Shown: piece by piece, positions 1 to 64,000 of the stretch
Layout of the letters: every line of letters starts with the position of its first letter
Numbering within the stretch: the first letter of the stretch is position 1
Source: an uncultured Spartobacteria bacterium
Lineage (GTDB): Bacteria; Verrucomicrobiota; Verrucomicrobiia; Chthoniobacterales; Chthoniobacteraceae
Assembly: GCA_903919125.1 (NCBI GenBank)
Contig: CAIXGS010000046.1
Span: forward strand, 1 to 64,000
Direction of reading: 5' to 3'
Length of the DNA: 64,000 nt
Translations under genes and position numbers: made by a program
The notes under the pieces: model-generated
The model's input: the letters and a program-made list of their open reading frames with translations, nothing else
What the model was told of the DNA's origin: nothing
The model's database searches: none

Positions 1-403
1 CGAGATAATAACGCCCCTTGATTTGGTCGGCGCAATAAACCTCCTGAACGAAGTCGGAAGGAAGTCCGGGAAGCTTGGGACGAAGCTCGATGTGGGCATG
101 AGCGACGTCTGATTGACGCGGGGCTCCCGGGCCGTTTTTCAGTTTGAATAGTTTTAACCCCACCGCCTTGCCTTTGGACAAATGGGAGAACCGATGCGGG
201 GTTTCTCCCGAGATGCGTATGACAGTCTGAGCCGAGACCCCTGGAGGAGAGCATGCACCCCAAACGACGTTCGAGACGGAGGGATCGAGTTGGAGTATCT
301 CAGCGCTGAGCGTCTCGAGCTCCTGTTTTGCCGTCTGATCGATTTGTGTTTGTTGGCGCGTAACGTTGAAGAATGCGTCGTAGTTTGACCAATCTAATGG
401 CAT
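1..403 (-). CDS. Divergent protein-kinase-like protein, N-terminal fragment (runs off window)
   Basis: An open minus-strand frame of 134 codons starts at ATG 403-401 and runs off the left edge; an in-frame TAA lies 15 nt upstream of the ATG, so the start is well bounded. After about 45 polar residues the protein resembles the N-lobe of a Ser/Thr protein kinase: AVGLKLFK (residues 80-87) matches the beta-3 strand with the ATP-anchoring lysine (Lys84), and the last residues KGRYYL match the beta-5/hinge strand. No clear Gly-rich loop is seen, and the catalytic loop lies outside the window, so activity cannot be judged. It is the last of three co-oriented large genes (repeat protein, SF2 ATPase, this one), separated from the ATPase gene by 254 nt. 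The kinase assignment is inferred from short motifs only; no recognisable Shine-Dalgarno sequence. Confidence 0.5.
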   Translation of the reverse strand, partial: MPLDWSNYDAFFNVTRQQTQIDQTAKQELETLSAEILQLDPSVSNVVWGACSPPGVSAQTVIRISGETPHRFSHLSKGKAVGLKLFKLKNGPGAPRQSDVAHAHIELRPKLPGLPSDFVQEVYCADQIKGRYYL

Positions 404-657
404 ATTTTTTTGGGTGGTTTAGTAGTTTGCGTTTAGGATTTTGTTCCCATTCCCCTCAAGGAAGGGTTCAGCCGCGAGTCGAGCGGATAGAAGCTCGTGT
501 GCGTAGAGAACTAGTATTGGCTACGACCGGTGCCTTTCGGGGGGAGGCCGAGGAATCACCGCTCGGACTGGTACGGGGTTCACGCGACTTAGACCGGGTG
601 ACTCCAAATTGTCTAATTTTTGAAGCCACTCAGTTAACCACATTTCGCCCGAGAGCC

Positions 658-3600
658 TTAAATCTCTAGGGCGCGACGGTAAAAGTTTGCGAGCGGCATG
701 ATGTGTTCGTCGTGAAACTTTTCCGCCATTTGGTTCCTCTCAAGTTTCGCCTGCTCGATAGTTTGCTCGATGACCATCCAGATCCAACGCAACTGATGGT
801 GCTGCTGTCCTGGGCGGGCGAGCCTCCCTCTCATTTGGGGAACCAGATCCGGCTCCACTGGGCGTGAAATGAGAACGTTGAAGTCGACGAGCGTGTTCAC
901 GCCACGAGCGGCTTTTGCTGTGGTGGTGACCACGTGACGACCGGTGATGTCAGGAAAGAGGGTGACGTCCGGACGCAGACTTGCGAGCTTGGCCGCCTCC
1001 GGTGCGCTTCTGGCAAAGATCAACGCGCGGCAGCCTTCCTCCAGTTCATCTAGGAACGAGAAGAGATGCGCGGCAAAGTCGAAGCGTTCCACGAGCAACG
1101 AATCCAGCTTGCCATAAACCATCTTCTCGGGACCGCCAGATTTTCGGATTGAGTCATAGACTTGCCGCGTCTCTGGATCCAATGGGAGGAGACGCAGTTC
1201 CTCCGTCCAGTGCCAAGGGGTGTTTTCGGGCAGGTGGCAGACGATTGACTCAGAGAGGATTGCGTCGAGATATTCCTGTGTTTCCGGGAGACCGGTACGG
1301 AGCATGCGCAGGAGGTAAAAAAGTTCGTTGAACCGGGCACGGAAAAACGTCGCGCTCAACAAAAGAACGCCGCGCTGCGAGCAGGCGACCTGCTTCCACG
1401 CTTCCTGAGTCCACAAGGCGTTCGCGTTCTGGACGGACAAACATTCGTCGATGACCACCAGATGCCAGCGCCGCGTGATGGGGGTATCTCGCATCCGCCC
1501 CAGGGTGGTGACGAGAATTGAATGACGGCCCAAAGGTTCGGACAATTGCCCAGATGCGTCCTGAGAGACGAAGTGAAAGCCGCTGGTATGCTTTCCAATT
1601 TCGGTCTTCCACGTTTCGATCAGCGTCTCGTTGTAGACGAGAACAAGGAAGGCTTCCGCCGTTTCGTCTCCGGTATCACGGTTGTGCTGGGCGAGATTGC
1701 ACATGATCGCGAGGCTGGTGAGGGTCTTGCCCGCGCCGACATCCGAGGCGTCACCGAAGCCTTTTTTGCCGTTTTTCAAAAGTCCCTCCGTGATGCGTAC
1801 TGCCGAGGAGGCCTGATGTTGCCAGAGCGGGGTGGTGACCGTGGGCGTCTCTACGAGTTGAAGCGCTTGCGCCTGTGGGGCGGCGAGTGTTTCGAGGGCC
1901 TGCAGGAGGTGCGGGTAAGAGGAACTCTCCTTGTGAATCTCGAAATCCAGCCCTTTGCAGGGGCGGACGCAGTCAGGATAAACAAAGGCGAGCAGGTTGA
2001 AAATGCGCCACAGGGTTCCTTCGTAAAGGTAATCCACCGCCGCGAAGGTCTTGTCTCCGTGACGGTCTACGGGACCGATGATGACCCGCCCAAGGAAGGT
2101 ACTAAGCAGCTTCGTGTAGGCGCGCTGCCACACCACGGCCGGCACGGGGGATTTCGCGGCGAGGTCAGGCCATTGCAAGTCTGGTTGCTCGGAGTCCAGA
2201 CGACTTTTAGCGAAGAGCCGCAGCGCTTGATTGGTCCCCCATTGGCCCTCGGCCTTTGGTGTTTCGAGGTAAAGGGCGCATTGAATGAGCCGCTCATCGG
2301 AGGGCGAAGGACGCACCGAGATGGTTTCTTCCCGACGTTCGAGCAGGCAGCTCGCGTCAAAGGCGGGAACTTCCACCTCGTCGGCGTGAAAGACCAACTT
2401 GTTTCCAATATCGTCCTGCTCGCCTTCACCAGGAGGCTCGGCATGCCAGAGCGCGATGCGGATGCGAATGGTTTTCCGGTCGTCCGTGAACTTCCAGCGA
2501 TAGCCTGCGGGCGGCGGCGGCAGTTCGACGTCCATTCCATCGGTGATCGCGAGGTGATCGACAACGTCCAGTTCGCCTTCGGCACGTTCCGCTCCCGTCA
2601 GATACGTGGAATGCTTACTCCCTTTCTTTTTAATTTTGATCGGCTCGTGAGGTGTACCCGCGACGACGGCCACAAAAGAGTGGTCCAACCGCCGTCCAGT
2701 TTTAGTGGTGGCTGCTGGGAGTTCGATTTTTTGTCCGAAAATCGAAAGGAAGGAAACGCGCGCCACGATGGGATCCACTGGCGATTGACTTTTGGCGGCA
2801 AACACGCGTTTCGCATAGGGCTCGCTCAATGGCAACTCCGGCAGTTCTCCATTCAAGAGCCAGCGCTGCAGCGAGTGAATTTCGCGGATGATCGCCACGG
2901 AGCTGGGAGCCGACGCAGGGATGTAATGAGGATTACGGGTGTTCAGCCGCGACACATTTTCCCAGATAAAGCGCTTCAGGTTGTGCGTGGTAGGCGGGAG
3001 CTCTTCATTCGCGACTGCTGGCAACGTGCTGGTGCGGGGCGTTTTGTTACGCTTCTTTTTTACCGGTGTCAGGGAGACGCTGCAGGAGGAGATCTGTGGC
3101 AGGGAGGCCTGCAAGTAGAGGAGTATTGCGGGGGTGCAGTGAAAGTCGTCGGAGGCAAGAACCGCAGCTTTTTCCACTTCGGGATCCGAAGCGCCGAGCA
3201 TTTCGTCGTTGCTCCATTGGTTGGGCAAGGGGCTAAATTTTAGATAACTAATACGGATATGCTCGCAGCCTTGGTGCAACATCGCAGCGTCGCGTTCCAT
3301 CATCGGCATGAAGTCGAGCGCTGCGGTGCAGAGCGTTTCCAATGGGGAGCTTCCAGTAATCGCGGTCTTTTTTCCGCCAATACGCCAATTCCAATTCTTG
3401 CCGGCGGCGTCATTCCGCTGCACGAGGAGCGAGGTTCGGAGGATTTTGTGCGCGATGAACTGATTAAACTGCAAGTCTGGCTCTGCATGGGCCAGGATAC
3501 TGAGCGCGACGAGATCTTCCATGCTCAGATAGTCGCCGTTTGGGGAGGCGGTGTAGGGCTCGGCATCCTCGAAGATGGAGATAAAGAGACGCCACGCCAT

Positions 3601-4671
3601 TTGGCGACAGCCGCTGCTGCGTTTGAAATGATCGTCTGGAAGGTGGTAAGTGGGAGCCTTGTGCAGTTCATCCAGACTTGCGGCGAGCGTTTGGGACGCC
3701 TTGCGACCGCGACGGATGCACTTCTGCATCATAGAAGAGAGCAGCCCAACCGATCGTCGCTTCTGGTAAACTGGAACCGGTTCACAAACCCCTGCGGTAT
3801 CGCACGCAATAAGCATACACCTGCCAAGACCCGCATCCTCGTTGCCGGGCGGCTTAAACTCATGGTGTAGAAATCGTGCTTGTTCAGGTTGGGACTGAAT
3901 CCAAGACGTGAGGGTATCAGGCGTCAGTTTCTGAATGGACGTTTTCACGGTCCCGTTTTCCACGAGGACAGCGATTCCGTACTCAGCCTGAAATCCTGCC
4001 TCGACTTCGCTTGCGGTGAGCCATTTCGGTGCAGGAACCAGCTTCAGACCGAAGTGACAACAGTAGGTTGTTTCCGCTTCGCCCTGCCGATGCGGAAGCG
4101 TGTCGATCGCACGGCAAAGTTCTTCCCCGTTTTCAAAGCGCCGACCCAGCCAGTCCTCCGGCACGACGCTAGTTCCAGAATCATCGGCGCTACCGACCGC
4201 AGCGACGGAAAGCGCGAACGGCATCCGATCGGTTCTCGTGAGAAGCAGTCGGGACTGAAGCTCAGGGGCCAGAAGCGCGGTATCCCCGAAATACGCTGGC
4301 GGGATGTCGATTCCGTTTTGAGTGAGCCACAGGGTGAGTACTGCACGGAGGACGCCTTCGCCGTGTTGCAGGAATTCGCTCTCCACGGTCAGCAGTCTGG
4401 CACTCTCAGTGAGATTTCCTGCAACCAGAGCGCGAACCGCATCCGCCACTCGGAGATGAGTGAGGAGGGGCGGGATGTCTTGTTCCGCGCGTACGGCGAA
4501 CTGGTGAAATTTGCCGTTTTTATGCCGAACGGCACACTGACCTTTGGGCAGACCGAAGTTTTGCACATTTGGGAAGAGCTTCCCCCCGTTTGCAACTTGA
4601 GCAGCGTACTTTCCTTTCACTGCGAGAATGGACGTGATTGGGGGCACAAGGGGAGTGGGTATCGGGGGCAT
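658..4671 (-). CDS. Large protein with C-terminal SF2/SNF2-like ATPase domain
   Basis: 1337 residues. The last ~400 hold superfamily-2 motifs in the right order: LWQHQ (Q-motif-like), DVGAGKT (Walker A, about residue 980), VVIDECL (motif II, DECL in place of DEAH/DEXX, about 1073), LLLSAT (motif III, about 1105) and QMRGRLARPGQ (motif VI, about 1285). The spacing and VYNETLIETWKTE after motif I are SNF2-like. The first ~900 residues match no family I know; they contain a basic KKKRNK patch and many Trp/His positions but no nuclease or methylase motif I can point to. It lies 217 nt downstream of the 970-aa repeat-protein gene and upstream of the kinase-like gene, same strand. Probably a DNA- or RNA-acting ATPase; the role is unknown. 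Long antisense frames over it (e.g. 1522-3243 +) are taken as shadows. Confidence 0.8.
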   Translation of the reverse strand: MPPIPTPLVPPITSILAVKGKYAAQVANGGKLFPNVQNFGLPKGQCAVRHKNGKFHQFAVRAEQDIPPLLTHLRVADAVRALVAGNLTESARLLTVESEFLQHGEGVLRAVLTLWLTQNGIDIPPAYFGDTALLAPELQSRLLLTRTDRMPFALSVAAVGSADDSGTSVVPEDWLGRRFENGEELCRAIDTLPHRQGEAETTYCCHFGLKLVPAPKWLTASEVEAGFQAEYGIAVLVENGTVKTSIQKLTPDTLTSWIQSQPEQARFLHHEFKPPGNEDAGLGRCMLIACDTAGVCEPVPVYQKRRSVGLLSSMMQKCIRRGRKASQTLAASLDELHKAPTYHLPDDHFKRSSGCRQMAWRLFISIFEDAEPYTASPNGDYLSMEDLVALSILAHAEPDLQFNQFIAHKILRTSLLVQRNDAAGKNWNWRIGGKKTAITGSSPLETLCTAALDFMPMMERDAAMLHQGCEHIRISYLKFSPLPNQWSNDEMLGASDPEVEKAAVLASDDFHCTPAILLYLQASLPQISSCSVSLTPVKKKRNKTPRTSTLPAVANEELPPTTHNLKRFIWENVSRLNTRNPHYIPASAPSSVAIIREIHSLQRWLLNGELPELPLSEPYAKRVFAAKSQSPVDPIVARVSFLSIFGQKIELPAATTKTGRRLDHSFVAVVAGTPHEPIKIKKKGSKHSTYLTGAERAEGELDVVDHLAITDGMDVELPPPPAGYRWKFTDDRKTIRIRIALWHAEPPGEGEQDDIGNKLVFHADEVEVPAFDASCLLERREETISVRPSPSDERLIQCALYLETPKAEGQWGTNQALRLFAKSRLDSEQPDLQWPDLAAKSPVPAVVWQRAYTKLLSTFLGRVIIGPVDRHGDKTFAAVDYLYEGTLWRIFNLLAFVYPDCVRPCKGLDFEIHKESSSYPHLLQALETLAAPQAQALQLVETPTVTTPLWQHQASSAVRITEGLLKNGKKGFGDASDVGAGKTLTSLAIMCNLAQHNRDTGDETAEAFLVLVYNETLIETWKTEIGKHTSGFHFVSQDASGQLSEPLGRHSILVTTLGRMRDTPITRRWHLVVIDECLSVQNANALWTQEAWKQVACSQRGVLLLSATFFRARFNELFYLLRMLRTGLPETQEYLDAILSESIVCHLPENTPWHWTEELRLLPLDPETRQVYDSIRKSGGPEKMVYGKLDSLLVERFDFAAHLFSFLDELEEGCRALIFARSAPEAAKLASLRPDVTLFPDITGRHVVTTTAKAARGVNTLVDFNVLISRPVEPDLVPQMRGRLARPGQQHHQLRWIWMVIEQTIEQAKLERNQMAEKFHDEHIMPLANFYRRALEI

Positions 4672-4888
4672 AATAGGAGTGGAGCGTCAGCGAGGTCGGG
4701 TCGCTTTTAATTACTGAAAAGTCATTAAAAGTTACAGCCATTCCATAGCCTCGCGAGAAGGATGGCTTTACGGGATTTTCCCATCACTCATTCCTTTGGT
4801 TAACTGCTTGGAAAATTGCCCCGAGAAACATTGCTGTTACAGAGTCTTACAGTATGAGCAGACTGGGGTGCCGTTTGAGGGCAGGGCG

Positions 4889-7801
4889 CTAATTTTTGGC
4901 TTCAGTTAGATCGAATCGACGGCAAAACTTCTCTTTATTCCCCGCCTGACAATGAGGGGGCAGTTTTTCGAACCTTTCCGTCAGAGATCTTTTAATTTCA
5001 ATCTCTGCCTCGACCCACAGCGGAGGAATAGGAGCGCGAAGCCACGTTGCGCTCGAAATGTCCGTCTCTTCATGGTGACCGTCCCCACCGCCAGTTGCTT
5101 CAGAGGCTACGGATTCGGTACTCGGGTTCACCGTTCGCGGGTTCAACCAAGCCCGAGGTGGAAGTGCCCAAAGGTCTTGTTCTGAGAACTCAGCGATTCG
5201 ATTGGTCCACCCCTTTATTAGGGCATCTACCACACTGCGATCTTCGTGTAACAGGTGAGGGAGTTCCCACAATGACAGCGGCTCAAATCGCACTTTCCTC
5301 ACCCAGCCGGCTTGGAAGGCCTCGAAAACCGACGACCACGAATTGGATAAAAGCGACTTCGGAATTTTATCGGGGTGCACCGCATTCTGTCTAAGCGCAA
5401 GCAGCCACCCCTTCTTCCAAGCCTCTTGGACCGCATCTATTTCCCTCCAAGCTTCGGGAACTTCATTCAGTGTATGGACGGGATGGTTGCTCAAAAACTG
5501 AACCCAGTTTTCCTGCGACATTTCTGGAATGCTGGGCGTCTTGGAATCTGGAGCCGAAAACTTCCGTTTCTGAGGCAATAAATACCAAGCCTTGATCCAA
5601 CGCAAAAACAGGGACTCTTTTTCCTCAACATTGTCCGGTATCGGGGAGCTGATCCAGTGTCGCTCAGTCGCCTCAGAAAGCCATTTTTCAATCAGTTTCA
5701 AACCCAAATCTTGATCCGCTTTGAAACACTCTGGCAAACAATGCCACGGGATGAATTCGTTGTTAACTGCGTTCAACCAGGTGCGTTTCCAAGCCCGCAA
5801 AACGGAAGCATCGTCTAATACTAACGAGGGAATCCTATCTCTAGGCAGTGCCAGCCCATTTTTCTCAATAAAGTCCCTCCATCCCCGAATCCAAGCCGAG
5901 CGCACTTCTGGGTCACCGCTTAATGCCTCGGGAATCAGCGCAGATGGAATCGGAGTTCTCCTGAGTTCGCTTAACAAACTAGAGCGACCAAGTTTCCGTT
6001 GGGCTTCATCGACATGAGCAAGTCGGTCGGTAATATCTCTGAGCCCGACGAGTCCTTCCCTGCAAAGATTCTCAATCAGAGGGTGCGAGCGCAATGCCTT
6101 CGGAACTTCGTTAAGGGCATACGTCTTTCCACTGCGCCGCGCGAATTGACTCCACGAATGTGCCCAACAATCCAGAAGCCCGCCATTGAGCAGCGTCACA
6201 TTTTGGAAAGTAGGAAACGGCATTTCATGCTCATCCAACGAATACTCGGAATTCACATTGGAAATAGCCCGCATCGCCCAAGCCTCTAGGATTTGTGGAA
6301 TGTTCCTGAGCTGTAAGGGAAGCTTTTTCCACATTCCGTCGGAACTCCACACTTTCTCGGGACTCAACAACAGCCACCGCCGCCAAGCCCATGCCCACGC
6401 CTCACGCGACTCGAGTCTGTCCGCCACACCGCCTTCACGCCAATCCGGATCGAGCGTCCCTAAGTGGACCGCGATTTCCAACACTTTCACGGCGCTGAGT
6501 TCTTGGTTCTGAGTTCTGGAGTCTGAGTTCTGAGTTCTAGGTTCTTGGTTCTGAGTTCTGGGTTCTTGGCCTCCAGTATCGGCGACTGTCCCGTTCTCTT
6601 GAGAATCTTCCCCAGACGGGTTTGCCCGAAGCTCAAAGCGATCAAACACTCGAGGTGTTCTGATATCGTCAACTCCAAGCACACCCGCCGCGTCGTAGGT
6701 CCCCCAACCTTCCCTCCACGCACCCAGAACAACCCCGAGATCATTTGAAAGCTCGGCTGGGATGCGTTTGAACGGGACACTCCGACTGCGAAGAAATGCC
6801 AACCAGCCCTCCCTCCAAGCGGCAAAAAGCGCGGGGTCGTTCGTGATTCCCAAGCGGCGAGCCACGCCTTCATCCAGCAGCTCACTCCGCAATCTCTGCA
6901 TCCGGTGAATCCCCTCGACTTCAGGATCGGCAGATTTTAGCAACTCCATCAATCGCAGGCGCATCCATTTCTCATCAACATCCGCATCCTTGAGAACCGC
7001 GCTGGGCACCCGTTCCAAAAGCCGCCCAAAACTGTCCATCGAAGTCCGGAGCAATTCGCGGATGAAACGCGTCTGCTGAAAAATCAAAGCCTCAGTCAGA
7101 CGTCTTACCTTCTCCTCTGGCTTTGAATTTCCAAATTCATTAACCGCTTGAGCAACATGAGATTCCCACCGGCGGTAGCAGTCCCGTTGGGCCGTGATTG
7201 CCTCGGGCATTTCCCCAGGGAATCCAAGAAGACCGATCCGCCCTATTTTTACGAGGTCAGACAGTGCCCTCCATTGCTCCAGCGACACGATACGGCTCAG
7301 GCATTTCAAGCGCTCTTGGTTGCTTGAATTATTGAACCGTCTCAACGCAAGAGCCCTCTGTTTCCTCCAACTGATCGAGGCGTTTTTTTGCGAGCTACGC
7401 AGCAGTTTTGGGAAGTCGTTAATGAACCCGTGCAACACGCAGTCAGTCTCTAGAGTCAGGAACGCGAGAAAATCATGCTCTCCCAACTCCTCGGCTTGTA
7501 AAATCCGCGCGGCCTTTTCCTGATCCGAAAGCCGATTGAACTTGGCGAGCATGGTCTGTATCCCGGTTTTCCAACGTTCTATCACGACTCGGCAGCGACC
7601 GAGACGGCTCGGCAAGAAGCACAAGAGCCCTTCCTGGACGCATTTTGTCCTTAGGATCAATTTACTCAAGATACCCCACTCTTCACATTTGAGGACCCAT
7701 TGGATTTCGGTAAACTGTTGGTCATAGGGGAGCTCCCTGAAGGCGCTAATCGCGCGGTCATCAGCATCTGGGCCTCGGTGTTGCATCGAACGGGGGTTCA
7801 T
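4889..7801 (-). CDS. 970-aa protein made of two families of helical repeats, function unknown
   Basis: No known family recognised. Residues 21-291 consist of four consecutive units of 69, 68, 67 and 67 residues (21-89, 90-157, 158-224, 225-291), each with a polar start (SDQEK / SNQER / SKPEEK), an amphipathic helix, a central hydrophobic stretch, a Pro about residue 42, a Trp near position 56 and a basic helix. From about residue 320 to 880 a second, shorter unit recurs with the pattern IP-x2-L-x2-D-x2-V-x2-AW-x2-GW (AWREGW twice, AWIRGW, AWKRTW, AWKKGW, AFQAGW, ALIKGW). Both look like alpha-solenoids. A linker of EPRTQNQ type (about residues 410-435) is encoded by a heptanucleotide array. 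No signal peptide or membrane span. First gene of the three-gene minus-strand locus; probably a scaffold or recognition subunit, which is inference. Confidence 0.75.
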   Translation of the reverse strand: MNPRSMQHRGPDADDRAISAFRELPYDQQFTEIQWVLKCEEWGILSKLILRTKCVQEGLLCFLPSRLGRCRVVIERWKTGIQTMLAKFNRLSDQEKAARILQAEELGEHDFLAFLTLETDCVLHGFINDFPKLLRSSQKNASISWRKQRALALRRFNNSSNQERLKCLSRIVSLEQWRALSDLVKIGRIGLLGFPGEMPEAITAQRDCYRRWESHVAQAVNEFGNSKPEEKVRRLTEALIFQQTRFIRELLRTSMDSFGRLLERVPSAVLKDADVDEKWMRLRLMELLKSADPEVEGIHRMQRLRSELLDEGVARRLGITNDPALFAAWREGWLAFLRSRSVPFKRIPAELSNDLGVVLGAWREGWGTYDAAGVLGVDDIRTPRVFDRFELRANPSGEDSQENGTVADTGGQEPRTQNQEPRTQNSDSRTQNQELSAVKVLEIAVHLGTLDPDWREGGVADRLESREAWAWAWRRWLLLSPEKVWSSDGMWKKLPLQLRNIPQILEAWAMRAISNVNSEYSLDEHEMPFPTFQNVTLLNGGLLDCWAHSWSQFARRSGKTYALNEVPKALRSHPLIENLCREGLVGLRDITDRLAHVDEAQRKLGRSSLLSELRRTPIPSALIPEALSGDPEVRSAWIRGWRDFIEKNGLALPRDRIPSLVLDDASVLRAWKRTWLNAVNNEFIPWHCLPECFKADQDLGLKLIEKWLSEATERHWISSPIPDNVEEKESLFLRWIKAWYLLPQKRKFSAPDSKTPSIPEMSQENWVQFLSNHPVHTLNEVPEAWREIDAVQEAWKKGWLLALRQNAVHPDKIPKSLLSNSWSSVFEAFQAGWVRKVRFEPLSLWELPHLLHEDRSVVDALIKGWTNRIAEFSEQDLWALPPRAWLNPRTVNPSTESVASEATGGGDGHHEETDISSATWLRAPIPPLWVEAEIEIKRSLTERFEKLPPHCQAGNKEKFCRRFDLTEAKN
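6499..6568. repeat. Heptanucleotide array, 10 units, inside the 970-aa gene
   Basis: Ten consecutive 7-bp units on the plus strand: GTTCTTG, GTTCTGA, GTTCTGG, AGTCTGA, GTTCTGA, GTTCTAG, GTTCTTG, GTTCTGA, GTTCTGG, GTTCTTG. Read on the coding (minus) strand they give a low-complexity Gln/Pro/Arg/Thr/Asn linker. Because 7 is not a multiple of 3, gain or loss of one unit would shift the frame of the host gene. Closely related units form a second array at 57868-57972. Confidence 0.9.
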
Positions 7802-7932
7802 GTCGGAATTTCAGAAATAGCCTCACCACGATGGATCAATTGGAAACGAGAGGCCTGCAGCTTTATCTTAATGGACTAATGAAGTGCATTTTTCAGCGTC
7901 AGACATCAAGGGAGTAGGCGCCAAAAAGACAC

Positions 7933-7961
7933 AAAAAAGCGCGGACTTCAAGAAGCCGCGC
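7933..7961 (-). terminator. Rho-independent terminator of trxA
   Basis: On the minus strand GCGCGG pairs with CCGCGC and, inside, CTTC with GAAG around a TT loop with one bulged T; six T residues follow (7938-7933). It begins 30 nt past the trxA stop codon. Confidence 0.85.
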
Positions 7962-7991
7962 CTTTCTGAAACTGAAAATAACGATGTTCGC

Positions 7992-8321
7992 TTAGAGCAG
8001 TGCGTCTAGCTTGGCGGTCAACGTGGTCTTGGAGGCAGCGCCCACCAAGGTTTCCACCGGTTCGCCATTTTTGAAGAAGAGCAAAGCGGGAATCGAGGAA
8101 ATGCGATACCGCGCAGCGAGGGCTTGGCAATCGTCGACATTGATCTTTGCGACCTTTGCTTGGCCAACTTTGGCGTCCGCAATTTCATCAATAACCGGGC
8201 CGAGCATGCGGCAAGGTCCGCACCAAGGCGCCCAAAAGTCTACTAGAACGGGAACCGTGGAGTGAATAATTTCGGAGTCGAAATTGGACTCGGTGATAGT
8301 GATTACGTTTGTGCTTGCCAT
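7992..8321 (-). CDS. trxA: Thioredoxin
   Basis: 109 residues, the usual thioredoxin length. The redox motif WCGPC is at residues 33-37 and the cis-proline (SIPAL) at residue 78. It is a cytosolic protein-disulfide reductase, normally recycled by thioredoxin reductase, which is not in the window. The gene follows the Pro/Ala-rich membrane protein gene by 19 nt on the same strand, so the two are probably co-transcribed, ending at the terminator at 7933-7961. The start ATG at 8321 gives the classic short N-terminus (MASTNVITIT). Confidence 0.97.
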   Translation of the reverse strand: MASTNVITITESNFDSEIIHSTVPVLVDFWAPWCGPCRMLGPVIDEIADAKVGQAKVAKINVDDCQALAARYRISSIPALLFFKNGEPVETLVGAASKTTLTAKLDALL

Positions 8322-8340
8322 AAGTTAATAAAAAATCAGC

Positions 8341-9792
8341 TCACTTAATAGAAGTGTAGGTCATAAAGGTGCTGGCAGCTGAGAGTAGCGCGACCACAGC
8401 CGCCGCAATCGTCAACCAACGATCCAAGCCGCTGGAACCACCCTGCTCGGCGACCTCTTCCTCAGGTTCGCCCGCGATATCAAAATCGGAAACCGCAGGA
8501 GGTTTAGGAGCAAATACCTTACGGGCCGGAACGGTTGAACCTTCCGAATACACTGCGGCAGGAACCGGCGGGGTTGAACCGGGAACGGGAGCCTTTACCA
8601 AAGGAGTCGTCGCTTTGGGAGGCGCAACGGCGGTTACCTTGGGACCGACCGTGGGGGTTGCTCCAGTTTGGAGGCGAACGGTGGCTTTCGGCAACGCGTC
8701 TTGAGCGGTCTTGCCCAACGCAACTGTAGCGGTGACTGGTTTAGCTGCAAGTGCCACCGTCGCAGTGGGAGGACTTCCTGGGGCTTTGGGTGGCGTCAAT
8801 GCAGGGAGCCCGGGTGCGGAAGGCGCCGGCGACTTTAACGCGACAGTCTGAGTGCCATCAGCAGTGGACGCCCCAACCGTGGGCGCGGTCATCGCTGCCG
8901 GGCGAACCGGAGCGGGTGGCGCGGCCTGCAAAGGAGCAGTGACAGGCAAGGCCGCTGCAGGTGGGCGGGGAGGTGCAGGAGGAGCGCCTCCTCCCAACGG
9001 GACCGGTGGGCGAGCCACGGGAGGACCGGCGATGGGAGCCAAAGACGGCGGAGCTGGAACAGGAGATGGAAGTGGTGCGGGCGCAGGTGCCAAGGGGGCT
9101 GGTGCAGCGGCTATTGGCGCGGGTGCAGCGGGTATCGGCGCGGGTGCAGCGGCTATTGGCGCGGGTGCAGCGGCTATTGGCGCGGGTGCAGCGGCTATTG
9201 GCGCGGGTGCAGCGGCTACTGGCGCGGGTGCAGCGGCTATTGGCGCGGGTGCAGCGGCTATTGGCGCGGGTGCGGCGGCGATCGGGGCGGGCGCGGAAAC
9301 TATCGGTGCCGGTGCGGAGGGAGAAGGCGGTAGAGGCGCAGCCTTGGGCAGAAACGGGGTAATGGCCGGAGGAGGCGCGACTGCTATGACAGGCGGAGCG
9401 GAAACGACGGGGGCCGGTGGTGCCACTGGAGAGGGAACCCCCGAACTGGCAACCAAGCGAACCGTCTCTTGTCTTGCGGAGACTACACCAGGTTGGGATC
9501 CTGCTTGAACGACCTGTGCAGAGGTTAGGCGTACGGTTACTTTGGAAGGCGCACCACCTGCGGGCGCTGGCGCGACGGGTACCGTTTTGATTACAGCCGG
9601 AGCGGGTGCCGCAATTGGCGGCCGAATCGCGGAAGGCGCGGCAATTGGCGAGGGAGCAGCTATGGGTTTGGGTAAAGACCCCGCCACGACCGGCGCGGGC
9701 AGAGGAGCCTTCAGCTTGGGAGGGAGCGTGATACGAATGGACTCCGGCGAAGGAACGCTGGGAGCCGGAGAAGTTGGGGGTGTCTCAGACAT
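8341..9792 (-). CDS. Pro/Ala-rich protein with single C-terminal membrane anchor
   Basis: 483 residues, of which nearly all before residue 410 are Pro, Ala, Val and small residues, including about ten 7-residue APAPIAA units encoded by a 21-bp tandem repeat (9101-9310). The C-terminus has a short acidic stretch (GEPEEEVAEQ) followed by one hydrophobic span (about residues 459-478) and a short polar tail, so it looks tail-anchored with a long extended stalk on the N-terminal side. No signal peptide or enzyme motif. Probably co-transcribed with trxA 19 nt downstream. The Pro/Ala composition resembles spacer regions of TonB-like or wall-spanning proteins, but no TonB C-terminal domain is present. 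The opposite strand is also open here (Gly/Ala-rich frame 8852-9508), a result of the repeat composition. Confidence 0.75.
   Translation of the reverse strand: MSETPPTSPAPSVPSPESIRITLPPKLKAPLPAPVVAGSLPKPIAAPSPIAAPSAIRPPIAAPAPAVIKTVPVAPAPAGGAPSKVTVRLTSAQVVQAGSQPGVVSARQETVRLVASSGVPSPVAPPAPVVSAPPVIAVAPPPAITPFLPKAAPLPPSPSAPAPIVSAPAPIAAAPAPIAAAPAPIAAAPAPVAAAPAPIAAAPAPIAAAPAPIAAAPAPIPAAPAPIAAAPAPLAPAPAPLPSPVPAPPSLAPIAGPPVARPPVPLGGGAPPAPPRPPAAALPVTAPLQAAPPAPVRPAAMTAPTVGASTADGTQTVALKSPAPSAPGLPALTPPKAPGSPPTATVALAAKPVTATVALGKTAQDALPKATVRLQTGATPTVGPKVTAVAPPKATTPLVKAPVPGSTPPVPAAVYSEGSTVPARKVFAPKPPAVSDFDIAGEPEEEVAEQGGSSGLDRWLTIAAAVVALLSAASTFMTYTSIK
9101..9310. repeat. 21-bp tandem repeat, about ten units
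   Basis: Units of GGTGCAGCGGCTATTGGCG plus CG follow head to tail, eight nearly identical and the outer two diverged. Each encodes seven residues (APAPIAA) of the membrane-anchored protein on the minus strand. The unit is a multiple of 3, so copy-number change would alter stalk length without breaking the frame. Confidence 0.9.
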
Positions 9793-9924
9793 AGTAGGTG
9801 CGCCAAGCGGGTCTTTTGTCGCATCCTTCAGCCCTGTTTGTCAAACCGTTCATCCGGCGCATTGGTGTGTTGAAGCGACTTCCCCCTTGCCCGCTTCTTT
9901 TAGCAACCGCTATCTTCGGGGCTT

Positions 9925-10878
9925 ATGAAGCTACTCGTCACCGGAGGCGCCGGATTCATAGGCTCCCATTTTGCCGAGCGCTGCCTTAATAGCGGCCACG
10001 AAGTGGTTGTCCTTGATGACTTTAATGACTTTTACTCGCCTGCAATCAAGCGCGAGAACGTTCGCCCATTTGCAAATCATGTTGAAATTCAAGAAGCTGA
10101 TCTGCGCGATGGATCCCGAGTGACGCGCATCGTTGCGAATGCCCGCCCCGATGTCATCGTCCACTTTGCAGCCCGCGCTGGGGTCCGCCCCTCTATTCAG
10201 GATCCGGAACTCTACTTGGATACCAATATCAAGGGCACCTTCAATTTACTGGATGCCGCTCGGCGCGCGAACGTTTCCCGTTTTATATTCGCCTCAAGCT
10301 CATCGGTGTACGGCGTTCTTAAAACCGTCCCGTTCCGAGAAGACATGTGTCTCTCCCAAACCATTTCGCCCTACGCCGCATCCAAACTCGCCGGGGAACA
10401 ACTCTGCTCTAACTACTCCCATCTTTACGGGATGCGCTGCGTAATCCTCCGCTTCTTTACGGTTTACGGCCCGCGCCAACGGCCAGATCTGGCGATCCAC
10501 TCCTTTACTCGAGCGATACTGGAAGGGCGCTCCATCCGCCAGTTTGGAGATGGATCCACCCGCCGGGACTACACTTACATCGACGACATCCTTCAGGGCC
10601 TAGTCGCGGCACTCGCCTACCAAGGGCCGCTTTTTGATATCTTCAATTTGGGCGAAAGTGAAACCACCTCGCTCTCGGAACTCATCGCGACCATTCAAAA
10701 GGCGCTCCAGCGTGAGGCCAACATCGAAATCCACCCAGAACAAGCTGGGGACGTTCCCCTTACCTACGCCGACATATCCAAAGCCAAGGCCTTGCTCGGT
10801 TACGATCCTCACACCAAAATTAGCGAAGGCATTCCCCGCTTTGTGGAATGGTTTCGTCAAACCCAGCTCCAGCCTTAA
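9925..10878 (+). CDS. NAD-dependent epimerase, UDP-glucuronate 4-epimerase-like
   Basis: 317 residues of the extended short-chain dehydrogenase family. The NAD-binding motif GGAGFIG is at residues 7-13; the catalytic set is the Ser run near 124-127, Tyr150 and Lys154 (SPYAASK). LDDFNDFY near residue 30, ARAGVRPS at 83-90, FFTVYGPRQRP and FGDG-x3-RDYTYIDD are typical of UDP-glucuronate 4-epimerases, which make UDP-galacturonate for surface polysaccharides. A GalE-type substrate cannot be excluded. The start ATG is divergent from the Pro/Ala-rich gene with 132 nt between them, and the M20 peptidase gene follows after 6 nt, suggesting one transcript although their functions are not obviously linked. 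Confidence 0.85.
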   Translation: MKLLVTGGAGFIGSHFAERCLNSGHEVVVLDDFNDFYSPAIKRENVRPFANHVEIQEADLRDGSRVTRIVANARPDVIVHFAARAGVRPSIQDPELYLDTNIKGTFNLLDAARRANVSRFIFASSSSVYGVLKTVPFREDMCLSQTISPYAASKLAGEQLCSNYSHLYGMRCVILRFFTVYGPRQRPDLAIHSFTRAILEGRSIRQFGDGSTRRDYTYIDDILQGLVAALAYQGPLFDIFNLGESETTSLSELIATIQKALQREANIEIHPEQAGDVPLTYADISKAKALLGYDPHTKISEGIPRFVEWFRQTQLQP

Positions 10879-10884
10879 ACAGTC

Positions 10885-12021
10885 ATGGAAACTCAGGCTT
10901 GCTCCCCTTCCCTAGTTGCCTCGCTTTGCCAGGCACTCGTCCGTATTCCAAGCGTCAATCCCGACGACAATCCGGGCACCGATCAGACTGGAGAAGCACA
11001 TTGCGCCCAATGGATTGCACAATGGCTAAAGACCGAGTTCCCAGGAATTCACGTCGAGACCCCAGAAGTCCTTCCGGGACGCCCCAATGTGGTGGCCCGA
11101 TTCCCCTCGGACACGCTCGGAAAACCCCGTCTGCTTTTCGCGCCGCATACCGACACAGTCTCGATAGTGGGCATGACGATTGATCCCTTTGGCGGTGAAA
11201 TTCGCGACGGCAAAATCTATGGCCGAGGCGCAAGTGACACCAAGGGTCCCATGGCGTCGATGCTCGCGGCCCTTCACTCCGCGCGTGAGGTGCTCCCTCA
11301 CCTCTCCCACGAAATCTGGTTCGCGGGCCTCGCGGGAGAAGAAGCTGGCCAGCACGGTGCCCACGCCCTCGCCGCCACCGAACATTTCGATCTCGTCATC
11401 GCAGGCGAACCGACTGGATTGGATGCCGTTTTCACCCACAAAGGGAGTATGTTCATCTCCCTCACCACTCGCGGGATCGCCGTGCACGCCGCACAACCGG
11501 AGAAAGGTCGCAATGCCATTTATGCCATGATGGATATTCTCCAACTGGTTCAAAGAGAATTAGTACCCTGGCTAAAAACCTTCACACATCCTATTCTGGG
11601 ACACTCAACCATCAGCGCAGGCACCGTCCAAGGAGGCAGCAAGACCAACGTCGTCCCAGACTTTTGCCATGCCACCCTAGACATCCGTACTGTTCCGGGA
11701 CAGGGCGAGCCCTTTGAAGCGGAGCTTTTTGCTAAATTGCGTAGCGTCTGCCCAGACATCGAAATCGAAGTCCGCCGCTCCCTGCCGCTTTTGACGGATA
11801 GGGAGCATCCCCTGCTTCAAAAATTGGGACAACTTGGGGCGCAACCCGTTGGGGCTCCGTGGTTCTGCGATGCAGCGGTATTCGCCCAACAAGGCAGTGC
11901 TGCGATTGCGATGGGACCGGGCTCCATTGCGCAAGCGCACACTTGTGACGAATGGATAGCGGTTAAAGACCTAGAAAAAGGAGTGGAATTCTTTGGAAGC
12001 TTCCTACGTCTACTTCAGTAA
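10885..12021 (+). CDS. M20-family metallopeptidase/deacylase (ArgE/DapE-like)
   Basis: 378 residues. Di-zinc ligands and catalytic residues of the M20 family are visible: His88 with Asp90 (APHTD), Asp118 (GRGASDTKG), Glu152/Glu153 (AGEEAG), Glu175 (AGEPT) and a C-terminal His in AQAHTCDEW; the lid-domain His is in VHAAQPEKG. Family members hydrolyse N-acylated amino acids (acetylornithine, succinyl-diaminopimelate) or dipeptides. The sequence does not tell which substrate applies, and no arginine or lysine biosynthesis neighbours are present. It starts 6 nt after the epimerase gene. Confidence 0.85.
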   Translation: METQACSPSLVASLCQALVRIPSVNPDDNPGTDQTGEAHCAQWIAQWLKTEFPGIHVETPEVLPGRPNVVARFPSDTLGKPRLLFAPHTDTVSIVGMTIDPFGGEIRDGKIYGRGASDTKGPMASMLAALHSAREVLPHLSHEIWFAGLAGEEAGQHGAHALAATEHFDLVIAGEPTGLDAVFTHKGSMFISLTTRGIAVHAAQPEKGRNAIYAMMDILQLVQRELVPWLKTFTHPILGHSTISAGTVQGGSKTNVVPDFCHATLDIRTVPGQGEPFEAELFAKLRSVCPDIEIEVRRSLPLLTDREHPLLQKLGQLGAQPVGAPWFCDAAVFAQQGSAAIAMGPGSIAQAHTCDEWIAVKDLEKGVEFFGSFLRLLQ

Positions 12022-12150
12022 ATGCAGCCGTAAGACTGATTGAACTCACATAAGAAGGGCATCATCGGTTCGCCCCAAAAAAGCACAGTCCTACAGCGCT
12101 TAAAAAATAAGCGACCGTTTAACAATTGCTAAATCAATAGGATCCGCTCC

Positions 12151-12185
12151 AAAAAAAAGGACACCCGCGAGGCGAGTGTCCCTTT
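12151..12185 (-). terminator. Rho-independent terminator of rpsT
   Basis: Minus strand: GGACACTCGC pairs with GCGGGTGTCC (one G-U pair) around a CTC loop, followed by eight T residues (12158-12151). It lies about 50 nt past the rpsT stop codon. Confidence 0.85.
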
Positions 12186-12234
12186 TAAAAATCAGTCAGG
12201 ATAACCTGACAAGAACGCGAAGCCGTTTAGAAAA

Positions 12235-12498
12235 CTAGCCGAGTGCCAGCAAAGCTTTGTTGATAATGCTCTTGTGACGGTTCGCAGAATTGCGATGCAC
12301 ATTGCCGGTCTTGACCGCTTTGTCCAAAGTAGAAACGCAATGCTCAGCAGCAGCCTTGGCCAACTCCTTATTTCCAGAACGGAAAGCTTCGCGAACCGCC
12401 TTGAGCTGATTTTTGACAGCGGTCAGGGAGCGGCGGTTGATGAGAGTGCGGCGTTCGGTCTGGCGAGCGCGTTTGGCGGCGGAAGGTGTATTGGCCAT
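12235..12498 (-). CDS. rpsT: 30S ribosomal protein S20
   Basis: 87 residues from ATG 12498-12496, giving MANTPSAAKRARQ, the conserved S20 start; the frame is open 15 codons further upstream but that extension is not conserved-looking. Highly basic, with the family features RRTLINR near residue 20 and VHRNSANRHKS near the end. S20 binds 16S rRNA early in small-subunit assembly. It is followed by its own hairpin terminator, fitting a monocistronic gene, as is common for rpsT. Confidence 0.96.
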   Translation of the reverse strand: MANTPSAAKRARQTERRTLINRRSLTAVKNQLKAVREAFRSGNKELAKAAAEHCVSTLDKAVKTGNVHRNSANRHKSIINKALLALG

Positions 12499-12646
12499 GA
12501 GAAAAAGTGGACGAAGAGTGAAAAAGGGTTGGAAGGTTCTCAAAGCGAGAGAGGCCTGTCAACGCACAATCTAATGTTAAGTGAGAAAAGCAGAACACAC
12601 CACGAGGGATGTTTCGTGACCGGAGATGATAAAGCCAACCTGCGCC

Positions 12647-13165
12647 TTAACCGGCGTGCAACATCCAAGCAGCGACCACAAACCAGACAACCATAATGAA
12701 CGCAATGGACACTCTCGCCACAGTCCCCGCCGCAGTCCCCACCAAGGTTCCCCAAGCTGCGCGCAACGCAATCGGCATTGCCTTTCCAGCGAGCAACTCT
12801 CCCGCCACAACCCCGACTAGCGGACCGAGAAGCATCCCAGGCAAACTGAAAAATACACCGATCCCCAACCCGATCACACCTCCCCAAACCCCACTGCGCG
12901 AGGCCCCGTACCGATTGGCCCCGACCAGACTCGCAGCGAAGTCCACCAGATGCGCCAACACCACCAAACCGACAAACCCCCATAAACTTCCTGCGCTCAA
13001 CGCCCGTTCCGGATGCATCAGGAGACGTTGCTCGCAAAAATTATACAGAAATACTCCAGCCAAGATGAGGGGCGTCCCAGGTAAAATAGGAAGAAAACTC
13101 CCCAAAAAACCCGCGAGGATCAAAATCGCGATTAAGAGCCAGCATACAACAGCGAGGAACATCAC
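12647..13165 (-). CDS. DUF456-family membrane protein
   Basis: 172 residues and strongly hydrophobic, with about five to six membrane spans. The N-terminal pattern FLGSFLPILPGTPLILAGVF and the Gly-rich GVIGLGIGVFFSLPG-type segment are typical of the DUF456 family (LPGTP motif about residues 27-34). The role of the family is unknown. Gene order does not help: S20 lies downstream after a 148-nt gap and OlsB is divergent upstream. Start at ATG 13165 (MMFLAVVC); the second Met is an equally possible start. Confidence 0.8.
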   Translation of the reverse strand: MMFLAVVCWLLIAILILAGFLGSFLPILPGTPLILAGVFLYNFCEQRLLMHPERALSAGSLWGFVGLVVLAHLVDFAASLVGANRYGASRSGVWGGVIGLGIGVFFSLPGMLLGPLVGVVAGELLAGKAMPIALRAAWGTLVGTAAGTVARVSIAFIMVVWFVVAAWMLHAG

Positions 13166-13550
13166 ACCGTCACCTTACCCCTTCAACGCACCCATGACGA
13201 ACAACATCCTGTAGGACGACATATTTATCTTAAAGGGCACTCCCAAAACAAAGAACGATTCAGACAAACCCTCAAACTTTTGACACAGCAGTAATTTTGC
13301 TGATTTGCGGATCCCATAGCGTTCGCTGACAAAGATATTTTGATGGGCAATTTTATTTCACCGCAATTCACTGAAACGGTCCGGTGTGAGAATTGCAGGG
13401 TTGCGGTATCCCTCAGTCCTATGAGATAGAGGGTTTCAGAGTTGCCGCAAAACTATGTTAGCCCCCAAATTTTAACTATTGTGAACAGGTGTCACAAAAG
13501 AGTCACAATCCACTCACACACTTGTCACTTCTTCGGATAAAAATTGTAAC
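13166..13550. other. 385-nt intergenic region between divergent DUF456 and olsB genes
   Basis: AT-richer than its surroundings and without a plausible gene. It holds the Pho-box-like array described separately. A TTGACA at 13280-13285 has no convincing -10 partner. The inverted pieces CAGTAATTTTGCTG near 13288-13301 form a small dyad without a T-tract. Confidence 0.6.
13489..13528 (+). promoter_or_regulatory. Candidate tandem Pho box upstream of olsB
   Basis: Four 7-bp direct repeats begin exactly 11 bp apart: GTGTCAC (13489), GAGTCAC (13500), CACTCAC (13511) and TTGTCAC (13522), with 4-bp AT/CA-rich spacers. That is the architecture of PhoB binding sites (CTGTCAT-like 7-mers on an 11-bp period). 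A -10-like ATAAAA lies at 13537-13542, 8 nt after the array, just before the GTG start at 13551, which would imply a nearly leaderless mRNA. A PhoB-like regulator is encoded at 55002-55712. Binding itself is inferred. Confidence 0.6.
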
Positions 13551-14351
13551 GTGAACACCCCTCCACACGAATCCTCCTCCACGGCAGTCCGGCAAACGGC
13601 CATAGGACGCCGAATCCTTTCCCGGATTGCTGGTGCTGATCAGTATACGGTTCGCCTTGCTACGAGTCCGGCAGACATCGAGGCAGCGCAATCACTGCGT
13701 TTCATGGTCTTCAACCTTGAGCTGCAAGAGGGTCTGGACTCCTCGTATCTTACGTTAAGGGACGAGGACGCCTACGATGTGGCGTGTGATCATTTGCTCG
13801 TGGAATGTGAGGGAGAAGTCGTGGGGACTTATCGCATGCAGACTGGGGAACAGGCGGCTCGCCACAAAGGATTTTACAGTGCTCAAGAATTCGACCTTTC
13901 TCCTTTTGAGCCAATTCGAGGCGAAGTCCTAGAACTGGGCCGGGCCTGCGTCCACAGCGAGCATCGCAATCTGCGGGTGCTTTCGATGCTTTGGAAAGGG
14001 ATCGCGGCTTACGCAAGAGAGCATGGCTGCCGTTACATGGTGGGGTGCAGCTCGCTGACCTCCCAGGACGCGGAGGAAGGCATCGCTTTGTACGAGATGC
14101 TCGCCCGCAAACACCTTGCTCCCATTGAATTCCGCACACTCCCTCTTCCGGAATGGGTGTGTCCCCTACCCGCTTTAGAGCGCGAACCCGCTCCGGTGCC
14201 GCGTGCCCCAAAGCTTTTGACCGCCTACCTTTCCCTAGGAGCAAAAATTTGTGCACCGCCTGCTCTTGACCGCGAGTTCAAGACCATCGACTTTTTAACG
14301 CTGCTTGACCTCAAAAACCTCCCCGCCAGCGCCGCCGAACTTCTCCAGTAA
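13551..14351 (+). CDS. olsB: GNAT-type acyltransferase, OlsB-like (lyso-ornithine lipid synthesis)
   Basis: 266 residues from a GTG start. The region from residue 25 to about 200 matches the ornithine-acyl-ACP N-acyltransferase family: YTVRLATSPADIEAAQSLRF at the start, FDLSPF, ELGRACVH near the middle (acyl-ACP handling strand), and LWKGIAAYAREHGCRYMVGC with the GNAT fold order. OlsB adds a 3-hydroxyacyl chain to ornithine, giving lyso-ornithine lipid, which the following gene's product would acylate. The two genes overlap by 47 nt. The Pho-box-like array immediately upstream fits the known use of ornithine lipids as phosphorus-free membrane lipids. The C-terminal ~60 residues are unremarkable. 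A generic hemolysin-like GNAT is the alternative reading. Confidence 0.8.
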   Translation: MNTPPHESSSTAVRQTAIGRRILSRIAGADQYTVRLATSPADIEAAQSLRFMVFNLELQEGLDSSYLTLRDEDAYDVACDHLLVECEGEVVGTYRMQTGEQAARHKGFYSAQEFDLSPFEPIRGEVLELGRACVHSEHRNLRVLSMLWKGIAAYAREHGCRYMVGCSSLTSQDAEEGIALYEMLARKHLAPIEFRTLPLPEWVCPLPALEREPAPVPRAPKLLTAYLSLGAKICAPPALDREFKTIDFLTLLDLKNLPASAAELLQ

Positions 14352-15117
14352 CACGCCCCCGAACCGCGCCCCCGAAATCAGCTCGCTCGCCGTAGCTGGA
14401 AAATGCGCAAGCCTCGCGGTTCAACTTTTGCACGGGCTACTGCATTTCCGTGCGCTCAAGCCACCCAGACCAGAGGAGTCCGGCGATTCCCTTCGCATGC
14501 GGGCGAGAGAGTTACACAGGCTCTCCCGCGCCCTGCTTGGGCATCTCAATGTGCGCCATACCGTCTATGGAGCGCTTCCTAAAAGCGGACTCTTGGTAAC
14601 GAATCACCTGGGGTTTCTAGACATAATGACCCTCAGCGCTCTTGAGCCCATGGTGTTTGTGTCCAAGGCGGAGGTGGAACGCTGGCCTCTGGTCGGAGAC
14701 ATTGCGAGCTGCGCAGGAACGATTTACATTGAGCGAAAACGTCGTACGGACGTCTCCCGCGTTAACGCTGCTCTGCGAAGAAGGCTCAATGCGGGTCTTT
14801 TAATCACTTTATTTCCTGAGGGAACCAGTTCGGACGGGAGCAGCGTCCTCCCCTTTCAACCTTCCCTGCTCCAACCCGCCGTTGATCTTGGAGTGTCTGT
14901 CACTCCAGCGCACATCGCCTATACTGGGCTCGACGGTCTACCGGCCGAGGATATCGCTTACTTCGGTGAGCGCGAATTGGGGGCTTGCCTATTGGCCCTC
15001 ATCAGGCGCCGGCAAATTCACGCGACGGTCCGCTTCGGGAATCCTTTGCCACCCGCCAGCGACCGCAAGAATCTTGCGACTGAGCTGCACGCAAAAATCT
15101 CTTCCTTAGCGTCTTAA
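14305..15117 (+). CDS. PlsC-type 1-acyl-glycerol-phosphate acyltransferase, OlsA-like
   Basis: 270 residues if started at ATG 14305 inside the end of olsB; the conserved part begins near residue 40, so a later non-ATG start is possible. The acyltransferase catalytic motif NHLGFLD has His101 and Asp106, and the substrate motif FPEGTS is at 170-175; YIERKRRTDV near 141-150 is motif II. In ornithine-lipid synthesis OlsA O-acylates lyso-ornithine lipid; some members also make phosphatidic acid. The overlap with the OlsB-like gene supports the ornithine-lipid role. Confidence 0.82.
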   Translation: MTSKTSPPAPPNFSSNTPPNRAPEISSLAVAGKCASLAVQLLHGLLHFRALKPPRPEESGDSLRMRARELHRLSRALLGHLNVRHTVYGALPKSGLLVTNHLGFLDIMTLSALEPMVFVSKAEVERWPLVGDIASCAGTIYIERKRRTDVSRVNAALRRRLNAGLLITLFPEGTSSDGSSVLPFQPSLLQPAVDLGVSVTPAHIAYTGLDGLPAEDIAYFGERELGACLLALIRRRQIHATVRFGNPLPPASDRKNLATELHAKISSLAS

Positions 15118-15123
15118 ATTCAA

Positions 15124-15999
15124 TCAAGGCAACGGAATAACATCCACAGCCACCTCCACCGTATGTTCGCCACCGCCGGTGAGGATGCCGCTCAAGGGGC
15201 TCACATCGCTATAATCACGCCCAGTCGCCACGGTAATGTGCCCGTCGCTCGGCATGATGTTATTTGTCGGGTCAAAATCCACCCAACCGTTGTACGGACA
15301 AAAAACAGAGATCCACGCGTGTGAAGCGTCTGCGCCTTGCATGCGCTTCTGGCCAGCGGGAGGCACCGTGCGGAGATAACCGCTCACATAGCGCGCCGGC
15401 AGACTCAGCGAACGCAAACACGCCAGTGCCACATGTGCGAAATCCTGACAAACCCCGCGCCGCGCCTTCCAAGCCTCCTCCAAAGGTGTCGCGACATCGG
15501 TGGCCACAGGATCAAACTCAAACTCCTTATAAAGACGTCCCACCAGCTCTGCGACACCCGCTAAAATCGGTGTCCCAGCGTCAAAACTTTCCCGCGCCCA
15601 CCGCGCAAATTCAGGGGCGGGCCGCACCATGGGAGAATCCAAACAAAACTCGTAAGCACCCGTGTCTTGCGGAGAAACCGGATCGCGAAAGCGACGGGCA
15701 ACCTCGGTCCACACTGGGGACAAATTCGGGACCGGCGGGGTGATCTCCCGCACCGTCACCCGACTATACGCCTCGACCTCCAAAGTTCGGTGTAACTCTC
15801 GTATCCCGAACACCGTGACGCTATTGCCAAAATAATCATGTCTCGTGGTACAGACGTCAGGTTCGGGCAGGATGCGCAGCGAAAAGCCCAAGCAGTCCTG
15901 GCGGCCATCGCGCACGGGTTCCATACGTGCGGCGTGATGGGACACGGTGACCGGCTCGCTGTACTGATAAACCGTTTTATGAACGAGTTGATAGTCCAT
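15124..15999 (-). CDS. Transglutaminase-like protease/ligase
   Basis: 291 residues with the bacterial transglutaminase N-terminal domain (residues 1-80) followed by a papain-like core. The catalytic triad is visible as Cys184 (RRGVCQDFAH), His228 (SHAWI) and Asp243 (FDPTN). Its start ATG overlaps the stop of the upstream ATP-grasp gene by one base (TGATG), so translation is coupled. It is the last of a three-gene minus-strand operon of predicted peptide-bond-forming and peptide-processing proteins. Substrate unknown. Confidence 0.9.
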   Translation of the reverse strand: MDYQLVHKTVYQYSEPVTVSHHAARMEPVRDGRQDCLGFSLRILPEPDVCTTRHDYFGNSVTVFGIRELHRTLEVEAYSRVTVREITPPVPNLSPVWTEVARRFRDPVSPQDTGAYEFCLDSPMVRPAPEFARWARESFDAGTPILAGVAELVGRLYKEFEFDPVATDVATPLEEAWKARRGVCQDFAHVALACLRSLSLPARYVSGYLRTVPPAGQKRMQGADASHAWISVFCPYNGWVDFDPTNNIMPSDGHITVATGRDYSDVSPLSGILTGGGEHTVEVAVDVIPLP

Positions 16000-18500
16000 C
16001 AGGCTTGGGTTCTCGAAATATTGGAGTGCTCAAAATACGTCACCGCAAGCACCTCTGAAAGTTTGGGAAGCGCGACGAGGACGAAATCTAAAAGGCGCGC
16101 GGTTTCCGATTCGGCAAGAATCGCCCCCGGGATCCCCAATTCATTAGGGTCGAGCAACTTAGTCGATGTGAGCATTTTTGTGAGCAATCGCTCCTCTGGG
16201 GAGGCAAGCACCATGGAGCCTTTGCGGGGAAGTCGCTCAAAATGTTTTTCTAATTGGAGCAACTGAAACAGAAGCGAGCGCGGATTGGTGTCGTCCAAAA
16301 GCACCAGATCATAAACAGCCATCAGGTTGGGCAGCAGATTGTAACGAGAGCGATACGTGAGCGTGCTGTCAGACAGTTCTAAAACGCTTTCCAGCAGACT
16401 GGGATGCCCGGCGTCTGGGGAAAGCAATGTTTCGCGAAGGAAGGTGCAAAGGGCCATGGCGCGCTCCATACGCAACCCCATATCAAGAAAACGCCACCCT
16501 TGGGCGCGCGTCATATTTTCACGCACAATCCCCTTAAAGGCAGAGCACAGTAGCAACACGCGATTCAGCAAGCCGATCGCCTCGCCCGCCGACCAGGACG
16601 TCATTTCCACCGCCAAGGCATCCTCCAACTGACTCAACGCCCGCCATAAGTCGTTCGACGTCCGATCTCTCACCAACATTGCTAAACGCACCACGCGCGC
16701 CGATAAACTGCGCAAACTCGCTGGGCGCGTCTCCGAATATAGCGCCTCCATAAAGTCCTCTTCCAGCTCCTCCACGGAACGCTCCTCGTTCGCTGGCGCC
16801 GCAAGAATCTGGTCCTGCGCCTCTAAAGTGCGCAACAGCGGCAAAAGCTGCTCCAAATCACTCCCGCCACTTTCCGGACTAAACCGAAGCAAAGCAGCGC
16901 GTAAAGTGCGGGCAGCAACGTCCACGCGTTCGGTGTAACGGCCTATCCAGAAAAAGTTATCCGCGAGGCGACTCGGCAAATTGTTACCCACCCGACGCAG
17001 TTCTATCGAGGAATCAGCGCCCTGCAAAAGGGAGACTTCATCGACGGGATCGTGACTCAGAACCCACGCGTCCTTGCTTGAACCGCCCTCCTGCATCGAG
17101 ATCCCCGAGGGGCCAGTTCCCAAACCAGTACGCACCAACCCCCCGGGCATTGCGAGGTAACCGTCCTTGGTTCCGAGAAGAAACACCCGCAACAAAAAGG
17201 GGCGTTCCACAACGGCATCCTTCTCCCAGCAAGGCACTTCAGAAAATCGCATACGCTCCTGGGCCACCCAGCGGTGAGGCGCAAACGCGATGGCTTTGCG
17301 CAATTCACCAGGATCTTTCAAAACAGCAGGTCCGCTTGAAAAAGCCGGTCGCACATCCAAATGTTCGAAGTTCGAAAGGACATGCTGCTGTGCCTGTTCC
17401 TGACCGCACCACCAAGTCGCCAAGGACGGCATGTGCAGATCCTCTCCCAGAACCGTCCGGCAAAGCCCGGGAAGGAAGGAGCGAAAAGCCGGACTCTGTA
17501 ACATGCCTGAGCCAAGTGTATTCGCGATCGCCACGTTTCCCACGCGCAAGGCCTCCAGCAAGCCCGGCACCCCGAGAATGGAATCATTGCGCAGTTCGAG
17601 CGGATCGCAAAACGCATCGTCGACCCGACGCAAAATCACATCCACCCGCTCCAACCCGCTGAGCGTCTTGAGAAAAACCTTCCGATCGCACACCGTCAAA
17701 TCTTGGCCCTCGACCATTGAATACCCCAAATAACGAGCAAGATAAGCCTGCTCAAAATAGGTCTCGTTGTATGGCCCGGGAGTGAGCAAGACGACCCTCG
17801 GTTCACGCGATTCCCCGTCTGGTTGCTCGCTCAACTGCGCCAAAGAAGACTGGAAGCGGCGAAAGAAACCCGCCAACCGATGCACGCGACTTTCCCGAAA
17901 CGCCTCGGGTAAAATTCGCGCAGTCACCAATCGATTCGCCAGAGCATACCCAGCTCCCGTAGGGATTTGCGTACGGTCGGAAAGCACCCACCAGCGTCCA
18001 TCTGGAGCGCGGGCTAGATCCGCTGCATACAAGTTCAGGAACACTCCCGAAGCGGGACGAATCCCGTGGGCTGGCCGGAGAAAATCTGCTTGGGCAAACT
18101 GCAAGGCGGGAGGAAGACTACCCGAGCGAATCAAGCTCTGCGGCCCGTAACAGTCGGCCAAAATCGAATTAATGAGCGTCGCGCGCTGGACCAGTCCCCG
18201 CTCTATCTCCACCCAGTCTGCGGGAGAAAGCAGCAACGGCAGCGGATCCAAATCCCACTGTCGCTCCATTCCCTGCGGGTCGCCGTACACATTGTAAGTA
18301 ATGCCCTGCTCCCGCACGATGCGCCGGGCACTTTCCAAACGGCGCGCCCGTTCTGAGGGTCCCATTGCCTCCAACTCGCCCATCAGCGCCGCCCAATGCT
18401 CTCGGGGAGCAGCGTCTTCACCAACCGACTCCCGATAAGCTTGGGGCACTGGTTTGGGGGCAGCAGTCAAAAAAGGGGAAATGGGCGAACTGAGGCGCAT
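15999..18500 (-). CDS. Circularly permuted ATP-grasp protein fused to alpha-E domain
   Basis: 833 residues. Residues 1 to about 480 look like the circularly permuted ATP-grasp type 2 domain (former DUF404/DUF407), with YNVYGDPQGMERQWDLDPLP near the start, DLARAPDGRWWVLSDR and MPGGLVRT. Residues from about 510 to 833 look like the helical alpha-E domain (former DUF403), starting LPSRLADNFFWIGRYTERVD. In many bacteria the two are separate neighbouring genes; here they are one polypeptide. Comparative-genomic work on amidoligases predicts that they form amide bonds in an unknown peptide or modify a protein, together with transglutaminase-like proteases. Starts 27 nt downstream of the DUF2126 gene and overlaps the transglutaminase gene. 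Confidence 0.9.
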   Translation of the reverse strand: MRLSSPISPFLTAAPKPVPQAYRESVGEDAAPREHWAALMGELEAMGPSERARRLESARRIVREQGITYNVYGDPQGMERQWDLDPLPLLLSPADWVEIERGLVQRATLINSILADCYGPQSLIRSGSLPPALQFAQADFLRPAHGIRPASGVFLNLYAADLARAPDGRWWVLSDRTQIPTGAGYALANRLVTARILPEAFRESRVHRLAGFFRRFQSSLAQLSEQPDGESREPRVVLLTPGPYNETYFEQAYLARYLGYSMVEGQDLTVCDRKVFLKTLSGLERVDVILRRVDDAFCDPLELRNDSILGVPGLLEALRVGNVAIANTLGSGMLQSPAFRSFLPGLCRTVLGEDLHMPSLATWWCGQEQAQQHVLSNFEHLDVRPAFSSGPAVLKDPGELRKAIAFAPHRWVAQERMRFSEVPCWEKDAVVERPFLLRVFLLGTKDGYLAMPGGLVRTGLGTGPSGISMQEGGSSKDAWVLSHDPVDEVSLLQGADSSIELRRVGNNLPSRLADNFFWIGRYTERVDVAARTLRAALLRFSPESGGSDLEQLLPLLRTLEAQDQILAAPANEERSVEELEEDFMEALYSETRPASLRSLSARVVRLAMLVRDRTSNDLWRALSQLEDALAVEMTSWSAGEAIGLLNRVLLLCSAFKGIVRENMTRAQGWRFLDMGLRMERAMALCTFLRETLLSPDAGHPSLLESVLELSDSTLTYRSRYNLLPNLMAVYDLVLLDDTNPRSLLFQLLQLEKHFERLPRKGSMVLASPEERLLTKMLTSTKLLDPNELGIPGAILAESETARLLDFVLVALPKLSEVLAVTYFEHSNISRTQA

Positions 18501-18527
18501 GATTGATAAACTACACCGAGACTATTA

Positions 18528-21500
18528 CTACCGAATCAATTGCTTTCGAAGATCCAATGTAAAGGGACATTCCGGATTCAAACGCTCCTCTACAGGCTCA
18601 AAAACCCCTTGTGTGTGGCCGTGAGTCAGAAAGCGCGACAACCGCCGACTCTCTGCCTCATACGCATTCACTGGAAAAGTGTCGTAACTCAAACCGCCCG
18701 GATGCGCGACGTGGTAGCGGCATCCGCCTAGGGAACGCTTGCTCCAAGTATCATATAAATCAAACACCAAGGGCACGTGCGGAGGGATGGTGGGATGCAA
18801 ACATCCCGGTGGTTGCCATGCCCTATACCGCACTGCGGCAACCGCTTCTGTGTTCGTTCCAGTCGGATGCAGCGGAACCCGCCGCCCATTGCAAAGCAGC
18901 GTAAAACGGTCACCAGCCATGCCGTTCACTTTCACCTGCAAGCGCTCCAACGAACTATCCACGTAGCGCACCGCTCCTCCCCCCGCGGGCTCCTCACCCA
19001 AAACGTGCCATGGTTCGAGAGCCGCACGCAGTTCCACGCGAATGTCCCTTTGTTCGAAATGCCCTACATGCGGAAACCGGAACTCAAAATGTGGCGCAAA
19101 CCATTCCTTTTCAAAAGCATAACCCTCATCACGTAGGTCGCCCAACACCTCGCGAAAGTCCGTTTCGCAAAAGTGCGGAAGCAACCAGCGATCGTGCAAA
19201 TCCGTTCCCCAACGTATTAAGTTGTTCGTATAAGGCTTTTTCCAGAACATCGATACCATCCCACGTAACAATAACTGCTGCACCAGACTCATGCGCGCGT
19301 GGGGCGGCATTTCAAAAGCGCGCATCTCCAGCAAGCCGAGACGACCCGTCGCGCTGTCTGGCGAATACAGTTTATCGATGGAAAACTCTGCCCTATGGGT
19401 ATTTCCGCTCGCATCCGTGAGCAGGTTGCGGAAAAGGCGATCCACCAACCAAGGAGCGACTTGTTTATCGGGACCGGGAATTTGTTCAAAGGCAAGTTCC
19501 AGTTCGTAGAGACTGTCATGCCGACTCTCATCGATGCGGGGCGCCTGACTCGTGGGCCCGATGAAGAGCCCGCTAAACAACCAACTCAACGACGGATGGT
19601 TCTGCCAGTAGGTCAGTAAAGACCGCAACAGGTCCGGGCGACGCAACACTGGGGAATCTCCCGGGGTCGCCCCACCCAAAATAATGTGGTTCCCGCCTCC
19701 GGTGCCGGTATGTCGTCCATCCAGCATGAACTTCTCGGTTCCTAAGCGAGACTGATGCGCTTCCTCATAAAGCACTTCGGTACGCTCAACTAATTGGTCC
19801 CAACTCGCACTCGGGTGCAGGTTAACTTCAATCACGCCGGGATCCGGTGTCACCCCTAGTTTGTTTAATCTAGGATCCGGCGGTGGAGTCTCACCTTCGA
19901 TCACCACCTCAAAACCACACTCACGAACCGCTAATTCAAGCGCTGCAATGAGTTCCACAAAGTCTTCAGCACTCTGTAACGGCGGCAAAAATACATACAA
20001 CCGCCCGTGTCGCGGCTCAACACACAACGCGGTGCGGACTATCCACGGGGCACTTTCATTCAAAAGCGGCGCCCGATCCGCTTGCAAAGCGGCTTCCGGA
20101 TGTTTACCTCGTTTCTCCCATTTCGAAACTGGGTTGGCTTGGAACCCGAAAACCGTCGGAAGCGGCGGAAGCTTCTGACTCGGATCCAGTTTGGTGAGAT
20201 GAGGATAATCCGCCGCACTCACCCAAGGAAGCGAGTCCAACGGAAGACGCAGTCCCATCGGTGAATCCCCTGGAGAGAGCCTCAGAAGGCCGTCTTCACG
20301 AAAAAACCAGCGACTCGAGCGCCACAATTCATCCTGCTTTTGTAAAGGAAGCACATAACCGACTTCCTCTTTCAACCCACGTTTGAAAAGACGACGGAAG
20401 CGCTCAAGCTCTTCAGGCGTGGAAAACTTCGGTTCCTCGGCTATCACGTTGGAAGGCAAGCGACTCTCGCGCCAAAGGTAATACGCAGGATCCTCGTACC
20501 CAGGTTGCAAATACTCCGCGCCAATACCCAAAATCCGAGCCAGGCGCTCTCCGAGCTTTTTAGCCTCCGGCAAACCGTAGCCGTAATCCTTGGACTCGTC
20601 CGCAATCAACTTCGGGTTCTTCCAAACCGGAAACCCGTCAGTGCGCCAAAAAGCGGAAAACGCATAACGCGGGAGCGGTTCACCGGGATACCACTTGCCC
20701 TGCCCGTAATGCAGCAAGGCTCCGGGCGCAAATTTGCTCTGCAACCGTTTCAGCAGCGTTCCGGAAAGCTCCCGCTTCTTTTGCGATACCGCCGAAAAAT
20801 TCCATTCCGGCGCATCAGGCTGATCCACAGAAACAAACGTAGGCTCGCCACCCATGGTCAACCGCACGTCCTCAGCAAGCAACCGCGCGTCCACATCGCG
20901 TCCCAGCTTCATGATCGCCTCCCACTGGGCTTCGCTGTACGGAAGCGTGACACGGGGCGATTCGTGAATGCGGGTTACCGTCATGGAGTGTTCCATGTGT
21001 GACTCACATTTTCCCAACGCGCCACTTACCGGCGCAGCGGAACCCGGTTCCGGCGTGCAAGACAGCGGGATGTGCCCTTCCCCCGCGAGCAATCCTGAAG
21101 TCGAATCGAATCCAATCCAGCCCGCGCCCGGAAGGAAGACTTCGCACCAGGCGTGCAAATCTGTGAAGTCGACTTCCGTCCCAGATGGGCCATCCAGCGC
21201 CTTTACATCGGGCTTAAGTTGAATGAGATAACCGCTCGCAAAGCGCGAGGCAAAGCCCAATCGACGCAACAACTGGCACATCAACCACGCGGAATCCCGA
21301 CACGAACCGCTCCCCTTCTCAAGCGTCTCCTCGGGAGTCTGCACTCCTGGCTCGAGCCGGATGAGATAAGACACATCCCGCTGGAGGGCTTGGTTGAGCT
21401 CCACCAAAAAGTCGAGGGTCTGCATCCATTGCCCACTGCCTGCGGGCGTCCCCAAGGTCGTGCGCCACGCCTGCGCATAGGCCTCCAGCCGTGGTCCGCC

Positions 21501-21866
21501 GGGTCCCACCTCAAAAAATGAAGTCAACTCACGCGCCTGACTTGCCTCGTACGTGAACGGCACATGCTTGGCGTGTTCGTCTAAAAAGAAATCAAACGGG
21601 TTGTGCACCGCCATCTCCACCACGAGTTCCACTTCAATCAGCAATTCGCGAATAGGCTCCGGAAAAACCAACCGCGCATTCCAATTTGAAAACGGGTCCT
21701 GCTGCCAGTTTATAAAAACCTCGCCCCCACTTACTTTTAACGAATATGAAAGAACCTTCGTCTTACAATGCGGCGCCGGACGCAACCGCACCACGTGAGG
21801 TCCGTGGACTACGGCTCTGTCGTAAGTGTAATGCGTGCGATGGGCGAGTGCGGCGTGAATGGACAT
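18528..21866 (-). CDS. Transglutaminase-like domain fused to DUF2126 (putative amidoligase)
   Basis: 1112 residues. The N-terminal part (about 1-280) is a transglutaminase-like domain with Cys189 (GSGSCRDSAWL), His238 (LHAWCE) and Asp254 (FDSTSG). From about residue 310 to the end it matches DUF2126, recognisable by LTMGGEPTFVSVD, EVNLHPS, DGRHTGTGGGNH and GGCRYHVAHPGG. The family is predicted to be a glutamine-synthetase-like amidoligase-associated protein; biochemical function is not established. First gene of the three-gene operon with the ATP-grasp/alpha-E fusion and a second transglutaminase. ATG start at 21866. Confidence 0.9.
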   Translation of the reverse strand: MSIHAALAHRTHYTYDRAVVHGPHVVRLRPAPHCKTKVLSYSLKVSGGEVFINWQQDPFSNWNARLVFPEPIRELLIEVELVVEMAVHNPFDFFLDEHAKHVPFTYEASQARELTSFFEVGPGGPRLEAYAQAWRTTLGTPAGSGQWMQTLDFLVELNQALQRDVSYLIRLEPGVQTPEETLEKGSGSCRDSAWLMCQLLRRLGFASRFASGYLIQLKPDVKALDGPSGTEVDFTDLHAWCEVFLPGAGWIGFDSTSGLLAGEGHIPLSCTPEPGSAAPVSGALGKCESHMEHSMTVTRIHESPRVTLPYSEAQWEAIMKLGRDVDARLLAEDVRLTMGGEPTFVSVDQPDAPEWNFSAVSQKKRELSGTLLKRLQSKFAPGALLHYGQGKWYPGEPLPRYAFSAFWRTDGFPVWKNPKLIADESKDYGYGLPEAKKLGERLARILGIGAEYLQPGYEDPAYYLWRESRLPSNVIAEEPKFSTPEELERFRRLFKRGLKEEVGYVLPLQKQDELWRSSRWFFREDGLLRLSPGDSPMGLRLPLDSLPWVSAADYPHLTKLDPSQKLPPLPTVFGFQANPVSKWEKRGKHPEAALQADRAPLLNESAPWIVRTALCVEPRHGRLYVFLPPLQSAEDFVELIAALELAVRECGFEVVIEGETPPPDPRLNKLGVTPDPGVIEVNLHPSASWDQLVERTEVLYEEAHQSRLGTEKFMLDGRHTGTGGGNHIILGGATPGDSPVLRRPDLLRSLLTYWQNHPSLSWLFSGLFIGPTSQAPRIDESRHDSLYELELAFEQIPGPDKQVAPWLVDRLFRNLLTDASGNTHRAEFSIDKLYSPDSATGRLGLLEMRAFEMPPHARMSLVQQLLLRGMVSMFWKKPYTNNLIRWGTDLHDRWLLPHFCETDFREVLGDLRDEGYAFEKEWFAPHFEFRFPHVGHFEQRDIRVELRAALEPWHVLGEEPAGGGAVRYVDSSLERLQVKVNGMAGDRFTLLCNGRRVPLHPTGTNTEAVAAVRYRAWQPPGCLHPTIPPHVPLVFDLYDTWSKRSLGGCRYHVAHPGGLSYDTFPVNAYEAESRRLSRFLTHGHTQGVFEPVEERLNPECPFTLDLRKQLIR

Positions 21867-22171
21867 GGAAAATAGGACGCTTTGTGAATCCGCTATGGCC
21901 TGCTGATTCTCATCAAAACTGTGACAGGATTCAGAGACACCCAGACTTTATGGCGGGGTCGAATCGCAGGAAAGCACCATCCAGAGGGAGATAAAAAGTC
22001 GTCACCCCCTTGCGTAAAAATTAGCCAGTTGCGCGCTTTAAGACACCGCTTGAAACGCAACCCTCGGGATTCTCGTACTCCGAAATTCCCCCGCCCCTGC
22101 GTTATTTCGAGCCCATCGATAAAAGAGACTCATAAAGAGACTGATTTTCTCACGCAGTCCTCCTACAAGAC
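21867..22171. other. 305-nt divergent intergenic region
   Basis: Lies between the DUF2126 operon (leftward) and apt (rightward) and must hold both promoters. No convincing -35/-10 pair, riboswitch, tRNA or terminator is visible. A purine-riboswitch-like core was looked for ahead of apt and not seen. Confidence 0.5.
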
Positions 22172-22732
22172 ATGCGCGCCTCATTTTATATGGATAAAAA
22201 CTTACTCCGGTCTCTGATCCGCTCCTACACCGACTGGCCCACGCCGGGAGTGAACTTTTTTGACATCTGTTCTATTACGGAAAGACCGGATGCCTTCATC
22301 TGGACGGTGAACGAACTGGCGCAAGTGTGTGATAAGCAGGAAATAGAGGCCATTGTGTCTCCGGACGCTCGAGGCTTTCTCTGGGGCGCCGCCGTGGCTT
22401 GTGCGCGCAGTTTACCGCTGCATCTGGCGCGCAAACCGGGCAAACTTCCGGGAGAATTAGTCTCACAAAGTTATGATTACGAATATAGTTCTGCTCAAAT
22501 CTGCATGCAGGCTGACAGTCCTTTACGCGAGAAGCGTGTGATGATTATTGACGATGTTCTGGCAACGGGCGGGACCGCGCTGGCGATTGTGGACCTGCTC
22601 AACGGACACTTCGAGGTGCCCTCGAGTCGCATCCAGATTGGGACGGTGCTCAACTTAAAATTCCTGCCTGGAGAGTCCCGCCTGGCCGCCCGAGGGGTCA
22701 ACGTCAACGCGCTACTGGATTACCATGAATGA
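22172..22732 (+). CDS. apt: Adenine phosphoribosyltransferase
   Basis: 186 residues; an alternative ATG at 22190 (MDKNLLRSL) fits the family length better. The PRPP-binding loop VMIIDDVLATGGTA is at about 127-140, and WPTPGVNFFDI near the N-terminus is the conserved APT start. APT converts adenine plus PRPP to AMP and pyrophosphate in the cytosol. The next gene, a predicted purine nucleosidase, overlaps by 8 nt, and its product would supply adenine, so the pair forms a compact adenine-salvage unit. Confidence 0.93.
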   Translation: MRASFYMDKNLLRSLIRSYTDWPTPGVNFFDICSITERPDAFIWTVNELAQVCDKQEIEAIVSPDARGFLWGAAVACARSLPLHLARKPGKLPGELVSQSYDYEYSSAQICMQADSPLREKRVMIIDDVLATGGTALAIVDLLNGHFEVPSSRIQIGTVLNLKFLPGESRLAARGVNVNALLDYHE

Positions 22733-23264
22733 CCTTGTGCTCATCGCCATCCGAGAGGAGGCGCCCGACCTCGCAGCGCTCGCCCACGTATTTTTTACGG
22801 GGGTTGGCAAAGTCAACGCAGCGTTAACCGCCGCGCGGCTCATCGAGAAGCACCGCCCAAAAAGGGTTTGGAACTTCGGCACTGCCGGCGGGATCACCGT
22901 GGGGAGCGGGTTGCATTTGTGTACTCGTTTTGTACAGAGGGACATGGATGTTGGGCCATTGGGTTTCAAACCGGGCCAAACTCCTTACGAAGATCACGTG
23001 GTTCTTCACTTGGGCGACCATGGGTTGGTCTGCAGTTCGGGGGATAGTTTTGTCACCGACCCCAATCTAGTAGTTCCCGCAGACTTGGTGGATATGGAGG
23101 CTTACGCGCTGGCAAAGGCTTGCTCAGCAACCGGAACAGAATTCATCTGTCACAAGTTTATCAGCGATCGTGCCGATGGCGGTTCAAGTTCGGACTGGAG
23201 CCAAAACGTGCGCATGGGAGAGTCCGCTTATGTAGGCGTGTTACGGGAGAATGGGTTGGCTTAG
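22725..23264 (+). CDS. Nucleosidase/phosphorylase of the MTA/SAH nucleosidase superfamily
   Basis: 179 residues, about 50 shorter than typical MtnN. It keeps the core of the family: FTGVGKVNAALTAARLI (residues 23-39), NFGTAGGI near 50, the catalytic Glu in VDMEAYALA and the catalytic Asp in ISDRADGG. The shortening is in the N-terminal and middle loops. It probably cleaves methylthioadenosine, S-adenosylhomocysteine or another adenine nucleoside; overlap with apt argues for adenine as the product. The exact substrate is not readable from sequence. Confidence 0.82.
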   Translation: MNDLVLIAIREEAPDLAALAHVFFTGVGKVNAALTAARLIEKHRPKRVWNFGTAGGITVGSGLHLCTRFVQRDMDVGPLGFKPGQTPYEDHVVLHLGDHGLVCSSGDSFVTDPNLVVPADLVDMEAYALAKACSATGTEFICHKFISDRADGGSSSDWSQNVRMGESAYVGVLRENGLA

Positions 23265-23274
23265 AGCGTTTTAC

Positions 23275-24399
23275 ATGTTTGAACTGCTGTCCACAGATCC
23301 TAACTCAAAGGCGCGAAGAGGCCGCTTAAGCACCGCGCACGGCGTCATTGAGACGCCGGTATTCATGCCCGTGGGCACTCAGGGCACGGTGAAAGGGGTT
23401 TCTCCGGCTGAATTGTGGGATCTCAAAACCCAGATTATCTTGGGGAACACCTACCATTTATTCCTGCGCCCCGGGCTGGAAATCATCCGTGATTTAGGCG
23501 GTCTGCACGGCTTTAGCCGCTGGTTGGGGCCGATACTCACCGACTCGGGCGGCTTTCAGGTATTCTCGCTCGCGAAATTGCGCAAAATTACCGACGAAGG
23601 CGTCCAGTTTCAAAGTCACATCGACGGCGCTTCGTGCTTCATTGGACCGCGCGAGGCGATGGAAATCCAGGCTACATTGGGTTCGGATATCGCAATGCTC
23701 TTTGACGAGTGTCCGCCTTACCCCTGCGAAAAGACCTACGCTGCTAACAGCCTCCAACGCACTTTGCTCTGGGCGAAACAATGCAAGGAAGTTCCCACTC
23801 CGGGTGCCAAATTTGGCATCGTGCAGGGCGCGACCTTTGCCGACTTGCGCCGCGAAAGTGCCGAGGCCCTTGTTCAGATGGATTTCGATGGATACGCCGT
23901 GGGCGGGGTTTCCGTTGGAGAACCCGAGGAGGAAATGCTGGCGGCTGTCGAACACAGCGAGCCTTACCTTCCCGCGCACAAAGCCCGTTACGCTATGGGT
24001 TTGGGCACGCCCCCCCAAATGGTGGAGATGATTGCACGCGGCATCGACATGTTCGATTGCGTTCTACCGACGCGCGTGGCGCGCACAGGAACGGCCTACA
24101 CCGCGGCGGGAACGGTCAACCTGAAAAATGCGTGCCACACTCGCGCCAAGGGTCCCATCGAAGAAGGTTGCACGTGTCCGGCGTGTCGCGAGTTTTCGAG
24201 GGCCTATATCAGACATCTGGTGAAGTCGGACGAAATTTTGGGGATCCGCTTGGTGACGCTGCACAACCTGCACTTTTACCTCAACCTGATGACTCAAATC
24301 CGAGAGGCGATCACCGCTGGGACCTTCGGAAGTTTTCGCAAAACATTTGTCCTTGGCTATGGCAAGTCGAGGGAAACAGACGATATTACCCCTGGCTGA
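23275..24399 (+). CDS. tgt: tRNA-guanine(34) transglycosylase
   Basis: 374 residues from ATG 23275 (MFELLSTDPNSKARRGRL), preferred over an ATG 24 nt earlier because that start overlaps the end of the nucleosidase gene. Bacterial TGT features: ILTDSGGFQVFSLAKLRKI with the active-site Asp near residue 90, GLGTPPQMVEM, the nucleophilic Asp in FDCVLPTRVARTGTA, and the zinc site C-x-C-x2-C (CTCPAC) with a downstream His. It exchanges G34 for preQ1 in tRNAs with GUN anticodons, a step in queuosine synthesis; no other queuosine genes are in the window. Confidence 0.96.
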   Translation: MFELLSTDPNSKARRGRLSTAHGVIETPVFMPVGTQGTVKGVSPAELWDLKTQIILGNTYHLFLRPGLEIIRDLGGLHGFSRWLGPILTDSGGFQVFSLAKLRKITDEGVQFQSHIDGASCFIGPREAMEIQATLGSDIAMLFDECPPYPCEKTYAANSLQRTLLWAKQCKEVPTPGAKFGIVQGATFADLRRESAEALVQMDFDGYAVGGVSVGEPEEEMLAAVEHSEPYLPAHKARYAMGLGTPPQMVEMIARGIDMFDCVLPTRVARTGTAYTAAGTVNLKNACHTRAKGPIEEGCTCPACREFSRAYIRHLVKSDEILGIRLVTLHNLHFYLNLMTQIREAITAGTFGSFRKTFVLGYGKSRETDDITPG

Positions 24400-24473
24400 G
24401 GAGAGCAGCTTCGCTCCCTGAGGTGCATCCGCTTGGGCGGCCCTATTTAAGAAACGAGAATCGTCTCACTACA

Positions 24474-25232
24474 GTGAATGCTTCAGCAAAGCTCGCTCCA
24501 ATTCTCGGCAAGATTCTGCACGGCATAGGCAAAGTCTTACGCGCGCTAAGTCTTGTGCTTTTGGGGGCGGTCTTGCTCTTGATCGGGGTCCTTGCCGCCG
24601 CAAACTTTCGGGTTCTTTGGGTCGGAAACCGATCCGTGCTACACGATTCCAAGCTCCTACCGAGGTCAGCTACCGGTCTGGTGCTCGGCACGTCCCCCCG
24701 TTCCCACGGCGCGGAGGCGAACCCCTTTTTTGAAGGTCGCATGGACGCGGCTGCCCGACTGTATCACGAAGGGGTTCTAACTAAACTACTGCTCAGTGGC
24801 GACAATCGGCGCGCTGACTACAATGAGCCCGGAGCGATGCGTGAGGCGCTATTGGCGCGCGGCATTCCCTCGGCGGCCATCACACTTGATTACGCAGGCT
24901 TTCGCACCCTGGATTCGGTCATCCGCGCCCAAAAGGTGTTTCACACCGAGAACACGCTGATCATCACAGACGACTTTCACCTGCCACGCGCCCTGTTCAT
25001 CGCGGCGGAAATAGGGCTTCCGGCGGTCGGCTTTGCCTCCGCACCCGTGCCCCTGCGTCGCTCCTTCCGTACTCGCTTGCGCGAAATCCTCTCCCGCGCC
25101 CGTGCTTGCTTAGACGTGTACGTATGGAAAACGCAACCCCGCTTCTTGGGCGCCCCAGTCCCTCTCTCGCGCGATCCGGTGGACGCAGCGAATCCCCAAA
25201 AGAGTACGCTCCGGGAAAGTACAGAGGACTAG
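24474..25232 (+). CDS. YdcF/SanA-family DUF218 protein, membrane-anchored
   Basis: 252 residues from GTG 24474; the same frame is open far upstream inside tgt, but only from here is the sequence protein-like and free of overlap. A membrane anchor (LSLVLLGAVLLLIGVLAAA) covers about residues 22-40. The DUF218 core follows: TGLVLGTSP, KLLLSGDN, GAMREALLARGIP and LIITDDFHLPRALFIA. SanA-type proteins affect envelope permeability in enterobacteria; molecular function is unclear. It follows tgt by 74 nt. Confidence 0.82.
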   Translation: MNASAKLAPILGKILHGIGKVLRALSLVLLGAVLLLIGVLAAANFRVLWVGNRSVLHDSKLLPRSATGLVLGTSPRSHGAEANPFFEGRMDAAARLYHEGVLTKLLLSGDNRRADYNEPGAMREALLARGIPSAAITLDYAGFRTLDSVIRAQKVFHTENTLIITDDFHLPRALFIAAEIGLPAVGFASAPVPLRRSFRTRLREILSRARACLDVYVWKTQPRFLGAPVPLSRDPVDAANPQKSTLRESTED

Positions 25233-25464
25233 TACACTGGAAAAGAGTCACTTTCGGCTTTTAGAACGGCGCAGATGGTGATTGTCCCTGGGCGTTCTCC
25301 GTTGGGCAGTGCAGGGGGATGATCGTCACTTCATACACAACACCCCAAGTGCATAAATAAAATAATCCACAGCGAACCAGCCTCCCACACGTCCTTCTGC
25401 CCCCCATCATCCGAGTCCTTGGATATCCAAACGCTCGATCTCTCAAGCGTCACCTTCCTTTTCC

Positions 25465-26433
25465 ATGGTCGAGGACCCAATTCACCAACCCAACGACAAG
25501 CTGCTCAAAGCCACCTTCTCAGCGCCGGAGAACGCCCGAGCCTTTTTTGAAAACCATCTCCCCAAAGAACTCGCCGCCGCTCTCGACTGGACTTCCCTTG
25601 CCCTCGAACCCTGCTCCTTCATCGACCCACAACTCACCAGTTCCGAGAGCGACCTACTTTTCCACGTCAAAATCCAGCAAAACGATGCCTTTCTCTACCT
25701 GCTCTTCGAGCATCAAAGCTCCGAGGACCCGCGCATGGCACTTCGCCTGCTCTCCTACATCTTGCGTATCTGGGAACGCTTCGCTCAAAACCATCCACCG
25801 CCCGCAAAACTCCCCGCCATTCTTCCGATCGTTCTCGCACAAGGCAAACGCCCTTGGAAAACGTCCACACGTTTGGAGGACCTCATCGAGCTGCCTCCCG
25901 CTGTCGCGCATATTCTGCGCCCATGGCAACCCACGCTCGCCTATCATCTTCTCGAGTTGGTGCGCATTCCCTACGATGCCTTCGCTGGCACGCCAGAGGG
26001 TATCCTCACCCTGCGCGCCCTCAAGGCCGAGCCCATGAATGAACTCCTGAATGATGCCATCTGGGACGAGTCCCTTTTATTCTCCATTTCGGAGAGTGCT
26101 TTGGAGCGGATTCTGCGCTACATTCTCAACTCGGAAGTCAACATCACCTGTCTCAAGGAGCGCCTTGGCAAGATTCAAAGCAAACCCCTTCAATCCAAAA
26201 CCATGACACTCGCCGATCAACTCAGAGAGGAAGGCAAAAAAGAGGGGCTATCCGAGGGGCAATTACGCGCGTTCAGAACTGCTGTGTTGCGCGCCTTGGA
26301 GATCCGACACGGCGCGTGTCCCGACGGAATCCGCGAGGCCCTCGAGTCCATCGACGATCCAGCACGCCTCGAGAGACTCATTGAAAATGCTTTTCGTTCC
26401 GACTCACTCGAAGCCTTCGCGCAAAACCTTTGA
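25465..26433 (+). CDS. Rpn-family (PD-(D/E)XK) recombination-promoting nuclease / putative transposase
   Basis: 322 residues. The start (HQPNDKLLKATFSAPENARAF) and the segments LEPCSFIDPQLTSSESDLLFHVK and YLLFEHQSS match the Rpn/YhgA-like family; the nuclease residues would be Asp in SDLLF and Glu with Gln in FEHQSS. The C-terminal helical part carries ADQLREEGKKEGLSEGQ, the usual tail. Rpn proteins are Mg-dependent DNA endonucleases in E. coli and are widespread, often multicopy, selfish-type genes. No terminal inverted repeats or target duplication are visible, so the gene is not shown to be part of a transposon. The 5' flank 25233-25464 has no gene. Confidence 0.85.
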   Translation: MVEDPIHQPNDKLLKATFSAPENARAFFENHLPKELAAALDWTSLALEPCSFIDPQLTSSESDLLFHVKIQQNDAFLYLLFEHQSSEDPRMALRLLSYILRIWERFAQNHPPPAKLPAILPIVLAQGKRPWKTSTRLEDLIELPPAVAHILRPWQPTLAYHLLELVRIPYDAFAGTPEGILTLRALKAEPMNELLNDAIWDESLLFSISESALERILRYILNSEVNITCLKERLGKIQSKPLQSKTMTLADQLREEGKKEGLSEGQLRAFRTAVLRALEIRHGACPDGIREALESIDDPARLERLIENAFRSDSLEAFAQNL

Positions 26434-26742
26434 AATCGAGTAAACACTCGGAAGGTTAAGCGAGTTCCTAAACTCCAACGGAATTGAGCAAACCTCGCTG
26501 CTGCGGTAATCCTGCCGAAACCCACCTGCGCCGCTGCTAACGCTGGGCGATACACGCGTTCGCCCCACACGCATTCGCCCCATTAGGCAGTAAGGGCTGT
26601 TGCGTCAGATAGATTTGAACGGCCAAGGGATAATCAAATCGAGGAGCAATAGACTTTTTAGACCGATTTGCCACCTAGCCTGAAAACATCTCAGCGAGGT
26701 TGGCGGAGAAGCATCGGGAAAGCCCCACTCCATTTGTAAGCA
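26434..26742. other. 309-nt intergenic region between convergent genes
   Basis: No gene or classical terminator found. It contains two near-copies of a 14-bp motif (GCGTTCGCCCCACA near 26558 and GCATTCGCCCCATT near 26570), a possible remnant of a short repeat. Confidence 0.5.
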
Positions 26743-27378
26743 CTATTGGCTCTCTTTTTTTGCGAGCGCTTCCTTCACAGCAGCCTCCCAACGCCCCCAA
26801 TCTTCGCCAAAGTTGTTTTCCAGAAGAAAACTCAAAGTGGATTTGGCAATTTCAGACATGGGATGATTGGGGGTACGCGCCGCCGCCAGCAACACAGGCA
26901 GCTTTACTTCGTCAGAGCGGTTCAAACTTTCTGCCACGACAACTTCCTGGAACCCAGGATCGAGCCTAGTGTTCTGAACATAAGGCAATACCGTCAGGTA
27001 ATCTTTGTCGGTCAACAAGTTCACGATATGGCGAGCACTGGCGAACTGCCCTTCCCCAGGCATCCCGTTGATCTGTTGCAGCAGCATCTGGGCAATTGCG
27101 GGAGTTTCAGCATTGGAGCGCAAAGCCTCATCAATTTTGATTTCCCACAAAGCAAGTCCGTCCTTCTTCATGGCAAGCGGCGGCTCAGGGGTCGCAGGCT
27201 TTTCCGCAACCACAGCGCTCAGCTGCGTAGGCGACTGCGGCTCAGCGGGTGCAGTGATACCCTCAGGAGCCGGGGCTTGGACAATCGCAGGCACCGGTGC
27301 CCCAGAACGTCCGAGGTACCACAAAGCAACAGTAAGCGCCACGAGGGCGATGCCTAAAAGAAAACGTTTGGAACGCAT
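26743..27378 (-). CDS. Membrane-anchored hypothetical protein
   Basis: 211 residues. An N-terminal signal anchor (RFLLGIALVALTVALWYLG, residues 5-23) is followed by a Pro/Ala-rich linker to about residue 75 and then a mostly helical domain of about 130 residues (DEALRSNAETPAIAQMLLQQ, ARHIVNLLTDKDY, NHPMSEIAKSTLSFLL) that looks HEAT/TPR-like. No family recognised. It starts 15 nt after the glycosyltransferase-like gene and is the last member of a four-gene minus-strand operon. Confidence 0.7.
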   Translation of the reverse strand: MRSKRFLLGIALVALTVALWYLGRSGAPVPAIVQAPAPEGITAPAEPQSPTQLSAVVAEKPATPEPPLAMKKDGLALWEIKIDEALRSNAETPAIAQMLLQQINGMPGEGQFASARHIVNLLTDKDYLTVLPYVQNTRLDPGFQEVVVAESLNRSDEVKLPVLLAAARTPNHPMSEIAKSTLSFLLENNFGEDWGRWEAAVKEALAKKESQ

Positions 27379-27393
27379 TATGAAGTTAAAAGC

Positions 27394-28566
27394 TTAAATA
27401 CCCGCCTTTTCCAGCAGTGCCGAGAGAACTTTTGTTGCCTCGAAAAACTCAGCGGCAATTTCGTACGCAGCCCGACAATGAGCAGTATAATCCGCATTAA
27501 TCGAACGCACACCCTCCACAATATCCTCGAGAGTTTCAAAAGCTAGTAGCCCTTTGTCCCCACCATAAAGCTTGGTAAATTGCGTCTGTTGCGTGATCGC
27601 AGGTCGACCACAAGCCAGATAGCAAGCCGTTCTGTCGCTAAACCAACCGGTGTGCAATCGCACGTACTGATCCTTTGCCACAGTAAACTCACCCTTCGAG
27701 CCTTGGATGTAGCTCTTGTAGAGGTTGAAATCGATAGAAATCGGATTCGGGTCGGTGAACTCCCAGCGGTTGGTTACGAAGCGATTCAAGGCGTGCTCAT
27801 CCTTAATCTCAGTGGCAAGCTCAAAGGCCTCGCCAGCAAGAGTCGGAGCCTCCACGAATTTTAGGAACTCTAAAGACTTGCTCCACAAGTAAGTACTGCC
27901 CCGCCAAACCACGTCCTTTCTACCGCTCGTGTTCCAGTTCGCAATGGATGTAAACCGTGCGTCGGGACGCGTCGGACTGTCCGTTTTCCAAAAATCTGTC
28001 ACCACAGGTTGGCGCGTCGGCAACCAGCGTACCGAATGCGTGGGAACCGCGAAATCCGGCGTCCCAACCAGTTCCCCAAACGTGAACAAAGCGTGATGCT
28101 GCTTCAAGTAATCTGGGATCTTTCCCCCCGCATTATCCACCTTCATCTGCTCCACGCCCGGATCACTCTCCACATAAATAAGACGCTCACTTTTGGCGAG
28201 ATCCTCGTTCATTTCCTGCGCGCCGCACACGTTGAGAATCGCGTCGGCTTCCTTGTACAGTTCGCGGACTGCAGAAAGCGACATCCCAGCGCATTCGGGT
28301 GTTTTAAGGTAACGAGCGCAGTAGGCCCAGCGTCCCTCAAAACCAAATTCACGCCCCAGCTGATCCAGCACCTTCGCGGCGTATTTATAGCTCTCGTTGA
28401 CCTCATAAGCAACTGGGTCGTAAGGAAGCCGCGCAGAGTCTTCAATGTAATAGACATCATGACCAAGGCGCTGCAATCCAACAATATAATGGATATGCTG
28501 CCAAACCACGCCGGCAATCGGGCAACCGGCCATGAAACCCATGACAATAATCTTTTTTTTCTGCAT
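27394..28566 (-). CDS. Glycosyltransferase-like protein (GT-B fold likely)
   Basis: 390 residues. The N-terminus KKIIVMGFMAGCPIAG and HYIVGLQRLGHDVYYIED read as a Rossmann-like start with the 'LGHDV' pattern typical of GT-B glycosyltransferases; the C-terminal half has KGEFTVAKDQYV, GWFSDRTACYLACGRPAITQ and LLAFETLEDIVEG, which match the nucleotide-sugar-binding side of such enzymes (the 'S-x-R-x-x-x-Y-L-A-x-G-x-P' pattern). Donor and acceptor unknown. It sits between an acetyltransferase gene (38 nt upstream) and a membrane-anchored unknown. Confidence 0.7.
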   Translation of the reverse strand: MQKKKIIVMGFMAGCPIAGVVWQHIHYIVGLQRLGHDVYYIEDSARLPYDPVAYEVNESYKYAAKVLDQLGREFGFEGRWAYCARYLKTPECAGMSLSAVRELYKEADAILNVCGAQEMNEDLAKSERLIYVESDPGVEQMKVDNAGGKIPDYLKQHHALFTFGELVGTPDFAVPTHSVRWLPTRQPVVTDFWKTDSPTRPDARFTSIANWNTSGRKDVVWRGSTYLWSKSLEFLKFVEAPTLAGEAFELATEIKDEHALNRFVTNRWEFTDPNPISIDFNLYKSYIQGSKGEFTVAKDQYVRLHTGWFSDRTACYLACGRPAITQQTQFTKLYGGDKGLLAFETLEDIVEGVRSINADYTAHCRAAYEIAAEFFEATKVLSALLEKAGI

Positions 28567-28604
28567 ACAAATGGTTTTGGGGGATTCGGGAATACGTTCA
28601 GCGC

Positions 28605-29192
28605 TTAAGCGAGTTCTTTCACCACTACCGCAGGATTGCCAGCGACAATTGTATTTGCTGGCACCGAGCGCGTCACCACTGCTCCTGCGGCGATCACTGC
28701 ATTATCGCCGATGGTCACTCCTTTAAGGATCACCGCATTGAGTCCTATCCAGACGTTATCTCCTATTTTTACAGGAGCGGTCTTGATCTTTGGACGCTCT
28801 GGGCGATTAGGAGCGTAGGGCGAAAGCGCAATGGCGTCCTGACGACGCTGGGCGGCGTCTATGGGGTGGTAATCACCATCCGCGATCGCCACGTTCCATG
28901 AAATTAAACAGTAAGAACCAATCTCCACAGACTCATCCGCCATAATTAACGCACCGTTTAAAAGCGAATAATCCCCCACCCTCACGTGACCATTTTCGCC
29001 CACTGAAAACGAACAACCGCAATAACACGAAACGTAATCTCCAATCTCCACTGCCGGATCCTTCTTCCCCTTAAAGTTTTTAAAGATCTGCGCAGATTCA
29101 ATATAACAACCGATCCCAAATCGTACATTTGGGGGAATCGGTTTAGGCCACCAGTCATATTCAACAGTGCGGTCAGGCTGGATATTACTCAT
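28605..29192 (-). CDS. Left-handed beta-helix O-acetyltransferase (maltose/NodL type)
   Basis: 195 residues with hexapeptide repeats in two blocks (about 45-100 and 145-185), for example VEIGSYCLISWNVAIAD, KIGDNVWIGLNAVILKGVTI and GDNAVIAAGAVVT. The His expected at the active site is in DGDYHPID (about residue 110). Such enzymes acetylate sugars of surface glycans using acetyl-CoA. Gene order with an ABC exporter and a glycosyltransferase supports a glycan role. Confidence 0.85.
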   Translation of the reverse strand: MSNIQPDRTVEYDWWPKPIPPNVRFGIGCYIESAQIFKNFKGKKDPAVEIGDYVSCYCGCSFSVGENGHVRVGDYSLLNGALIMADESVEIGSYCLISWNVAIADGDYHPIDAAQRRQDAIALSPYAPNRPERPKIKTAPVKIGDNVWIGLNAVILKGVTIGDNAVIAAGAVVTRSVPANTIVAGNPAVVVKELA

Positions 29193-29232
29193 AAAAAGGG
29201 GAAACGTCGCTCGAAGACAGGGTTAAAAGCGC

Positions 29233-31056
29233 TTAAGAGGACTTTGCCGGCTGCATTACACCGTGTTCGCCCAAGTTTGCCGAATGGTAAAGTGTAGCAT
29301 AAAAGCCTCCCCTTTGCACCAGTTCTGGGCCGCGACCTTCTTCCACCACTCCGCCGGGACCGAGAACCACGATTTTGTCCACATTGTGAATGGTAGCAAT
29401 CCGATGAGTGATTATTAAAGTTGTCCGCCCTTGCATCAACTCCTCAATGGTGTGCATGATCGCGGCCTCCGTGGTCGGATCCAGCGCCGAGGTCGGCTCG
29501 TCGAGCAGGAGGATCGGGGCGTTTTTCAAAAATGCGCGGGCGATTCCAATCCTCTGCCGTTGTCCGACGGAAAGATGGCTGCCGCGCTCGCCGACCTGCG
29601 AGGAGTAACCTCCGGGAATCTCCATGATAAAGTCATGTGCCTGAGCCTTTTTTGCGGCCTCAATAATCTCAGCATCACTAGCGTCAGCCCGACCGTAGGC
29701 GATGTTCTCGCGGATCGTTGTGGAAAAAAGCAGTGTATCTTGCAGTACAATTGAAATTTGCGACCGCAGCGATTTCTTTGTGACATCGCGCAAATCAATG
29801 CCGTCCAACAAAATACGCCCCTCATCCGGATCATAAAAGCGAGGCATAAGCGAAATTAGCGTGCTTTTTCCCGCACCAGTCGCCCCCACAAAAGCCACCG
29901 TTTGGCCAGACGCGATGTGCAGGTTCACTCCCGAGATAATACGACGCTCGGGGGTGTAGCCAAAAGCGACGTTTTCACAGACAATATCTCCTTTGGAGCC
30001 CCCCAACTGCACCGCGTTAGGCCGCTCGGCGACGTCATCGGCCTGATCCAGCACCTCAAAGCAGCGCCGCGCACTGCCGGCGGCCCGCTCCAGATCCCAG
30101 CCCACGGAGGTAATGGAGTCGATGGGTTGGTAAAGGTAATTCATGTACTGAGTGATATTCATCAAACTCATGATGGATAACGCCCCAGCCAAGACGTGTT
30201 GTCCACCCAGCCAGCACACCGCTGCTGTACTCGCCATCAGCAGGGTGGCGGTGATCATCGAACTGTACATTGCGGTGTATTGCATCTTCACGTTCGCCTC
30301 TAAACTAAGGCGCGCCGACTGCGCGAACTGCTGGACTTCATGCTGTTCCCGTCCAAAAGCCTGGACCATTCTGACCGAACTCAACCCCTCCTGCGCGAGA
30401 CTCAGCACAGCGCTTTCCCGCTCCGAGATGCGGGTGGAATTGTCTCGAATTTGTTTGGCAAATACTCGGAATGTAAAAACCATAAGTGGCACCACTGCAA
30501 GGGCTACTAGCGTTAGTCTAGGGTCAATCAGCCACATGGCGCCGATGTAACTGAGCAGGTCTTTGGCACTCTGAAAAAGAAAGATGAACTTTGAATAAAA
30601 CGCCTGTAAGGACTGGGAATCGTAGGCCACTCGAAAGGTCGAATCCCCGCTGCGCCGAGCATCATGGTACTTGAGGGGCAGGGAGTGCAGGTAGCTGTAA
30701 AGATCCGTACGCAACAGCAACAGGCCCTGCAGTCCTACTCGGAAATACATCATCTGCGAGACGACATTAATCCAAGAAGTCAGCAGGTGAATTAGCACTA
30801 TGGAAATACAGCATCCCGTGACAATCTGCGGCAAAGAATACGCCGCTAACGAAAAGGAAAAGAAGTCGCGAAACTGAAGTACCAACCCGTGCTGTGGCTT
30901 GCCGATGGAGGGCAGCACTTCCACCAGCAGGAACGACACGGGAATGGGCTTGAGTAGGTTAAAAGGCGACTGAATGAGGGTAAGCAGGGACGCCAACACT
31001 GTGGGCCGCCAGTAAGGCAGGTAGTACGAAAAGACTCTGCGGTAGATCGAAAACAT
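29233..31056 (-). CDS. ABC exporter, fused permease and ATPase (MsbA-like)
   Basis: 607 residues: a six-span membrane domain (about 1-330) followed by a nucleotide-binding domain with Walker A GATGAGKS, Q-loop SIVLQDT, signature LSVGQRQRIGIA, Walker B ILLLDEPTSALD and H-loop ITHRI. The type exports lipids or lipid-linked glycans as a homodimer. It is the first gene of the operon with the acetyltransferase and glycosyltransferase-like genes (gaps 40 and 38 nt), suggesting transport of the glycan or lipid they modify. Confidence 0.92.
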   Translation of the reverse strand: MFSIYRRVFSYYLPYWRPTVLASLLTLIQSPFNLLKPIPVSFLLVEVLPSIGKPQHGLVLQFRDFFSFSLAAYSLPQIVTGCCISIVLIHLLTSWINVVSQMMYFRVGLQGLLLLRTDLYSYLHSLPLKYHDARRSGDSTFRVAYDSQSLQAFYSKFIFLFQSAKDLLSYIGAMWLIDPRLTLVALAVVPLMVFTFRVFAKQIRDNSTRISERESAVLSLAQEGLSSVRMVQAFGREQHEVQQFAQSARLSLEANVKMQYTAMYSSMITATLLMASTAAVCWLGGQHVLAGALSIMSLMNITQYMNYLYQPIDSITSVGWDLERAAGSARRCFEVLDQADDVAERPNAVQLGGSKGDIVCENVAFGYTPERRIISGVNLHIASGQTVAFVGATGAGKSTLISLMPRFYDPDEGRILLDGIDLRDVTKKSLRSQISIVLQDTLLFSTTIRENIAYGRADASDAEIIEAAKKAQAHDFIMEIPGGYSSQVGERGSHLSVGQRQRIGIARAFLKNAPILLLDEPTSALDPTTEAAIMHTIEELMQGRTTLIITHRIATIHNVDKIVVLGPGGVVEEGRGPELVQRGGFYATLYHSANLGEHGVMQPAKSS

Positions 31057-31255
31057 GAGGTGGTTTGGGGGCGGTGTCCCTTCTCAGAAAAGCTTGAAAC
31101 CTAAGCCGACGCAAGCCGACGCACCGCAGATTAAACCAGAGTCACGAGCTTTGAGCCCCTTTGGCCGCTTAAACGCTTGCCAGACGCATACGGGATCCGA
31201 CCAATAGTTACAGGGAACTCCCTTCTTAAGGGCGCCTACATCCGAACCTTGTTTT

Positions 31256-32848
31256 ATGCAAACCGTCGATCTTTCCACCTACGGAATTCACGTTCCAGAA
31301 ATTCTGCGCAATCCGCCCACTCCGTTGCTTTATGAGCACGCCATTCGCTTCGAATCCGGCACCCGAATTTCAGCCACAGGCGCGCTAGTCGCGTACTCCG
31401 GAGCGAAAACGGGCCGTTCGCCCTCAGACAAGCGCGTGGTGCGCCATCCGGACTCTGAAAACGATGTTTGGTGGGGAAACGTCAATCACTCGATGGATGC
31501 GCACACTTTTGCGCTAAACCGGGCGAGGGCGCTGGACTACCTCAACACTAGAGACCGACTTTATGTTGTCGACGCATTCGCTGGGTGGCACCCAGACCAC
31601 CGGCTCAAGATACGCGTCATCTGCTCCCGCCCCTACCACGCGTTGTTCATGAAAACGATGCTCATCCAACCCACGCCCACCGAGCTCGCGGAATTCGGCT
31701 CCCCAGACTTCACCATCATCAACTCGGGTGCCTTTCCAGCCAACCGGTTAACTGAAGGGATGACCTCGCAAACCTCCATTGCGCTTTCTTTTGAAACTCA
31801 CGAGATGGTGATCTTGGGAAGTGAATACGCTGGAGAGATGAAAAAGGGGGTGTTTACCCTGATGAACTACCTGATGCCAAAGCAAGGAATGCTATCCATG
31901 CATTGCTCTGCAACCGCTGATCGTACCGGCAAACGCTCCTCAGTCCTTTTCGGACTTTCCGGTACAGGAAAGACAACCCTCTCCGCCGACCCCAAACGCC
32001 ACCTCATCGGAGACGACGAACACGTTTGGTGCGAGGACGGTATTTTCAATATCGAAGGCGGTTGCTACGCCAAAACCATCGATCTCACCCCCGAATCCGA
32101 GCCTGAAATCTATCACGCCCTTCAATTTGGAGCTGTTTTAGAGAACGTCGTCCTGAACGAAGCTGGGCTGGAAGTGGATTTCCACGACACCACCATTACT
32201 CAAAACACGAGGGGCGCATATCCCATCAACTTCATTCCTAACGCGCAAATCCCGTGTATCACCGGGCATCCCACAGACATTATCTTCCTGACTTGCGACG
32301 CCTTCGGAGTTCTCCCTCCAGTCTCGAAACTGACCACCGAGCAGGCGATGTATCACTTCATTTCTGGTTACACAGCCAAAGTAGCGGGCACAGAAGAAGG
32401 GGTGACGGAGCCCTCCACCACCTTCAGCGCCTGTTTCGGAGCTCCGTTTTTGGTTTGGCATCCCGGGAAATACGCGGATTTGCTTGCTGAAAAGATGCGT
32501 CAGCACAAGGTCGACGTATGGCTGGTAAATACGGGTTGGACCGGCGGCAGCCACGGCTCGGGCCATCGGATAAAGCTCGCCCATACACGCGCCATCATCG
32601 AGGCCATCCACAACGGAGTTCTCTCCCACGCGCCCACTGAGTTGGATCCGCATTTCGGGATTGCGGCCGTCACCCACGTGCCCCACGTACCGAGCGAGCT
32701 TCTGCTTCCTGCGAAGGCTTGGAAGAATCAGGAAGCTTATCGGGCAACGGCGCGCAAACTCGTCGGAGCGTTCATTGACAATTTTAAGAAATTTGAAAGC
32801 GGCTTAAGTGCCGAGGTCCGCGCAGCCGGCCCTATTCTCGCTGACTGA
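31256..32848 (+). CDS. pckA: Phosphoenolpyruvate carboxykinase (ATP)
   Basis: 530 residues, normal for the ATP-type enzyme. The P-loop GLSGTGKTTLSADP is at about 232-245, with LIGDDEHVW as the metal/kinase-2 motif and RSPSDKR near residue 60 for substrate binding; the adenine-binding TGWTGG motif is near 425. It converts oxaloacetate plus ATP to PEP, CO2 and ADP in gluconeogenesis. The window also encodes pyruvate phosphate dikinase, giving two routes to PEP. Confidence 0.97.
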   Translation: MQTVDLSTYGIHVPEILRNPPTPLLYEHAIRFESGTRISATGALVAYSGAKTGRSPSDKRVVRHPDSENDVWWGNVNHSMDAHTFALNRARALDYLNTRDRLYVVDAFAGWHPDHRLKIRVICSRPYHALFMKTMLIQPTPTELAEFGSPDFTIINSGAFPANRLTEGMTSQTSIALSFETHEMVILGSEYAGEMKKGVFTLMNYLMPKQGMLSMHCSATADRTGKRSSVLFGLSGTGKTTLSADPKRHLIGDDEHVWCEDGIFNIEGGCYAKTIDLTPESEPEIYHALQFGAVLENVVLNEAGLEVDFHDTTITQNTRGAYPINFIPNAQIPCITGHPTDIIFLTCDAFGVLPPVSKLTTEQAMYHFISGYTAKVAGTEEGVTEPSTTFSACFGAPFLVWHPGKYADLLAEKMRQHKVDVWLVNTGWTGGSHGSGHRIKLAHTRAIIEAIHNGVLSHAPTELDPHFGIAAVTHVPHVPSELLLPAKAWKNQEAYRATARKLVGAFIDNFKKFESGLSAEVRAAGPILAD

Positions 32849-32899
32849 AATATTTTTGGCTTCTAGCCAACCTGTCGGCAAACGGAGACGCTGTCGCCC

Positions 32900-33949
32900 A
32901 TGTTCGACGTTGCCATTATTGGAGGCGGACCCGGCGGGACCACTTGCGCAGCCTTGTGCGCCGCCTCGGGGAGTCGCGTTCTTTTGCTGGAAAGGAGCCG
33001 TTTTCCACGCGAAAAGGTCTGCGGAGACTGCCTCAATCCACTCGCATGGGATGCCTTAGACAAGCTCGGTGTGAGCGGTGAGGTTCTATGCTCGCCTCAT
33101 ATCAAACTAGAGGGAGTGCGCTTCTTCGGTCTCGATGGAGACAGCCTCCGAGTTCCTTTGCCCACAAGCAGCAGGCCTGAGCTCGGGATAACTCGGGGAC
33201 GACTGGACGCGATTCTCCTCCAGAACGCCCGCAATAAAGGAGCTGACATCCAAGAAGAGACGACGCTTACATCCATCAAACGGCACGCCAGCCACTGGCA
33301 ATTGGACTCTGACAACGGCAGCTTTTCAGCCCGTGAATTAGTGGCAGCAGACGGACGCAACTCGAGTGTTGCTAGACTGCTAGGCCTGCTTCCCCCACTA
33401 CTCGCCAACGAACGTATTGGACTGCAAACACACTTCCACTCACCCGATGGCTTACATGCGGACATCGAGCTCCATTTTTTGCGCGAAGGCTACGCCGGAC
33501 TCGCGCCCGTGGGTGAGGGTACCGCGAACCTCTGTCTTGTAAGTCGCTCAAGGGATCTCAAGTCGATCAAAGCTGCAGCCATACAAAAATACGAACTGCC
33601 GGAAAAGCAAACTTGGCGCAGCATCACGCCCCTCAGTCGCGCTGCCCTGCTTCCCACGCAGGAGAGTCTTTGGTTAGTTGGGGATGCAGCACGCGTTGTG
33701 GAACCCTTTACTGGCGAGGGAATTGCCTACGCCATTCGGAGCGGAGCACTCTGCGCTGAAGCGATTCTTGCCCGACGTCCGGAGCGCTATCTAGCGGCTC
33801 ACCGAGATTTGTATAAGGGCCGTTTGTGGGTGAACCAACTCGCCCGCGCCGCTTGTCTTTACCCAGAACTGGGCACGGGCTTCGTGCGCTTCGGGAAAGT
33901 TTTCCCGCAAGCGCTCAGATTGTTGACTCGGAAAGTCGTACGAAGCTAG
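32900..33949 (+). CDS. FAD-dependent oxidoreductase, geranylgeranyl-reductase-like
   Basis: 349 residues. The FAD dinucleotide motif is DVAIIGGGPGGTT (residues 3-15); FPREKVCGDCLNP near residues 36-48 is characteristic of the geranylgeranyl reductase / menaquinone-modifying flavoprotein family, and WLVGDAARVVEPFTGEGIAYA is the second FAD-contacting motif. Family members saturate isoprenoid chains or modify quinones; the substrate here is unknown. It starts 51 nt after pckA. Confidence 0.85.
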   Translation: MFDVAIIGGGPGGTTCAALCAASGSRVLLLERSRFPREKVCGDCLNPLAWDALDKLGVSGEVLCSPHIKLEGVRFFGLDGDSLRVPLPTSSRPELGITRGRLDAILLQNARNKGADIQEETTLTSIKRHASHWQLDSDNGSFSARELVAADGRNSSVARLLGLLPPLLANERIGLQTHFHSPDGLHADIELHFLREGYAGLAPVGEGTANLCLVSRSRDLKSIKAAAIQKYELPEKQTWRSITPLSRAALLPTQESLWLVGDAARVVEPFTGEGIAYAIRSGALCAEAILARRPERYLAAHRDLYKGRLWVNQLARAACLYPELGTGFVRFGKVFPQALRLLTRKVVRS

Positions 33950-33973
33950 CGCTCGAAAGCAACGCAGACGCAG

Positions 33974-34195
33974 TTACTTCGCCTGTTTCTCGAAGAACTT
34001 CGGAGCGGGCGCGGCCTCGGAGGCTCCCTTTTCTGTAGCGGGAGACACGTGCGCAGACGCCTTCTCAGCACCCGCAACTGGATGTGGTGCAGCACTATGC
34101 TCGCCATGCGCAGGCAGAGACGACGCAGTGTGCCGCTCACAGGCGGTGCTCAACAAAAGGGCGGGGAGCAAAAGAAGCAGGGATGTCCATTTCAT
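33974..34195 (-). CDS. Small lipoprotein
   Basis: 73 residues from ATG 34195, chosen because it gives a proper lipoprotein signal: MKWTSLLLLLPALLLSTAC, with lipobox LSTAC and Cys19. The mature part is short, rich in Ala, His, Glu and Lys, without a recognised domain. Convergent with the preceding oxidoreductase gene (24 nt) and divergent from trpA. Confidence 0.65.
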   Translation of the reverse strand: MKWTSLLLLLPALLLSTACERHTASSLPAHGEHSAAPHPVAGAEKASAHVSPATEKGASEAAPAPKFFEKQAK

Positions 34196-34296
34196 AAAAC
34201 AATCCCACTTTATCGCTTCGGAAAATTCTGAGAAGCGCGAAGTCACTCACCTCCGTACTTCCAACGCAGCCCTCGGGACGCTTTGCTTAAGGAAGT

Positions 34297-35100
34297 ATGG
34301 TCAACCGAATCGACACCACATTTTCCGCCCTGCAAGCCCTCAAACAAAAGGCGATGATCGCCTACATTGCTGCGGGGGACCCAACTTTGGCTGCAACCGA
34401 AGCTTTAGTACCTGCACTGGAACGTGCTGGTGTAGATTTAATTGAGTTGGGACTACCCTTTTCGGATCCGCTTGCCGACGGAATCGTCAACCAGCTGGCT
34501 GCCGCGCGTGCCCTTCAAGCGGGTGCAACAACCCTCAAAGTTCTCGAGTGCGTGCGCAATATCCGCAGAAGCTGCCAAGTTCCCATCGTTCTATACACCT
34601 ACCTGAACCCGATTTACCGTTACGGATTCCATAAGTTTCAGGAAGATGCCCTTGCCGCAGGCGTCGACGGACTTCTCATTTTAGATTTACCACCGGACGA
34701 GGCCAGCAACAACTCGGGCTTTGAAATCCTCCCAGACTTAAAACAAATCCGCCTCATCGCTCCAACCACCCCAGACGCCCGCATCGCCCAGCTCACAAAA
34801 AACGCGAGCGGCTTCCTGTACTACGTTTCCCGCGAAGGAGTAACCGGTGAGCGTGCTGAAATAGCCGAGTCTTTAGGAGAACGCGTGGCAGCCATCCGCG
34901 CCACCACCCCACTTCCCATAGCAGTCGGTTTTGGAATCTCCACCCCCCAACACGTGCGCCAAGTCGCAGCGCTGGCCGATGCCGTAGTGGTTGGAAGTGC
35001 AATTGTGAAAAAAATCGCGGAGTGGGGCGCGGAGCCAGACCTTGCCACTCGTATGGAAGACTTTGTCTCCCCGCTTGCTGCTGCCACTAAGGGCCGCTAA
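34297..35100 (+). CDS. trpA: Tryptophan synthase alpha chain
   Basis: 267 residues. The catalytic acids are Glu50 (DLIELGLPFSDP) and Asp61 (PLADG); the flexible loop and phosphate-binding Gly residues (GFGISTPQHV, VGSAIV) are present. TrpA cleaves indole-3-glycerol phosphate and passes indole to TrpB. It is isolated here: trpB and other trp genes are not adjacent, so complex formation relies on a gene elsewhere. Confidence 0.96.
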   Translation: MVNRIDTTFSALQALKQKAMIAYIAAGDPTLAATEALVPALERAGVDLIELGLPFSDPLADGIVNQLAAARALQAGATTLKVLECVRNIRRSCQVPIVLYTYLNPIYRYGFHKFQEDALAAGVDGLLILDLPPDEASNNSGFEILPDLKQIRLIAPTTPDARIAQLTKNASGFLYYVSREGVTGERAEIAESLGERVAAIRATTPLPIAVGFGISTPQHVRQVAALADAVVVGSAIVKKIAEWGAEPDLATRMEDFVSPLAAATKGR

Positions 35101-35153
35101 CCTAAAAAGAATACTTTTCGTTTCTCGGCCCAAATTCTGCTTTCCAAAATCCT

Positions 35154-35732
35154 ATGGCTGCCACGGTTCAACCATCCACTCGCCCTTTCACTGCCCTGAA
35201 AACTTTTCTGCATAAAACCGGACTCCGCTCTGGTGCCGTATTGGCGCTCACCGCGCTACTTCCTCTCACAGGCTGTGTCTCTACGAAGCCTCCAAAAGGG
35301 GTTAAACTAGCCAACAATTTCGACGTACGCCGCTTTCAAGGCACTTGGCACGAGATTCTTCGACTCAACCATCCCGATGAGGCAGGACTCACCCGTGTCA
35401 CAGCCAGATACAGCCAGCAGGCTGATGGCAAATGGTTCGTGACAGACCGCGCATGGCAAAACGCCACCGGCCAATGGGTGGGCAGCACCACCGAAATCCG
35501 CAACCCAGAAGAGCATCCGGGCACTCTACGACTTCGACACAACAAACCCCGTCACGTCGTCATCATCGACAACGATCACACCGTGGCACTGATATGCAGT
35601 ACCACTGCGCAGCAATTTAGTATCATCTCCAAAAACTTGGACCCTGACCCTACACGTTTGGAGCGCGTTATTGAACAGGGTAGGGCCGCTGGCTTCCCGA
35701 TTAAAGAAGCCTTCTGGGTACCCACCAAATAG
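35154..35732 (+). CDS. Outer-membrane lipocalin (Blc-like lipoprotein)
   Basis: 192 residues. A long basic N-terminus precedes a hydrophobic segment ending in LLPLTGC (Cys41), a lipobox. The mature domain carries the lipocalin signature FDVRRFQGTWHEI (G-x-W) and ARYSQQADGKW, then a final ILSR-like segment (FSIISKNLDPD). Bacterial lipocalins bind fatty acids or lysophospholipids in the outer membrane. It follows trpA by 53 nt and shares a bidirectional terminator with the convergent carbonic anhydrase gene. Confidence 0.88.
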   Translation: MAATVQPSTRPFTALKTFLHKTGLRSGAVLALTALLPLTGCVSTKPPKGVKLANNFDVRRFQGTWHEILRLNHPDEAGLTRVTARYSQQADGKWFVTDRAWQNATGQWVGSTTEIRNPEEHPGTLRLRHNKPRHVVIIDNDHTVALICSTTAQQFSIISKNLDPDPTRLERVIEQGRAAGFPIKEAFWVPTK

Positions 35733-35813
35733 CAGATTTTGGTAGCAGACTTGGCTACCCATTTGGCTACCCAAGACGCAGTTACTGCCGTTTCCCGAGG
35801 AGCAGGGACCCAA

Positions 35814-35858
35814 CAAAAGAAAAAGCCGATGAAGTCGTAAAGACCTCACCGGCTTTTC
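35814..35858. terminator. Bidirectional hairpin terminator
   Basis: GCCGATGAAGTC (35825-35836) pairs with GACCTCACCGGC (35842-35853) over 12 bp with two G-U pairs and a 5-nt loop. TTTT follows on the plus strand and a T-rich tract on the minus strand, so it can stop both the lipocalin and the carbonic anhydrase transcripts. Confidence 0.85.
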
Positions 35859-35877
35859 TGTTAAATACGTAAAGCGA

Positions 35878-36579
35878 CTACTTCAACCACTGCACCTTGC
35901 CACTATCCAAGTCGAACACAGCGCGAACGATACGCACCGAAGACTTCTCATCACCCAACGCAGCTTTGCGCGAAATTTTGTCGGCGACGCGATAAATATT
36001 TTCGTTCACAGCGTTTTCCAGAAGATCACCGGCAGTGCCTTGGACAGCCTTCACCGCGGGACGAATTCCGCTCACGATGCTGCCAACGTGGCCAGGAGCG
36101 GAACCGGAAGCCACAGCAGCCTTCACAGCGCCACAACGCTCGTGACCAAGCACGACGATCAACTTAGCCCCGAGATGAGCCACGGCGTATTCGATGCTAC
36201 CCAAAGCATAGTCGTCCACCAAGTTACCCGCAGTGCGAATCACAAAGAGATCGCCAATATTTTGGTCGAAAACGAGTTCCGGCGAGGTGCGGGAATCGGC
36301 ACAGCCCACGACAATGGCGAAAGGATGTTGCGACTGCGCAGTGGCGGCACGGGCTTTTGCGGTTGGCTTACCGTTACTTACAGATTTTGAGACGTAACGG
36401 GCGTTGCCCTCTGTCAACTTTGCAACAGCGGCTTCTGGGGTGACGACGGGTGCTGCTGCGTGGGCGGCAGGAGCGGTCGCTGAATGCTTGTCATCAGCGT
36501 GAACAATTCCAGCGGAGACAATTAGCAGAGCTGCGGCATTTGCAAGGTATGGGGTATATTTCATAGCTTCCCTCTTCAT
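35878..36579 (-). CDS. Beta-class carbonic anhydrase, exported
   Basis: 233 residues with a signal peptide (LANAAALLIVSAGIVHA, cleaved about residue 28); ATG at 36564 is an alternative start that leaves a more standard signal. Zinc ligands are Cys93 and Asp95 (GCADSRTSPE), His146 and Cys149 (GHERCGA). It interconverts CO2 and bicarbonate; the signal peptide places it in the periplasm. The linker 30-55 is Ala/His rich. Confidence 0.94.
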   Translation of the reverse strand: MKREAMKYTPYLANAAALLIVSAGIVHADDKHSATAPAAHAAAPVVTPEAAVAKLTEGNARYVSKSVSNGKPTAKARAATAQSQHPFAIVVGCADSRTSPELVFDQNIGDLFVIRTAGNLVDDYALGSIEYAVAHLGAKLIVVLGHERCGAVKAAVASGSAPGHVGSIVSGIRPAVKAVQGTAGDLLENAVNENIYRVADKISRKAALGDEKSSVRIVRAVFDLDSGKVQWLK

Positions 36580-36639
36580 ATAGAGGCGTTAGAAACCGAC
36601 AAGCCGTTTCTGTCATGTGTGACTGTTTGTGCCCTGTAA

Positions 36640-38571
36640 CTAAGGCACCCGCAACTTCCAGACAGCCCGAAGCCAATCGCCCCGAGTGACATTCCCCTGC
36701 GCCGAGGGAAGAACTTCCTTCTCAACCCCAAGGCTGTTTGCCAGCGCTTGCCAGCGCTCACGGAGAGATCCCTCCAGAGGCATATCCAGTTGCACCGCGT
36801 GCGCTGGGAACGCCTCAAAATACTGCCCAGCAATCTGTTTACCTCTTTGCACGCCCTTCGCCGCAGCCGCCTCTGAACCGTGAAAACCTCCGGCCGTCCC
36901 CCACCATTGCACCGCGGCAAAATCGGGTGAATCGGGTCCAATATCGCTCACATAAATAGTTGCCACGCACCGCTTGTGTAAAATTTGCTGAAGGGCTGCC
37001 ACCGAAACTTTCTGCACACTCCCGTTGACCTTGTTGGCGAGAACCGCTGCATGGCCCGCCGCCTCCCCCAGCGACATCCACACCGGTTCGTAGCGCAGAC
37101 TGCAAAATCCCACATGCGTCGAACTCACAGCGCAAGAAACCAGCAAATTATCCGCCAGACGCGGCACCATGACGCCATAGGGAATCTGGTAGGGAGCGCT
37201 CGGTTGGTAAAATTCCCCTGAATGCTTGCCCTCAAACAAGTCACCCTGATGAGCAGTCCCGTGGCAATTCGGACCGTAATCCCCAATTGCCACCGCATCG
37301 GTATGAAGACTGGCACGGGCCTCCCCAGCTACGCGCTCCGTATCCTGTTGAGCAAAAACTTTCATACCCACAAGGCGACGCGCCTCCCTCACGTACAACA
37401 TTTCCGGCACATGGTGACTGTCTTGAAACTCGTCCAGAGCGAAGCCCCAACTCCGAGCTTCATCCTTAAACTTCTGCGGCACAGCTGGATCGTTCTGCAA
37501 AAAATAAAGCAATCCCACTGACCAAAACCGGTGTGAGGCCACTATCCGTTCTCTGGCCATGTTCAAAGCCAAACGGGAAAACGGTGGCCGCAGAAAATCG
37601 CGTTCTTTGCCATTTTGAATGGCCACTCCGGCATCACCATCCGGCCACGCGAGATTGCCTCCGGGAATGGAGAGACGCACTGGGGCTCGGGGTACGTCAT
37701 TGATGTCAAACTTGCCGTTGGGAAGATGCGGCAACGTCGCCATAAAAAGTGCAGGCGCTCCAGCCGCAAACAATGCGGGGATCTTTCCGGATTCCAGCAA
37801 AGGCACAATTCCTTCAAAAACCTCCCGTCGATACCCTTCCGGGCGACGAGCCATCACACGGTTGTCGGCCTTTTGAGTCATGCAAAGCCGAAAGTTATAA
37901 CCCTGCAACTCATCATCGGCCTTTAACGGCGCCAACAACTCGCCGTGCTCCGCCCTACCCTCACGGCCGATTTTGTAAGGCATCCCCACCGCCGCTAAAA
38001 GATCTCCCTCGTATGTCGCGTCGATAAAATAATGTGCTGCAACAGGATGCCCCATCCCAGCCGCATCCCAAAAAAGCGCCACATCCACCGTGCACATCGC
38101 ACTTTGCCCAGACTCCCCCGACCCACCGAAACTGCAGCGGACCGCCTCAAGTTGCCAGTTGCGACGCACCTGCACATTCGGCAACTCGGCCAGCATCGCC
38201 TCAAAAGTAGCCAGATTCACCTTCAGCTCGCCGTTAGTCCCGCGCAGAGACTCACTCACTTGCAAAGAATCCGCTCCATACTCCTTGCGATAATGACTTT
38301 CCACCTTGCGACTAAATTCCAGAAACGAGCCATTCACGCTTTCAAACGTCCGGAAATCCGAGTGCGAGAGCCCATGAGTGAGCATCCCCCCAACCCGGCC
38401 CGAAGACTCCACCAGCATCACGCGCGCTCCGTCCCTACCCGCTGCCACTGCTGCAGCAATGCCGGAGGGCGTTGCTCCGTAAACCAGAACGTCGAACTCC
38501 TCCGCCCGTACAGCGCACGGAAAAACAAAGCTCACAAACAGGTAGAAAAGCAGATGAATCCTAGAACGCAT
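36640..38571 (-). CDS. Secreted FAD-dependent oxidoreductase (FAD_oxidored type)
   Basis: 643 residues from ATG 38571, chosen because it gives a signal peptide (MRSRIHLLFYLFVSFVF then AVRAEE); the frame is open 47 codons further upstream. DVLVYGATPSGIAAAVAAG and MLVESSGRVGGMLTHGL form the FAD-binding start, and YFIDATYEGDLLAAVG plus LARRLVGMKVF-like segments (REARRLVGM) are typical of the large family of exported flavoproteins common in Verrucomicrobiota and Planctomycetota. Substrate unknown; roles in polysaccharide or aromatic breakdown are only suggestions. Confidence 0.85.
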   Translation of the reverse strand: MRSRIHLLFYLFVSFVFPCAVRAEEFDVLVYGATPSGIAAAVAAGRDGARVMLVESSGRVGGMLTHGLSHSDFRTFESVNGSFLEFSRKVESHYRKEYGADSLQVSESLRGTNGELKVNLATFEAMLAELPNVQVRRNWQLEAVRCSFGGSGESGQSAMCTVDVALFWDAAGMGHPVAAHYFIDATYEGDLLAAVGMPYKIGREGRAEHGELLAPLKADDELQGYNFRLCMTQKADNRVMARRPEGYRREVFEGIVPLLESGKIPALFAAGAPALFMATLPHLPNGKFDINDVPRAPVRLSIPGGNLAWPDGDAGVAIQNGKERDFLRPPFSRLALNMARERIVASHRFWSVGLLYFLQNDPAVPQKFKDEARSWGFALDEFQDSHHVPEMLYVREARRLVGMKVFAQQDTERVAGEARASLHTDAVAIGDYGPNCHGTAHQGDLFEGKHSGEFYQPSAPYQIPYGVMVPRLADNLLVSCAVSSTHVGFCSLRYEPVWMSLGEAAGHAAVLANKVNGSVQKVSVAALQQILHKRCVATIYVSDIGPDSPDFAAVQWWGTAGGFHGSEAAAAKGVQRGKQIAGQYFEAFPAHAVQLDMPLEGSLRERWQALANSLGVEKEVLPSAQGNVTRGDWLRAVWKLRVP

Positions 38572-38782
38572 GAAGTCGAGTTTGTAGGATCGCCTCAGTG
38601 CGTCAAGACGCTCTTCGCCCGTGGAAAAACCGGCCTTACCGAAACTTAGAAAAAGCACATACGCTTTGCGTCTCAACAGCCATCGCAACGGATTTAGACG
38701 CTCTACTTTCAACGCTTGGTAATCGCCAATCCCATCCCTGCGTCATAAATTTTTTGACGCGACAAGTCCTCGCTGCTCCATC

Positions 38783-40036
38783 TTGAAGATTACCTGCATG
38801 AATCCAACCTGCTCCCCTGCCCTGCATCTTGCCTACTGCCAAAACATTCATCCCGGTGAAACTTGGGAAGAGCATTTTCTGGCCCTGAGCGAAAAGGCTG
38901 TTGCGGTGAAAACCGCCTTACACTCCGATGGACTGCTCGCCGCAGACGCCCCCTTCGGCCTAGGACTGCGGCTGAGCGCCTACGCTGCAAAAGAACTTCA
39001 AGCTGAAGCATCTATCCAACAGGGCAGTGCGCTGTTTGAGACGGCTCAACTTTACCCATTTTCCATTAACGGATTTCCCTTTGGAAAGTTTCACAAAGGT
39101 CCCGTTAAAGAAAATGTTTACGCACCAGATTGGCGCTCTTCGGATCGCCTTCAATACACCATGGATCTCGCAAACGCGCTGGCTTCCTGGCTTCCAGCGG
39201 GCGGGGCCGGCAGCATCAGTACCGTGCCGGGTTCCTACGCAGCGTGGATTAAAGAAAAAGAGGACGCACTCCAAATGGCGCGCACCCTCGGACACGCGGT
39301 GGCTCATTTGGCAACTTTGGAACGCACCACCGGTCGCCTTGTCCACCTAGGCCTAGAGCCCGAACCGGATTGCTTCCTGGAGACCACGCTCCAGACCATT
39401 GAGTTCTTCCACAACACGCTTCCAGAAGGCGCATTGCCCGTTCTAAAAACTGCCCTAGGCGTCAACCAGACCGCAGCCCTCGAACTGCTCCACAGACATC
39501 TTGGAGTCTGCTTTGACACCTGCCATGTCGCGCTCCAATTCGAAGAGCCAGCCGCCGCATTACGCGCCTATCGCGATGCAGGAATCCTCATTTCCAAAAT
39601 CCAACTCAGCGCCGCGCTCCGCACCAAAGCCTCTCCAGAAGCGATCACTGCGCTTGCCGCCTTCCAAGAGCCGACATATCTGCACCAAGTCAAAGCCAGA
39701 CGCGAGGACGGGGCAATTCTTTCCTGGCCGGATCTTCCTGCCGCCCTTGCTGAACTCCCCTCAACTGCGGATCTCGACGAGTTACGGGTTCATTTTCACG
39801 TGCCGCTTTTTATCGCGCCCAACGCACCTCTTGCTTCTACGGCGGATACGCTCACTCCCGCATTTTGGAAACTGGTTCGCTCGGAAATTTGTCCGCATTT
39901 GGAGATCGAAACGTACACCTTCGATGTCCTTCCACCCGAGGTACATCCTGGCGACATCATCCGAAGTATAGCGGAAGAGTATCGCTGGGTTCTAAACCAT
40001 CTGACCGACGCGAGCGGCGGATCAGAGAGTCTTTAA
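38783..40036 (+). CDS. eboE: EboE-like TIM-barrel metabolite-traffic protein
   Basis: 417 residues; the ATG at 38798 (MNPTCSPALHL) is an equally good start. HLAYCQNIHPGETWEEHF, FGLGLRLSAYAA and FPFGKFHKGPVKENVYAPDW are characteristic of the EboE family (xylose-isomerase-like TIM barrel). Metal-binding positions likely include the His/Glu in LGLEPEPDC and CFDTCHVALQFE. Ebo genes have been linked to moving a metabolite precursor across the inner membrane in cyanobacteria and other bacteria. Here no eboA-D or eboF is adjacent, which is unusual. The 3' end overlaps the convergent kinase gene by 15 nt. Confidence 0.75.
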   Translation: MKITCMNPTCSPALHLAYCQNIHPGETWEEHFLALSEKAVAVKTALHSDGLLAADAPFGLGLRLSAYAAKELQAEASIQQGSALFETAQLYPFSINGFPFGKFHKGPVKENVYAPDWRSSDRLQYTMDLANALASWLPAGGAGSISTVPGSYAAWIKEKEDALQMARTLGHAVAHLATLERTTGRLVHLGLEPEPDCFLETTLQTIEFFHNTLPEGALPVLKTALGVNQTAALELLHRHLGVCFDTCHVALQFEEPAAALRAYRDAGILISKIQLSAALRTKASPEAITALAAFQEPTYLHQVKARREDGAILSWPDLPAALAELPSTADLDELRVHFHVPLFIAPNAPLASTADTLTPAFWKLVRSEICPHLEIETYTFDVLPPEVHPGDIIRSIAEEYRWVLNHLTDASGGSESL

Positions 40037-41137
40037 AAACTTTACCATATCCGCGACCTTCGGCGTCTTAGCGGTTCGCACATAGAAGCCAGAGGTTGCC
40101 ACGCCCAGCAGCAAGCTCTGGGCGAGATCCAGCCCGAGCATACAACCGGTACAAAAACCGGCGTTGAAATGATCGCCAGCCCCAGTGGTGATCTTCGGCT
40201 TGGGCGTATAAGGACCTTCCACAAAGGTCGCTCCCTGAGCGTTCGCCGCTGCCGCAAACTGAGTGGGATGAATCACTACGATGTGGACCCCGAGAATTTC
40301 GCGCAGGCGCACGGCATGGGCGGTCACAGCGGCGTGAGTCTCTTCGGGCTGGCGCACCCCGAGTACTTCGCCGGCTTGAAAACTCTCACGTAAGTTTAAA
40401 CCGAGAATCACCCGAAAATGTTTTTCGAACTTTGCGATTTGCTTAAGCACTTCGGCAATGTCCTCCGAGGAGCGCTTTGCGGGATCTGCCAGATCAAAGA
40501 ACATCAACCTTTTCTCGCCCTTTAATTGCGGAGCGATGACGCTGCTGACCTTTTGAAAGATGCCCTTCATCTGGGTCAGCATCGTCCAGTTCACCATCGC
40601 AATGAGGTTGCTGCGTTGGAATATCTTCACCAACTGCTTCTCTGGCACGTGCTTCAAAAGGTTCACCCAATTCACCTCCCGCAGACTCTCGTGCTTTCCA
40701 AACATTAACTTACCGTCGTCAAACTCAATGGCGTCGGTATAACCTGGCTCCGCAATGGAATGCACTTCAGCCGTTTTCGCAAAGTCAGCGAAGACCGGAT
40801 GCAACGTTGGCTTCCCCAAGTTCCCCAAGTAAGTCACCCCGCTTCCGTAAGCACCCAAAGCATTCGCCATGATCGGACCGTTGCCGCCAAGCTTGCACAT
40901 CTGCACCACCATTTCCATGTTCGTGCTCAACCCAGCCGCCCCCGAGACGCGTTCAGCAAACTCCTTTATGGTGTTTAAACGAGTGTACTTACTCGCTGAT
41001 TCGCGGCTTTTGACCACATGAAGAATGTTGTCCACAAACCCGTCAAAGCCCACCAGAACCTTGCTTCCCTCCAGCTGAGAACTACCTGTTTTAAGGGATG
41101 TTGCGACTTGAAGCGGTAGAGAACGGAGCGAAGACAT
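40022..41137 (-). CDS. PfkB-family carbohydrate kinase
   Basis: 371 residues from ATG 41137 (MSSLRSLPLQV); a 30-codon upstream extension overlapping the esterase gene end is rejected. The PfkB core is visible: VLVGFDGFVDNI near residue 28, GGNGPIMANALGAYG, and the C-terminal signature KITTGAGDHFNAGF with the catalytic Asp. It probably phosphorylates a sugar or nucleoside using ATP; the substrate is unknown. The convergent overlap with eboE is 15 nt. Follows the esterase-like gene by 38 nt. Confidence 0.85.
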   Translation of the reverse strand: MSSLRSLPLQVATSLKTGSSQLEGSKVLVGFDGFVDNILHVVKSRESASKYTRLNTIKEFAERVSGAAGLSTNMEMVVQMCKLGGNGPIMANALGAYGSGVTYLGNLGKPTLHPVFADFAKTAEVHSIAEPGYTDAIEFDDGKLMFGKHESLREVNWVNLLKHVPEKQLVKIFQRSNLIAMVNWTMLTQMKGIFQKVSSVIAPQLKGEKRLMFFDLADPAKRSSEDIAEVLKQIAKFEKHFRVILGLNLRESFQAGEVLGVRQPEETHAAVTAHAVRLREILGVHIVVIHPTQFAAAANAQGATFVEGPYTPKPKITTGAGDHFNAGFCTGCMLGLDLAQSLLLGVATSGFYVRTAKTPKVADMVKFLKTL

Positions 41138-41175
41138 AAGAAGATTTGAGCGAATTAAAGAAAGGCAGGAAACGA

Positions 41176-42081
41176 TTATTTTGAAGCGCGGGGAACTGGG
41201 GTGAGAAGCCCCGTCGCACCAAGCCATTCGCCCACACGCTGCGGCCAGTGGCTCACCGGGGAGTCTCCCTCACGCATTCCAAATCCGTGTCCACCCGATT
41301 GAAAAATGTGGAGCTCGGCGGGAAGGCCCAGCTTTTTGTACTCCAGATAAAGCAGTGCACTCGCAGCCGCACTCGTACGCCCCTTGTCGTCATGCGCGTG
41401 GATTACACACAGTGCTGGGGACTTCGGCGTCACCTTGATCGTTGGTAAAAGCGTGTAATTATCCTCCGCGCCAACCAAGTAAGCGGGATAGATCGGGATC
41501 AGAAAATTAGGCGTGGCATCATCCACGTCCAAAGCGGGATCCTGGCGATACGTACGGTCGTTGGGGGAAAGAGCAGTCATCACCGCAAGATGTCCTCCAG
41601 CGGAAAAACCCAAAATCCCGACGCGCTGCGGATTGATGCCCCACTCCACGGCATGATGACGCACGATGCCGACGGCGCGCTGCGCGTCTTGAAGCGGCTC
41701 AAAGCCCGGAGTTTTTTCCCGTACCGGTACGCGATATTTCAGTAGGATGCCAGTCACCCCAAGAGAGTTAAGCCACTCGCAGACCTTGGCACCTTCGTGC
41801 TCGATCGCAAGAATCCCATACCCTCCACCCGGACACACAATCACGGCGGTGCCATTGGGTTTTTCCGGCGTGAACACACTCAAGGTCGGCTCGGATACGT
41901 TGGTCACGCGCAACACGTCACGTTCGCCTTTTGGCTCGATGCGCTTCTCCGCTTCGATGACCACGCCCTGTTTCTCGGGAGCGCCCTCGGGCCATAACTT
42001 CAATACAATGGGCTCCGCCGCGCGCGAGGGAGCGGTGAAAAGAGAAAGAAGGAAGAAGAGGACGGATGGCAGAAGTTTCAT
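41176..42081 (-). CDS. Exported alpha/beta hydrolase (xylan/feruloyl esterase-like)
   Basis: 301 residues with a signal peptide (MKLLPSVLFFLLSLFTAPSRA). The oxyanion segment CPGGGYGILA, nucleophile elbow LGFSAGGHLA, and a C-terminal His in FQSGGHGFGM make up the catalytic machinery of BD-FAE/acetyl-xylan-esterase-like hydrolases. The pre-mature strand begins LWPEGAPE, typical of this group. Probably deacetylates plant or algal polysaccharides or oligosaccharides in the periplasm. Neighbour of a sugar kinase gene, consistent with carbohydrate use. Confidence 0.88.
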   Translation of the reverse strand: MKLLPSVLFFLLSLFTAPSRAAEPIVLKLWPEGAPEKQGVVIEAEKRIEPKGERDVLRVTNVSEPTLSVFTPEKPNGTAVIVCPGGGYGILAIEHEGAKVCEWLNSLGVTGILLKYRVPVREKTPGFEPLQDAQRAVGIVRHHAVEWGINPQRVGILGFSAGGHLAVMTALSPNDRTYRQDPALDVDDATPNFLIPIYPAYLVGAEDNYTLLPTIKVTPKSPALCVIHAHDDKGRTSAAASALLYLEYKKLGLPAELHIFQSGGHGFGMREGDSPVSHWPQRVGEWLGATGLLTPVPRASK

Positions 42082-42136
42082 AGGAGGGGATGCGTGGCGA
42101 ATCTAGCGATAAGAAAATCCAGAGCAAGCAGACAGC

Positions 42137-42168
42137 AAAAGGCCGCCCGAAGTTTCCTCCGAGCGGCC
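42137..42168 (-). terminator. Rho-independent terminator of ppdK
   Basis: Minus strand: GGCCGCTCGGAG and CTTCGGGCGGCC form a 12-bp stem with two G-U pairs closed by a GAAA tetraloop, followed by TTTT (42140-42137). It lies 40 nt past the ppdK stop. Confidence 0.9.
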
Positions 42169-42208
42169 CTTGTTTAGCGGAATCTAATTCACCAAATACT
42201 GGCGTTGA

Positions 42209-45151
42209 TTACTTGCCGCCTTTTTTAGCGGGAGCCTTTGCGCCCTTGGCCTTGGCAGCCGACGCTTTCGCAGCGGGCACCTTGGATTTGGAAGCAGGCT
42301 TTGCTTGCGCAGCCGCTGCACGTGCGTCTTCGATTGCAGCCTGTGCCGCTGCGAGACGCGCCACTGGCACGCGATAAGGCGAGCAGCTCACGTAGTCCAG
42401 CCCGACACGATGGAAGAACTTCACCGACTCGGGGTCTCCACCATGTTCGCCGCAAATCCCCAACTTAATGTTGGGACGCGTCGCACGGCCTTTCTCAATG
42501 GCGATCTTCACCAACTGCCCAACACCGCTTTGATCCAAAGTGGCGAAGGGGTTCTTGGAGAACACTTCGTTTTCGATGTAAGCGTTGAGGAAATTGCCCA
42601 TATCGTCGCGGCTGATGCCTAGCGCCGTCTGAGTCAAATCGTTGGTTCCGAAGCTGAAAAACTCCGCCGTGTGCGCGATGTCATCCGCTGTCAAAGCGCC
42701 ACGAGGCACCTCGATCATGGTCCCCACCTGATAGGAAAGTTTCACCTTCTTTTCCTTCTGCACCGCTGCAGCCACTTCATGAACGATCGCCACTTGGAGA
42801 TCGAGTTCGCGCTTGAAGCCCACCAGCGGAATCATCACTTCAGGCTTCACCTTGATGCCCTTTTTCTGAACATCAGCCGCCGCCTCAAAAATGGCGCGCG
42901 CCTGAGTCGCAGTAATTTCTGGATAGGCGATACCTAAACGGCACCCACGATGTCCCAACATTGGGTTCTGCTCATGGAGCGCTTCCACGCGAGAGGTCAC
43001 CTGCTCGGTCTTGAGGCCAAGCTTGGCTGCGAGGTCGGCTTGGGCCGCGCGGTCATGAGGAACGAACTCATGCAATGGCGGATCAAGAAGACGGATGGTC
43101 GCGGGGAAGCCTTTGAGGGCCTTGAAGATCCCAGCGAAATCTGCCCGCTGATACGGGAGAATCTTCGCCAGTGCCTTTTCGCGGTCTTCCTTTTTGTCCG
43201 CAAGAATCATCTCACGAACCGCGTCGATACGGTTGCCTTCAAAGAACATGTGTTCCGTACGGGTGAGTCCGATGCCGGTGGCACCGAATGCCATTGCGTT
43301 GGAGGCCTGCTCGGGCGTATCCGCGTTGGTGCGCACCGCAAGACGCGTGGCCTTGGAGCACCACTTCATGAGTTGCTGGAAGTTCTGGAACTTCTCCGTC
43401 TTCTGCGCACGCTTATCCCCGTTGATGGTGCCGGTGATAATTTCGCTGGGCGAAGTCTTCAACCGGCCGCCGTAAACGATGCCGCTGGTGCCGTCGATGG
43501 AGAGGTAATCTCCTTCTTTAAACACCTGGCCCGAGATCGTGACTGTCTTCTTGGCGTAATCGATGAGCACATCTCCAGCGCCGCAGATACAGACCTTGCC
43601 CATCTGACGTGCCACCAACGCTGCGTGAGACGAAACGCCACCCTTCGCGGTCAGAATCCCCTCAGCGGCAATCATGCCGCGCAAGTCTTCCGGCGAGGTT
43701 TCATTGCGCACCAAAAGAACGTGTTCCTTGCCGTCCTGAGCAGCAAGAGCTGCGCGATCGGCGTTGAGATAGATTTTGCCCGAAGCGGCGCCCGGGCCGG
43801 CTGGGAGGCCTTTTGCGAGGGCCTTCGCCTTTTTGACTTCAGACGAATCAAAGATCGGAGCGAGCAATTGATCGAGCTGATCAGCAGGGTTGCGCAACAC
43901 GGCCGTCTCCCAGTCGATGAGCTTTTCCTTGTACATGTCCATGGCGAACTTGAGCGCGGCCGCGGCCGTGCGCTTACCGTTGCGCGTCTGGAGCATGAAC
44001 AACTTGCCTTCCTGGATCGTGAACTCGATGTCCTGCACATCCTTGAAGTGCTTCTCTAACTTTTTACGCACAGCCATGAGCTCTGCGAAAGGCTTGGGCA
44101 TTTCCTTTTGCAAACGAGACACCGGCTCGGGAGTGCGCACGCCTGCCACGACGTCTTCGCCTTGCGCGTTCATGAGGAACTCGCCGTAGAACTCGTTCTC
44201 TCCGTTCGCAGGGTTGCGAGTGAAAGCCACGCCAGAACCCGACGTCGGGCCGGTGTTGCCATAAACCATCGCCTGCACATTCACCGCCGTACCCCACGCT
44301 GCTGGGATGTTGTACTTGCGGCGATACACCACTGCGCGATCGTTCATCCACGAGCCAAACACAGCGCCGACGGCTCCCTTGAGCTGTTCGTAAACGCTTG
44401 AAGGAAAGTTTTTTCCAGAGCGATCTTTAACGAGCTTTTTGAAGCGCGCCACCAATTCCTGCTGATCCGCTGCGGTCAACTGACTGTCTTCAACATCCGC
44501 GTGGTAGCGCTCGTGTTTCAGAGCGTGAATGACTTCCTCGAAGGGCTCGTGCTCTTCGCCTTCGCCCTTCTGCACGCCCAACACTACGTCGCCGTACATT
44601 TGCACAAAGCGGCGATAACAATCCCAAGCGAAACGCTCGTTATTCGTCGCCGCAGCCAGAGCTTTGACGGTTTCATCGTTTAGGCCCAAGTTCAAAATCG
44701 TGTCCATCATTCCGGGCATCGAATCACGCGCCCCAGAACGCACCGCCACAAGCAGCGGCAGTTGTTTCCCATCGCCGAACTTGGAACCCATAATACGTTC
44801 CATATTCGCCACGCCCGCTTCAACTTGCGCCTGCAACACTGCAGGGTAGCTGCGGTTGTGGTCGTAAAAATACGAGCAGACCTCCGTTGAAATCGTGAAC
44901 CCAGGAGGCACCGGCAAACCAATGAGCGTCATCTCTGCAAGGTTGGCTCCTTTGCCACCCAATAACGCCTTCTGGCTTCCGTTGCCGTCGGCGCGGCCGT
45001 CACCCCAAGTGTAGACGTACTTTATCCCCTTTTGAGCCGGCGCGTTCACCGGTGCTTTTGGGGTGGATTTGATGGCGGCGGATTTGGCCGATGTTTTGTG
45101 GGCGGCACCGCTTTTGGCGGCTGGTTTGGCTGATTTAGCTGATTTTGGCAT
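42209..45151 (-). CDS. ppdK: Pyruvate, phosphate dikinase with Lys/Ala-rich tails
   Basis: 980 residues, against about 870-880 for most bacterial enzymes. The ATP-binding domain starts YVYTWGDG near residue 46, with [10 protein letters not shown]; the phosphohistidine domain has [15 protein letters not shown] (His about 508); the PEP domain ends with [22 protein letters not shown] and the catalytic Cys in [10 protein letters not shown] (about 921). It interconverts pyruvate, ATP and Pi with PEP, AMP and PPi. Odd are an N-terminal extension of about 43 residues and a C-terminal one of about 35, both composed mainly of Lys, Ala, Ser and Pro, like histone-H1 or AlgP-type tails. PPi produced could be removed by the pyrophosphatase encoded divergently at 45651. 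Confidence 0.95.
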
Positions 45152-45650
45152 GTGAATTTAGTTAATAAAAAGTGGCCCGAACCGGAGCTCCATTCATTTT
45201 TGGGTGCAATCAATGGGCAGATGGTCTGGGCGCACGACACGATCTCAAGCCGTGAGGCTTTGCCACAAAGCGCATTGCATGTCCACACCTTCGCCACTTT
45301 CGAGTCTTAGAATCTCCTATTTCTTTAGATTGAATTATAAAAAAACGTAGCGCCCCGCCTTTACTGACGCGCCGAGCAATGTAAAACCCATGCATTACCA
45401 GACTCTTTATCAACGTTTTACAGCTTAAAAAGCAAGGCGCACCGCTCATTTCCACCATTTTAGGAACCCACGAGTTAAACTAACGCCTCGCGAAACCTCT
45501 CAGTAAAATCCCCAGACTTAAACCTAGACGCTATCCTAGCGAGTCCCGCTTCCGATTCAGTGACGTCACTGCACAGGTGCGCACATCGGAAGTCCATGGC
45601 TTTTACCGCTTCTTTCGCATGTCGCTCTTCCTGTACACTCCTCCCTCCTC
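45152..45650. other. 499-nt divergent intergenic region
   Basis: Between ppdK (leftward) and the pyrophosphatase gene (rightward). No tRNA, riboswitch or credible gene found; short frames on the minus strand at 45046-45297 and 45210-45458 look random. An A/T-rich stretch near 45315-45345 (TTGAATTATAAAAAAACG) could be part of a promoter. Confidence 0.5.
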
Positions 45651-47303
45651 ATGCAAACCTTCGTCATCGGCCACCGGAATCCTGACATGGATTCTATCTG
45701 CGCAGCAATTGGTTACGCGGAATTCAAGAAACTTTCCGGGCAGCTCGATGTCGTAGCCGCCCGTTGCGGAAACACCAACGAGCGCATTGATTTTGTCCTG
45801 AAAAAGTTTGGATTTCCCTCCCCCCTGCTCCTGACCGACCTCACGCCTAGGGTTCAAGACGTCATGCAACCCAAAGTGGTTTGCGTGAGCGCCTCCTCCC
45901 CAGTCTATGACGCGATTCAACTCATCGACCAAAAAAATCTGCGGGGACTTCCGGTTGTGGATGAAGTCGGGCGCTGCCTTGGCCTACTTAGTTCTTTCAA
46001 AATCACGCATTTGCTATTCCCATCTCGGGATGACGCGAACTCGGCGCGCATGGTCACCGCCTCTCTTTCGGATATCGTCAACACCTTCGGCGGGACGCTT
46101 GTTGCAGGATCTTTGGAGACCGAGCCTAGAGAACACTGGCTGATGGTTTGTGCGATGGCGCAGGATTCTTTTGTCGCTCGACTACAGCGTTACACGGATA
46201 AAAGCGTCATTTTGTTTGTAGGCGATCGCCCTCATGTGCAGGAGCTTGCGATAGAAGAACAGGTACAGGCCATCGTCGTCACTGGGGGCCTCGCCGTCCC
46301 GGAAACTATTATCGCAGCCGCCCAACTCGCCGGAGTTACTGTGATTTCCTCGCCCCACGACACCGCGTCCACCGTGCTTCTTTCACGCGGGGCCGTTCGA
46401 GTAGGACGAATGATCCAGACGGAATACGCTTCATTTCATCGGGATACGCCACTGGAAGAAGCGCGGCAAGCGGCGGCTGAAAGTGGGCAGTTCATCTTTC
46501 CCGTGCTGGATGACGATGGCCTGCTAGTGGGAATCCTTTCGAAATCGGACTTTATCAAACCCATTCAACGCCAGCTTATTCTGGTGGACCACAACGAGCT
46601 CACCCAAGCCGTCCGAGGCGCGGAGGACGTGCCCATTGTGGAAATCATCGACCACCACAAGCTGGGCGGCTTTTCAAGTCATACCCCCATCTTATTCTGG
46701 AACAATCCGTTAGGCTCTACAAGCAGCATCGTGGCACTGTGCTTTCAAAACGCAGGAATCCCACTCCCCGCTCCCATCGCAGGACTCCTAATGGCCGGCC
46801 TTATCGCAGACACCCTCAACCTAACTTCCCCCACCACAACCGCTACTGACCGACGTCTCCTCGAACACCTCTCCGCCCTCGCAAATGTGGAGCCCAGTCA
46901 ACTCGCCTCAGAAATCTTTGCCGTAGGCTCGCCGCTGCTGACAATGACTCCGGCTCAGGCCATTGGTGCGGATTCCAAGGTCTATAAAGAAAATGGGCAT
47001 CGCTTTAGCGTTGCTCAAATTGAGGAACTCTCTTTCGCACACTTTCCTGAAAAACGAGACGCACTGTTGGAGGAACTTGAAAAGCAGCGGGTTAAGAGTA
47101 ATTTTTTATTCTCCTCGCTGCTAGTCACCGACATCAACGAACAAACCTCCTTGCTCTTGGTTCGCGGAGACGCCTCGTTTCTAGGCACCATCGACTATCC
47201 CGAAAAATCGCATTTTATCTGGGAATTGTCCGGCGTGGTTTCGCGCAAAAAACAACTCCTGCCGTATCTACTCCAGTGCGTGGTGAAAATGCGCGGCGCG
47301 TAG
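45651..47303 (+). CDS. Manganese-dependent inorganic pyrophosphatase with CBS and DRTGG domains
   Basis: 550 residues. The DHH catalytic domain begins MQTFVIGHRNPDMDSICAA with His8, Asp12 and Asp14 as metal ligands, and is interrupted by an insert: CBS repeats (about 60-125 and 255-305) around a DRTGG domain (about 140-245). The DHH motif EIIDHHKLGGF is near residue 333, followed by the DHHA2 domain. Such CBS-PPases hydrolyse PPi and are regulated by adenine nucleotides through the CBS domains. Divergent from ppdK, a PPi producer. The ATG is preceded by only a weak purine stretch. Confidence 0.93.
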   Translation: MQTFVIGHRNPDMDSICAAIGYAEFKKLSGQLDVVAARCGNTNERIDFVLKKFGFPSPLLLTDLTPRVQDVMQPKVVCVSASSPVYDAIQLIDQKNLRGLPVVDEVGRCLGLLSSFKITHLLFPSRDDANSARMVTASLSDIVNTFGGTLVAGSLETEPREHWLMVCAMAQDSFVARLQRYTDKSVILFVGDRPHVQELAIEEQVQAIVVTGGLAVPETIIAAAQLAGVTVISSPHDTASTVLLSRGAVRVGRMIQTEYASFHRDTPLEEARQAAAESGQFIFPVLDDDGLLVGILSKSDFIKPIQRQLILVDHNELTQAVRGAEDVPIVEIIDHHKLGGFSSHTPILFWNNPLGSTSSIVALCFQNAGIPLPAPIAGLLMAGLIADTLNLTSPTTTATDRRLLEHLSALANVEPSQLASEIFAVGSPLLTMTPAQAIGADSKVYKENGHRFSVAQIEELSFAHFPEKRDALLEELEKQRVKSNFLFSSLLVTDINEQTSLLLVRGDASFLGTIDYPEKSHFIWELSGVVSRKKQLLPYLLQCVVKMRGA

Positions 47304-47310
47304 TCAGCGA

Positions 47311-48351
47311 CTACTCGCCGCGTGAGCCGTAGCTGATGTTGCCGGTGCGAGAGACTGCTATCGGGAGTTCCTTAGTATTCCGAGGATCATCCGTAAAATA
47401 CTCGATTTGAAGAATCACTGTATTAGGCCACCCCAAACCCATGCTGTTGATGCGCACAAATCCGGAGTTTAAAGGACGACCACCAGATGCTGCGACCTTC
47501 AGAATTCTTTGCTGAACATGGTCGATTTCCGTCCACTTGCCATTTTTACCCTTGAGATAGAGATGTACGATACTGGCTTTCGTCTCTGGTTGCTCGTTGA
47601 CCCCCACAAGCCAGCCCTCTTCAATCTCGAAAGGTTTGCCTGAGCCAGGATCCTCCGAAGAGCCCAAAATTCCCTTACCCGGAGGCAACGTAAACCTCTG
47701 GCCGTTTGGAAAACGAAGGCTCGTCATTCCCGTCTCCTCCCGTGTGACAGTGATACCCGTGCTAGGTCCCGTGGCTGTAGCCACTTCCGGCGTGGATGGC
47801 GCGCTGGCTTGGACAGGCCGCGGATCAGAATCAGAGGAAAGGCAGAGGCGGTCAGCGAGTTGCTCGGCAGCGGTGTTCCCATTCTTTGCATCTCCCGCCA
47901 CCTGCCCGACGACGTGAGAGTTTTCGCCGTCCAGTTTGACCACCACCAGGGTGTCATACTTTCTTTTTGAAGACTCCTGATTTTCAGAGTACATACGGAA
48001 AATCAGTGCATAAGGAATAACCTGATTTCCCTTCCGTACGCCCCTCCACTGGACAACGTGGTTGGCTTTCCATGGCCGCGCACCCGGACACGCAGCGAAA
48101 ATTTCGTCCGAAAGATGAACCGTGCGCTGCCCCACTTGCAGTTCGATCCAAGAACGATCATCCCCAGCGCTGAAGATGATCTGATATCCGCCGAAGCCCG
48201 GACATAAAAAAGACCCCTCAGCCTCTCCACTTGTAATGCGTTTCGATTTTTGAGGGTCCGTACTGGAAAACTCCGAGGTGGGAGCGGCTACGGCAGTGAG
48301 TGTGGCCGCTGCACAGGCTGATACAAAAACGAGGGAAAAAGGGAGTCTCAT
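47311..48351 (-). CDS. Exported hypothetical protein
   Basis: 346 residues with a signal peptide (MRLPFSLVFVSACAAATLTAVA). No known domain recognised. The mature protein is beta-rich (YQIIFSAGDDRSWIELQVG, IVHLYLKGKNGKWTEID) with a Ser/Thr/Pro-rich linker in the middle (about 170-195), suggesting two beta domains. It is convergent with the pyrophosphatase gene (7 nt) and lies 153 nt downstream of pgeF on the same strand. Confidence 0.7.
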   Translation of the reverse strand: MRLPFSLVFVSACAAATLTAVAAPTSEFSSTDPQKSKRITSGEAEGSFLCPGFGGYQIIFSAGDDRSWIELQVGQRTVHLSDEIFAACPGARPWKANHVVQWRGVRKGNQVIPYALIFRMYSENQESSKRKYDTLVVVKLDGENSHVVGQVAGDAKNGNTAAEQLADRLCLSSDSDPRPVQASAPSTPEVATATGPSTGITVTREETGMTSLRFPNGQRFTLPPGKGILGSSEDPGSGKPFEIEEGWLVGVNEQPETKASIVHLYLKGKNGKWTEIDHVQQRILKVAASGGRPLNSGFVRINSMGLGWPNTVILQIEYFTDDPRNTKELPIAVSRTGNISYGSRGE

Positions 48352-48504
48352 AGAAAGGGGGGAATCTGACCTGAATTATGGAACGACTCCAGATGGTGCG
48401 CAATTTTCAATTCACACACCGCAAATAACGACCTCCCCCTGCGACTGCTGCGGCGACTTTTCGCAGAGATGTACCTCGCTGGGATCGTCGCTTGATACAA
48501 AAAA

Positions 48505-49188
48505 TTACGCAGACCTCGGCACCGCCAAAAGCGCCAGCATCCGCCCCGTGCGTCCCTGCTCCATTCGATACGAATAGTACCGCGTTAAATCCGATCCGGT
48601 GCACTGCACGAAATCCACCACTTGCGAAACGCCCAGCTTCCGACACTGCTCTCGGATTTCCGCTGCGAAGTCCACTTCGTATAAGGGCGGTCGGATACAC
48701 GCGGAAAGCACGATGGTGAGGGCCTTCGGACGGGAAGCGAAACTTTGCTGCATCAATTCTATGGTCGCCGGCACTACACCCAACCGCGTCCCCTTGGCTC
48801 CTGCGTGAGCGAGCGCCACCGCTCCGTTTTCCGAATCGACGACAAACACCGCGCAACAATCCGCGACGTAGATGCCAAGGCACACGCGCGAATCGTTGGT
48901 CACCAAGGCATCCACGTCCGAGTAGTAATGCCCCCGCTCAAAAGTCGCCGCCACCACCCCAGCGCCATGCACCTGTTGCGCCATGCACAAACGCATCCCC
49001 TGTAAGCCCAGTTCCCTCCGCAACTCCGCGTGCGCCGGAGCCAGTCGCGCCACCGCCTCCTCCCGCTCCACAGCGACGTCGATTCCCGGTTGCCGAAGCG
49101 CAAACCCGTGCGGCGCCCCAAGCACATCTAACGCCCCACAACGCTCCGCGCGCACACGCATTCCAGCGTCATACCAATTCCCACTCAC
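48505..49188 (-). CDS. pgeF: Peptidoglycan editing factor / purine nucleoside phosphorylase (YfiH, laccase-domain family)
   Basis: 227 residues. Zinc ligands of the family are visible: His in QVHGAGV, Cys in ADCCAVFV and His in ALAHAGAKGT. DFAAEIREQCRKLG and FVQCTGSDLTRYYSYRMEQGRTGRM are typical of the C-terminus. Members were annotated as laccases, and have been shown to act as purine nucleosidases/phosphorylases and to prevent mis-incorporation of Ser in peptidoglycan. The start overlaps the stop of the TolC-like gene by 4 nt (ATGA). Confidence 0.9.
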   Translation of the reverse strand: MSGNWYDAGMRVRAERCGALDVLGAPHGFALRQPGIDVAVEREEAVARLAPAHAELRRELGLQGMRLCMAQQVHGAGVVAATFERGHYYSDVDALVTNDSRVCLGIYVADCCAVFVVDSENGAVALAHAGAKGTRLGVVPATIELMQQSFASRPKALTIVLSACIRPPLYEVDFAAEIREQCRKLGVSQVVDFVQCTGSDLTRYYSYRMEQGRTGRMLALLAVPRSA

Positions 49189-50654
49189 GGCTTCTTCCTT
49201 GGCTCCGCCTCCCCCGCCCGCTGCGCAGCCTTGCTCAGAACTTTCTTTCCAGTCGCCTCCAACGGATCCTTAAACGCCTCGACGTACTCCGTATCCGTGG
49301 CCGTGGCGCGATCAAACTCCGCGAGCGAGCGCACATAATCCGCGCGGGCCTGCACTTCCGTGGTCCGCGCGCGAGTCAACGCCACTCGCGCATCGAGCAC
49401 CTCCAACTGCGTCCCCGCCCCCGCCGAAAGACGCTCCTGCGCGAGACGCAACGCCTCCACTGCCTGCTCCACGTTCTTCTGCTGACTTTCAACCGTCTCC
49501 CTGTACTGCAACAAATCGGCGTGCGCTTTCTGCACTTCCAACTCAACGGTTCGCAGCGCATCATCGTACCCTGCCGTAGCGGATTGCATACGCGCCTTTG
49601 CCTGAGCTACTTGGCCACTGGTCTCCAAGGAATCGAATATCTTCCACGAGCCTGTTATTCCCAAAAAATATCCCTGCACCGAGGCGTCCAGAGCTTGAGA
49701 AGAGCTTTTTTGCAGCATCTCCAAACCGCCGGTGGCATCGATGCGTGGTTTGTAACCAGACTGCGCACCGATCACTTTTTCCTTTTCAATCAGGATCTGC
49801 TGCCGCTGCGCTTTGAGCGAAGGCCTGCGCGCAATTGCCAAACTCAACGCCTCTCCTAAATCAAATAAGCGCGGGCTGATCCGCAATTCCCCGATGCACT
49901 GAAATCCCGGTTTTCCGTTCTCCGAAGGTTCCAGTGCCAAAATTTTGGCTAACTGCAGTTTAGCAATCAGAAAGTCGTTCTTAGCTCGAATGAGACCGGG
50001 TTTAACATTTGCCGCCTCCACCTCAGCCCGCAACACATTGAAACGCGGCACGGTACCCGCCTCAAAGCGGTTTTGAGCGTCCTTCAGTTGCTGGGCCGCG
50101 AGCTCGACAGACTCTTGCGCAACCTTCACAAGCGCCTCGGCCACTAATACCTGCGAGAACTGTTGCCGCGCTTGACCGACCACTCGATCCACCGCGTCCC
50201 GTAGGGAGTAGTAGGCGGCATCTTGGGTCAGTTTCGCTGCCTTAATGTTAGAACCAACCAGGCCGCCCGAATAAATAACCTGCTTCACCTCCAGAGCGAT
50301 TCGCCACGACTTGTTCTGCGTAAAAGCGTTAGCCGCTCCCTGTGACACTATCCCAGCGTCCGTCTGATTGTAATTAGCGGCCAAAGCGAGATGCGGCAGA
50401 GCTAGGGCCCGCACTTCCACCACTTGCCCGTGAGAGCGCTCCAGCTCACGCAACGCCTTGAGCACTTCCGGATTCTGGCGCACTGCTAGATCGACCGCCT
50501 CGTCCACGTTTAATGTCCCATTTAACTGCCGCACGGGCTGCTGATTAAACACTTCAAGCCCCTTAACCCCAAGCGGAGCCTCGGCCGCCACAAGCGATAC
50601 AGGCAGCATTGCGCTCAACCAAAATGCAGTGATCGCGGTGGAGTGAATTCTCAT
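49185..50654 (-). CDS. TolC-family outer-membrane efflux protein
   Basis: 489 residues with a signal peptide (about 1-24, ending SLVAAEA). Two outer-membrane efflux repeats of long coiled helices are visible (LNVDEAVDLAVRQNPEVLKALRELER near 45-70; LGEALSLAIARRPSLKAQRQQI near 265-285), each starting with the usual 'L..A...A...NP' pattern. Such trimers form the exit duct for RND, ABC or type I secretion. No inner-membrane partner gene is adjacent; pgeF overlaps downstream by 4 nt. Confidence 0.9.
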   Translation of the reverse strand: MRIHSTAITAFWLSAMLPVSLVAAEAPLGVKGLEVFNQQPVRQLNGTLNVDEAVDLAVRQNPEVLKALRELERSHGQVVEVRALALPHLALAANYNQTDAGIVSQGAANAFTQNKSWRIALEVKQVIYSGGLVGSNIKAAKLTQDAAYYSLRDAVDRVVGQARQQFSQVLVAEALVKVAQESVELAAQQLKDAQNRFEAGTVPRFNVLRAEVEAANVKPGLIRAKNDFLIAKLQLAKILALEPSENGKPGFQCIGELRISPRLFDLGEALSLAIARRPSLKAQRQQILIEKEKVIGAQSGYKPRIDATGGLEMLQKSSSQALDASVQGYFLGITGSWKIFDSLETSGQVAQAKARMQSATAGYDDALRTVELEVQKAHADLLQYRETVESQQKNVEQAVEALRLAQERLSAGAGTQLEVLDARVALTRARTTEVQARADYVRSLAEFDRATATDTEYVEAFKDPLEATGKKVLSKAAQRAGEAEPRKKP

Positions 50655-50805
50655 CGAATGTGTTGGAATGCTGAATAACTAGGGGTGGAAGCAACCGTCG
50701 ATCAGCGAGCGCTTCAAGAGAAATCATTCACCCCCTCAAATACATTACCCACGCTGCGCGTCATTTCCTGAGAAGTTCGCTAAAGAACTCTTAAATTCTG
50801 CAACT

Positions 50806-51255
50806 CTAAGTTCCTTGTTCAGACTTCTGTTTCCTTCTGCGAGGGCGCGCAGGTGCGGGCTTTGGAAGCTCATCTGTCGGTCGAAACGGAACTACAAAAG
50901 CGTCATGAAACGTGTACGCATTCTTGAAGTCTTCTATGGAATCTTTGTCAGATTTACCAAAGGTCCCCAATCCTATGAGTTGGTAAACCATATCGCCAAA
51001 ATCTTCACACTTTGTAATGCCCCAGTAACCAAACACAGTCGGCACCATCGGACCAAACTGCCGGAGCGCATGTTCCCGTACTCCATCCAAGAGTTGGTGA
51101 GCCGTCACGTGGCCCACAATGCGGGGCTTATGCTTTTTACCATCGCCGGTGATCAACTCCAGGGACTCCTTCAAAAAGTGATAGGCGTTGCGATCAAATC
51201 TGGAGTCTGACTCCAAAATCCGTTCCACTGCGGCAAAGAAATCAAGTTTGAGCAT
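50806..51255 (-). CDS. Minf_1886-like conserved hypothetical protein
   Basis: 149 residues. FDRNAYHFLKESLE, HVTAHQLLDGVREHALRQFG and WGITKCEDFGDMVYQLI recall a conserved family named after a Methylacidiphilum gene and shared by Verrucomicrobiota and Planctomycetota; function unknown. The C-terminus is a Lys/Arg-rich tail (RPRRRKQKSEQ), which could bind nucleic acid. Not in an obvious operon: 151 nt from the TolC-like gene. Confidence 0.75.
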   Translation of the reverse strand: MLKLDFFAAVERILESDSRFDRNAYHFLKESLELITGDGKKHKPRIVGHVTAHQLLDGVREHALRQFGPMVPTVFGYWGITKCEDFGDMVYQLIGLGTFGKSDKDSIEDFKNAYTFHDAFVVPFRPTDELPKPAPARPRRRKQKSEQGT

Positions 51256-51346
51256 GGATGAAAAGTGTCCCAGGTTATAAGGGCCGGTTGAAGACCCCTA
51301 ACCGAGGACGCTAGCATCCTTGGAAGATCAGTCAACCGCCTCCCCT

Positions 51347-52696
51347 ATGAAACGCCCACGTCATTTCCTGCGCCCCTCAATCCTAGGCCTCCTCGCCCTA
51401 GGTTCTCTCCACACGACGTTCCCCAACCCACTCCGCGCGGAGGATTGGGCGCAGTGGCGAGGCCCTGAGTTTAATGGTTCCACGACGGAAAAGGGCTTGC
51501 CCAGCCAGTTCTCCAAAGAAGCTGGCGTTCTTTGGTCAGCTCCCATGTCCGGCCCCAGTGCATCCACTCCGATCATTTTTGGGGACCGCGTCTTCCTCTC
51601 CTCCGTAGACAAGGACAACCAGTCTACGCACGCCCAGTGCCTCAACCGCACCAACGGCAAAGTACGTTGGCAGACTAAGATTTCCGATGGCCTACGCCGC
51701 GATGAGCGCAGCAATTATTCCTCTCCTTCTCCGGTCACCGATGGGAAACGTGTCATTTTTTTCTACGGTAACGGCGACCTCGCCGTCTTTGACTTGGATG
51801 GCAAGCCGCTTTGGCGTCGAAACATCGAACAGGATTACGGCGAGTTCGCCTTCCAATGGACCTTCTCAGCAAGTCCCCTTCTCTTCCAAGAACGCCTCTA
51901 TCTCCCCGTCCTCCAACGCGATCAACCCGTGCACAACCGTGGCAAGGAGGGCGCTGAATCCTTCCTTTTATGCATCGAGCCATCCACCGGAAAAACTCTT
52001 TGGCGTCACGTGCGCTCCACCGAGGCGCAGGCGGAATCTCGCGAGGCCTTCACCACGCCGATTCCTTATGAGGTTGCGGGCAAATGGCAGATCATTTTGG
52101 CCGGAGGAGACATGCTTTCCGCTCATGATCCTGTCTCAGGGGACGAAATCTGGCGCTGGGGAACTTGGAACCCAACGCGCATCGGCCACTGGCGTCTTGT
52201 GCCCTCTCCGGTAGCGGGTGCGGGGCTCGTATTGGCCTGCGCCCCTAAAAAGTCCCCCATTTTCGCCGTCAAACCTGGAGCCGGCGTTCTGGACGAGAAG
52301 GCCCTCGCATGGACCACTTCAGACCGCGCTCTTTCGTCGGACGTTCCCACCCCCGCATTTGCCCAAGGAGACTTCTTTGTACTCTCCGACGTCGCAAAGA
52401 GCCTGTCGCGAGTGGCCCCCGATGGCACCATCAAGTGGACTTTTGAAACCCCTGGACGCATCAAGTACGAGGCTTCCCCATTGGTTGCCGACAACAAAGT
52501 TTTCCTCGTGAACTTTAACGGGGACGTCGTTGTAGTGAACGCGCAGGATGGGACCCTTGTGCATCAAGCTGCCTTTGGGACGCCTGATGACAAACAAGTC
52601 CGCTCTATGATCGTTGCCGCAAACGGCCTGCTCTTTTTACGTACAGACACGACGCTTTTCTGTATCGGAAAGGACAAAGATTCTAGCGCTAAGTGA
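51347..52696 (+). CDS. Exported PQQ-like beta-propeller protein
   Basis: 449 residues from ATG 51347, giving a Tat/Sec-type signal (MKRPRHFLRPSILGLLALGSL). Blades carry the WRG/W-x-G and 'G-x-V-x-W' patterns: AQWRGPEFNGST at the mature start, NGKVRWQTKI, DGKPLWRRNI, TGKTLWRHV, GDEIWRWG, DGTIKWTFETPG. The family resembles quinoprotein dehydrogenase-like propellers but lacks cofactor-binding cysteines; in planctomycetes and verrucomicrobia it is a common periplasmic family of unknown substrate. An inverted repeat (GGATTTGA at 52710 and TCAAATCC at 52725) follows the stop without a T-tract. Confidence 0.88.
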   Translation: MKRPRHFLRPSILGLLALGSLHTTFPNPLRAEDWAQWRGPEFNGSTTEKGLPSQFSKEAGVLWSAPMSGPSASTPIIFGDRVFLSSVDKDNQSTHAQCLNRTNGKVRWQTKISDGLRRDERSNYSSPSPVTDGKRVIFFYGNGDLAVFDLDGKPLWRRNIEQDYGEFAFQWTFSASPLLFQERLYLPVLQRDQPVHNRGKEGAESFLLCIEPSTGKTLWRHVRSTEAQAESREAFTTPIPYEVAGKWQIILAGGDMLSAHDPVSGDEIWRWGTWNPTRIGHWRLVPSPVAGAGLVLACAPKKSPIFAVKPGAGVLDEKALAWTTSDRALSSDVPTPAFAQGDFFVLSDVAKSLSRVAPDGTIKWTFETPGRIKYEASPLVADNKVFLVNFNGDVVVVNAQDGTLVHQAAFGTPDDKQVRSMIVAANGLLFLRTDTTLFCIGKDKDSSAK

Positions 52697-52914
52697 TTCC
52701 TTGAGATTGGGATTTGATGAATCTTCAAATCCTTACTGTACCGTATCACCGTCAAATTTATGGACTTAATGCTCCCATTAGATTCTTGAATACAACCTCA
52801 TCTAGTGTTTGGGTAAATTGATCTTGACGCCCTCCAACCGACAGCATAATGCCAAAAGGGGAACGAGTTATACTTCGGTTCCATCTTCTCTTTTCGCTCC
52901 CACCCTTTTTTCAA

Positions 52915-53496
52915 ATGAGCATCCCTAGAATCGCCCCCAACTCAGACGCTTCGGCCATCTTGCAGATTTCAGGTGCCACTCAGTTCGCGAACTACTTCTC
53001 GAACCTCGCCAAAGCGGTTGATTCCGACGATTTAGGAAGTTCCAGAAGAGCCTTGGCCGAACTCCTCAAAGCCACTGCGTTTTCACCTGGCTCTGGAATG
53101 GATGCGATTAACCAGTCCAGCACTTTCCGGCAGGCCTTCGATGCACTGCGTAACGAAGTGCGTTCTGGGGATATGAACGCGGCTCAAGCGGCACTTGCAA
53201 ATCTCAGACAAACGTTTGGCGCACCCGTGGGTTCCGTGGGGGGGACAGACCTGAGGAACATCAAGGTGACCCCCAGCGCGGTGGCGGGTACCGATCTGCG
53301 CGCGATTCAGATTGATCCCGGCATGGTTGCGGGCACCGACCTGCGCGCTATCAAAACCACCCCCGGAGCCATCGGTGGCACCGATTTCCACGCGATTAAT
53401 ACTTCCAAAGCGCCCACTGGGGCCATTGCTGGAACGGATCTTCGCACTATCAAGACGACCCCGTCCTCGATTGCCGGGACTAACTTGGGCGCATAG
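52915..53496 (+). CDS. Small protein with six 15-residue GTDLRAI repeats
   Basis: 193 residues from ATG 52915 (MSIPRIAPNS). Two parts are visible. Residues 25-102 form two similar helical hairpins (about 29-55 and 75-102: an Asp/Ser-Gly-Asp turn followed by AL-x2-L). Residues 109-193 consist of repeats beginning GTDLR at 110, 125, 140, 155, 173 and 188, consensus GTDLRAIKTTPGAIA, spaced 15 residues except once 18. No signal peptide or known family. The repeats could form a beta-solenoid-like stack, which is inference. Convergent with the PhoR-like gene. Confidence 0.7.
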   Translation: MSIPRIAPNSDASAILQISGATQFANYFSNLAKAVDSDDLGSSRRALAELLKATAFSPGSGMDAINQSSTFRQAFDALRNEVRSGDMNAAQAALANLRQTFGAPVGSVGGTDLRNIKVTPSAVAGTDLRAIQIDPGMVAGTDLRAIKTTPGAIGGTDFHAINTSKAPTGAIAGTDLRTIKTTPSSIAGTNLGA

Positions 53497-53579
53497 TGCG
53501 CTTGTAGGGCGGCAGCTGCCACAGTCAAAGTCAGCCCTGCTCCTGCAAAAGCTCTGCTCAAGTCAGCGCTCTTGCTTGG

Positions 53580-54923
53580 TTAACTGTCAGACTCCTCAAC
53601 CGACGAGTTGAACGCCTCATCTCCTTCTTGGGATACCGGCAGCCGGAACCACACCTTGGCGCCTGTACCGGGAGAACTAAGCGCCCCGACTTCTCCCCCG
53701 TGCCCTGCCACAATGTGTTTCACGATGGAAAGCCCCAGTCCCGTGCTGTGCCCCGCGCCTCTGTCGGAAGCGGCGCCCCTCGACCTGTCGGCACGATAAA
53801 ACCGCTCAAAGATGTGAGGCAAATCACGCTGCGAAATGCCGCTCCCGTTGTCTTCGACACTCACACGCACCCATGCATCGGCTTCCAAGAAAGCGCGCAC
53901 CAGAACCCGCCCGCTCGACGCTCGGGAATGTTTGAGGGCGTTCTCCAGTAAATTGTGCAGCACCTGTTCCATGCGCATCCGATCCACTCGCACCAAGGGT
54001 AACACGTCGGGCGCTTCCACACTCACCGCAATGGAGGCTCCGTTCGTTCTCACTTTCCAGTCCTCCACCAACGCGCGGATCAGTTCCCCGGGCTCGAGGC
54101 GTTCCCAACGGAACGTCTCCTTACGAGCCTCCAAACGAGCAATCGCCAACAAGTCCTCCACCAACGCATTAAGGCGCTTGGAATGCTTGAGAATGATCGA
54201 ATAAACCAAGTTGCGCTCGGACTCGGGAAGATCAGGAATATCGATGAGATTTTCGACGTAGCCCTGAAAAATCGCGAGTGGCGTACGCAATTCGTGCGAC
54301 ACATTGGCCACAAACTCCCGGCGCACTTGCTCCAGTTCCATCAACCGCGTCACGTCACGAAACACCGCCAAAACCCCAGGTCGCCCGCGGACATCGCTCA
54401 TCGGCACGGCGCGCACGGTGATAAAGCGACTGCGTTTTCCAGGCATCATTTCCAACTGCCGCTCCATAGTATCCCTAGAGCGCAACACCTCTTGGAGAAG
54501 ACGATGCACGTCAGGCTCCCGGAGCACCTCGAGCACGGACTGTTCCAAGGGGCTCTTTTCAAGGCCAAACACTGCGTTAAACGCTGGGTTGGCTAGGCGT
54601 ATTTTCTGGCGCTCATCCGTCACCAAAACACCTTCCTCCATACTGGAAAGCACCGTGCGTAAACTGAACTCTTCGTGCTCAATACGCTGACGCATCTCCT
54701 CCTGCACCGCGCCCAGCTTCGATAACTTCGACAACAATTCCTCATGCACAGAGTCCACACCAGCCACCGCGAGAGCCGCTTGCACGTTGCACTGCTCGGC
54801 GAGCATATCCAGCGCCCGGCCCAAGCGCGCCACCCGTCTGCGCTCAAACAAGACCTTCAGCCCCCAGCCTGCCGTCGCGACAAGACAGCCCACCTGCCAA
54901 AATATCTCGTTCCCCTCACTCAT
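53580..54923 (-). CDS. phoR: PAS-containing sensor histidine kinase, PhoR-like
   Basis: 447 residues from ATG 54923, preceded by a GGAAGGG; an upstream ATG at 54977 would add 18 residues. A single membrane span (about 8-28), a PAS domain (VLSSMEEGVLVTDERQKIRL), HisKA with phospho-acceptor His210 (VSHELRTPLA), then HATPase boxes N (NLLENALKHS), G1 (VEDNGSGIS), F (FERFYRADRS) and G2 (GLGLSIVKH). The lack of a large periplasmic sensor domain is like PhoR, which senses phosphate through the Pst/PhoU complex. It lies 78 nt downstream of the response-regulator gene; no pst or phoU genes are in the window. A C-terminal acidic tail follows the ATPase. Confidence 0.88.
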   Translation of the reverse strand: MSEGNEIFWQVGCLVATAGWGLKVLFERRRVARLGRALDMLAEQCNVQAALAVAGVDSVHEELLSKLSKLGAVQEEMRQRIEHEEFSLRTVLSSMEEGVLVTDERQKIRLANPAFNAVFGLEKSPLEQSVLEVLREPDVHRLLQEVLRSRDTMERQLEMMPGKRSRFITVRAVPMSDVRGRPGVLAVFRDVTRLMELEQVRREFVANVSHELRTPLAIFQGYVENLIDIPDLPESERNLVYSIILKHSKRLNALVEDLLAIARLEARKETFRWERLEPGELIRALVEDWKVRTNGASIAVSVEAPDVLPLVRVDRMRMEQVLHNLLENALKHSRASSGRVLVRAFLEADAWVRVSVEDNGSGISQRDLPHIFERFYRADRSRGAASDRGAGHSTGLGLSIVKHIVAGHGGEVGALSSPGTGAKVWFRLPVSQEGDEAFNSSVEESDS

Positions 54924-55001
54924 CCCTTCCGCCCCCCAACGGCAACGCCTCAGATTCCACAAAGCGAATCTCAACAAACTTTGCCAATGAGGCGCGAGTC
55001 T

Positions 55002-55712
55002 TCATCGTCCGCCAGCAACCATTCGGTAACCAAACCCGCGCACCGTTTCGATCAAGTCAGAGGACGTCCCCAACTTTTCCCGCAACCGCCGTATGTGCGT
55101 ATCTACCGTGCGCGTATCAATCACGCTTTCATACCCCCAGACATCGTTCAAAAGCACCTCCCGACTTTGCAACCGCCCGCAACGCTCCATCAAGACGCTC
55201 AGCAACTTGAACTCCGTGGCCGTAAATTCCGATTCTTTGCCGTCCACCTGCACCTGATGCCGGATTCTATCCACCTTAATCCCACCAACTTCCAACTCAT
55301 CTGCATGCGCAGGAACCGTGTCCATGCGCCGCAACACCGACTGCACACGCAACACAATTTCCCTCGGGCTAAACGGTTTTGTCACATAGTCGTCCGCTCC
55401 CAACTCCAGTCCCACGATGCGATCCACCTCGTCAGCCTTGGCCGTGAGCATCACCACCGGGATGCGGGCCGTTTGAGGAGATTGCTTTAAAAGCTTGGTG
55501 ACTTCCAAACCGCTAAGCTTTGGCATCATCAAATCTAACACCAAAAGCGACGGCAACTCCTCCCGAGCAATTCGCAGTGCCTGCTCGCCGTCTTCTGCCT
55601 TGAGCACCTCAAATCCAGCTCTTTGTAAATTGAGGGCCAATAAATTCAAAACATCAGGCTCATCATCAGCTACCAGAATTTTTTTGCGCGCAGGTGTAGG
55701 AGATACATTCAT
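55002..55712 (-). CDS. phoB: OmpR/PhoB-family response regulator
   Basis: 236 residues. Receiver domain with acidic pocket (DDEPD, residues 16-20), phospho-acceptor Asp60 (VLDLMMP), Thr90 and Lys112 (TKPF); a winged-helix DNA-binding domain from about 135 to 232 (GKESEFTATEFKLL, VDTHIRRLREKLG, ETVRGFGYRM). The order phoB-phoR and the PhoR-like kinase lacking a periplasmic sensor suggest a phosphate regulator, as do Pho-box-like sites at 13489 and 55822. Other OmpR-family systems remain possible. Confidence 0.9.
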   Translation of the reverse strand: MNVSPTPARKKILVADDEPDVLNLLALNLQRAGFEVLKAEDGEQALRIAREELPSLLVLDLMMPKLSGLEVTKLLKQSPQTARIPVVMLTAKADEVDRIVGLELGADDYVTKPFSPREIVLRVQSVLRRMDTVPAHADELEVGGIKVDRIRHQVQVDGKESEFTATEFKLLSVLMERCGRLQSREVLLNDVWGYESVIDTRTVDTHIRRLREKLGTSSDLIETVRGFGYRMVAGGR

Positions 55713-55821
55713 AAGATTTGTGTGAAAATGCCGCCCCTTAGCGTTTGAAACTTATCTAACGGCGCGGTGTTTACTACAATCTAACAGTCTCTCGCCTACT
55801 TCATTTCGCTCAAGACTCGCT

Positions 55822-55839
55822 CTGTAACAATTCCGTCAT
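55822..55839 (+). promoter_or_regulatory. Candidate Pho box upstream of ECF sigma gene
   Basis: CTGTAAC (55822-55828) and CCGTCAT (55833-55839) are 7-mers starting 11 bp apart with a 4-bp AT spacer, each one mismatch from CTGTCAC/T. A GAAAAT at 55857-55862 could be the -10, leaving a 40-nt leader before the ATG at 55908. The site lies in the region shared with the divergent phoB-like gene, so autoregulation is also possible. Confidence 0.4.
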
Positions 55840-55907
55840 AGTTCAACAGGATTTGAGAAAATCTCGTTTACTAAGGCCCGACTCACCTAAAAGGTTCCCC
55901 AGCCCTC

Positions 55908-56516
55908 ATGCACCTCCAACCATCCCCAGAAGGAGATCCCGAAAGGCTTCGTGACCTGGCGTGGATGCAGGGCATTCAAAACGGCGATCAGGAGGCCTTC
56001 CGCGAGCTCATTCTGGAATATCAGTCCCGCGTCGCAGGCGTCATCGCCCGCATGGCCGGCTCCTCTTCTGATGCAGAAGAGCTTACTCACGAGGTTTTTG
56101 TGCGCGTCTGGCGCTCCGCCCACCGTTACCAACCCTCCGCCAAGCTCTCCACATGGCTGCTCACCATCGCCCGTAATCTCGTTCTCAACGAGATCCGCTA
56201 CCGCCAGCGCCACCCCACCATTTCACGGGACATCGTCCGAGAAGACGGCCAGTACCCCGAGGACGCCACCCCAGACACCGCTTCCGTCCCACCCGACGCC
56301 GCGTTGCTCGAAAGCGAATTACAACAGGCCATTGACGACGCCCTCCAACAACTCCCCGAAAACCAACGCACCGCGCTCGTCCTCCAGCGTTTTGAAGCTC
56401 TTTCCTACGAGGAAATCGCCACTCTTTTGGACGTAAGCGTTCCAGCGGTCAAAAGCCTACTGTTCCGCGCGCGAACGACGCTTCGAGAGTTGCTCAAAGA
56501 CTACTTGAATGAATAA
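55908..56516 (+). CDS. ECF-type sigma-70 family RNA polymerase sigma factor
   Basis: 202 residues. Region 2 runs from about 20 to 95 (AFRELILEYQSRVAGVIARM, DAEELTHEVFVRVWRSAHRY) and region 4 from about 145 to 195 (LPENQRTALVLQRFEALSYEEIATLL, AVKSLLFRARTTLRELL). An acidic, Pro-rich linker (EDATPDTASVPPDAA) lies between. No anti-sigma gene is adjacent; downstream is the convergent tonB gene, so the signal is unknown. It is divergent from phoB, with a Pho-box-like site in between. Confidence 0.93.
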   Translation: MHLQPSPEGDPERLRDLAWMQGIQNGDQEAFRELILEYQSRVAGVIARMAGSSSDAEELTHEVFVRVWRSAHRYQPSAKLSTWLLTIARNLVLNEIRYRQRHPTISRDIVREDGQYPEDATPDTASVPPDAALLESELQQAIDDALQQLPENQRTALVLQRFEALSYEEIATLLDVSVPAVKSLLFRARTTLRELLKDYLNE

Positions 56517-56658
56517 AAGTGCGAAGGTGCCGCTACCGAGCTCGAGCGGCCACCGACCGCATTAATCTACTGGACAGCAGCCTCGATGCAAAACCAAGCC
56601 ATCTAGTTGCTCTTGTACAAAGAGTCACTCACCTCAAAAACAACCGCTTAATTTCAGC

Positions 56659-57453
56659 TCACCTGTCCTGAAGACTGAAACGAAGGGGCGCCTCAAACTG
56701 GGCCCCCTCAAAAGCATTGCTAACCTTGCACCGCCAGCCGCCCTCTACCGCAGCCCGATCCAAGCGCGGAAAACCACTACTTGTAGCGACACTTACCGCC
56801 GAGGGACGCCCATTCGCATTGACGGTGATGCGCAACAACACAACCCCCTGCTCTCCTGCAGCCCGGGATTCGGATGGATAATTCACCTGCGGCCGAACGA
56901 GATACAAAGGCTTGCCTATTAACTTGCCCGAGGCATCCCCCACGGTTCCAACCGTCGACCCCTTGGTTGAAATGCCCTCGGCCGGTTTGCCGAGCGGTGG
57001 CGGCTTAGCAGTGGCCACGAGAGGCCTCGGCTTTTGAGCTGGGGGCGGTATCTCCCGAGGAGGCGACGGAGGGCTCTCCTCCCTAGGCGTAGGTGCGGCA
57101 TCAGGGAGAGGAACCGGAACGGGCGCTGCGGGAACAGATACGGGCTCCGGCGTAGGCTGCTTTACGGGCGGAGGCTCCGCTGGTGGAGGCGTTGTCGGTA
57201 GCTCAGGGCGGGTAACTGAGGGGGCGGACGCCTCCTCAGAAACCGTCTCCGGGGAGATGCTTGAGGATTCCACGAGCGTCACTTCCACCGAATCGCCAAG
57301 CACCTGAATCAGACCCGCCTCCTTCGGTTGATATTTCCACGCATAAAGAATCCCCGCATGAAAACCAACGGCGAGTATCGCGCAAAAAAGCAAAGAGACG
57401 GCGTTTCCCGTGTCCGAATTTTGAGCGCTCATACTACGAAAGCCTTGGCTCAT
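56659..57453 (-). CDS. tonB: TonB energy transducer
   Basis: 264 residues: an N-terminal membrane span (VSLLFCAILAVGFHAGILYAW, about 18-38), a Pro-rich periplasmic linker (residues 75-150), and the C-terminal TonB domain with PLYLVRPQVNYPSESR, GVVLLRITVNANGRPSAVSV and SSGFPRLDRAAVEG. It transmits proton-motive force from ExbB/ExbD to outer-membrane receptors. Its start overlaps the exbD stop by 4 nt, so it is translated with exbD; it is the last gene of the receptor-PepSY-exbB-exbD-tonB cluster. Confidence 0.92.
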   Translation of the reverse strand: MSQGFRSMSAQNSDTGNAVSLLFCAILAVGFHAGILYAWKYQPKEAGLIQVLGDSVEVTLVESSSISPETVSEEASAPSVTRPELPTTPPPAEPPPVKQPTPEPVSVPAAPVPVPLPDAAPTPREESPPSPPREIPPPAQKPRPLVATAKPPPLGKPAEGISTKGSTVGTVGDASGKLIGKPLYLVRPQVNYPSESRAAGEQGVVLLRITVNANGRPSAVSVATSSGFPRLDRAAVEGGWRCKVSNAFEGAQFEAPLRFSLQDR

Positions 57454-57866
57454 CGACCGGTCTGAGGACGGGTTTCGAAGGCCACTTTTGAAATCCCGAG
57501 CTTGCGCGTCTCATCCAGCACGGCGATTGCAAGTCCCAGACGGGCGTTCTGGTCGCCGTTGATAAACACCTTTAACTCGGCATTCTGCGCTTTAAGTTTG
57601 CGCAACGCCTCCACCAACAGCTCCTGAGAGAGTTCCTGCTTATCAAGATAAAGCTGTCCCGCCTCGCTAAGACTGATGGATACATGGCCCGTCCGGTCCT
57701 CCGGCGTGCCGCTCGCAGCCTGGGGCACGACCACCGTGATTCCACGATTTTTCACCATCGAAAGCGACACCATCACGAAGGTCGCCAGCAAGAAGAACAT
57801 GATGTCGATCAGCGGGACGATCTCAATCCGCGCGTGCTTTTTGGGGAGGCTGCGGGGGATGTTCAT
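57450..57866 (-). CDS. exbD: ExbD biopolymer transport protein
   Basis: 138 residues. One membrane span (IVPLIDIMFFLLATFVMVSLS) carries the protonatable Asp21 in PLIDIMFFL; the remainder is periplasmic (KLKAQNAELKVFINGDQNA). It works with ExbB as the proton channel that powers TonB. The ATG is directly preceded by the heptanucleotide array at 57868-57972, so no Shine-Dalgarno sequence is possible just upstream. Confidence 0.93.
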   Translation of the reverse strand: MNIPRSLPKKHARIEIVPLIDIMFFLLATFVMVSLSMVKNRGITVVVPQAASGTPEDRTGHVSISLSEAGQLYLDKQELSQELLVEALRKLKAQNAELKVFINGDQNARLGLAIAVLDETRKLGISKVAFETRPQTGR

Positions 57867-57867
57867 G

Positions 57868-57972
57868 GTTCTATGTTGTTGGTTCTTGGTTCATTGTTCT
57901 TGGTTGTTGGTTGTTGGTTGTTGGTTGTTGGTTGTTGGTTGTTGGTTGTTGGTTCATTGTTGTTGGTTGTTG
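57868..57972. repeat. Heptanucleotide array, 15 units, across the exbB-exbD junction
   Basis: Exactly 15 contiguous 7-bp units on the plus strand: GTTCTAT, GTTGTTG, GTTCTTG, GTTCATT, GTTCTTG, seven GTTGTTG, GTTCATT, two GTTGTTG. It encodes the last residues of ExbB (NNQQQ), supplies its TGA stop from the GTTCATT unit at 57952-57958, fills the entire exbB-exbD gap and ends one base before the exbD start codon. The units share the GTTCTTG sequence of the array at 6499-6568. Confidence 0.95.
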
Positions 57973-58553
57973 AGCACAAGTTCGATTTGGGTGGCAGCGT
58001 CTTGCAAGGCGAGGCGCGCTTTTTCTTCGCAGGAATTGAGATAATTGAAGGGTAGCAGCGCCGTGATCGCCACGCCCAAGCCAAACGCCGTCGCCAGCAA
58101 CGCCTCGGCAATGCCCCCCGTAATTGCAGAGGGCGCACCAAGTTCCGCGCCTCCGAGCATCCCAAAGCTGCCGATCATCCCCGTCACCGTCCCCAACAAA
58201 CCCAACAACGGAGACAGCGTAATCAGCGTATCAAGCACGCCCAAGCCTCGCGAAAAACGGCGCAACTCCACGCTCGCCGCCGCCAGCATCGCCTCCGGAA
58301 ACGCCTTCGGATACTTGAGCGCTTCCACTAGAGCGCGCGCAACAAAATCCGTGCTGTTCGCCCCAAGTTTAATGGCGGCTGGAATATCGCCGCGATCCAC
58401 CAAGACCACGATGTCGCGCACTTGGCTAGGGTTGCGCCGAGAAGATTCCCGCAGCAGAAACAGCACGCGTTCCAGCGCCACGGTCAGCGCCACGATGGAC
58501 GCAACGAGAATGGGCCACATGATTGGCCCGCCTTTTAAGAAAAGTTCGATCAC
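57954..58553 (-). CDS. exbB: ExbB/TolQ-family proton channel protein
   Basis: 199 residues with three membrane spans (about 8-28, 105-128, 148-172). Typical are KGGPIMWPILVASIVALTVA at the start and the conserved LLGLLGTVTGMIGSF and GGIAEALLATAFGLGVAI segments. Pentameric ExbB surrounds ExbD and, with TonB, energises the outer-membrane receptor encoded upstream in the cluster. The C-terminal NNQQQ is encoded by the heptanucleotide array, indicating that the array has invaded or replaced the original end. Confidence 0.93.
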   Translation of the reverse strand: MIELFLKGGPIMWPILVASIVALTVALERVLFLLRESSRRNPSQVRDIVVLVDRGDIPAAIKLGANSTDFVARALVEALKYPKAFPEAMLAAASVELRRFSRGLGVLDTLITLSPLLGLLGTVTGMIGSFGMLGGAELGAPSAITGGIAEALLATAFGLGVAITALLPFNYLNSCEEKARLALQDAATQIELVLNNQQQ

Positions 58554-58565
58554 AAGATCCTTCCG

Positions 58566-59276
58566 TTAAATTTGTTTACTGCGTGGGCGTGTCACAAAAA
58601 ACAGCCCGACCCCCAATAAAGCCACAAGCGCAGTCGCGCTGGTGAGAGCGACGAGCACCCAGTCGCGAACCGCTTTATCCGGGATAAAAGCCAACTTGTG
58701 GAAGTTGCTAAAAACGTTGGCTTCAAACTGACGTCGGTCGTCCGTGTGGCGCGTCACGCTGCCCGTGGTGGTGCTTACGTAAACACGCGTGCCTTGGCCG
58801 TCGGCGGAATCGAAGCGGTAGACTGGGAGAATCCGGAATATGTTGATGTACTCTCGGTTGAAGCTGGTGAGGTAATCCGTCTTTTCGACTACGACACCGC
58901 CCAAAAAAGCCGACGCAATTTCCGCCGCGTACCGTTCATCTTGCGAGGAGTCCTCGTGCCCGTCCTTTCCACTGAGATAGCGGGGAGCCCCTCCTTTTTG
59001 CGAGTAGATTTGATACCACGGTTCCCCCGAAATACCCCGGACATTCACGGCCCGCACCGCTCCGGTTTCAGGAGGGAGTTTCGCGAGCGCCTCGGCTACC
59101 GAACAAGTGATGGCCGCCGGCTCAAGCGTGCCACCACTGGGGCGAGCGGGAGGCGGCGGCGGTTGGGTGCGGGTCATCACGGTATGCAGCACCCCGCTCA
59201 CCGTGGACATAAGGATGCTCAGGCTGAAGAGCAATCCGAGCCAGCGGTGCAAGCGACGAAGAGTAGATGTTTTCAT
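58566..59276 (-). CDS. PepSY-domain membrane protein
   Basis: 236 residues from ATG 59276 (MKTSTLRRLHRWLGLLFSL). Two membrane spans, at about 8-30 and at the C-terminus (WVLVALTSATALVALLGVGLFF), enclose a periplasmic PepSY-like domain with VYVSTTTGSVTRHTDDRRQ and FNREYINIFRILPVYRFD. RRLHRWLGL at the N-terminus is the typical PepSY-associated TM start. Such proteins often accompany siderophore or metal receptors and may act as ferric reductases or in uptake. The gene lies 63 nt after the receptor gene and 12 nt before exbB. Confidence 0.85.
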   Translation of the reverse strand: MKTSTLRRLHRWLGLLFSLSILMSTVSGVLHTVMTRTQPPPPPARPSGGTLEPAAITCSVAEALAKLPPETGAVRAVNVRGISGEPWYQIYSQKGGAPRYLSGKDGHEDSSQDERYAAEIASAFLGGVVVEKTDYLTSFNREYINIFRILPVYRFDSADGQGTRVYVSTTTGSVTRHTDDRRQFEANVFSNFHKLAFIPDKAVRDWVLVALTSATALVALLGVGLFFVTRPRSKQI

Positions 59277-59283
59277 AAAATAG

Positions 59284-59301
59284 AAAAAGAGCGGGCCGCT
59301 C
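59284..59301 (-). terminator. Weak hairpin with T5, receptor-PepSY gap
   Basis: Minus strand GAGCG-GCC-CGCTC followed by five T residues, 39 nt past the receptor stop. A competing longer pairing (GCGGG with CCCGC) is possible. It may attenuate transcription so that the receptor is made in excess over the energy-coupling proteins. Confidence 0.35.
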
Positions 59302-59339
59302 GGACAGTGCAACCCGCCCATGGGTTTATTGTATATCTG

Positions 59340-61514
59340 CTACCATTTCAGCTCGAGACCCGCGTAGAAAGTGCGAGGCAGTCCGGGGGCGTACATCGCC
59401 ATGTTCGACGAGACGGAGGCACTGTCCGCATACCGCCTGTCGGCAAGGTTCATGACACGGCCAAAGACGGTGGCGTTTCTGCAGAGTTCGTAGCTAGCGC
59501 GGAAGTTGAATAGGTCGTATCCCGCGTACTTTGCGACGCCCTTGTCAGTGCCCAAAGTGGTACCCGCATTGGAATCTTGCAGTAAATAACTGCCGATTCG
59601 CACCCATTCGAGCTGCGCCGACGCCTTGTCCATAGGCGTCCAGATCAGACGCGTGTTGCCTATGAACCGGGGCGCGGCGGCCATTTCCTTGCCCGAATAA
59701 TTCGTCGTGCCATTCCAGTCAATATACTCGTGCTTGGCGAAAGATAGCGCGGTTTCCAACTTCAGACTCTTGACGACTTCTCGCCCAAGTGAAACCTCGA
59801 TTCCTCGGCTTTCGGTCTTTCCCGCATTTTCGCTATAACTGGCACCGCTAGGATCTTTGCGGGAAACAAGGTCATCGTGCTTGATCAACTCATAAGCGGC
59901 GATTGAATACTCTAGGCCGAGAAGCTTTCCGCGGGTTCCGACTTCAAATTGCTGGGCCTTGATCGGTTTTAAGCGGAGCGCATTCGCAGCGTTTGTTTGC
60001 GCGATCGCGTTGCTAGTGGCGCTGGTTGCTCTGAATAGCTGGCTTTCTGAGGGCACGCGGAATCCCTCATTATAAGAGAGATAGACGCTGGTATCCTTGT
60101 TTAGTTGGTAAGTTGCTCCAATTTTCGGGCTGAGCCGTTGAAAGTTTAGGGAAGTCGAATCGCTTTGACCGTAACGCTTCGTGGTGTTCGAGCTACCACC
60201 GCTAGGCAGGTTATTTTGGAAATCGTATCCTAAGGAGTCGTAGCGAACACCCGCAGTGATTCGCAATTTTTCCAGCGGCGAGATCTCCGTGTGGAGATAT
60301 GGCGACACGCTCTTGAACGTGACATCGTAATCGTAAATGTGGTTCCCGACCGTATACCCGGTGTAATTAGTTGCCCCACCAATTACGGACGTAGTGGGAT
60401 TCAGTGCATACTCGTTTCTCTTGCCTGGACTATTCTCCAAATCCACGCCGAAAATGAGGCGGGTGCGTTTGAAATCCGGAAAATCCTGCCTCCATTTAGC
60501 AAGAAAACCGTAAGATTGACTGCTTGTTTCTTCGATGCGTGGGTCGCCGGCAGTGAAATTATAAGAGCCATTCAGGTCCATCGCATTATCCCTGAAATAA
60601 GGGGTTAGCGACAGAGCTCCATCTCCGAATTTACGTTCGAATTCTGACGAAGCCCGGAGTGCCTGCACCTTGCGATAGGCTGGCGCAATGAGGTTCGTCT
60701 TCGGAGCATTTCGGTACAAATCCCACGGCAACGCTGAGTTTGCGCCCGTTTCCTGGTCAATGTTTGTGTACCCGACGATGGTCTTGAGTTTGGTGTCCTC
60801 GTCCAAACGCCAGTCCCAACGAAAATTACCGCTCTGGCGATCATACCCAGTCCGCTCACGCCAGCCGTCTGTGTGCGTGATGTTTACGTCCCCATGGAAA
60901 GCTCCAAACCGCGTTTCCCCGCTGCTGATAGACCCCAGCTCGCGCAACCAGCCGAAGCTGCCGACCTCGCTCGAAATCGAGCCTTCGGGAAGCGGCCCAG
61001 ACGCCCGAGTCAGGACATTCACAATCCCGCCGATAGCGTCCGAGCCGTACAGGGCAGAGCCGGGCCCCCTAGTCACCTCAATACCTCCCGCCATGGGGAT
61101 GTTGATTTCGTAAAGAGCGTTGTGATTAAAGAAACCCGTGGGGCGAACACCAATGCCGTCCTCGAGGAAAAGGTAAAGAGGGCTCGTGGTGAAAGGCTGA
61201 CGAATAGCGGTCTGGTGGCCTTCCCCGTTGGTCACGGAAACGGCAACGCCCGGCACCTGACTGAGAATTTGCTGGGGATGGGCTGGGGCGGTTAGCCGGA
61301 TCGCGTCCGCCTTAATGATGCCTATGGACGCAGGAGTTTCCTTCAACAGCTCAGGTTCCCGGGTGGCGGTAATGACCACTTCGCCGAGCTCCTGGACGTT
61401 GGGCGCAACGTTTTCATTACCGGATTGTGGGCCTTGTTGAGCACCGGGAAGGCTCAAGAAGCCGGTGCCTAAAAGGAGCGCGCTGGAGAGCTGGATGGTT
61501 TTATAAGAATTCAT
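59340..61514 (-). CDS. TonB-dependent outer-membrane receptor
   Basis: 724 residues with a signal peptide (about 1-25). The TonB box-like GEVVITATRE lies at about 43-52, the plug domain follows (GVAVSVTNGEGHQTAIR, RGPGSALYGSDAIGGIVNVLTR), then a 22-strand barrel ending LPRTFYAGLELKW with the terminal aromatic residue. It imports a ligand such as a siderophore, haem or another metal complex; the ligand is not readable. First of the receptor-PepSY-exbB-exbD-tonB series, a self-sufficient uptake cluster. Confidence 0.95.
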   Translation of the reverse strand: MNSYKTIQLSSALLLGTGFLSLPGAQQGPQSGNENVAPNVQELGEVVITATREPELLKETPASIGIIKADAIRLTAPAHPQQILSQVPGVAVSVTNGEGHQTAIRQPFTTSPLYLFLEDGIGVRPTGFFNHNALYEINIPMAGGIEVTRGPGSALYGSDAIGGIVNVLTRASGPLPEGSISSEVGSFGWLRELGSISSGETRFGAFHGDVNITHTDGWRERTGYDRQSGNFRWDWRLDEDTKLKTIVGYTNIDQETGANSALPWDLYRNAPKTNLIAPAYRKVQALRASSEFERKFGDGALSLTPYFRDNAMDLNGSYNFTAGDPRIEETSSQSYGFLAKWRQDFPDFKRTRLIFGVDLENSPGKRNEYALNPTTSVIGGATNYTGYTVGNHIYDYDVTFKSVSPYLHTEISPLEKLRITAGVRYDSLGYDFQNNLPSGGSSNTTKRYGQSDSTSLNFQRLSPKIGATYQLNKDTSVYLSYNEGFRVPSESQLFRATSATSNAIAQTNAANALRLKPIKAQQFEVGTRGKLLGLEYSIAAYELIKHDDLVSRKDPSGASYSENAGKTESRGIEVSLGREVVKSLKLETALSFAKHEYIDWNGTTNYSGKEMAAAPRFIGNTRLIWTPMDKASAQLEWVRIGSYLLQDSNAGTTLGTDKGVAKYAGYDLFNFRASYELCRNATVFGRVMNLADRRYADSASVSSNMAMYAPGLPRTFYAGLELKW

Positions 61515-61869
61515 AAGTTTTTATTTGGGTTAAATTTAAGTCGAATTATTTTTGATTTTTTACTTTCGGTTGCGCTATGGGGAGGGTCCCGGATGCACGG
61601 TGGGGCTTAAAGAGGGCGGTCGAAACGCCACGCGGCTGAGGGTGACGAACCGGGTCTCGTGGCGAAGCGGGGTGCCGTCGTGTGGCTCCCCTCAGGCGCG
61701 GGGCACATAGGCGCTGCGTCGCACGGTCAATGTGTCCGGCACTTCACCGGCATGACACGTTTCGAGCGGTTGGAGAGGCGGCCCACGAAACAAAAAGCAC
61801 CGCACCAGAGAGGCGCGGGCAAGCACAACACGAGCGGCGTGCTGTGCAATATTTCAGCGGTCCGCCTGC
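61515..61869. other. 355-nt GC-rich region upstream of the receptor gene
   Basis: Between the small Cys protein gene and the receptor gene, both leftward. The 60 nt next to the receptor start are AT-rich, the remainder GC-rich with short repeats and dyads. No cobalamin, FMN or other riboswitch signature and no Fur-like 19-bp palindrome could be identified. Short frames on either strand (e.g. 61659-61892 +, 61727-61915 -) look non-coding. Confidence 0.5.
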
Positions 61870-62256
61870 TTAGGCAAGCGGCGGCGGAGTAGGCGGTGCG
61901 GCGAATAGGGCACAAGCCCTAAGCAAAAGCGGCGGCCAATCCAAGGTACCCACAAGGACAGCAGAAGGGGTTTCGAGGAAATTGAGTTTGAGGAATTTGA
62001 GGTCGCCCGCCTTCTTCAAAAGTTCAAAGTTTTGTTCGGACTGCTTCTCTGTCTGCTTACCATCAGCGATCGCAGAACAAAGAGCACAGGGGTGTTTTCC
62101 ATCGAGGGTTGTCTCAAATGCCTGAGCCACCGAAGTGCTTATGGAGCGGGAGAGAAGCATCCCCGTCCAAGCCGTTGTCTGCAAAATCATCCAATGGGCA
62201 CCACTGAGATACAGCGCGCAGCAAAGGATAAGCAGCTTTTGGAAGGTAGACCTCAC
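61870..62256 (-). CDS. Small exported protein with HPCALC motif
   Basis: 128 residues from GTG 62256. An N-terminal signal-like segment (FQKLLILCCALYLSGAHWMIL) precedes GKHPCALCSAI (about residues 54-64), a C-x2-C pair, then a Lys/Gln-rich middle and a hydrophobic C-terminal stretch ending in Pro. No family recognised. The gene precedes the TonB-receptor gene by 355 nt on the same strand; similar short Cys-pair proteins next to uptake receptors suggest metal (for example copper or iron) handling, which is inference. Confidence 0.6.
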   Translation of the reverse strand: MRSTFQKLLILCCALYLSGAHWMILQTTAWTGMLLSRSISTSVAQAFETTLDGKHPCALCSAIADGKQTEKQSEQNFELLKKAGDLKFLKLNFLETPSAVLVGTLDWPPLLLRACALFAAPPTPPPLA

Positions 62257-62400
62257 TGCTTCGCATCATACCCGCGCCCACTCTGGAGGGCAAGTTTTTT
62301 CCCAACCCGAAAGCGGCCGCATTCATACCGAATCCACCGCCCTTCGCCACGGAAACGAAATACCTGTCCCCTCGACGACTTTCCCGTCCCTGAAAAGCTT

Positions 62401-62802
62401 TCAAGAAGCTGGAATTAACAAAGCTCCAAGAATTCCGGTGTCTAAGGTGGCTAACTTGGCGCCATGATGCCGTGCTAATTCAAGTAAATGCCCGTCGGTA
62501 ATTTTATTTGGGACTTTGACGTATGTCGGCAAACGGTCCGCTCCAAGGTCGTCCGATAAAAGAGTAAACGAAATTTTGCTCGAATCCTTCAGTTTGGTAA
62601 GAGCTATGCGAGAGGATGCTACATCATTTTGCAAACCCGCTTGCACAGAGACACGAACAAAGCCCAATTCGCTAATCGAGCAGGTATGCAGGATACTCTG
62701 TTCGCTTAATACCGATTGGTACCATTGGATCATCCTCCTATGATGGACGTGAGAGGTATGCCCCAATGCAATTAAAGCATTGATGTCCAAAAGATATCTC
62801 AC
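62401..62802 (-). CDS. PIN-domain toxin (VapC-like ribonuclease)
   Basis: 133 residues. Acidic residues of the PIN active site are at Asp6 (LLDINAL), Glu45 (SELGFVR), Asp103 (ITDGHLLELA) and Asp121 (ATLDTGI), in the family order. VapC toxins cleave tRNA or rRNA until neutralised. The start overlaps the stop of the AbrB-type gene by 4 nt (ATGA), the antitoxin-first order usual for such pairs. The protein is full length, so the module is probably intact. Confidence 0.92.
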   Translation of the reverse strand: MRYLLDINALIALGHTSHVHHRRMIQWYQSVLSEQSILHTCSISELGFVRVSVQAGLQNDVASSRIALTKLKDSSKISFTLLSDDLGADRLPTYVKVPNKITDGHLLELARHHGAKLATLDTGILGALLIPAS

Positions 62803-63056
62803 GGGAAATCAATTAATAAATCACGAACCAGCTCGCTGGTTACAACGCCTATTGCTGAAGGACTTTGAGTTACGGTGAGGCCTGTGAGTTCATCCGTGAT
62901 CAGTTCAGGGGAGGATTTCCGGATGTTTTGCGGCGTGAGAACAATGGAATCACCATGAATCGTGCACTCAAATTTAGTGCCGGGCAGGAGTTGAAGTTTG
63001 GCGCGAGCAACACGAGGCAATACCACTTGGCCTTTACTGGAAAGTGTGGTGATCAC
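62799..63056 (-). CDS. AbrB/SpoVT-type antitoxin (VapB-like)
   Basis: 85 residues. The N-terminal 45 residues form the swapped-hairpin DNA-binding fold: TTLSSKGQVVLPRVARAKLQL and PGTKFECTIHGDSIVLTP. The C-terminal 40 residues (LTVTQSPSAIGVVTSELVRDLLIDF) would wrap the PIN toxin. It should repress its own operon. Upstream (63057-63238) no gene is seen. Confidence 0.9.
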   Translation of the reverse strand: MITTLSSKGQVVLPRVARAKLQLLPGTKFECTIHGDSIVLTPQNIRKSSPELITDELTGLTVTQSPSAIGVVTSELVRDLLIDFP

Positions 63057-63238
63057 GCCTTACCATCTTACTTGTAGCGAGAATTGTCAACGCCCTCTTT
63101 CAGTGCGCTAAAGAAGTGCCTGTCCATTGGGGGATGCGCAGGTGGCAGGTGGACTCTGCACCGCATGAAAAAGGCGTTTTCCAGAGCGAACAGTGCTTTT
63201 CTCTTTCACACAGCCCGCTACAAACGGGGCTTAATTCT

Positions 63239-64000
63239 GTGAAAAACGCTCATTCCCACCTCCCTTTTGCCGTCGGCGTCGACTTCGGCGGCACCAGCAT
63301 CAAGCCGGCACTTGTGCAGGGCGCCCAAATCATCAAGCGCGGCGTCCCCTTCGATCCGCAGCATCATACTGCGGAGGAGACACTCCTTAAAATGGAGGCC
63401 GCCATCCGCGAGCTTTGCGGCGATTTACCCGGTATTGTGCCCGTAGGAATAGGCCTTCCCGGCTTTGTGGACAGTCTCCACGGCATTGTGCATGGCCTCT
63501 CCAACGTCGTCGGGTGGGAAGAAGTTCCCGTGAGTAAGCTGCTTTCCGAGCGCCTGCAAGTGCCTGTTATTTTGGAGAATGACGCCAACGCGATGGCCTA
63601 TGGGGAATGGCTTTATGGAGCGGCCGCAAACACTCAGCACGCAGTCTGCGTGACGCTCGGAACAGGGGTGGGTGGAGCGCTCATTTTGGACGGCAAACTT
63701 TTTAGAGGCGCCCAGTTGGCGGCGGGAGAATTGGGACATACGAGCATCGATTTCAAAGGCCCCAGCGGCCCATACGGGAATCTGGGGTGTTTGGAAATGT
63801 ACGTGGGAAACCATCATATCAGCGTCCGTGCCCTTGCGGCGTACGCAGCGGCGGGATTGAGCGCACCGACGGCGGAGTGCACGCCGCTGGATCTTTGTGT
63901 CGCGGCTCACGCTGGCTGCGAGGTCGCGCTGGAATTATGGGCGAGTATCGGCAACGAGCTTGGTGCAGCTTTCGCCAACATCGTGTGGATTTTAAACCCA
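63239..64000 (+). CDS. ROK-family sugar kinase / glucokinase (runs off window)
   Basis: At least 254 residues from GTG 63239 (next residues KNAHSHLPFAV); the C-terminus is beyond the right edge. GVDFGGTSIKPALV at about 13-26 is the ATP-binding start, LENDANAMAYGEW has the catalytic Asp near 108, and GTGVGGALILDGKLFRGA and AGELGHTS follow. The ROK zinc motif normally reads C-x-C-G-x2-G-C; here the first two Cys are Gly and Tyr (SGPYGNLGCLE), so only one is left. Such degenerate members exist, but activity and metal binding are uncertain. Confidence 0.9.
   Translation, partial: MKNAHSHLPFAVGVDFGGTSIKPALVQGAQIIKRGVPFDPQHHTAEETLLKMEAAIRELCGDLPGIVPVGIGLPGFVDSLHGIVHGLSNVVGWEEVPVSKLLSERLQVPVILENDANAMAYGEWLYGAAANTQHAVCVTLGTGVGGALILDGKLFRGAQLAAGELGHTSIDFKGPSGPYGNLGCLEMYVGNHHISVRALAAYAAAGLSAPTAECTPLDLCVAAHAGCEVALELWASIGNELGAAFANIVWILNP

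What the first reader, a model, noticed from the sequence alone, without database searches (positions are those of the whole stretch)
1..7801. Three-gene locus of repeat protein, SF2 ATPase and kinase-like protein with no recognised precedent
Three large co-oriented genes in a row encode a 970-aa double-repeat protein, a 1337-aa SNF2-like ATPase with about 900 unassigned N-terminal residues, and a protein beginning like a divergent kinase. ATPase plus kinase plus scaffold resembles the composition of defence or chromatin-type systems (for example helicase/kinase sets in BREX-like islands), but none of the named core genes of those systems is seen. The defence idea is inference; the seen facts are the order, strand and motifs.
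Basis: partly seen in the sequence, partly recalled or inferred. Interest (0 to 1): 0.75.

Follow-up and report, generated by a model that had tools for sequence, protein, structure and literature searches.

The report
Kinase–SNF2 pair beside unrelated repeat protein
A DNA-motor protein and a kinase-like protein that occur together as a rare two-gene module, probably for cell defence, sit in an accessory gene island next to a repeat protein that belongs to a different set of island genes, so the suspected three-gene system is really two modules side by side.

Summary
The three ORFs are real. The window begins at a contig end, which cuts the third gene after 134 codons. The SNF2-type ATPase has one full-length relative (61% identity) in another Verrucomicrobiaceae MAG. 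There it lies in a tight operon right after a complete 310-aa copy of the third protein. SNF2 and kinase are therefore a recurring pair (2 of 2 loci, gene order reversed). They are very rare: no match in several hundred sampled genomes of the phylum.

The 970-aa protein is not a constant partner. Its orthologs occur in two same-genus genomes without the SNF2 gene, in accessory islands with radical-SAM, NADAR, MoxR/DUF2201 and other tryptophan-repeat genes. Its C-terminal repeats are distantly like DUF4116, a predicted alpha-solenoid.

By synteny, the locus is one edge of an island of at least 31.8 kb inserted behind trxA; the rest lies on contig C14. A 126-bp upstream element found only in the three island genomes marks other island genes, not the trio.

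Best reading: an accessory, probably defence-type kinase–SNF2 module. Function is inferred; structure prediction failed and the 930-aa N-terminus remains unassigned.

The parts
2..403 (-). N-terminal 134 codons of a protein-kinase-like gene, cut by the contig end just before the kinase hinge; beta-3 Lys in AVGLKLFKL
   Evidence: ORF; 46% identical to the N-terminal part of the complete 310-aa L002 protein, which has hinge, DxxxxN and DFG-like motifs; that protein matches PD-T4-6 and MkoA kinase regions in PADLOC
658..4671 (-). SNF2-type SF2 ATPase, 1337 aa
   Evidence: PF00176 1.8e-12; full-length relative in L002 at 61% identity
658..1839 (-). C-terminal SF2 motor region (about residues 945-1337): Walker A DVGAGKT 1723-1743, DEC box near 1441-1458, SAT near 1348-1362, motif VI QMRGRLARPGQ 805-837
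1882..4671 (-). About 930 unassigned N-terminal residues of the ATPase, 57% identical to the L002 relative
   Evidence: no Pfam, NCBIfam, PADLOC, PHROGs or PDB-sequence match there; conserved; AlphaFold2 model unusable, pLDDT 29.4
4889..7801 (-). 970-aa double-repeat protein: about 67-aa repeats in the first 260 residues, degenerate about 33-aa tryptophan repeats (residues about 320-870) after that
   Evidence: orthologs in G013 and G005
7927..7927 (.). Island boundary: homology with the nearest relative G007 runs through trxA and its terminator-like downstream hairpin and stops here
   Evidence: blastn against L045; trxA is followed by an RND operon in G007, and that operon is on contig C14 from 23861 in this genome
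7992..8321 (-). trxA (thioredoxin), core gene flanking the island
   Evidence: ORF; trxA conserved in genus relatives with variable downstream genes

Best explanation
The locus is the edge of an accessory island of at least 31.8 kb and joins two separable things. (1) A rare two-gene module: a SNF2-type ATPase and a divergent protein kinase. Inferred mechanism: the SNF2 motor surveys or remodels DNA or nucleoprotein, with its 930-aa N-terminal part as the recognition region; the kinase is the partner it controls and, when released or activated, phosphorylates host or invader proteins, a sensor-effector logic like that of other helicase-based anti-phage systems (for example the HamB sensor helicase with the HamA nuclease). 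(2) A 970-aa, probably alpha-solenoid, repeat protein that belongs to a genus-level island set (MoxR/DUF2201, NADAR, radical SAM, further tryptophan-repeat proteins). Shown here: recurrence of the pair, the kinase residues, the island boundary, the independence of the 970-aa protein. Inferred: the defence role, the activation step and the targets.
For: SNF2 and kinase adjacent in both known loci, in reversed order. Complete kinase in L002 with GLKIF, YFLVQDWIDG, WWDVRGDN, VVMIDTDS and PADLOC matches to PD-T4-6 4.6e-5 and MkoA 3.3e-4. SF2 motifs intact in both SNF2 copies. In L002 the pair forms a tight operon behind a DUF5131 gene that matches PADLOC candidates PDC-M41B 1.8e-35 and PDC-M30B 1e-34. 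Sporadic: 1 of 40 family, 1 of 388 phylum, 1 of 384 class genomes. Accessory site: homology to G007 breaks at 7927 and at C14:23861. 970-aa orthologs in two genus members without the SNF2 gene; the island cis element occurs in exactly the same three genomes.
Against: Only two loci of the pair, both in MAGs. The window kinase is incomplete. No phage-linked or plasmid-linked copy. No structure: both models failed. Codon use and GC3 look host-like. The join of contigs C46 and C14 is inferred from synteny. No defence test exists.
Confidence: 0.42

Rival explanations
1. The pair serves regulation or DNA/RNA metabolism of the island or of a mobile element (RapA-like polymerase recycling, repair, anti-restriction) rather than defence, with the kinase as its regulator.
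For: SNF2 motors include RapA-type factors; weak RapA match at motif VI (E 0.16); best PHROGs match is a phage DNA helicase family (3e-16), though only over the ATPase core.
Against: No mobility genes, integrase or phage genes recognised beside it; relatives absent from phage and plasmid records except the ATPase core.
Confidence: 0.27
2. SNF2 and kinase are interchangeable effectors or accessories of the larger MoxR/DUF2201/tryptophan-repeat/NADAR island (a MoxR-vWA type conflict system), which would then be one functional unit.
For: Same orientation as MoxR and DUF2201 if C46 and C14 join; Kaur et al. 2020 describe MoxR-vWA conflict systems with varied effectors and superstructure-forming repeats (PMC7159879).
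Against: Island members G005 and G013 lack the SNF2 gene; no DUF2201 relative was found in the L002 genome (a negative without a positive control); the shared upstream element is not in front of the trio.
Confidence: 0.18
3. The three genes form one dedicated three-gene system.
For: Contiguous and co-oriented in the window.
Against: 970-aa orthologs occur without SNF2; the L002 pair has no ortholog beside it, and its genome has only distant tryptophan-repeat proteins on other contigs, best E 8e-7. Intergenic gaps of 217 and 254 bp in the window are not those of a tight operon.
Confidence: 0.08

Closest known systems
Helicase-plus-kinase anti-phage systems: Mokosh (MkoA) and type 2 BREX (PglW kinase, BrxHI helicase)
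   Same: A nucleic-acid motor combined with a protein kinase in an accessory locus; the kinase weakly matches MkoA (3.3e-4) and PD-T4-6 (4.6e-5) in its catalytic half
   Different: Small stand-alone kinase; SNF2 motor with a unique 930-aa N-terminus; SNF2 does not match MkoA; no BREX core genes among those scanned. Per PMC12839542, PglW carries NERD nuclease plus tandem kinases and BrxHI is Ski2-like
SNF2 motors of defence systems: DpdE, ZorD, DISARM DrmD, BrxHII
   Same: SNF2-type ATPase core; best PADLOC matches are DpdE 5.1e-7 and ZorD 3.7e-6
   Different: Matches cover only the ATPase core (about residues 930-1130); far below the NCBIfam DpdE cut-off (14.7 of 500 bits)
Hachiman HamAB (as a mode of working, not as a family)
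   Same: A motor protein as sensor that controls a small effector (PMC12278908); proposed analogy only
   Different: Effector here is a kinase, not a nuclease; HamB is not SNF2-type; no homology claimed
MoxR-vWA conflict systems (Kaur et al. 2020)
   Same: The island on C14 has a MoxR-type AAA ATPase beside a VWA-like DUF2201 protein and repeat proteins
   Different: DUF2201 is not mentioned in that paper; the trio itself contains none of the core components
DUF4116 repeat proteins
   Same: The canonical 33-aa repeat protein of the L002 genome matches DUF4116 (8e-6, above its cut-off); DUF4116 was modelled as an alpha-solenoid (PMC8078820)
   Different: The 970-aa protein itself does not reach DUF4116; its repeats are more degenerate and it has a second, 67-aa repeat type

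Membership tests
SNF2-type SF2 ATPase | Walker A, DExx box, SAT and motif VI (QxxGRxxRxGQ) with a SNF2 profile match | tested here: met
   PF00176 47.4 bits against cut-off 24.9; motifs at residues 977, 1072, 1106, 1279
Protein kinase superfamily | beta-3 Lys, hinge, catalytic Asp with DxxxxN, DFG-position Asp | tested here: met
   All present by inspection in the L002 homologue, PADLOC kinase matches; the window copy is cut before the hinge. No Pfam kinase match
Protein kinase superfamily | Bilobal kinase fold | tested here: inconclusive
   AlphaFold2 model pLDDT 37.5, not usable
BREX | Core genes pglZ and brxC/pglY beside the helicase/kinase | tested here: inconclusive
   None among the 13 proteins scanned with PADLOC (only a weak BrxA match 0.0018 in L002:7601-8455), but not every island gene was scanned and the gap between C46 and C14 is unsequenced
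Mokosh | MkoA with kinase and RecD-like helicase in one or two proteins | tested here: not met
   Motor is SNF2-type and gives no Mko match; only the kinase half resembles MkoA weakly
Zorya / Dpd | Full-length ZorD or DpdE with partner genes | tested here: not met
   Only the ATPase core matches; no partner genes among the scanned neighbours
MoxR-vWA conflict systems | MoxR AAA ATPase paired with a vWA protein | tested here: met
   On C14, not in the trio: AAA_5 7.2e-8 next to DUF2201 1.6e-29
MoxR-vWA conflict systems | Third component such as VMAP | not tested
   No VMAP profile at hand
Three-gene system as proposed | Conserved co-occurrence of all three genes | tested here: not met
   970-aa orthologs without the SNF2 gene; pair without the ortholog beside it in L002

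The most novel reading that the evidence does not exclude
A so far undescribed two-gene immune module in which a SNF2 motor with a unique 930-aa recognition region holds and releases a small stand-alone kinase effector, sometimes with a DUF5131 (radical-SAM-like) third component.
Probability: 0.28. Interest if true: 0.7.

Novelty: new variant of a known kind. Interest (0 to 1): 0.42.

Why it matters
If the pair is a defence module, it would link a SNF2-type DNA motor to phosphorylation signalling in a minimal two-gene form, a tractable setting for asking how a DNA-tracking ATPase switches on an effector kinase. The island around it is of separate interest: it combines MoxR/DUF2201, tryptophan-repeat proteins, NADAR enzymes and radical-SAM genes with a shared upstream element found only in island-bearing genomes.

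Tried and rejected
AlphaFold2 of the kinase (pLDDT 37.5) and of the SNF2 N-terminal 930 residues (29.4) was too poor for a fold search, so none was run. PDB sequence searches gave nothing for SNF2 and the repeat protein and only a chance match for the kinase. IMG/VR scans for SNF2, repeat protein and kinase found no relative; phages none; plasmids only the ATPase core. A suspected MgsA/RarA-C-like segment in SNF2 residues 295-440 (a resemblance from memory) had no Pfam support. Foreign codon usage as a sign of recent transfer: not seen. The missing kinase half was not found elsewhere in the genome. The L002 DUF5131 protein and the island radical-SAM protein, and the two kinases, show no BLASTP similarity to each other. 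An RNA structure for the shared upstream element had little covariation support. Literature searches for DUF5131 returned no paper in the held library.
Full report
OBSERVATION. The window is the first 64 kb of contig C46 (111.5 kb) of a 4.34-Mb assembly, 95% complete. Base 1 is the contig end. On the minus strand there are three co-oriented ORFs: 7801-4889 (970 aa), 4671-658 (1337 aa) and one that starts at 403 and leaves the contig after 134 codons. The 1337-aa protein is a SNF2-type SF2 ATPase at its C-terminus (PF00176, 47.4 bits, residues 976-1131). It has DVGAGKT, VVIDEC, SAT, VTTTAKAARGVN and QMRGRLARPGQ at residues 977, 1072, 1106, 1248 and 1279. Its first 930 residues match nothing convincing in Pfam, NCBIfam, PADLOC, PHROGs or PDB sequences. 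The 970-aa protein has two kinds of internal repeat; both exceed shuffled controls.

THE PAIR. A scan of GTDB genomes found one relative of the ATPase: full length, 61% identical, in a Verrucomicrobiaceae MAG (L002). Immediately upstream lies a 310-aa protein, 46% identical to the truncated third ORF of the window. In L002 the genes form a tight operon: DUF5131 (1380-2195), kinase (2204-3136), SNF2 (start at 3146 or about 3182). In the window the order is SNF2, then kinase, with a 254-bp gap. Adjacency of the same two rare genes in reversed order in two genomes argues for a functional pair rather than a merely inherited neighbourhood. Its best PADLOC matches are PD-T4-6 (4.6e-5) and MkoA (3.3e-4), over the catalytic half. 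Pfam and the PDB gave nothing, so it is a divergent kinase.

RARITY. SNF2: 1 of 40 family genomes and 1 of 388 phylum genomes at 1e-30. N-terminal profile at 1e-5: 1 of 384 class genomes. Kinase: 1 of 388 phylum genomes. The single match is always the window's own genome. IMG/VR and phage records have none, and plasmids only the generic ATPase core. These are samples with one genome per species, and the GTDB scan used a single sequence and reaches close relatives only, so the true range may be wider.

THE REPEAT PROTEIN IS SEPARATE. Orthologs (47-52% identical over most of the length) occur in two genomes of the same genus, G013 and G005, neither of which has the SNF2 gene (G005 is only 68% complete). 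In both, the ortholog follows a radical-SAM gene, and a NADAR gene lies on the same contig; G013 also has an OGG-like protein and a 1435-aa tryptophan-repeat protein there. The L002 genome has only distant tryptophan-repeat proteins (best E 8e-7) on other, short contigs. The clearest version of the repeat, about 33 aa with the pattern DEEVIxARKTGWMELLKRDVTRWNTCPEFLQ, matches DUF4116 at 8e-6. DUF4116 was modelled as an alpha-solenoid (PMC8078820). A scaffold or sensor role for the 970-aa protein is a reasonable inference, not a result.

THE ISLAND. In the nearest relative, G007, trxA is followed directly by an RND efflux operon. In the window, homology to G007 runs through trxA and ends at about 7927. 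The RND operon of the window's genome lies on contig C14 from 23861, with 23.9 kb of other genes before it, back to that contig's own end. The simplest reading is one island of at least 31.8 kb between trxA and the RND operon, split by an assembly gap inside or behind the kinase gene. The contig join is inferred. The C14 part holds, among others, a MoxR-type AAA ATPase, a DUF2201 metallopeptidase/VWA-like protein, two tryptophan-repeat proteins, a polyvalent-type kinase, a histone-deacetylase-family protein, a VWA protein, two NADAR-type proteins (the second just below Pfam's cut-off), a WYL regulator and a radical-SAM protein. In other genus members with readable trxA flanks (G005, G012, G013, G015) different genes follow trxA, so the site is variable. 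Codon use and GC3 of the island genes resemble the host's, so recent arrival from a distant donor is not indicated.

A SHARED UPSTREAM ELEMENT. The first bases of C14 belong to a 126-bp non-coding element. It also lies in front of a NADAR gene on C14, of MoxR and a 1037-aa repeat protein in G005, and of NADAR genes in G005 and G013. Among 40 family genomes it occurs only in G000, G005 and G013, six copies in all, the same three genomes that hold the 970-aa protein or its full-length orthologs. Some copies have a TATAAT box; there is no Rfam match and little covariation (term -0.44), so a promoter/operator is at least as likely as a leader RNA. It is not found in the window, so it is not known to control the trio.

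MECHANISM. Shown: a SNF2 ATPase with intact motifs; a kinase-like partner with intact key residues in its relative; their recurrence; their accessory nature. Inferred: that the motor senses DNA or nucleoprotein and controls the kinase, and that the output is protection against invaders. Support for defence is indirect: sporadic occurrence, neighbours (DUF5131 matching PADLOC candidates in L002; MoxR/DUF2201 and NADAR genes in the island; NADARs reverse guanine ADP-ribosylation and act as antitoxins, PMC11543638 and PMC11125620 abstracts) and the resemblance of each part to defence proteins. Regulation or repair for a mobile element remains possible.

VERDICT. The three ORFs are real and the kinase suspicion was good. 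The three-gene system is not supported: there is a rare kinase-SNF2 pair and a repeat protein of another island module beside it. The defining features of the named systems tested were not met by the pair. It is best filed as a new variant of helicase-plus-kinase accessory modules, function inferred.

Noticed in passing
L057:15-141 and 11461-11587; L014:1088-1212; L015:4770-4895 and 8338-8466; L013:922-1047: A 126-bp non-coding element (core ACACATGGGNTTTGTGGGTGGGGAGGTGTTG) upstream of MoxR, NADAR and tryptophan-repeat genes; only in G000, G005 and G013 of 40 family genomes. Looks like a shared promoter/operator or leader of an island regulon.
   Followed up: partly
L057 (G000 C14:1-20000) and L058:1-2452: Rest of the island: MoxR, DUF2201, tryptophan-repeat proteins, polyvalent kinase, HDAC-family protein, VWA, two NADAR-type genes, WYL regulator, radical SAM, and a repeat protein with AHRGxLxL units that also occurs on G005 C9.
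   Followed up: partly
L053:285-3251 and L022:1-2538: Very regular 33-aa tryptophan-repeat proteins (988 and 845 aa, both incomplete at the contig end) in the genome of L002, distantly like DUF4116; the two contigs begin with the same repeat units.
   Followed up: partly
window 6495-6569: Array of heptamer-based repeats (CTGAGTT/CTGGGTT/CTTGGTT) inside the 970-aa gene, translated as an EPRTQN-rich linker between its two halves.
   Followed up: no
window 8341-9792, array 9101-9291: Pro/Ala-rich protein next to trxA with a 21-bp tandem repeat array of 9 copies; relatives carry similar arrays of different length.
   Followed up: no
L002:324-1335 and 7106-8455: Neighbours of the L002 pair: DUF4357-like and GIY-YIG-like proteins upstream, an FRG-like fragment and a protein with a PD-(D/E)xK-like stretch (by eye) downstream.
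   Followed up: no
L013:6409-7914: Protein with an OGG-like DNA glycosylase domain (PF21790, 5.7e-13) in the G013 island, between a tryptophan-repeat protein and the radical-SAM gene.
   Followed up: no
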